DNA from: a virus
Reading direction: 5' to 3' (one strand)
Virus record (IMG/VR): IMGVR_UViG_3300031521_000375
Span: 1 to 21,838 of that record
Length of the DNA stretch: 21,838 bases
Position 1 is the first letter of the stretch. Every line of letters starts with the position of its first letter. The position numbers were made by a program, and so were the translations under genes. Below, piece by piece: positions 1-21,838 of this stretch. The notes under the pieces were generated by a model. It was not told the DNA's origin. It worked only from the letters and a program-made list of their open reading frames with translations, and did no database searches.

Positions 1-288
1 AGTGGATTTCAAGCCAAGCTTATTGTTGAATTAAAATATATATTCCCTGGATGTATAGTGCTTAAGAATGATGCAAACTATATTCAAGGATTTCCAGACT
101 TACTAATTTTATATAAAAAACATTGGGCAGCATTAGAATGCAAAAGAAGTTTCGATTCTTCTCATCAACCAAATCAAGAATATTATGTAGATCTAATGGA
201 TGGAATGTCTTTCGCGGCATTTATATATCCAGAAAATAAGGAGGAAATATTAGATGGACTTTCATCAGCATTTAGACTTAGAAGGTAA
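1..288 (+). CDS. VRR-NUC-like PD-(D/E)XK nuclease (5' partial)
   Basis: The reading frame is open from base 1 to a TAA at 286-288 and has no convincing start inside the window, so the N-terminus lies upstream; 95 codons are visible. The protein shows the compact nuclease pattern of VRR-NUC / Holliday-junction-resolvase-like proteins: GFPDLLIL (first catalytic Asp), then AALECKRS with the E-x-K pair, then QPNQEYYV with the conserved Gln, and a C-terminal PENKEEIL segment. Proteins of this family cut branched or structured DNA, and in phages usually sit in replication/recombination modules. The nuclease fold is inferred from these motifs; the substrate is not visible. It overlaps the next gene by 35 bases, whose ribosome binding site (AAGGAGG near 239) lies inside this gene, suggesting coupled translation. 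Confidence 0.75.
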   Translation, partial: SGFQAKLIVELKYIFPGCIVLKNDANYIQGFPDLLILYKKHWAALECKRSFDSSHQPNQEYYVDLMDGMSFAAFIYPENKEEILDGLSSAFRLRR

Positions 289-808
289 ACATGCCTTCCT
301 CGGAGCAAGTAAATATCATTGGATTCATTATGATGAGGATAAATTAGATGTAGCTTATGTTAGATTCTTGGCCACACAAAAAGGTACAAGAATACATGAG
401 TTAGCAGCAGAATTAATTAAATTAGCTCAAAAACTTCCTAAGACAAAACAGACTTTAAATTTATATGTAAATGATGCTATAGGCTTTAAGATGCGTACTG
501 AACAACCTCTTTATTATTCAGATAATTGTTTCGGTACTGCAGATGCAATCTTATTTCGAGAAAACAAACTTAGAATACACGATCTTAAAACTGGAATTGT
601 TCCAGCTCATATGCAACAACTAGAAGTATATACAGCATTGTTTTGTTTAGAATATCATTTAAATCCAAGTGATATTAATACTGAATTGCGTTTATATCAA
701 AATGATGAGATTGTTATAAATGAGCCAGATCCAGAGTATATTAGAACTATTATGGATAAGATCATAATGTTTGATAAACATATAGATATACTAAAAATAG
801 GGGGATAG
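254..808 (+). CDS. RecB/Cas4-like PD-(D/E)XK nuclease
   Basis: A 184-residue protein starting at ATG 254 after a strong AAGGAGGAAAT ribosome binding site. The nuclease core is FGTADAILF (catalytic Asp, middle of the protein) followed about 15 residues later by RIHDLKTG, the D-x-K pair, and then QLEVYTALF, resembling the Q-x-x-x-Y helix of RecB-type nucleases. It is much shorter than RecB itself and has no helicase part and no visible four-cysteine iron-sulfur cluster as in true Cas4. The likely role is DNA end processing in recombination or replication. It lies four bases upstream of the polymerase-like gene. The N-terminal GASKYHWIHYD stretch is familiar from clostridial phage proteins of this type, but its function is unknown. 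Nuclease superfamily is well supported; the exact role is inference. Confidence 0.75.
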   Translation: MDFHQHLDLEGKHAFLGASKYHWIHYDEDKLDVAYVRFLATQKGTRIHELAAELIKLAQKLPKTKQTLNLYVNDAIGFKMRTEQPLYYSDNCFGTADAILFRENKLRIHDLKTGIVPAHMQQLEVYTALFCLEYHLNPSDINTELRLYQNDEIVINEPDPEYIRTIMDKIIMFDKHIDILKIGG

Positions 809-812
809 ATCT

Positions 813-3770
813 ATGGATGAAGAATTATATCATATTGGAACGCCCAAGAAATCAGGAAGATATCCATGGGGGTCAGGTAAGAATCCAAGTCAAAGAAATA
901 GAAACTTTTTAAATTTTGTTAAAGATTTAGAAGATAAAGGTTTATCACAAGTCGAAGTGGCTAGAGGTTGTGGAATGACCACTACTGAGCTTAGAAAACG
1001 AAGATCATTAGCTGCTATGGAAATAAAAAAAGAGAATTTTGCTTTAGCTACTACTTTAAAAGAAAAAGGACTTAGTGGTAATGCAATTGCAGAACAACTT
1101 GGATTGCCAAACGAATCGTCGGTTAGGTCATTACTTAATCAAGATATACAAGATAGAAGTCAAAAAACAACTACCATTGCTAACATGTTAAAAGATGCTG
1201 TTGGTGAAAATAATCTGATTGATGTTGGAATTGGACAGGAAAGATTCTTAGGGGTTAGTCGAACTAAAATGATGACTTCTATTGAAAAAATAAAAGATGA
1301 AGGTTACACTATGGATCCAATTTTCGTAGATCAACCAGGAACAGGTAGTGGTAAAAAAACCACAATATTAGTATTAAATAAACTTTCTGAACAATTTCCA
1401 GATGTTAAAGACCGTAAAACTGAGATTTATAGAAGACAAGCTGAAATTAAAATGGTAATAGATCATCATTCTGAGGATAATGGCAAAACTGGTTATGGAA
1501 TAGAATTTCCAACAAGTGTGGATTCAAAGAGAATTGCAATTAAATATAAAGAAGATGGTGGTTCAGATAAAGATGGAGTTATTGAACTTAGAAGAGGTGT
1601 AGAAGAACTCTCTCTTGGAAATACTAACTATGCCCAAGTTCGTATTATGGTTGATGGAACCCATTATTTAAAAGGAATGGCTATGTATTCTGATACTCTC
1701 CCAAAAGGAACCGATATATTGTTTAATACAAACAAGGGTAAAGAAACTCCTAAACTGGACGTATTAAAGAAGCTTAAAACTGTTAGTGAAACAGATAAAA
1801 CTATTGATCCAGATAATCCATTTGGTGCAAGAATTAAAGACTTCACTGGGCAAAGACATTATATAGATGATAAAGGTAAAGATAGACTATCACCTATTAA
1901 TAAAGTAAATGATGAAGGTGATTGGCAAGAATGGTCTAAAAATTTATCATCTCAATTTCTATCAAAGCAACCACTTGCATTAGCCAGACAGCAATTAGGT
2001 TTAGCCTTTGATGCTAAAAAAGAAGAGTTCGATACAATTATGTCTCTAACAAATCCTACTATTAAAAAGAAATTATTAGAAGAATTTGCTGATGGATGTG
2101 ACTCAGATTCTGTGCATTTAAAAGGTGCAGCAATGCCTAGACAAGCAGCTCAAGTTCTTTTACCAGTTACCACTATGAAAGATAATGAAGTGTATGCACC
2201 TAATTTTAATCATGGAGAATCAGTAGTATTGGTTAGATATCCACATGGTGGAACATTTGAAATTCCAGTATTAACTGTTAATAATAACCAACGAGATGCA
2301 AAAAAACTTCTTGGTCAATCTAAAGATGCAGTTGGAGTTAGTCCTAAAGTTGCCGAAAGATTATCAGGTGCAGATTTTGATGGTGATAACGTAGTGGTTA
2401 TACCTAATAAGAATGGAAATACAATTCATTCTACACCAGCTCTTACAGGCTTAGTTGGGTTTGACGCTAAAGCTTTATACAAAGCATATGAGGGAATGCC
2501 TAAAATGACATCTCATACTAAAGGTATGGAAATGGGAAAGGCCTCTAATTTAATTACTGACATGACAATTGCAGGTGCACCACCAGATGAAATAGCCAGA
2601 GCAGTTAAACATTCAATGGTTGTAATTGATGCTGAAAAACATAATCTTAATTATAAATTATCCTATGAACAGAATGGTATAGCCGCTCTTAAGAAACAAT
2701 ATCAAACTGCAACAGGTGGAGCACAAACCCTTCTTTCTAGAGCTTCTTCTGATCTTAGAGTAGATGTAAGAAAAGAGAAATCAGTATATAAGTCTGAAAA
2801 GAACATGACACCTTCTGAAGTAATAGATTTTAGAGCAGGAAAAAAGATACTTAATATGACTCCACAAGAATTAATAGATCATAACAATGGAAAGAAAGTC
2901 TACGAATATTCTGGTGATGTTTATTATAAACCATTAACCGTTAAAAAAGAGAAGGCTGTATCTGATATGACTCCTGCTGAATTAGAAAAGTATAATAAGG
3001 GAAAGAAGATATACATTCCTGGCAGTTCAACTAAAGTAGAGAAAGCAGTATCTGATATGACCCCTGCTGAATTAGAGAAACATAAAGCAGGTAAGAAGAT
3101 CTATCTCTATTCAGATACCCCTACTAAAAAGACAATCGTCTCTAGTAAGATGGCAGAAGAAGCGGATGCATTTAACTTATCATCTGGAACTATTATGGAA
3201 ACAGTATATGCTACTCATGCTAATAAATTAAAAGCTCTTGCTAATGAGGCAAGAAAAGAATATCTAGTAACCCCATCATTAGTATACTCTCAATCGGCTA
3301 AACTAGTGTATGATAAGGAAGTTAAAAGTCTTAATGCTAAACTTAATGTGGCCCTTATGAATGCTCCACTAGAAAGGCAGGCCATACTACTAGCCACTGC
3401 TAAGGTTAAAGCTAAGAAGGCTGACAATCCAGCAATGGATAAGGCAGAACTTAAAAAAATTAATGGCCAAGCCCTTATGCAAGCAAGACTTCTTGTTGGT
3501 TCTAAGAAAGAACCCATCGTTATTGAACCCAAAGAGTGGGAGGCCATACAAGCAGGTGCCATTAGTGACAGTGCACTTCAAAGAATACTTAATAATACAA
3601 AACCTGAAGTTGTTAAACAGTTGGCTATGCCTAGACCCAATACTGTTTCAGGTCTAACTCCTGCTAAAGAAGCACGTGTTAGATCAATGTTGGCAGCAGG
3701 CACTACACAAAGAGATATAGCAACTGCATTAGGTATAAGCCTATCAGAAGTTAATGCTATAAACAATTAA
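813..3770 (+). CDS. Phage single-chain RNA polymerase-like protein with DFDGD motif, HTH ends and SGRYPWGSG N-terminal tag
   Basis: A 985-residue protein starting at ATG 813 after an AGGGGGA site. Residues 5-22 carry the motif YHIGTPKKSGRYPWGSG. Two HTH-like segments follow (about 35-67 and 78-109: KGLSQVEVARGCGM, KGLSGNAIAEQLGL). The core contains SGADFDGDNVVV with Asp521, Asp523 and Asp525, matching the metal-binding DxDGD loop of double-psi beta-barrel RNA polymerases (bacterial beta', YonO, QDE-1). About 45 residues earlier lies VRYPHGGTFEIPVL, placed like the NR-PT-H segment of beta'. An earlier barrel-like region (about 285-305, YLKGMAMYSD and DILFNTNKG, with Lys287 and Lys300) may be the second barrel. 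Four MTPxE...GKK repeats lie at about 663-775, and a C-terminal HTH at about 950-985. Single-chain polymerases of this class make phage RNA. Lengths and motifs fit, but activity is inferred. It could instead be an inactive relative used in DNA binding. Confidence 0.65.
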   Translation: MDEELYHIGTPKKSGRYPWGSGKNPSQRNRNFLNFVKDLEDKGLSQVEVARGCGMTTTELRKRRSLAAMEIKKENFALATTLKEKGLSGNAIAEQLGLPNESSVRSLLNQDIQDRSQKTTTIANMLKDAVGENNLIDVGIGQERFLGVSRTKMMTSIEKIKDEGYTMDPIFVDQPGTGSGKKTTILVLNKLSEQFPDVKDRKTEIYRRQAEIKMVIDHHSEDNGKTGYGIEFPTSVDSKRIAIKYKEDGGSDKDGVIELRRGVEELSLGNTNYAQVRIMVDGTHYLKGMAMYSDTLPKGTDILFNTNKGKETPKLDVLKKLKTVSETDKTIDPDNPFGARIKDFTGQRHYIDDKGKDRLSPINKVNDEGDWQEWSKNLSSQFLSKQPLALARQQLGLAFDAKKEEFDTIMSLTNPTIKKKLLEEFADGCDSDSVHLKGAAMPRQAAQVLLPVTTMKDNEVYAPNFNHGESVVLVRYPHGGTFEIPVLTVNNNQRDAKKLLGQSKDAVGVSPKVAERLSGADFDGDNVVVIPNKNGNTIHSTPALTGLVGFDAKALYKAYEGMPKMTSHTKGMEMGKASNLITDMTIAGAPPDEIARAVKHSMVVIDAEKHNLNYKLSYEQNGIAALKKQYQTATGGAQTLLSRASSDLRVDVRKEKSVYKSEKNMTPSEVIDFRAGKKILNMTPQELIDHNNGKKVYEYSGDVYYKPLTVKKEKAVSDMTPAELEKYNKGKKIYIPGSSTKVEKAVSDMTPAELEKHKAGKKIYLYSDTPTKKTIVSSKMAEEADAFNLSSGTIMETVYATHANKLKALANEARKEYLVTPSLVYSQSAKLVYDKEVKSLNAKLNVALMNAPLERQAILLATAKVKAKKADNPAMDKAELKKINGQALMQARLLVGSKKEPIVIEPKEWEAIQAGAISDSALQRILNNTKPEVVKQLAMPRPNTVSGLTPAKEARVRSMLAAGTTQRDIATALGISLSEVNAINN
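2799..3120 (+). repeat. Four-copy MTPxE...GKK protein repeat inside the polymerase-like gene
   Basis: Four units of the pattern MTP-x-E-(9 residues)-GKK are encoded in a row. The last two are also alike at the DNA level with a period of 90 bases (around 2951 and 3041, both reading GTATCTGATATGAC). The first two are diverged and spaced more closely. The block lies between the polymerase-like core and the C-terminal helical part, so it looks like a lineage-specific expansion within a loop. Lysine-rich linkers separate the units. Confidence 0.8.
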
Positions 3771-3783
3771 ACAAGGATGATTT

Positions 3784-3943
3784 AATCGATGCTAACAACT
3801 ATTGATTGAGTTATATAAGTCATTAGATAAGACTTATATAACTAGAAAGATACTAATACATCAACCGTTATATAACACTATGAAAGGAGAGAACTAATAA
3901 TGGATGAACCAATGATCAATCAATCAATGCTAACAACTATTGA
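3784..3943 (+). repeat. Direct repeat pair flanking a ~116-base insert at a gene start
   Basis: Bases 3784-3805 and 3922-3943 are 22-base direct repeats with one mismatch; the exact 17-base core is ATGCTAACAACTATTGA at 3789-3805 and 3927-3943. The downstream copy encodes MLTTID, the conserved beginning of the next gene product. The upstream copy encodes the same six residues followed by TGA. Offset is 138 bases. The segment between brings a hairpin, a new ribosome binding site and a new ATG. The arrangement looks like a tandem duplication or a small insertion with target duplication. Confidence 0.8.
3809..3843. promoter_or_regulatory. 13-bp perfect inverted repeat with TTATATAA core
   Basis: AGTTATATAAGTC (3809-3821) and GACTTATATAACT (3831-3843) are perfect inverted copies around a nine-base loop. 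No T-run follows, so it is not a standard terminator. A third related dyad, GTTATATAAC, lies at 3867-3876. A weak sigma-A-like pair (TTGATT at 3802, TAGATA at 3824, spacer 16) overlaps the left arm. It may be an operator, a promoter element or an RNA hairpin; the function is not known. Confidence 0.5.
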
Positions 3944-4148
3944 CAATCCATACAACCCATTCACTCAGTTTGAATCTTGGAATCAGTATGATGAGAGTCA
4001 AGGATACTTCACCTTATCCTACTTGGCTAGAATAACTAAGACTGCTAATGAATTAAGTCCAGCAGATAATGATCAGGCAATAGAAGATGCAATGGATGAG
4101 ATTGTTTCATTAAATATATTGGGAATTTACAAAAAGATTTCGCAATAA
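3900..4148 (+). CDS. Small conserved phage protein (MLTTIDNPYNPFTQF family)
   Basis: An 82-residue protein starting at ATG 3900 after GAAAGGAGAGAAC. The stretch from residue 10, MLTTIDNPYNPFTQF, and the later YLARITKTANELSPADND and MDEIVSLNILGIYKK segments are familiar from small proteins encoded just upstream of small terminase genes in clostridial phages, where homologues as I recall begin at the MLTTID methionine. The first nine residues (MDEPMINQS) therefore appear to be an addition created by the rearrangement upstream. The alternative start at 3927 lacks its own good ribosome binding site here. No catalytic motif, signal peptide or membrane segment is visible. It is acidic and probably helical. 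Function unknown; its position suggests a link to packaging or late-gene control. Confidence 0.75.
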   Translation: MDEPMINQSMLTTIDNPYNPFTQFESWNQYDESQGYFTLSYLARITKTANELSPADNDQAIEDAMDEIVSLNILGIYKKISQ

Positions 4149-4182
4149 GTTTAAAAATAATTTTAAAAATAATTATAAGACC

Positions 4183-4217
4183 ATAGGGGAGGGGTCCGCA
4201 CCCAAGTCCCCCCCTAT
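4183..4217. other. GC-rich hairpin; candidate cos / packaging site
   Basis: ATAGGGG (4183-4189) pairs with CCCCTAT (4211-4217), and GGG from 4191-4194 extends the pairing to CCC at 4208-4210, leaving A4190 bulged. The loop is TCCGCACCCAAGT or similar. A GC-rich tract of this kind is exceptional in this AT-rich sequence. It lies 250 bases before a TerS-like gene and an HNH nuclease gene, the layout typical of cos-type Firmicute phages, whose cohesive ends are GC-rich. It is not followed by a T-run, so it is unlikely to be only a terminator. The cos call is inference. Confidence 0.4.
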
Positions 4218-4231
4218 TAAATCGCCGCTCT

Positions 4232-4387
4232 CCCTCATTTTTCCCCGAGGGTGATATTTTCAGACACTTTCTATAATGCTGGGATGGATACCTCCTCCTC
4301 GGGGTATTGGTAACAGCTGTTCTCCTTTCAAGAGCATTATAGATTTAACGAAACTCATCCCAACATTATAAAAAGTGCCTGAAAGTA
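4232..4387 (+). ncRNA. Structured non-coding element upstream of TerS with two alternative helices
   Basis: Bases 4255-4286 pair with 4356-4387 over 32 positions: 28 Watson-Crick pairs, one G-U and three mismatches. Inside lie a hairpin (ATACC 4288-4292 with GGTAT 4303-4307), a ten-base palindrome AACAGCTGTT (4312-4321) and AGCATTATAGA (4333-4343). The last is the perfect complement of TCTATAATGCT (4270-4280), so that strand can form either an 11-bp inner helix or the outer stem, but not both. CCCCGAGG (4243-4250) is also a perfect complement of CCTCGGGG (4297-4304). No ORF of note crosses it. It could be a trans-acting RNA, a TerS mRNA leader or a DNA packaging structure. I do not recognise a named RNA family. 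The rest of the 4149-4464 gap is AT-rich and otherwise featureless. Confidence 0.55.
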
Positions 4388-4464
4388 CACCTAAACTAAT
4401 GCAAACTATTATAATTCATGACAAAAGTATTGACATTCTTGCTATGACTTGGAGGTGATGTATA

Positions 4465-4782
4465 ATGGCCAATACAAATAAAAAACAACAACCAGCTAGA
4501 ACTCCTCAAGGAAGAGAAAACCAGTTAGTAGCACTAGCAACTGAACTTGCAGAGAAACAAATGCGTGATGGGTCGGCATCATCTCAAGTGATAACACATT
4601 ATTTAAAACTTGGCTCTATGAAAGACCAGATTGAGAAAGATATTTTAGTTGAAAAGAAAAAATTAATAACTGCACAAACTGCTGCTATTCAATCAGGGAA
4701 AAACGTTGAGGAACTTTATAAGAATGCCATTAGTGCTATGCGAAAATATTCTGGATCGGGTGACTCTTATGAAGAAGAATAG
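4465..4782 (+). CDS. terS: Putative terminase small subunit
   Basis: A 105-residue protein from ATG 4465, with a GGAGGTGATG ribosome binding site. It contains the stretch ARTPQGRENQLVALATELA and EKQMRDGSASSQVITHYLKLG, then a long charged helix ending in VEELYKNAISAMRKYSG and an acidic tail. This pattern is familiar from clostridial phage proteins found directly before HNH and large terminase genes. TerS proteins bind the packaging site on concatemeric DNA and load the TerL motor. Small size, predominantly helical character, acidic tail and position fit. No clear HTH motif is visible, so the assignment rests on context and family resemblance. It overlaps the HNH gene by 14 bases. The structured 4183-4387 region lies directly upstream and is the obvious candidate for its binding site. 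Confidence 0.6.
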   Translation: MANTNKKQQPARTPQGRENQLVALATELAEKQMRDGSASSQVITHYLKLGSMKDQIEKDILVEKKKLITAQTAAIQSGKNVEELYKNAISAMRKYSGSGDSYEEE

Positions 4783-5185
4783 AAATTATTTAGATTTAAT
4801 TGAACTCCCAACCTTTGGAGAAAGATTTGAGTATTTAAAATTAAATGGTGTAGTTGGAAAAGATACTTTTGGTTTTACAAGATGGGTTAATCAAGTTCTT
4901 TATACTTCTGTTGAATGGCGGTCTTTTAGAAGAACTATTATTCTTAGAGATAATGGAATGGATTTAGGTTGTGAAGGATTCGAAATTTATGGGTCAATTT
5001 TATGTCATCACTTAACGGCTATTACATATGACGATGTTGTGAATAAAAGATCAATAGTCTTCGATCCAAATAATTTAATATCTACAACTTTAAAAACTCA
5101 CAATGCTATACACTATGGTGACATTAAAAGTTTAAGTCTTGGTCCAATAGAAAGAGTTAAGAATGACACTTGTCCTTGGAGGTGA
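4769..5185 (+). CDS. HNH endonuclease (cos-phage packaging type)
   Basis: A 138-residue protein. I place the start at ATG 4769, overlapping the end of TerS; a TTG at 4706 in the same frame would give 21 extra residues that merely shadow TerS. The HNH core is visible: ILRDNGMDLGCEGFEIYG, then ILCHHLTAIT (His80-His81), FDPNNLIST (Asn102) and THNAIHYGD (His111). HNH proteins next to terminase genes are required with TerS and TerL for cutting cos sites in several Gram-positive phages (established for phages of this type). The usual zinc-binding CxxC pairs are not obvious. The stop codon TGA (5183-5185) lies inside the ribosome binding site of the next gene. Homing-type activity is less likely because it is embedded within the terminase genes with tight overlaps. 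Confidence 0.85.
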   Translation: MKKNRNYLDLIELPTFGERFEYLKLNGVVGKDTFGFTRWVNQVLYTSVEWRSFRRTIILRDNGMDLGCEGFEIYGSILCHHLTAITYDDVVNKRSIVFDPNNLISTTLKTHNAIHYGDIKSLSLGPIERVKNDTCPWR

Positions 5186-5190
5186 TAACT

Positions 5191-5898
5191 ATTAATAATC
5201 AAGAAGAAGACTATCTAGCGCATGTTGGAGTTTTAGGGATGCATTGGAATCATCATAAAAGTAAAAACACCATAAAAACTGAAACCTCTAATATTGATAA
5301 ATGGGGAACAGATAAAGACCATAATATTCTTTATGTAACTGGACTTAGTGGGTCTGGTAAATCGACCTTAGCTAAAAAATTAAAAGATAAGAACACTAAT
5401 ATTATTCATCTAGATCCGTACTTTGAGAAAATGGATAAAAATGTTTCAGATAATATACAAGATAAAGAGTTTAATAGTTTCTTAAGTAAAAATTTTCCAG
5501 ACTATAAAAGTATAGCTAATCCTAAAGATGGAGAAAGACATTCTAAACAATGGTGGGATAAAGTTGATAATTTAATGAATCAAACTGAAAAATTTGCAGC
5601 TAATCAATACCCAAAGAAAAAAGTTGTAATAGAGGGTGTGCAATTAAGTGACAATACAACCTATCCAAACAAAGACTTCTTCAAGGATAAACCATTAGCC
5701 ATAACCAAAACAAATGCTGCAAAATCTTATTTAAGGGCAGCCAGAAGAGATGGTAAAAGCTTGACTACTATGACTAAAGAAGCTAAATTATTTATGCAAT
5801 GGTATGGTAATATGAATAATAGTATATCAAAACTATCCAAAACAGCAGACACCAAAAAAGGTAAGGATTGGGTGAATAAATATTTAGCTAGTAAATAA
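5191..5898 (+). CDS. P-loop kinase-like protein with N-terminal HxGVxGMHW tag
   Basis: The frame is open from 5170. The ribosome binding site GGAGGTGA (5178-5185) is ideally placed for an ATT codon at 5191 (235 residues); the conventional in-frame choices TTG 5170, TTG 5176 and GTG 5182 lie before or within it. Near the N-terminus is YLAHVGVLGMHWNHHK. A P-loop follows at VTGLSGSGKST (Walker A, about residues 50-59), then HLDPYF, KKVVIEGVQL (Walker B-like) and SYLRAARRDGKS, which could be a lid with arginines. Such small kinases phosphorylate nucleotides, nucleosides or other small substrates; the substrate cannot be read here. It lies between the HNH and connector genes, so it is probably a structural-module protein carrying an enzymatic domain, perhaps packaged in the virion (inference). 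Confidence 0.7.
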   Translation: MNNQEEDYLAHVGVLGMHWNHHKSKNTIKTETSNIDKWGTDKDHNILYVTGLSGSGKSTLAKKLKDKNTNIIHLDPYFEKMDKNVSDNIQDKEFNSFLSKNFPDYKSIANPKDGERHSKQWWDKVDNLMNQTEKFAANQYPKKKVVIEGVQLSDNTTYPNKDFFKDKPLAITKTNAAKSYLRAARRDGKSLTTMTKEAKLFMQWYGNMNNSISKLSKTADTKKGKDWVNKYLASK

Positions 5899-5919
5899 AA
5901 TTAAAAAGGGGGAATCCTT

Positions 5920-6291
5920 ATGGGCAGTATACTAACCTCAATAAAAAAATTATTAGGGATAGGCGACGAAGATGTCAATTTTGATCCTGACATAATTATG
6001 CACATTAATTCAGTATTCTTTATTCTTAAACAATTGGGAGTTAATTCAGACATACCCTTTTCAATTGAGGACAAGCTCCCAACTTGGGAAGAATATACTC
6101 TGGATAATTTAGATCTTAATGCTATAAAGTCTTATATGTATTTAAAAGTTAAATTATTATTTGATCCGCCATTGAGTAATGCCTTAGTTCAAATAATTAA
6201 AGATCAAATAGCAGAACTCGAATTTCGAATAATGATAACTGTCGACCCAAAACCTATAGTACAGGAGGTAATAGATTATGGAGAATGTTAA
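5920..6291 (+). CDS. Head-tail connector-like protein
   Basis: A 123-residue protein from ATG 5920 after an AAGGGGG site. It begins GSILTSIKKLLGIGDED and has FDPDIIMHINSVFFILKQLGV, then W-x-x-Y, LNAIKSYMYLKVKLLFDPP and a C-terminal helix ELEFRIMI. This mostly helical pattern is familiar from small gp6-like head-tail connector (adaptor) proteins of clostridial siphoviruses, which form a ring under the portal. The usual place for such genes is downstream of the capsid gene; here it is before TerL. The call is from remembered family resemblance. It overlaps the next gene by 14 bases. Confidence 0.6.
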   Translation: MGSILTSIKKLLGIGDEDVNFDPDIIMHINSVFFILKQLGVNSDIPFSIEDKLPTWEEYTLDNLDLNAIKSYMYLKVKLLFDPPLSNALVQIIKDQIAELEFRIMITVDPKPIVQEVIDYGEC

Positions 6292-6904
6292 TACTTTAGA
6301 ACACACGGGAGTTATGGGAATGCATTGGGGCCATAAAAAATCTTCAGGTTGGTCTGCAAAAGATAATACTGTAGCCAAACAACACGTAACAAAATCTGGA
6401 GGAAAAATAGCAAAGCCTTATGTTAAACCGGCTACAACAAAAATCACTTCTACTGGTCCAAGACTAACTGATGCTCAACTTAAAAGTAGAATCAATAGAT
6501 TAGAAATGGAAAAGAAGTATGCTACTCTTACAAAAAAAGAAATGTCCCCTGGTATGAAATTTGTTAAGGATATGCTTCTTAATACTGCTAAAACTGCAGT
6601 AACAACCTATAGTACAAAATACATTAACAAAACATTAGAGGGACTTTTAAAGGCTAAAATTCCAACTGATACACCTACTCCTACTCCTACACCTCCGCCT
6701 GCACAACACTCTAATACTTCTACCTCTAGCCAACACTCTAATACTCGTTCTAATAATACTAGGAATAATGCACGTACTCGTACAACTAATTATACATCCT
6801 ATCATGCTCCTTCTGCAACAACTCGTAATTGGATGGCTTCTAGATTAGCACTTCCAGTTCCTAGTAGTACATCGTCTAATAGAGTATTACTTCCATGGCA
6901 ATAA
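6278..6904 (+). CDS. Low-complexity head-module protein with N-terminal HxGVxGMHW tag
   Basis: A 208-residue protein from ATG 6278 with a strong AGGAGGT site. Residues 8-18 read HTGVMGMHWGH, almost the same as the tag of the kinase-like protein. The middle (about 60-130) is basic and helical with LKSRINRLEMEKKYATLTKKE; the C-terminal third is low complexity with TPTPTPTPPP, two copies of QHSNT and many Asn, Thr and Arg. No enzymatic motif or membrane segment is seen. Proteins with this tag (typically HYGVKGMKWG) are common beside portal and terminase genes of Firmicute phages, and I know of no established function. A scaffold, internal head or cargo protein is plausible. It ends three bases before TerL. 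Confidence 0.65.
   Translation: MENVNTLEHTGVMGMHWGHKKSSGWSAKDNTVAKQHVTKSGGKIAKPYVKPATTKITSTGPRLTDAQLKSRINRLEMEKKYATLTKKEMSPGMKFVKDMLLNTAKTAVTTYSTKYINKTLEGLLKAKIPTDTPTPTPTPPPAQHSNTSTSSQHSNTRSNNTRNNARTRTTNYTSYHAPSATTRNWMASRLALPVPSSTSSNRVLLPWQ
6671..6745 (+). repeat. Low-complexity short repeats in the tagged protein gene
   Basis: ACTCCT-type hexamer repeats around 6673-6690 encode the Thr-Pro run. CAACACTCTAATACT occurs twice (6704-6718 and 6731-6745, offset 27), encoding QHSNT each time. The copies suggest recent slippage or duplication in a tolerant linker. Confidence 0.75.
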
Positions 6905-6907
6905 AAT

Positions 6908-8656
6908 ATGTCATTAGACAATAAAGCAACTCCTAAATATTATGGAAAATTTAAAGCAGCAGTAATGAGGGGTGACATTCCAGTTTGTAAAGAGATATCT
7001 ATGGAAATGAATCGAATAGATGATCTAATAGCAAATCCTGGAGTATATTATGATGATAATGCAGTAGAAGGATTCATAGGTTATTGTGAGGAAGAACTAA
7101 CTTTAACAGATGGTTCAGATTTACATTTACTTGACAGTTTTAAAGTATGGGCTGAACAAATATTTTGTTGGTTCTATTTTGTTGAGAAAAGTATTTATGT
7201 GCCAGATAAAGATAATCATAGTGGGCGTTATGTTCGTAAGAATATTAAGAAACGATTAATTAATAAGCAATATTTAATAGTAGCAAGAGGTGCTGCTAAG
7301 TCTATGTATGCTTCGTGTATACAAAGTTACTTTTTAAATGTCGACACCTCTACTACTAATCAGATAACTACTGCCCCTACAATGAAACAGTCGGATGAAG
7401 TAATGTCTCCAATAAGAACGTCTATAATAAGGGCAAAAGGTCCATTATTTAAATTCTTAACAGAAGGGTCATTACAAAATACAACAGGATCTAGGGCCAA
7501 TCGACAGAAACTTGTATCTACTAAGAAGGGTATTGAAAATTTCTTAACTGGTTCGTTGCTTGAAATACGTCCAATGTCTATTGCTAAACTTCAAGGACTA
7601 AGACCATATGTTTCAACTGTAGATGAGTGGTTATCTTGTGATATAAGAGAAGATGTTATTGGTTCAATAGAGCAAGGTGCATCTAAATTAGATAATTATT
7701 TAATTATAGCAATGAGTTCAGAAGGAACAGTTCGTAATGGCAGTGGAGATACAATAAAGATGGAGTTAATGGATATACTAAGAGGTGATTATGTTAATGA
7801 GCATGTATCTATATGGTATTATAAACTCGACGACATACAAGAAGTTAATGATCCATCAATGTGGTTAAAAGCAAATCCTAATCTTGATAAGACTGTATCT
7901 TATGAAACCTATCAACTTGATGTTGAGAGAGCCGAAAATGCTCCAGCATCAAAGAACGATATTTTAGCCAAACGTTTTGGCATACCACAGGAAGGTTACA
8001 CTTATTTCTTTACTTATGAAGAAACACAAACTCATCGTAAAAGAGATTTCTGGAATATGCCTTGTTCTATGGGTGCTGATTTATCACAAGGAGATGACTT
8101 CTGCGCTTTTACATTCTTATTTCCATTACCACGTGGTCAGTTTGGTATTAAAACAAAAAGTTATATAACTGGTTTAACCTTAAGAAAACTTCCTGGTGCT
8201 ATGAGAAACAAATATCAGGAATTTATTGATGAAGGTAGTTTAATAATCATGGATGAAGGATCTGTTCTTGATATGATGGAAGTCTATGAAGATTTAGATC
8301 AATATATTCTAAACTCTTGTTATGATATTCGAACATTTGGTTTCGATCCTTATAATGCTAAGGAATTTGTAGCTAGATGGGAACAAGAAAATGGTCCATT
8401 TGGAATTGAGAAAGTTATTCAAGGAGCTAGAACAGAATCAGTGCCCCTTGGCGAATTGAAAATTTTATCAGAAGAGAGAATGCTCTTATTTGATCAAGCA
8501 CTAATGTCATTTGCTATGGGTAATTGTATAACTCTTGAAGATACAAATGGTAATAGAAAATTATTAAAAAAACGTTATGATGAAAAGATAGATAACGTTG
8601 CCGCTTTACTAGATGCTTATGTAGCTTATAAAGCAAATAAAGATGCTTTTGAATAA
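6908..8656 (+). CDS. terL: Terminase large subunit
   Basis: A 582-residue DNA-packaging motor protein. The ATPase part has a Walker A-like ARGAAKS (residues 126-132) in YLIVARGAAKSMY and a Walker B STVDEW with Asp239 and Glu240. The C-terminal nuclease part has MGADLSQGDDF (Asp391), GFDPYNAKEF (Asp480) and KIDNVAALLDAYVA near the end, the usual set of acidic metal-binding residues in RNase H-like terminase nucleases. The N-terminal YYGKFKAAVMRGDIPVCKEI and EELTLTDGSD fit the family start, supporting ATG 6908. No ribosome binding site is visible before this ATG; the stop of the upstream gene is only three bases away, so translation probably relies on coupling. Length is normal for the family and no break is seen. 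Confidence 0.95.
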   Translation: MSLDNKATPKYYGKFKAAVMRGDIPVCKEISMEMNRIDDLIANPGVYYDDNAVEGFIGYCEEELTLTDGSDLHLLDSFKVWAEQIFCWFYFVEKSIYVPDKDNHSGRYVRKNIKKRLINKQYLIVARGAAKSMYASCIQSYFLNVDTSTTNQITTAPTMKQSDEVMSPIRTSIIRAKGPLFKFLTEGSLQNTTGSRANRQKLVSTKKGIENFLTGSLLEIRPMSIAKLQGLRPYVSTVDEWLSCDIREDVIGSIEQGASKLDNYLIIAMSSEGTVRNGSGDTIKMELMDILRGDYVNEHVSIWYYKLDDIQEVNDPSMWLKANPNLDKTVSYETYQLDVERAENAPASKNDILAKRFGIPQEGYTYFFTYEETQTHRKRDFWNMPCSMGADLSQGDDFCAFTFLFPLPRGQFGIKTKSYITGLTLRKLPGAMRNKYQEFIDEGSLIIMDEGSVLDMMEVYEDLDQYILNSCYDIRTFGFDPYNAKEFVARWEQENGPFGIEKVIQGARTESVPLGELKILSEERMLLFDQALMSFAMGNCITLEDTNGNRKLLKKRYDEKIDNVAALLDAYVAYKANKDAFE

Positions 8657-8673
8657 GGAGGTGAGATATTTTA

Positions 8674-8712
8674 ATGATATTTAGTCAAAAAAGGAGGGGT
8701 GTAGATAAATGA
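8674..8712 (+). CDS. 12-codon mini-ORF coupled to portal gene
   Basis: ATG 8674 opens a 12-codon frame (MIFSQKRRGVDK) ending in TGA 8710-8712, which overlaps the portal ATG 8709 in an ATGA arrangement. A strong AAGGAGGTGA lies just upstream, overlapping the TerL stop, and a second AAGGAGGGG inside the mini-ORF serves the portal gene. It may be a leader peptide that couples or tunes portal translation, or it may be chance. There is no recognisable protein domain. Confidence 0.35.
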   Translation: MIFSQKRRGVDK

Positions 8713-10088
8713 GATTTAATGATAGACTACAACATGCTTGGAATGCATTCACTAATAAAGATCCAACAGGTATGGATTGGATGGGTAATACTCGAGGTTA
8801 TGGTCCAGGATATTATACACGACCTGATAAAAATAGACTATCTGGTAGTACCAATCAATCAATAGTTTCATCCTTATATAATAGAATAGCCATTGATGTT
8901 GCTTCTGTTAAAATATCACATGTTAGACTTGATGATAATAAGAGATATTTAGAAGATATGGATTCATTACTGAATGAGGCATTAACAGTAGAGGCTAATA
9001 TTGACCAAACTGGACGCGGTTTAATACAAGACTTAGCAATGTCAATGTTTGAAGAAGGATGTATTGCAGTAGTGCCAATCGATACAACTATGGACCCCAA
9101 ATTAACTAACTCCTATGACATTGAGACTTTAAGAGTGGGAAGAATAGTTGAGTGGTATCCAGAACATGTAAAAGTTGAAGTTTATAATCAGCGAACTGGT
9201 TTAAAAGAACAAATTACAGTAAGTAAAAGTTTAACAGCTATTATAGAGAATCCTTTATATGCTGTAATGAATGAACCAAATTCTACATTAAAACGTTTGA
9301 TTAGAAAACTCAATATTTTAGATTCAATTGACGAACAAAGTGGTGCTGGTAAATTGGATATAATTATTCAACTACCTTATGTTATAAAAACTGAAGCACG
9401 TCGACAACAAGCCGATATTCGAAAGAAAGATCTAGAAATGCAATTAAGCGGATCAAAATATGGTGTTGCATATACTGATGGAACTGAAAAGATCACTCAG
9501 TTAAACCGACCAGCCGAGAATAATTTGATGGCTCAGATTACGTATCTAACGAGTATGTTGTATAACCAGTTAGGTCTAACCGAGAGTGTCTTTAATGGAA
9601 CGGCTGACGAAAAAACAATGCTTAACTATTTTAATAGAACAATTGGTCCAATATTGAATGCTATAACAGATGAATTTAAACGTAAATTCTTAACTAAAAC
9701 TGCTCGAACTCAGAAACAAACAATTACTTATTTCAGAGACCCATTCCAACTTGTGCCTGTTACTGAGTTAGCCAATATAGCAGATAAATTTACGCGTAAT
9801 GAAGTCTTATCATCTAATGAGTTCAGAGGTATTATTGGTTTTAAGCCTTCAAAAGATCCTAAAGCTGATGAATTACGTAATAAGAACTTGAATAGTGCCA
9901 ATGCTCAAACACCTAATGATCCTAATACACCTATCGACTCAACTACTGATCCAACCATTGACCAAAATGCACCAACACAAACAGATGTTTCTACTCAACT
10001 TGATGCCCAAGGAGTTATAATGAACAATTTACTTAAAAGTCTAGAATCTGAGGTGGATAAGATTTTAGGTGGTAGTGAAAATGGATAA
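8709..10088 (+). CDS. Portal protein
   Basis: A 459-residue protein that forms the dodecameric ring at the capsid vertex through which DNA enters and leaves. Start ATG 8709 after AAGGAGGGG. Recognisable portal features are the N-terminal FNDRLQHAWNAFTN, the SSLYNRIAIDVASVKISHVRLD region, LNEALTVEANIDQTGRGLIQDLAMSMFEEGCIA (the membrane of helices after the wing), the clip/stem region with KLDIIIQLPYV, and the C-terminal YNQLGLTESVFNGTADE and TYFRDPFQLVPV segments. The C-terminal 60 residues are rich in Asn, Pro, Thr and Asp and probably disordered. It lies directly after TerL and before the capsid genes as expected. Its last bases overlap the next gene. Confidence 0.9.
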   Translation: MRFNDRLQHAWNAFTNKDPTGMDWMGNTRGYGPGYYTRPDKNRLSGSTNQSIVSSLYNRIAIDVASVKISHVRLDDNKRYLEDMDSLLNEALTVEANIDQTGRGLIQDLAMSMFEEGCIAVVPIDTTMDPKLTNSYDIETLRVGRIVEWYPEHVKVEVYNQRTGLKEQITVSKSLTAIIENPLYAVMNEPNSTLKRLIRKLNILDSIDEQSGAGKLDIIIQLPYVIKTEARRQQADIRKKDLEMQLSGSKYGVAYTDGTEKITQLNRPAENNLMAQITYLTSMLYNQLGLTESVFNGTADEKTMLNYFNRTIGPILNAITDEFKRKFLTKTARTQKQTITYFRDPFQLVPVTELANIADKFTRNEVLSSNEFRGIIGFKPSKDPKADELRNKNLNSANAQTPNDPNTPIDSTTDPTIDQNAPTQTDVSTQLDAQGVIMNNLLKSLESEVDKILGGSENG

Positions 10089-10881
10089 TATAATTGGAAT
10101 TGATAGAGTAGAAGCATTTATACGACATTTTGTTGAACAACCTTATGATCCTGTAAAGGCTCATGAATACTATCTAAAGAATAGAGAACTTAAAGGTCGT
10201 TCAACAAGTGGAATGAGTGATGCTCAGAAAGAACAATGGACTTATTCTAAAGATCAAATATCTTCAGATAAGAAACAAAAGGTTGCAGCGGATAAACTTG
10301 CAAATGATCAAAAAATTGAAGCATTTCAAAAAACTGCTGATGAGACTCGTAAGAGAATTTCCGAAAAACTTAAAGCATATGAGGAAAAACTTACAAAGGA
10401 AGCAGATGCTGAACGAATTAGTATAGCTACTAAACTTAAATCTGATATTGCTAATGTTGCACCAATACCTAAAGGAGTTAGTGGTGATCAAAGGGCCATT
10501 CTTGTCGAAAGCAGAAACAAAAAAATAGATGATATACGTAATGCTGCTGGTTTAAATAGAAATGATTTAGCATCTAATACTAAATCATCACGACAAGATA
10601 TAAGTGCTACTGTGTCAGGCGAAAGAGAGAAAACTGCAACTGATTTAAAAGCTACAATCACCAAAACAAGAGATGCTTATGCAAAAGCAAAAGTTGAACT
10701 TGATGCTAATTATGAAACTACATATCAGAAAGCGTATAATAAAGTAATTACAACTATTGCTGGAAAGCCTAAGACAAAAGGCAAGGGTTCTAAAGCAAAA
10801 GATGCAAATGACTTTAAACCTAAAGATAGTAATACTATCTTTTATACAAAAGCTGAGATGGCAGCCAAGAATCATAAATAA
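10081..10881 (+). CDS. Coiled-coil head-module protein with DPVKAHEYYLKNRELKGR motif
   Basis: I place the start at ATG 10081, overlapping the portal stop by eight bases (266 residues), with GGTGGTAGTG upstream; an earlier GTG at 10069 is possible. Near the N-terminus is the motif DPVKAHEYYLKNRELKGRST, familiar from other proteins of clostridial phage head modules. The remaining protein is highly charged, Lys/Asp/Ala-rich and strongly predicted by eye to be helical with coiled-coil periodicity (about residues 40-220), ending in a basic KGKGSKAKD tail and YTKAEMAAKNHK. No enzymatic motif or membrane span is seen. Position between portal and protease-capsid suggests a scaffold or internal head protein, but a scaffold-like delta region is also present in the next gene. 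Confidence 0.65.
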   Translation: MDNIIGIDRVEAFIRHFVEQPYDPVKAHEYYLKNRELKGRSTSGMSDAQKEQWTYSKDQISSDKKQKVAADKLANDQKIEAFQKTADETRKRISEKLKAYEEKLTKEADAERISIATKLKSDIANVAPIPKGVSGDQRAILVESRNKKIDDIRNAAGLNRNDLASNTKSSRQDISATVSGEREKTATDLKATITKTRDAYAKAKVELDANYETTYQKAYNKVITTIAGKPKTKGKGSKAKDANDFKPKDSNTIFYTKAEMAAKNHK

Positions 10882-10918
10882 TTAGATTAATAATATTAAT
10901 ATGAAGGAGGAAATTAAA

Positions 10919-12742
10919 ATGCCTAAATTTGACTTTAGTGGATATGCCACTAAGAATGACATTAAATGTTCTGACGGAAGAACTATCCGTAAAGATGCAT
11001 TTAAAGAAAATAATGGAGTTACAGTACCTTTAGTTTGGCAGCACATACACGATAATCCTGCCAATGTACTAGGCCATGCTCTTCTTGAAAATAGAGAAGA
11101 TGGTGTATATTGTTATTGTTCGTTTAATGATACTGCAGCTGGTAAAGAATCCAAAACCCTTGTTGAACATGGGGATGTTAAATCGTTATCCATATATGCT
11201 AATAAATTAGAACAAAAAGGTTTTGATGTTATGCATGGAATGATTAGAGAAGTTAGTCTTGTATTAGCAGGAGCAAATGAGGGTGCATATATAGACAATC
11301 TTAGTATTCAACATGGAGATTCCTATGAGACGGTGGATGATGAGGCTATAGTTTATATGGATGAACCAATTAGTTCAGAGGAAATAGAACATGCAGCTAC
11401 AAAAGTTGTTGAGAAGCCTACTGAACCAGTTAAGCCAGTTGAAGATAAAAAGCCTGCTGAACCAGTTAAGTCAGTTGAAGATAAAAAGCCTGCAGCTGAG
11501 AAAACATTGCAAGATGTATTTAATACACTAAATACAGAACAGCAAAATATGGTATATGCTATGCTTGCTGATGCTTTGGGAGAAAATGATACTCCTACTC
11601 CAGAACCTACTGTAGATCCTAAAAAAGATACAACAAAACCTAATGGCAATGACAAAGTTGTTGCACATTCAATTGAAGAAGGGGGAAAAGATATGAAAAC
11701 AAACGCATTTGACAAAAAAGAAGATAACAAAGAGGTGGCTTTAAGTCATTCCCAGGTAACTGAGATTTTCACTGATGCTAAAAAGGGTGGTAGTTTGAAA
11801 GAATCCTTCCTTGCTCATGTACAAACTTATGGTATAGAGAATATTGATTTCTTATTCCCAGATGCAAGACTTGTTAATGGGACACCTGAAATAATAAAGA
11901 GAGATGATGTCTGGGTAGAAGCAGTTTTATCAGCAGCAAATCATTCACCTTTTAGTAGAATCAAATCTACAGCAGTAGATCTTACAGCTGATGAAGCTAG
12001 AGCTAAAGGTTACCTTAAAGGCGGTTTAAAGAAAGATGAAGTTATTAAACTTCTTAAGAGAGTAACAACTCCTCAAACCATCTACAAGAAACAGAAACTT
12101 GATAGAGATGATATAGTTGATATAACAGATTTAGACATAGTAGTATGGCTTAAAGCTGAGATGAGAACTATGTTAAATGAAGAAATAGCAAGAGCAATTC
12201 TAGTTGGCGATCAACGTAGTGAAGCTGACCCAGATAAAATCAATACTGATAATGTAAGACCTATATATCTTGATGATGTTCTATATGCACCTCATGTTGA
12301 TGTATCAGCTGATCCCGAAACAATGATTGATGAGATATTAAGAGCTAAAGGACAATATAAGGGTTCAGGTAATCCTACTTTCTATGCTACTCAAGCTAAC
12401 ATTATAGAGATGCTGCTTGTAAGAGATACAACTGGTAGAAAGATATATTCAAATATATCCGAACTTTGTCTTTCTCTTGGTGTATCTAGTATCATGGAAG
12501 TTCCAGTTATGGAAGGCGTTTCTCGTATGGGAACAGAAGCAACACCTCTTCAACATGACCTTATTGGAATAATTGTTAATCTTAAAGATTATACAATAGG
12601 TGCTGATAAAGGCGGAGCAATTAATATGTTCGATGATTTCGACATCGACTACAATCAACAGAAATACTTAATTGAAACTAGATGCTCTGGTGCTTTAACT
12701 AAACCTTACTCTGCTATAGTTATAGAAAAGAAACACGTTTAG
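10919..12742 (+). CDS. Prohead protease - major capsid protein fusion (HK97 type)
   Basis: Start at ATG 10919 (607 residues), eight bases after AAGGAGG; an earlier in-frame ATG at 10901 overlaps that site. Residues 1-140 are an HK97-type (S78-like) maturation protease: FSGYATKND, then VWQHIHDNPANVLGHA with the candidate catalytic His (His42 or His44), VKSLSIYAN with the candidate Ser (Ser89 or Ser91), and MIREVSLVLAGANEGAYI. Residues 150-258 form a linker with 12-residue repeats and a helical DVFNTLNTEQQNMVYAMLADAL segment, like the scaffolding delta domain. From Met259 comes the HK97-fold major capsid protein: LKESFLAHVQTYGIENIDFLFPDA, ARAKGYLKGGLKKDEV, KKQKLDRDDIVDITD, MLNEEIARAILVGD. The enzyme would cut itself off and trim the shell during maturation. 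The fused arrangement is unusual but known in clostridial phages. Confidence 0.9.
   Translation: MPKFDFSGYATKNDIKCSDGRTIRKDAFKENNGVTVPLVWQHIHDNPANVLGHALLENREDGVYCYCSFNDTAAGKESKTLVEHGDVKSLSIYANKLEQKGFDVMHGMIREVSLVLAGANEGAYIDNLSIQHGDSYETVDDEAIVYMDEPISSEEIEHAATKVVEKPTEPVKPVEDKKPAEPVKSVEDKKPAAEKTLQDVFNTLNTEQQNMVYAMLADALGENDTPTPEPTVDPKKDTTKPNGNDKVVAHSIEEGGKDMKTNAFDKKEDNKEVALSHSQVTEIFTDAKKGGSLKESFLAHVQTYGIENIDFLFPDARLVNGTPEIIKRDDVWVEAVLSAANHSPFSRIKSTAVDLTADEARAKGYLKGGLKKDEVIKLLKRVTTPQTIYKKQKLDRDDIVDITDLDIVVWLKAEMRTMLNEEIARAILVGDQRSEADPDKINTDNVRPIYLDDVLYAPHVDVSADPETMIDEILRAKGQYKGSGNPTFYATQANIIEMLLVRDTTGRKIYSNISELCLSLGVSSIMEVPVMEGVSRMGTEATPLQHDLIGIIVNLKDYTIGADKGGAINMFDDFDIDYNQQKYLIETRCSGALTKPYSAIVIEKKHV
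11423..11494 (+). repeat. Two 36-base tandem repeats in the protease-capsid linker
   Basis: Bases 11423-11458 and 11459-11494 are tandem copies with two mismatches, each encoding a 12-residue unit EPVK(P/S)VEDKKPA. This is a flexible Pro/Lys/Glu linker between the protease and the delta-like helix; the copy number is likely to vary among relatives. Confidence 0.85.
11679..11695 (+). promoter_or_regulatory. Internal ribosome binding site and start for free capsid protein
   Basis: AAGGGGG at 11679-11685 lies seven bases before an in-frame ATG at 11693-11695. Starting there would give a 349-residue capsid protein beginning MKTNAFDKKE without the protease. The purine block encodes EEGGKDM, so it could be simple coding constraint, but its spacing is ideal, and a capsid shell needs far more capsid than protease. 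Confidence 0.5.
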
Positions 12743-12766
12743 AAATAAATAAAGGAGGTATATCTT

Positions 12767-12892
12767 TTGGCTAAAAATAAAGTGTATACTAAAAAGTGTG
12801 ATGATTGTCGACAAAAACAGACAATAAATTGCCCTAATAGTTCCAAATGTTATAGTCTAAAAGATAAACCATACTTCTATAAGGAGGAATAA
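12767..12892 (+). CDS. 41-residue four-cysteine protein (possible zinc ribbon)
   Basis: A TTG at 12767 follows AAGGAGGT (12752-12758) at good spacing and opens 41 codons ending with TAA at 12890-12892. The protein is basic with four cysteines arranged C-x2-C-x7-C-x5-C (Cys11, Cys14, Cys22, Cys28) and a C-terminal KPYFYKEE. The pattern suggests a small metal-binding knuckle. The next gene's ribosome binding site AAGGAGG is inside its last codons. It fills the only gap between capsid and head-tail genes. No family is recognised; a virion decoration or DNA/RNA-binding role would be a guess. Confidence 0.65.
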   Translation: MAKNKVYTKKCDDCRQKQTINCPNSSKCYSLKDKPYFYKEE

Positions 12893-12898
12893 TTCAAA

Positions 12899-13216
12899 AT
12901 GGCAAAGTATTATGGACCAGTCGGCTATGGGATATCTACAGAAACTGCTCCTGGTGTATGGGAAGATGTAATAACTGAAAAAACCTATTATGGAGAGCTT
13001 CTTCGCAATAGTAGAAAGTTAGTTATTGCCTCCGGCACATTGAATGACAATGTAAATATGACCAATGAAATAAGTATTGTAGCCGACCCATTTGCCAATC
13101 AGAATTTTCAGTCTATTAGATATATAGAATATCTGGGTACTAAATGGAAAGTTCTAAACGTTGAAGTTCAGTATCCAAGATTAATATTAGGGATGGGGGG
13201 AGTATATAATGGGTAG
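12899..13216 (+). CDS. Head-tail joining (head closure) protein candidate
   Basis: A 105-residue protein from ATG 12899 with AAGGAGGAATAATT upstream. It is beta-rich, with KYYGPVGYGI at the start, a TEKTYYGELLRN segment, NEISIVADPFANQNFQSIRYIEYLGTKWKVLNVEVQYPRLILGMGGVYNG at the C-terminal half (read as separate short motifs: SIRYIEYLGTKWKV, YPRLILGMGG). This is familiar from small phage proteins located between the capsid and tail terminator genes of clostridial siphoviruses. Size and position fit a head closure or adaptor protein that plugs the portal-connector ring. No catalytic motif or signal peptide. It overlaps the next gene by eight bases, suggesting coupled translation. Confidence 0.6.
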   Translation: MAKYYGPVGYGISTETAPGVWEDVITEKTYYGELLRNSRKLVIASGTLNDNVNMTNEISIVADPFANQNFQSIRYIEYLGTKWKVLNVEVQYPRLILGMGGVYNG

Positions 13217-13514
13217 TAGACTTAAACTCCATTCAATATTAGTTGCTCTTTTGGGGTCTGGTAATGTTTACTATCAGCCTCCTTCTACAATTACAATGAA
13301 ATATCCAGCAATAGTTTATTCACGAGATAAAATTCAAACCAAATATGCTAATGATGTGGTATATGGACTTAAAACATCATATGAAATAATTGTGATTGAT
13401 GCTAATCCAGATAGTATAATAATTGAAAAAGTTGCATTATTACCGTCTTGTGCTTTTAATAGAAATTATACTTCTGATAATCTTAATCATGATGCGTTTA
13501 CATTATACTTTTAA
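13209..13514 (+). CDS. Tail terminator / tail completion protein candidate
   Basis: A 101-residue protein from ATG 13209 (GGGGGGAG upstream). It begins with a helix KLHSILVALLGSGNVYYQPP, then MKYPAIVYSRDKI, KTSYEIIVIDANPD and a C-terminal NLNHDAFTLYF. The helix-strand pattern with a conserved Y-P-A-I-V-Y strand and the final aromatic strand is typical of small tail-terminator-like proteins that cap the tail tube where it joins the head. It sits just before the major tail protein, the expected position. Evidence is size, pattern and order; no experimentally characterised relative is identified from sequence alone. Confidence 0.6.
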   Translation: MGSRLKLHSILVALLGSGNVYYQPPSTITMKYPAIVYSRDKIQTKYANDVVYGLKTSYEIIVIDANPDSIIIEKVALLPSCAFNRNYTSDNLNHDAFTLYF

Positions 13515-13533
13515 AAATAAGGAGGAATTTTAA

Positions 13534-14490
13534 ATGTCAAAATTAGTTTGGGATCAATTAGGCGAAAAAACATATGAAACTGGCGTAAAGCAAGGAGTCC
13601 TGTATCCAGTTCAAACCGGAGGTTCATATTCTCTAGGTGTAGCATGGAACGGTTTAACGGCTGTTACTGAAAGTCCTTCTGGAGCAGAAGCATCACCTAT
13701 TTATGCAGATGATATTAAATACTTAAGTCTTATGTCTGCTGAGGAATTTGGAGCAACTATTGAAGCATACACTTATCCTGATGAATTTTCAGTTTGTGAT
13801 GGGTCAGGATCAATAGCAACAGGTGTATCAATAGGTCAACAGACTCGTAAGTCATTCGGTCTTTGCTATAGAACAGCTTTTGGTAATGATATTGACGGAA
13901 CAGATTATGGTTATAAACTTCATTTGATATATGGAGCAATGGCTTCACCATCAGAAAAAGGTTATAAAACCATTAATGATTCACCTGAAGCTATAACCTT
14001 TTCTTGGGCAGTAACAACTACTCCTGTAGCTTTAGATGGTTTTAAACCTACTGCTACTTTGATAATTGACTCCACTAAAGTGGTAGAGGCCAATTTAGCA
14101 GCACTTGAATTAATCCTTTATGGAACTGTTGGGGTTAATGCTCGTCTTCCATTACCTGACGAAATTGCTACTATATTTGCTGGTGAAGCACCTTCAGCTT
14201 TAGTTCTGTCAACTAGTCTTCCTGCTGATGCAGCTACTGCAGTTGTTGTTTCCTCAAGTCAAGTTCTTACTTTTAATAATAAGATACTTGAAGATTCGGT
14301 TATCGTTACAACAGCAGCTGGAGTTATTATTCCTGGAAATAAGTCATATGATGCTACAGGAAAGATACTCACATTTAAATCAACTGTAAACTTAACAGCA
14401 GCTACACCTTATCTAATTGCTGTTGTTGGAGTTGTTGATATTTACAATCAATCACTTGCTCCAGTAATTAGGAAATTTACAACTGCTTAA
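13534..14490 (+). CDS. Major tail tube protein with Ig-like C-terminal domain
   Basis: A 318-residue protein from ATG 13534 after AAGGAGGAATTT. Residues 1-205 match the major tail protein pattern: LGEKTYETGVKQGVLYP, WNGLTAVTESPSGAEASPIYADDIKYL, EEFGATIEAYTYPDEF, RKSFGLCYRTAFGNDIDG, YKLHLIYGAMASPSEK and FSWAVTTTPV. About 215-318 form a separate beta-rich domain ending VGVVDIYNQSLAPVIRKF, resembling bacterial Ig-like (SbsA-type) domains that decorate the outside of tail tubes. Hundreds of copies build the tail tube. A hairpin terminator follows immediately, consistent with strong expression. Length is near normal for tube proteins with an added domain. Confidence 0.85.
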   Translation: MSKLVWDQLGEKTYETGVKQGVLYPVQTGGSYSLGVAWNGLTAVTESPSGAEASPIYADDIKYLSLMSAEEFGATIEAYTYPDEFSVCDGSGSIATGVSIGQQTRKSFGLCYRTAFGNDIDGTDYGYKLHLIYGAMASPSEKGYKTINDSPEAITFSWAVTTTPVALDGFKPTATLIIDSTKVVEANLAALELILYGTVGVNARLPLPDEIATIFAGEAPSALVLSTSLPADAATAVVVSSSQVLTFNNKILEDSVIVTTAAGVIIPGNKSYDATGKILTFKSTVNLTAATPYLIAVVGVVDIYNQSLAPVIRKFTTA

Positions 14491-14508
14491 TTAATTAATC
14501 AAAATGGT

Positions 14509-14546
14509 GGCCTATCCTGCATTGTCAGGAGGCCTTTCTATTTATT
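14509..14546 (+). terminator. Probable rho-independent terminator after major tail protein
   Basis: GGCCT (14509-14513) and CCTG pair with CAGG and AGGCC ending at 14534, around a CATTGT loop with a two-base bulge, and are followed by TTTCTATTTATT. The T-run is interrupted, so termination is probably partial, letting later tail genes be transcribed at a lower level. Confidence 0.5.
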
Positions 14547-14565
14547 AGAAAGAGGAGGTTTTTAA

Positions 14566-15168
14566 GTGAAACAATTAACAGATTCAGAAATTTTAAAAAT
14601 TAATAATATAAACACCCATACCAAACAAATGGGTTTTGGTAACATCATTAAAGATTTACTTAATGATGGAACTCCAATTGGAAGTCCTGTAAATGCAGTT
14701 AATGCTACAAAAACTTTAACTATAGATACTCAGCCAACAATTGGAAACACCATGACTATTGGAACAAAGGTATATACCTTTGTAGCTTCAGGATCAGCAA
14801 CTACTGCAGGTAAAATCTCTATTGGTACTGATTTGCCAACTGCGAAATTAGCCATTGTTGCTGCTATAAATGGTACAGACGGAGTAAATGCTCCTCATCC
14901 ATTAGTAAGCGCTAGTGCATTTGTAGCAAATGTATGTACTATTACAGCATTAGTAGCAGGAGTAGCTGGCAATAGCATAGGTACAACAAAAGTATTTACT
15001 GCTGGAACCAATACCTTTGCATCAGCAACTTTAACTGGCGGAATAGATGGTACTATTGGCGCTGTTGGTTCTGCGCTTATAGATAATACATATCTATATA
15101 AATGTATTGCTAACAATACTACATCTGGTAAAAACTGGCGTCGTATTGCACTTGGAACAGCATTCTAA
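14566..15168 (+). CDS. Beta-rich phage structural (decoration-like) protein
   Basis: A 200-residue protein with a GTG start at 14566 after AGAGGAGGTT. The N-terminal 35 residues are helical (SEILKINNINTHTKQMGFGNIIKDLL). From about 42 to 165 there is a repetitive beta-rich domain: TLTIDTQPTIGNTMTIGTKVYTF, then AKLAIVAAINGTDGVNAPHP, then TALVAGVAGNSIGTTK and LTGGIDG. This domain type is known to me from many phage virion proteins, including head fibres and decoration proteins. The C-terminal YLYKCIANNTTSGKNWRRIALGTAF resembles a short strand motif seen at ends of fibre proteins. Located between the tail tube and chaperone genes, it may decorate the tail or the head; the location is inference. 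Confidence 0.55.
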   Translation: MKQLTDSEILKINNINTHTKQMGFGNIIKDLLNDGTPIGSPVNAVNATKTLTIDTQPTIGNTMTIGTKVYTFVASGSATTAGKISIGTDLPTAKLAIVAAINGTDGVNAPHPLVSASAFVANVCTITALVAGVAGNSIGTTKVFTAGTNTFASATLTGGIDGTIGAVGSALIDNTYLYKCIANNTTSGKNWRRIALGTAF

Positions 15169-15185
15169 ATAACATACTTTCAAAT

Positions 15186-15278
15186 GGATCTAATCTGTGT
15201 TAGCAGAAGATCCTTGTAATCATACTATATATGGTGTATGTTTGATTATAAATTTGATGGACTCTTTTAGTAGAGTCC
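15186..15278 (+). other. Hairpin cluster in the spacer after the structural gene
   Basis: The 153-base spacer 15169-15321 contains a hairpin GGATCT aa TCTG - loop TGTTAG - CAGA AGATCC (15186-15213) and a second GGACTC - eight-base loop - GAGTCC (15259-15278) followed by TTCT. Between them is a weaker, imperfect dyad around ATACTATATATGGTGTAT. Neither perfect hairpin has a full T-run. It may be a weak terminator pair, an mRNA stability element or a small RNA. Confidence 0.45.
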
Positions 15279-15321
15279 TTCTACACAGAATTTTATGTTG
15301 TTTTATAGAAAGGATTTTGAA

Positions 15322-15582
15322 ATGGAAGAAAAAACTTTTAGAACTAAAGCTATTAACGCTATAGTTAAACATTTTAATAAACAAGTTGAAAAGACCGATA
15401 ATATAACAATCAATGCAAAAGATGTTTATGTTGTTTGGGAATGCAAGACATTACAGAATAACAAAGCCCTACTTAGTACAACGGTTCCTGATGGAATGTA
15501 CTATGAATTTACTTGGAATGGTGACAAAAACGAAGGATATCTAGATAGTTATAAAAAATGGAGTAATGAAGTTATAAAATAG
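15322..15582 (+). CDS. DUF6275-like small phage protein
   Basis: I place the start at ATG 15322 (86 residues) because AAAGGA at 15309-15314 precedes it at good spacing; an ATG at 15295 would add nine residues without a ribosome binding site. The sequence EEKTFRTKAINAIVKHFNKQ followed by KDVYVVWECKTLQNNKALLST, DGMYYEFTWNGDKNEGYLD and YKKW fits the small phage family I know as DUF6275. It is an alpha-beta protein with no catalytic motif, found among structural and accessory genes of Firmicute phages. Function is unknown. Its location within the tail block suggests expression with tail proteins. Confidence 0.65.
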   Translation: MEEKTFRTKAINAIVKHFNKQVEKTDNITINAKDVYVVWECKTLQNNKALLSTTVPDGMYYEFTWNGDKNEGYLDSYKKWSNEVIK

Positions 15583-15612
15583 AAAAATTTCTCTTGAAAG
15601 GAGATATTAATT

Positions 15613-15999
15613 ATGTTAAAAAAAACAATGACTTATACAGATTACAATGGCACAGAAAGAACTGAGGATTTTTATTTCAATCTATCAAAGTCTGAAGTAA
15701 TGGAAATGGAGATGTCTACAACTGGAGGACTTAGTACAATGTTGACCAATATTGTTGCAACTCAAGATGCTCCAACTATTGTAAAAATATTTAAAGAACT
15801 TGTACTTAAGTCTTATGGTGAAAAGTCGCCAGATGGTAAAAGATTCATAAAAAGTGATGCATTAGCAACTGGCTTTTCTCAAACAGAAGCTTATTCAGAT
15901 CTATTTATGGCATTAGCTACAGATGCTACATTAGCAGCAGAATTTGTTAATGCTATTGTTCCACAAGCACCAAAACAACAAATGACAATCCCAAACTAA
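15613..15999 (+). CDS. Tail assembly chaperone candidate (gpG-like)
   Basis: A 128-residue protein from ATG 15613 with GAAAGGAGATATT upstream. It begins with a beta-hairpin-like KKTMTYTDYNGTERTEDFYFNLSKSEVMEMEM, then helical LVLKSYGEKSPDGKRFIKS and FSQTEAYSDLFMALATDATLAAEFVNAIVP, with a Gln/Pro-rich end. This pattern and the position two genes before the tape measure match tail assembly chaperones that coat the tape measure protein during tube assembly. Many phages make a longer version by programmed frameshifting; here the next gene is in the same frame after two consecutive TAA codons, so no frameshift is apparent. Confidence 0.75.
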   Translation: MLKKTMTYTDYNGTERTEDFYFNLSKSEVMEMEMSTTGGLSTMLTNIVATQDAPTIVKIFKELVLKSYGEKSPDGKRFIKSDALATGFSQTEAYSDLFMALATDATLAAEFVNAIVPQAPKQQMTIPN

Positions 16000-16023
16000 T
16001 AACTAAATAAAGGAGAGATGACA

Positions 16024-16563
16024 ATGCTTCAAATTATTATACCTGCCCTTGAAAAGTATGATGAAATTAAGGAAGAATTTATTGCTACAAAAGAGCAGTC
16101 ATTAACCTTGGAGCATTCGCTTGTCTCTATTTCCAAATGGGAATCAAAATGGTGTAAACCTTTCCTAGGAAAGAATGAACGAACTGTTGAAGAAACAATC
16201 GATTACATAAGATGTATGACCATAACACAGAATGTCCCAAAAGATGTTTATAATAATATTACTACGGATAATATTAATAGTATTGGTAAATACATAGACT
16301 CACCCATGACTGCAACTTGGTTTAGAAAAGAACGAGGATTAACATCAAATGAGATAATTACATCTGAGATAATTTATAATTGGATGATTATATATACTAT
16401 TCCTTTTGAGTGTCAAAAATGGCATTTAAATAGGCTTTTAACATTAATTAGGGTATGCGATAAAAAGAATGCCCCAAATAAAAAAATGTCAAACTCTGAG
16501 ATAATGGCTAATAATACTAAACTAAATAATGAAAGAAGAGAAAGATATAATTCTAAAGGATAA
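16024..16563 (+). CDS. Second tail assembly chaperone-position protein
   Basis: Start placed at ATG 16024 (179 residues): AGGAG at 16011-16015 is eight bases away, whereas ATG 16018 is only two bases away. Recognisable stretches are TLEHSLVSISKWESKWCKPFLG, EETIDYIRCMT and ECQKWHLNRLLTLIRVCDKKNAPNKKMS, followed by a basic tail. This is a family found between the chaperone and gp10-like genes of clostridial siphoviruses. It occupies the position of the gpT extension of lambda-type chaperones, but as an independent gene. No catalytic or membrane features. A role in tape measure handling is inference from position. Confidence 0.6.
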   Translation: MLQIIIPALEKYDEIKEEFIATKEQSLTLEHSLVSISKWESKWCKPFLGKNERTVEETIDYIRCMTITQNVPKDVYNNITTDNINSIGKYIDSPMTATWFRKERGLTSNEIITSEIIYNWMIIYTIPFECQKWHLNRLLTLIRVCDKKNAPNKKMSNSEIMANNTKLNNERRERYNSKG

Positions 16564-16575
16564 GGAGGCCGTTCT

Positions 16576-16950
16576 ATGATAACTTTTACACAAAAAGGGG
16601 ACTTATCAAAAACTAGCAAATTCTTAAGGGACCTTAAAGGCCTCCACATAAATGATTTAGATAAATATGGTCAACAAGGTGTAATTGCTCTATCTAATAA
16701 TACACCAGTTGATTCAGGGATAACAGCAGATTCTTGGTCTTATAAGATAATAAACGATAAAGGAAAAACTACTATATCATGGTTTAATTCTAGTAAAGTA
16801 GATGGCGTACCTATCGCTATAATACTACAATATGGTCATGCTACAAAAAATGGTGGATGGGTTACTGGAAGAGATTATATTAATCCTGCTATCCGACCAA
16901 TATTTGATAGGATTGTGGAATCAGCATGGAAGGAGGTTACTAAATTATGA
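16576..16950 (+). CDS. HK97 gp10-like head-tail / neck protein
   Basis: A 124-residue protein from ATG 16576 with AAGGAGG upstream. The C-terminal two thirds show the gp10-like pattern: NTPVDSGITADSWSYKI, ISWFNSSKVDGVPIAIILQYGHAT, GGWVTGRDYINPAIRPIFDRI. Members of this family act at the head-tail interface. Their genes usually lie before the major tail protein; here it lies directly before the tape measure gene, an order I also associate with some clostridial phages. It overlaps the tape measure start by four bases (ATGA), suggesting coupled translation. Confidence 0.75.
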   Translation: MITFTQKGDLSKTSKFLRDLKGLHINDLDKYGQQGVIALSNNTPVDSGITADSWSYKIINDKGKTTISWFNSSKVDGVPIAIILQYGHATKNGGWVTGRDYINPAIRPIFDRIVESAWKEVTKL

Positions 16951-19900
16951 GTACACAAGTTGATGAAAGAGTAGTCTCAATGAAGTTTGACAATAAACAA
17001 TTTGAGCAAAACACTGCAACTAGTATGAGTACACTTGATCGTTTAAAGAAGGGTTTGAATTTAGAAGGAGCGTCTAAAGGATTAGAAGGGATTAATGCTG
17101 CTGCTAAAAATGTATCTTTTGATGGTATATCTAGTGGAGTAGAAGCAATTAGTGTAAAATTCTCAGCACTACAAGTTATGGCAATAACTGTTTTAACGAA
17201 TATTACAAATTCTGCATTTAATGCTGGAAAGAATCTTGTTAAATCATTAACCATTGATCCTGTTATGGCTGGTTTTGATTCATATGAAACAAAGATAAAT
17301 GCTATTAAAACAGTTATGTCAGGTACTGGGGAAACGCTAGATCAAGTAACTAAAAGTCTTAATGATTTAAATAATTATTCAGATAAAACAGTGTATTCCT
17401 TTCAAGATATGACAGAAAATATTAGTAAATTTACTAATGCTGGATTAAGTTCTGCACAAGCAGCAACTGCTATTAAAGGTATAAGTAATGTTGCAGCTTT
17501 AGCTGGTGCTAATGCAGGAGAAGCTTCACGTGCTATGTATAATTTTGGGCAAGCATTATCTCAAGGTTCAGTAAAACTTATGGATTGGAAATCAATTGAA
17601 AATGCTAATATGGCAACTGTTGGTTTTAAAACTCAATTACTTGAGGCGGCTTTTGCAGCAGGAACATTAAAGAAAAGTGTTGATGGTCTATATGTTACAG
17701 CAAAAGGGTCAGTTATAAGTGCCACAAAAGGTTTTAATGAATCTCTTGAAGAACAATGGATGACTACTAATGTTTTAAATGCTACACTTGCTGATTATGC
17801 TAGCGAAACAACAGATATTGGTAAAAAAGCTAATGCTGCTGCTCAAGATGTTAACACTTTTAGTCAAATGCTAGATACTATGAAGGATTCAGTTAAAACT
17901 GGATGGACTAAATCTTGGGAAGCAATTATAGGAACTAAAGATCAAGCAAGAACTCTATTCACTGGTATAAACAATGCCTTTGGTTCAATAGTTGGACCTT
18001 CTATAGTTGCTCGAAATGCAATGCTTAGTTTCTGGAATCAAAATGGTGGTAGACAAGCAATAATAGATGCCTTAGGTAACTCCTTTAAAGTATTAAGTCA
18101 AATATTAGGAGCTATAGGTAAAGCTTTCCATGATGCAATACCACCTGCAACTTTTCAAGAAATAGTAAACTTTTCTAAAGGTATTAGAGATCTAACAAAA
18201 GGTTTTATAATGAATGCCGATACAGTATCAAATCTAGAATTAACATTTGAAGGTTTCTTTTCGCTTGTTGGTGTTGGAATAAAACTTGTGGTTTTTGCTT
18301 TAAATGTATTTAAAACTATTATACAAGCATTATTCCCTGCAACAGAATCTTTATCAGGTGGCTTCTTAGCTATAACGGCAAGGATTGGCGTATTCTTTGG
18401 TCTTATAAATGAAGGACTTAGTAATAGTACATTATTTAAGGATGCTTTAAAAGGAATAAGTACTGCTGTTGGTTTTTTAAGATCCATGTACATGCCATTA
18501 ATTGATGCACTTGTAAATTTTATAAAAACATCAACTCTTGTAGAAGATGTAATAAATAAGATAGTAGAGGTATTTAGTCCATATATTAACGCTCTAAAAA
18601 CTTTTATACAAACGTCAACTTTCTTTGAAGATGCTACAGATTCAATTAAAGTAGCACTTACAAATCTTGTTCCTAGCATTACAAATTTAATATCTAATAT
18701 AAAAGGGATAGATTTTAATGGGGCAACAGGTGCTTCTGATAAATTTCATACATCTTTAATATTTTTAAGTAGTGCTGGAGATAAAGTCAAAGCATCTTTC
18801 TCTGGAACAGGAGATGTTATATCAAAGATTAAGGGTATGTTTGAGACTGTAGGAAATGCAATAAAAAGTATTTTTGGTCCAGCATTATCTTCATTAATTG
18901 ATAAATTCAAAGAATTAAAATTATCTGATATTGGAGGTATTCTTGCTGGTGGAGGAATATTGGTTTTAGCTAAAAGTTTTAAAGATGCTATAGGATCAGT
19001 TAAAAAAGTTACTAGTGGATTTTCAGAAATTGTTGAAGGTATAACTGGTTCATTAGATGCCTTTCAAAAAAAACTAAAAGCAGAAGCAATATTAAAGATT
19101 GCCATAGCTATAGGTATATTAGCATTATCAGTTGTTGCATTATCAATGATACCAACTGAGGCTTTATATAAGGCTTTAGGAGCATTAACGGTTATATGTG
19201 TTGAATTATCTTTAGGTATGATGGTATTACAAAAAGCCTCTAGTTCTTCTCCAGGGTTATCGGTTAAACTTATAGCACTTGGAGTAGCAATTTTATTCAT
19301 TGCAACTGCCGTTCTTAAACTTAGTAGTATTGACAGTGGCAAAATGGCAGTTGGTGTACAAGGATTAGCTTCAATATTAACAACCCTAGCTATATTCATT
19401 AAAGTAACATCTGGAACAGCAGGGGTTCAATCTAGTGTATTAGGACTAATTGGAATTGCAGTAGCAGTATTAATTCTGTGTGATGCGGTAAAGAAATTTG
19501 GAGAAATTGATCCAAAAGTAATGGATAAAGGAATACAAGGAGTTGTCTCGGCTCTATTGGTTCTTGGGATATTTATTAAAGTTATTGGTAGTCCAGAACA
19601 TATGATTGCTGTTGGTATTGGTTTAACTTTAATGTCTGCATCATTAATTCTATTTGCTGGGGCAATTGGTATATATGCTCTTATGCCAATAGGTATTTTA
19701 GCTAAAGGTATGATTGCTATTGCCATTGCCTTAGCTATTTTAGGTGTTGCTGCAGTAGCAATGAGTAATCCAGGTGTATTAGCCGGATCAGCTGCAATAT
19801 TAGTTCTTGTTATAGCATTAGGAATGTTAGTTCCAGTTATAGCAATACTGGGGAATCTGCCTATTAAAGTTATAGGTATAGCATTATTAGCTTTAGCAGG

Positions 19901-21233
19901 AATATTTGTAGTTCTAGGATTAGCTGGTTTAATATTAGCACCATTAGCTCCTGTAATACTTACTTTAGCAGCAGCTATTGGACTTATTGGTGTAGGAGTA
20001 TTTCTTCTAGGTGGAGGACTTTTACTATTCTCTGCTGGATTAGCAGCTCTTACGGTTTCAAGTGCAGCATTCGTTGCAGCATTCGTTGCAGGTGTTATAA
20101 CTCTATTAAAATTAATTCCTACAATTGCAAACCTTGTTGGTGCGGGCATAATAGCCTTAGCCAATGCAATAGTTGCAGCCATGCCTTCAGTTGTTGCAGC
20201 CGTAATAGCCATTGAGACTGGTCTTATCGCAGCATTTGATGCCCTTATTATTCCAGTTGTTCAAGCGGCTGTAAAGTTTATATTAACTTTATTAGTAGAA
20301 ATAGCTAAATATATTGTCCCAATGGTTACAGCTGGACTGCAATTAGTTTTAGGATTTGTAAATGGAATGATTAATAATATGCCACAAATCATAGCAACAG
20401 CGGTTAAGTTTATGTTGGTCTTTTTAAATGGTATAAAAAGTCAGATACCAGCTGTGATTAATGCGGCTGTTGGAATTGTTTTAACTTTTGTAGCATCCAT
20501 TGGATCTAAGATTTATATGATTGTTGATTCTGCACTACAATTTATTCTAGCATTTATAAATGGATTAGCAAATGCCATTAGAAATAATACGCCTGCTATA
20601 ACTGCTGCTTGTCGTAATTTAATAACGGCTATAATAGGTGCAATTGCTAGTATGTATGGAATGCTATTTGATGTTGGTGGAAATATAATTAAAGGTGTTA
20701 TTAGTGGTATTAAGAGTATGGCTGGAGCATTAGTTGATGCCGCATTATCAGTAGTATCTATGTTACCAACAGCTGTTAAAAAGTTTTTGGGGATTAAGTC
20801 TCCATCTAGAGTATTTGCTGAAATTGGTAGGTATACTGGTCAAGGTTTAGTTAATGGTTTAGTTAGTTTTAAAAGTAAAGTTGCAGATTCTGCTACAGAT
20901 CTTGGGGCAAGTGCGGTTAATGCTATGTCAAACGCTATTGCTGGTATTTCAGACATAGTTAATGACAATATTGATACAAACCTGATGGATGGTGTTAATG
21001 GTTATGCTATAGCAGGTTCAGTCAATTTAGCAAACAATACTGCTAGAGATATTCAGGCAAATAAACAGAGTACAAATACTGATACTCAAACAGTAGTCAG
21101 TAATCCTATAACTCCTGATCCGTCTTTTAGTAATGTATTTAATATTAAGAGTAATGATCCTAAGGGGGTCGCAGATGAAGTATCTCGTATAATACAAAAA
21201 CAAATAGAGAGGAGAAAATCAGCATGGGCATAG
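16947..21233 (+). CDS. Tail tape measure protein
   Basis: A 1428-residue protein, by far the longest here. It sets tail length and is ejected into the host envelope. Start ATG 16947 after AGGAGG within the preceding gene. The N-terminal 300 residues contain the tape measure pattern: DPVMAGFDSYETKINAIKTV, DLNNYSDKTVYSFQDMTENI, FTNAGLSSAQAATAIKGISN and GQALSQGSVKLMDWKSIENAN. About residues 708-1208 are a long series of hydrophobic Ala/Val/Ile/Leu helices that could span membranes. The C-terminal part has FLGIKSPSRVFAEIGRYTGQGLVNGL, a motif very common near the end of Firmicute tape measures. No lytic transglycosylase or peptidase domain is obvious. At about 0.15 nm per residue (an established rule) the tail would be around 210 nm, an inference. 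Confidence 0.92.
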   Translation: MSTQVDERVVSMKFDNKQFEQNTATSMSTLDRLKKGLNLEGASKGLEGINAAAKNVSFDGISSGVEAISVKFSALQVMAITVLTNITNSAFNAGKNLVKSLTIDPVMAGFDSYETKINAIKTVMSGTGETLDQVTKSLNDLNNYSDKTVYSFQDMTENISKFTNAGLSSAQAATAIKGISNVAALAGANAGEASRAMYNFGQALSQGSVKLMDWKSIENANMATVGFKTQLLEAAFAAGTLKKSVDGLYVTAKGSVISATKGFNESLEEQWMTTNVLNATLADYASETTDIGKKANAAAQDVNTFSQMLDTMKDSVKTGWTKSWEAIIGTKDQARTLFTGINNAFGSIVGPSIVARNAMLSFWNQNGGRQAIIDALGNSFKVLSQILGAIGKAFHDAIPPATFQEIVNFSKGIRDLTKGFIMNADTVSNLELTFEGFFSLVGVGIKLVVFALNVFKTIIQALFPATESLSGGFLAITARIGVFFGLINEGLSNSTLFKDALKGISTAVGFLRSMYMPLIDALVNFIKTSTLVEDVINKIVEVFSPYINALKTFIQTSTFFEDATDSIKVALTNLVPSITNLISNIKGIDFNGATGASDKFHTSLIFLSSAGDKVKASFSGTGDVISKIKGMFETVGNAIKSIFGPALSSLIDKFKELKLSDIGGILAGGGILVLAKSFKDAIGSVKKVTSGFSEIVEGITGSLDAFQKKLKAEAILKIAIAIGILALSVVALSMIPTEALYKALGALTVICVELSLGMMVLQKASSSSPGLSVKLIALGVAILFIATAVLKLSSIDSGKMAVGVQGLASILTTLAIFIKVTSGTAGVQSSVLGLIGIAVAVLILCDAVKKFGEIDPKVMDKGIQGVVSALLVLGIFIKVIGSPEHMIAVGIGLTLMSASLILFAGAIGIYALMPIGILAKGMIAIAIALAILGVAAVAMSNPGVLAGSAAILVLVIALGMLVPVIAILGNLPIKVIGIALLALAGIFVVLGLAGLILAPLAPVILTLAAAIGLIGVGVFLLGGGLLLFSAGLAALTVSSAAFVAAFVAGVITLLKLIPTIANLVGAGIIALANAIVAAMPSVVAAVIAIETGLIAAFDALIIPVVQAAVKFILTLLVEIAKYIVPMVTAGLQLVLGFVNGMINNMPQIIATAVKFMLVFLNGIKSQIPAVINAAVGIVLTFVASIGSKIYMIVDSALQFILAFINGLANAIRNNTPAITAACRNLITAIIGAIASMYGMLFDVGGNIIKGVISGIKSMAGALVDAALSVVSMLPTAVKKFLGIKSPSRVFAEIGRYTGQGLVNGLVSFKSKVADSATDLGASAVNAMSNAIAGISDIVNDNIDTNLMDGVNGYAIAGSVNLANNTARDIQANKQSTNTDTQTVVSNPITPDPSFSNVFNIKSNDPKGVADEVSRIIQKQIERRKSAWA

Positions 21234-21838
21234 TTACATTTAATAATGTATGCTCCTTAGATTATCATATTCAGGTGGAACACCCACCTGAGTATGATAC
21301 TCCAGAAAGGAACTACTCAGTACAATCTATCCCTGGAAGAAATGGAGATTTAATACAAGATAATGGTTCTTATAAAAATGTAAATCGTTCTTATCAGATT
21401 GCAATAGGTTCAATTGAAAAAGAACACCCAGTTATGGCTAATGATGTCTCCAATTGGCTTCATTCAGGTTTTGGTTACTCACGTCTTGAAGACTCATATG
21501 AACCTGAGTATTATAGATTAGCAATGTATTCAGAAAGTGGAAACATATCCAATATTCTTAATCACGCTGGACGAACTACAATAAATTTTAATTGTAAGCC
21601 ACAAAGATTTCTTAAGTCTGGTGATAAAACAATAATTATTAATAAATCTGGAAATTTAATTAACCCCACTAATTTTACAACTCTTCCTATAATTGTGATA
21701 AAAGGAACTGGAGTTGGCTCATTACAAATTGGTAAATATCTAGTTAACATATTAACTATTACAGATGGAATGACATTAAATAGTGAGATACAAGATATTT
21801 ACCATGAAACAACTAACTTAAATTCAGTTATTGTACTT
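21224..21838 (+). CDS. Distal tail protein (Dit), 3' partial
   Basis: ATG 21224 overlaps the end of the tape measure gene by ten bases; GAGAGGAG lies upstream. 205 codons are open to the end of the window, so the C-terminus is missing. Dit features are SIPGRNGDLIQDNGSYKNV, SNWLHSGFGYSRLEDSYEPEYYRLAMY and TTINFNCKPQRFLKSG, followed by the NPTNFTTLPIIVIKGTGVGSLQIGKY start of the second beta domain. Dit forms the hexameric hub at the tail tip that joins tube to baseplate; the tail-associated lysin/receptor gene normally follows. A strong 16-bp hairpin lies in its first 80 bases. Confidence 0.88.
   Translation, partial: MGIVTFNNVCSLDYHIQVEHPPEYDTPERNYSVQSIPGRNGDLIQDNGSYKNVNRSYQIAIGSIEKEHPVMANDVSNWLHSGFGYSRLEDSYEPEYYRLAMYSESGNISNILNHAGRTTINFNCKPQRFLKSGDKTIIINKSGNLINPTNFTTLPIIVIKGTGVGSLQIGKYLVNILTITDGMTLNSEIQDIYHETTNLNSVIVL
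21263..21299 (+). other. 16-bp hairpin inside the start of the dit gene
   Basis: TATCATATTCAGGTGG (21263-21278) pairs with 21284-21299 around the loop AACAC, 15 Watson-Crick pairs plus one G-U. It lies about 40 bases downstream of the dit ATG, entirely inside coding sequence, and no T-run follows. It may slow ribosomes or polymerase or set the TMP to Dit ratio; function not known. Confidence 0.7.

Follow-up and report, generated by a model that had tools for sequence, protein, structure and literature searches.

The locus analysed here raises the question of why two otherwise unrelated proteins, encoded next to the head genes of a virus, share one short sequence close to their N-termini. The window, meaning the whole stretch of DNA that was analysed, is a 21.8 kb fragment of one virus record. 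Its ORFs at 5191-5898 and 6278-6904 directly precede the genes for terminase, portal and a protease-capsid fusion. The two tagged genes and their immediate neighbours are as follows:

5191..5898 (+): P-loop NTPase/kinase-like protein, tagged; open frame from 5185, likely start ATT at 5191
5209..5259 (+): tag of the P-loop protein, DYLAHVGVLGMHWNHHK; tag profile E 1.1e-7
5341-5367 (+): Walker A motif of the P-loop protein, GLSGSGKST
5920..6291 (+): connector protein (PF24829), a head gene sitting between both tagged genes
6278..6904 (+): tagged conserved protein; positional counterpart of Lactococcus phage 1706 orf7
6290..6340 (+): tag of the conserved protein, NTLEHTGVMGMHWGHKK; tag profile E 1.4e-6
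6908..8656 (+): terminase large subunit
8709..10088 (+): portal protein

Translation of the P-loop ORF gives (M)NNQEEDYLAHVGVLGMHWNHHK and translation of the ORF at 6278-6904 gives MENVNTLEHTGVMGMHWGHKK. Soon after their starts the former reads DYLAHVGVLGMHW and the latter NTLEHTGVMGMHW. The P-loop gene probably begins at ATT 5191, the coordinate already given in the sequence-only reading, with the codon lying about 8 nt after GGAGG and aligning with a TTG codon in the 71% identical relative L223, whose homologue keeps the tag as DYLSHVGVLGMRWGHHK. ATT is an unusual start codon that would escape gene callers. That both proteins carry the same tag, as originally proposed, is borne out by a profile of 297 tags, with 295 originating outside the window, which matches both copies with the E-values listed above. 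Both also match the Pfam family DUF7211 (PF23847), with E-values of 8e-4 for the P-loop ORF and 3e-5 for the 6278 ORF; these scores of 19.2 and 23.8 bits fall below the curated cut-off of 27 bits, which related tag copies elsewhere exceed. The core motif of DUF7211, HxG[VI]xGMxW, is present in both window copies.

Outside the tag the two proteins belong to different families, and conservation is limited to the tag, in agreement with the initial view of them as otherwise unrelated. The P-loop body yields weak kinase-type matches and only 3 relatives were found in IMG/VR, while the 6278 body represents a different, conserved family. Searching solved structures returned no relative of the P-loop protein and none of the tagged set. 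The 6278 protein consists of the tag, a disordered linker, a two-helix LTDAQLKSRINRLEMEKKYATL region and a Pro/Ser/Thr-rich tail. A structural model based on 53 sequences (mean pLDDT 67) contains confident helices at 65-87 and 91-127 and leaves the tag region unstructured (pLDDT 55-60). The possibility that the motif forms the core of a folded domain was thus rejected for the 6278 protein, based on the low confidence and lack of structure of the tag in the model. The model of the P-loop protein, built from two sequences, reached a pLDDT of 47, too poor to judge the tag or seek folds, and a fold search was skipped for this reason.

Tag loci were collected from at least 120 IMG/VR stretches, retrieved with a degenerate DNA pattern for HxGVxGMxW, from eight phage records and from the window. 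Among the matches listed, 123 loci contain 283 ORFs with 306 tags, per-locus counts not being an unbiased census because the tag itself fetched most of these loci. In its short form of about 17 residues the tag reads [DE]x[LI]xH[YHF]G[VI]xG[MQ]xWG, and the consensus of 297 tags is [DE]x[LI]xH[YHF]G[VI][KL]G[MQ][KR]WG[VK]R[RK], with Leu or Ile at position -2 from the tag His in 97% of them. A chance origin of the tag was rejected based on its absence from 388 of 391 genomes and from 14 control genomes. Most copies are N-terminal as first described; about 51 of the 306 instead lie inside longer polyprotein-like ORFs, which can contain up to four tags each. A single 1172-aa ORF in one locus (L053, 3779-7294, minus strand) encodes four tags with a DFDGD string between tags and is unlike the usual polymerase.

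The tag is portable. Among the matches listed, 296 tagged bodies fall into 119 unrelated clusters, of which 94 are singletons. Several bodies occur together in 83 loci, and 65 of these contain no two that are related. When 99 tagged representatives from different clusters were aligned, well-conserved columns were found in the tag alone. All 99 match the 25-position DUF7211 model at E <= 0.001. This family is catalogued in Pfam without function, consistent with the earlier statement that no function is established, and a literature search found no paper naming DUF7211 or printing the tag motif. Recognisable bodies include GNAT acetyltransferases, LigT/2H phosphoesterases, an ADP-ribosyltransferase, an M90 peptidase, a P-loop enzyme and a PBCV-type basic adaptor domain, with most bodies not assigned to a known family. 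One tagged ORF shows a family match to the NCBIfam model XopAD/skwp and to related hypothetical-protein models. The largest tagged family, which is found almost universally with 99 bodies across 86 loci among the matches listed, includes the 6278 ORF of the window. No matches to an anti-phage defence library were found among 99 tagged proteins.

Tagged bodies are basic, with a net charge per residue of +0.09 versus -0.01 for neighbouring ORFs (p 3e-102). Averaged by cluster the net charge is +0.10, and 94% of clusters are positive. A membrane-like segment is found in 11% of tagged bodies versus 4% of controls, and some tagged proteins are annotated as membrane proteins. Tagged genes also turn over between close relatives. 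The tagged P-loop gene is common to the window and L223; L223 encodes three further tagged genes between terminase and portal, absent from the window, and an extra tagged module fused to its 6278 homologue. The tagged module that comes first in this fusion (L223, 2041-3207; AIIGEIHKPEMIDYYDKLL...DHHLRS) resembles an enzyme and precedes the conserved tagged protein.

Tabulating fused domains and gene neighbourhoods, as the sequence-only reading had suggested, gave the 119 body clusters and, in addition, a consistent head-gene position upstream of the protease-capsid fusion. In capsid-fusion loci, 369 of 369 tagged ORFs are encoded on the capsid strand and 364 lie upstream, mostly within 2-8 kb. 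Where all landmarks are present, 341 of 348 tagged ORFs are located either before the terminase (157) or between terminase and portal (184). An exception to the head-gene position is Caudovirus D_HF5_2C (L128, 7307-9333), with tagged ORFs flanked by the genes for major tail protein and tape measure. When loci were retrieved through the capsid fusion alone, 45 of the 47 that extend at least 4 kb upstream proved to be tagged, and one of the two others has a degenerate tag.

The tag and the fusion are also found together at the level of genomes. Among 391 Clostridia genomes, 3 encode the tag and the same 3 the full fusion, and across 50,697 phage records the tag is found in 238 and the capsid fusion in 246. 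Counts of both are equal for Arthrobacter (95), Gordonia (55), Streptomyces (54), Curtobacterium (7) and Microbacterium (4). For Lactococcus, 6 records with the tag compare with 13 with the fusion, a shortfall at least partly due to divergent tags missed by the query because phages 1706 and P078 do carry tags. The motif had been considered frequent in Firmicute phages; among named phages it is instead commonest in those of Actinobacteria. The portal and close terminase homologues share the distribution of the tag, and phages with only distant portals or terminases fall outside it. What the co-occurrence of tag and fusion identifies is therefore a lineage of phages; it does not single out one binding partner. 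A role in targeting or docking, as proposed early on, is favoured by the 119 clusters, the basic bodies, the head-gene confinement, the disordered tag and the annotation of 1706 orf7; docking to portal, scaffold or capsid-protease subunit is equally compatible with the data, because all are co-inherited.

The protease-capsid fusion, proposed here as recogniser and/or processor of the tag, and its predicted sites are:

10901..12742 (+): prohead protease fused to HK97-type major capsid protein; alignment with phage genes annotated 'major capsid and protease fusion protein' extends over 99%
11306..11320 (+): predicted processing site IQH/GD, following the protease domain; His present in 100% of 131 fusions
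11384..11398 (+): predicted processing site IEH/AA, linker; His in 92% of 131 fusions
11660..11674 (+): predicted processing site VAH/SI, linker; His in 52% of 131 fusions
11741..11755 (+): predicted processing site LSH/SQ right before the capsid domain; His in 90% of 131 fusions
11810..11824 (+): further LxH site LAH/VQ close to the capsid domain start; His in 82% of 131 fusions

Such [LI]xH-type sites are found at fixed positions in 131 distinct fusions. In 41 protease-capsid linkers, [LIVM]xH[SAGD][DE] was observed 114 times versus 5.4 times in shuffles, and Leu, Ile, Val or Met occupies position -2 for 254 of 296 linker His versus a background of 20%. The linker thus looks like a multiply cut propeptide. 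Within 45 residues upstream of internal tags, [LIVM]xH is found in 21 of 51 cases versus 13% in shuffles, whereas in tagged bodies with the tag masked and in other long ORFs it is near background. With no general enrichment in tagged bodies, the signature is therefore confined to the tag, the inter-module linkers and the protease-capsid linker.

Two further proteins of the window carry N-termini that share part of the tag:

813..3770 (+): RNA polymerase with DFDGD motif; phrog_4291, E=0
819..878 (+): N-terminus of this polymerase, sister to the tag, EELYHIGTPKKSGRYPWGSG; [LI]xH..(S)GRYPxGSG
10069..10881 (+): helical protein encoded between the portal and capsid genes; phrog_11413
10111..10200 (+): N-terminus of this portal-capsid protein, a third variant, EAFIRHFVEQPYDPVKAHEYYLKNRELKGR

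An N-terminus of the type [DE]x[LI]xH[YI]G..xSGRYPWGSG is present in the polymerase of the window and in nearly all relatives with an intact N-terminus, and phage records encoding it belong to nearly the same genera, with nearly the same counts, as those encoding the tag. In the portal-capsid protein, [LIVMF]xH is located at most 25 residues upstream of a motif of the YY.RTR.LKGR type, and a short distance ahead of YDPxKAxEYY..LKGR, in 21 of 21 relatives found. The [LI]xH part is common to the tag, the polymerase N-terminus and the portal-capsid protein N-terminus. A tag subtype found in four loci (L247, L105, L106 and L110), HHGI.GQ.WG..NGPPYPLG, resembles the SGRYPWGSG ending of the polymerase, hinting that the tag and polymerase variants may be related. 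Virion RNA polymerases are known from phage N4 and crAss-like phages. Like these, the polymerase described here is phage-encoded and may travel in the head, and its N-terminus carries a sister tag; packaging of this DFDGD-type enzyme is a prediction.

A possible link between tag and virion comes from Lactococcus phage 1706, reportedly described by Garneau et al. in 2008. Its orf7, placed like the 6278 ORF of the window, carries two tags and is annotated in the record as 'structural protein', which suggests the presence of a tagged protein in virions. Pepy6 gp019, with one tag, is annotated as 'virion structural protein' by similarity to 1706 orf7.

Taken together, these results give good support to a portable signal for docking or head loading, and we consider it probable that the tag specifically serves as a capsid-targeting signal that loads internal or ejected proteins into the head. 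Recruitment, cleavage, ejection and cargo function, as well as a code common to polymerase and portal-capsid protein, are the inferred parts of the following model. Unrelated proteins would gain the tag N-terminally or, in polyprotein-like ORFs, at the beginning of every module. The tag would then recruit its bearers into the assembling prohead, whose major capsid protein carries its protease as a fusion partner. Tagged proteins would be packed together with DNA, which could account for the strong positive charge of their bodies, and would probably be delivered into the host along with it, where enzymatic ones may act as early effectors. Cleavage could take place after the tag His or, in polyprotein-like ORFs, at upstream [LIV]xHS sites, and the RNA polymerase and the portal-capsid protein may use the same code as the tag.

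The best reading by analogy is that the tag works like the capsid-targeting sequence (CTS) of T4 or the corresponding signal of phage P1 DarB. The prohead site consensus of T4 is [LI]xE. Like the T4 CTS, the tag is a short portable N-terminal signal on a diverse range of small proteins and is found beside a prohead-protease signature; unlike it, the tag contains [LI]xH, and no sequence similarity would be expected. In addition, tagged phages differ from T4 in host, in the fusion of protease and capsid and in their polyprotein-like tandem cargo. T4 internal proteins are highly diverse defence proteins in which the CTS alone is conserved (PMC3012670), and a short terminal peptide on unrelated bodies is likewise what is found here. 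For P1 DarB, the N-terminal 30 residues are enough for a foreign protein to be taken up by the head (PMC9024508); in contrast to that one large protein, a single tag is found on many bodies in many phages. Because the presumed-cut residue differs and the conserved part of the tag follows the presumed cut, the tag is not classed with either system. This last difference also argues against head loading, as the targeting peptide of T4 is removed, and the basic bodies would equally suit DNA- or RNA-binding proteins acting in the cell.

The tag could alternatively be, in the main, a recognition or cleavage element of the prohead protease, with the stretch before the His as propeptide and the conservation after it as specificity context, an explanation to which we assign somewhat less than an even chance. 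It would account for the presence of [LI]xH in the tag, the polymerase N-terminus, the portal-capsid protein and the protease-capsid linker, and a precedent exists in the head protease gp245 of SPN3US, which cuts after AxE at several sites per propeptide and favours Ser after the cut (PMC10052503). The [LIV]xH[SAG][DE] signature of tagged phages similarly combines a short site rule with multiple propeptide sites, although the SPN3US protease is a separate protein with another site rule and that of tagged phages is fused to the capsid. The residues after the His fit less well: the prohead-site signature recurs at conserved positions of the lineage's own protease-capsid propeptide, but Tyr, His or Phe followed by Gly in the tag contrasts with Ser, Ala or Gly followed by Asp or Glu in the linker, and HxGVxGMxWG is conserved over about 10 residues after the His, far beyond any linker site. 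Due to the differing residue after the His, the tag may be bound and yet escape cutting. Removal of the tag by the prohead protease, raised as a possibility by the sequence-only reading, is plausible as [LI]xH repeats the linker signature, with cutting after the tag His itself being slightly less probable than its absence. Head loading and cutting after the His are compatible and not exclusive readings. A more far-reaching version, which we regard as rather doubtful, is that the protease of every capsid subunit acts as cargo receptor. A substrate-like [LI]xH plus a motif particular to each class (GVKGMKWG in small cargo, SGRYPWGSG in the polymerase and YDPxKAxEYY..LKGR in the portal-capsid protein) would then recruit each class into the prohead, so that one code would load a transcription machine and exchangeable host-takeover proteins in phages of human gut, soil and rumen.

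Three other explanations appear less probable. The connector, terminase and portal genes are bordered by tagged genes, 1706 orf7 is annotated as structural, the distributions of tag and portal match and the tagged ORFs of D_HF5_2C are enclosed by tail genes, all of which could mean that the tag docks proteins to the head exterior or neck (portal, connector or head-tail interface) as minor structural or head-completion proteins. This is unlikely, since 119 unrelated, fast-exchanged bodies that include enzymes, together with their basicity, better fit packed cargo. Even more improbable is a targeting signal acting within the infected cell, directed at the membrane, nucleoid, phage factory or a host protein and unrelated to the virion. 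The excess of membrane-like segments and the membrane annotations described above would suit it; confinement of the tag to the head-gene operon of one capsid lineage, the tagged structural protein of 1706 and the match between the tag and protease-linker sites do not. Finally, the near-universal family and the basic composition common to most tagged bodies could indicate that the tag is what remains, at the N-terminus, of a single ancient family, with bodies diverged beyond recognition and no function of its own. We consider this very improbable given that bodies match unrelated folds (GNAT, 2H phosphoesterase, ADP-ribosyltransferase and P-loop) and that the tag is the best conserved part, is repeated within single ORFs and is disordered in the 6278 model.

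Portable capsid-targeting signals as such are already known; a head-loading tag would be a new and far more widespread form of them, with a separate code and a protease fused to the capsid protein, based on a motif so far known only as DUF7211. If this is true, a large set of phages infecting Gram-positive bacteria would possess an equivalent of what has mainly been described for T4 and P1, and DUF7211 would gain a function. The 17-residue signature would reveal, directly from sequence, candidate proteins delivered with DNA by phages of Actinobacteria, Clostridia, lactococci and gut bacteria, amounting to over a hundred candidate early effectors and anti-defence proteins, and could be used as a protein-delivery tag for phages of Gram-positive bacteria. 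A cleavage rule would be predicted for a large family of fused capsid proteases, and a packaged RNA polymerase would be predicted in actinophages. In the window, the DFDGD-type polymerase is encoded near the head genes; in many actinophages its homologues are located near the right genome end and are annotated only as helix-turn-helix DNA-binding proteins.
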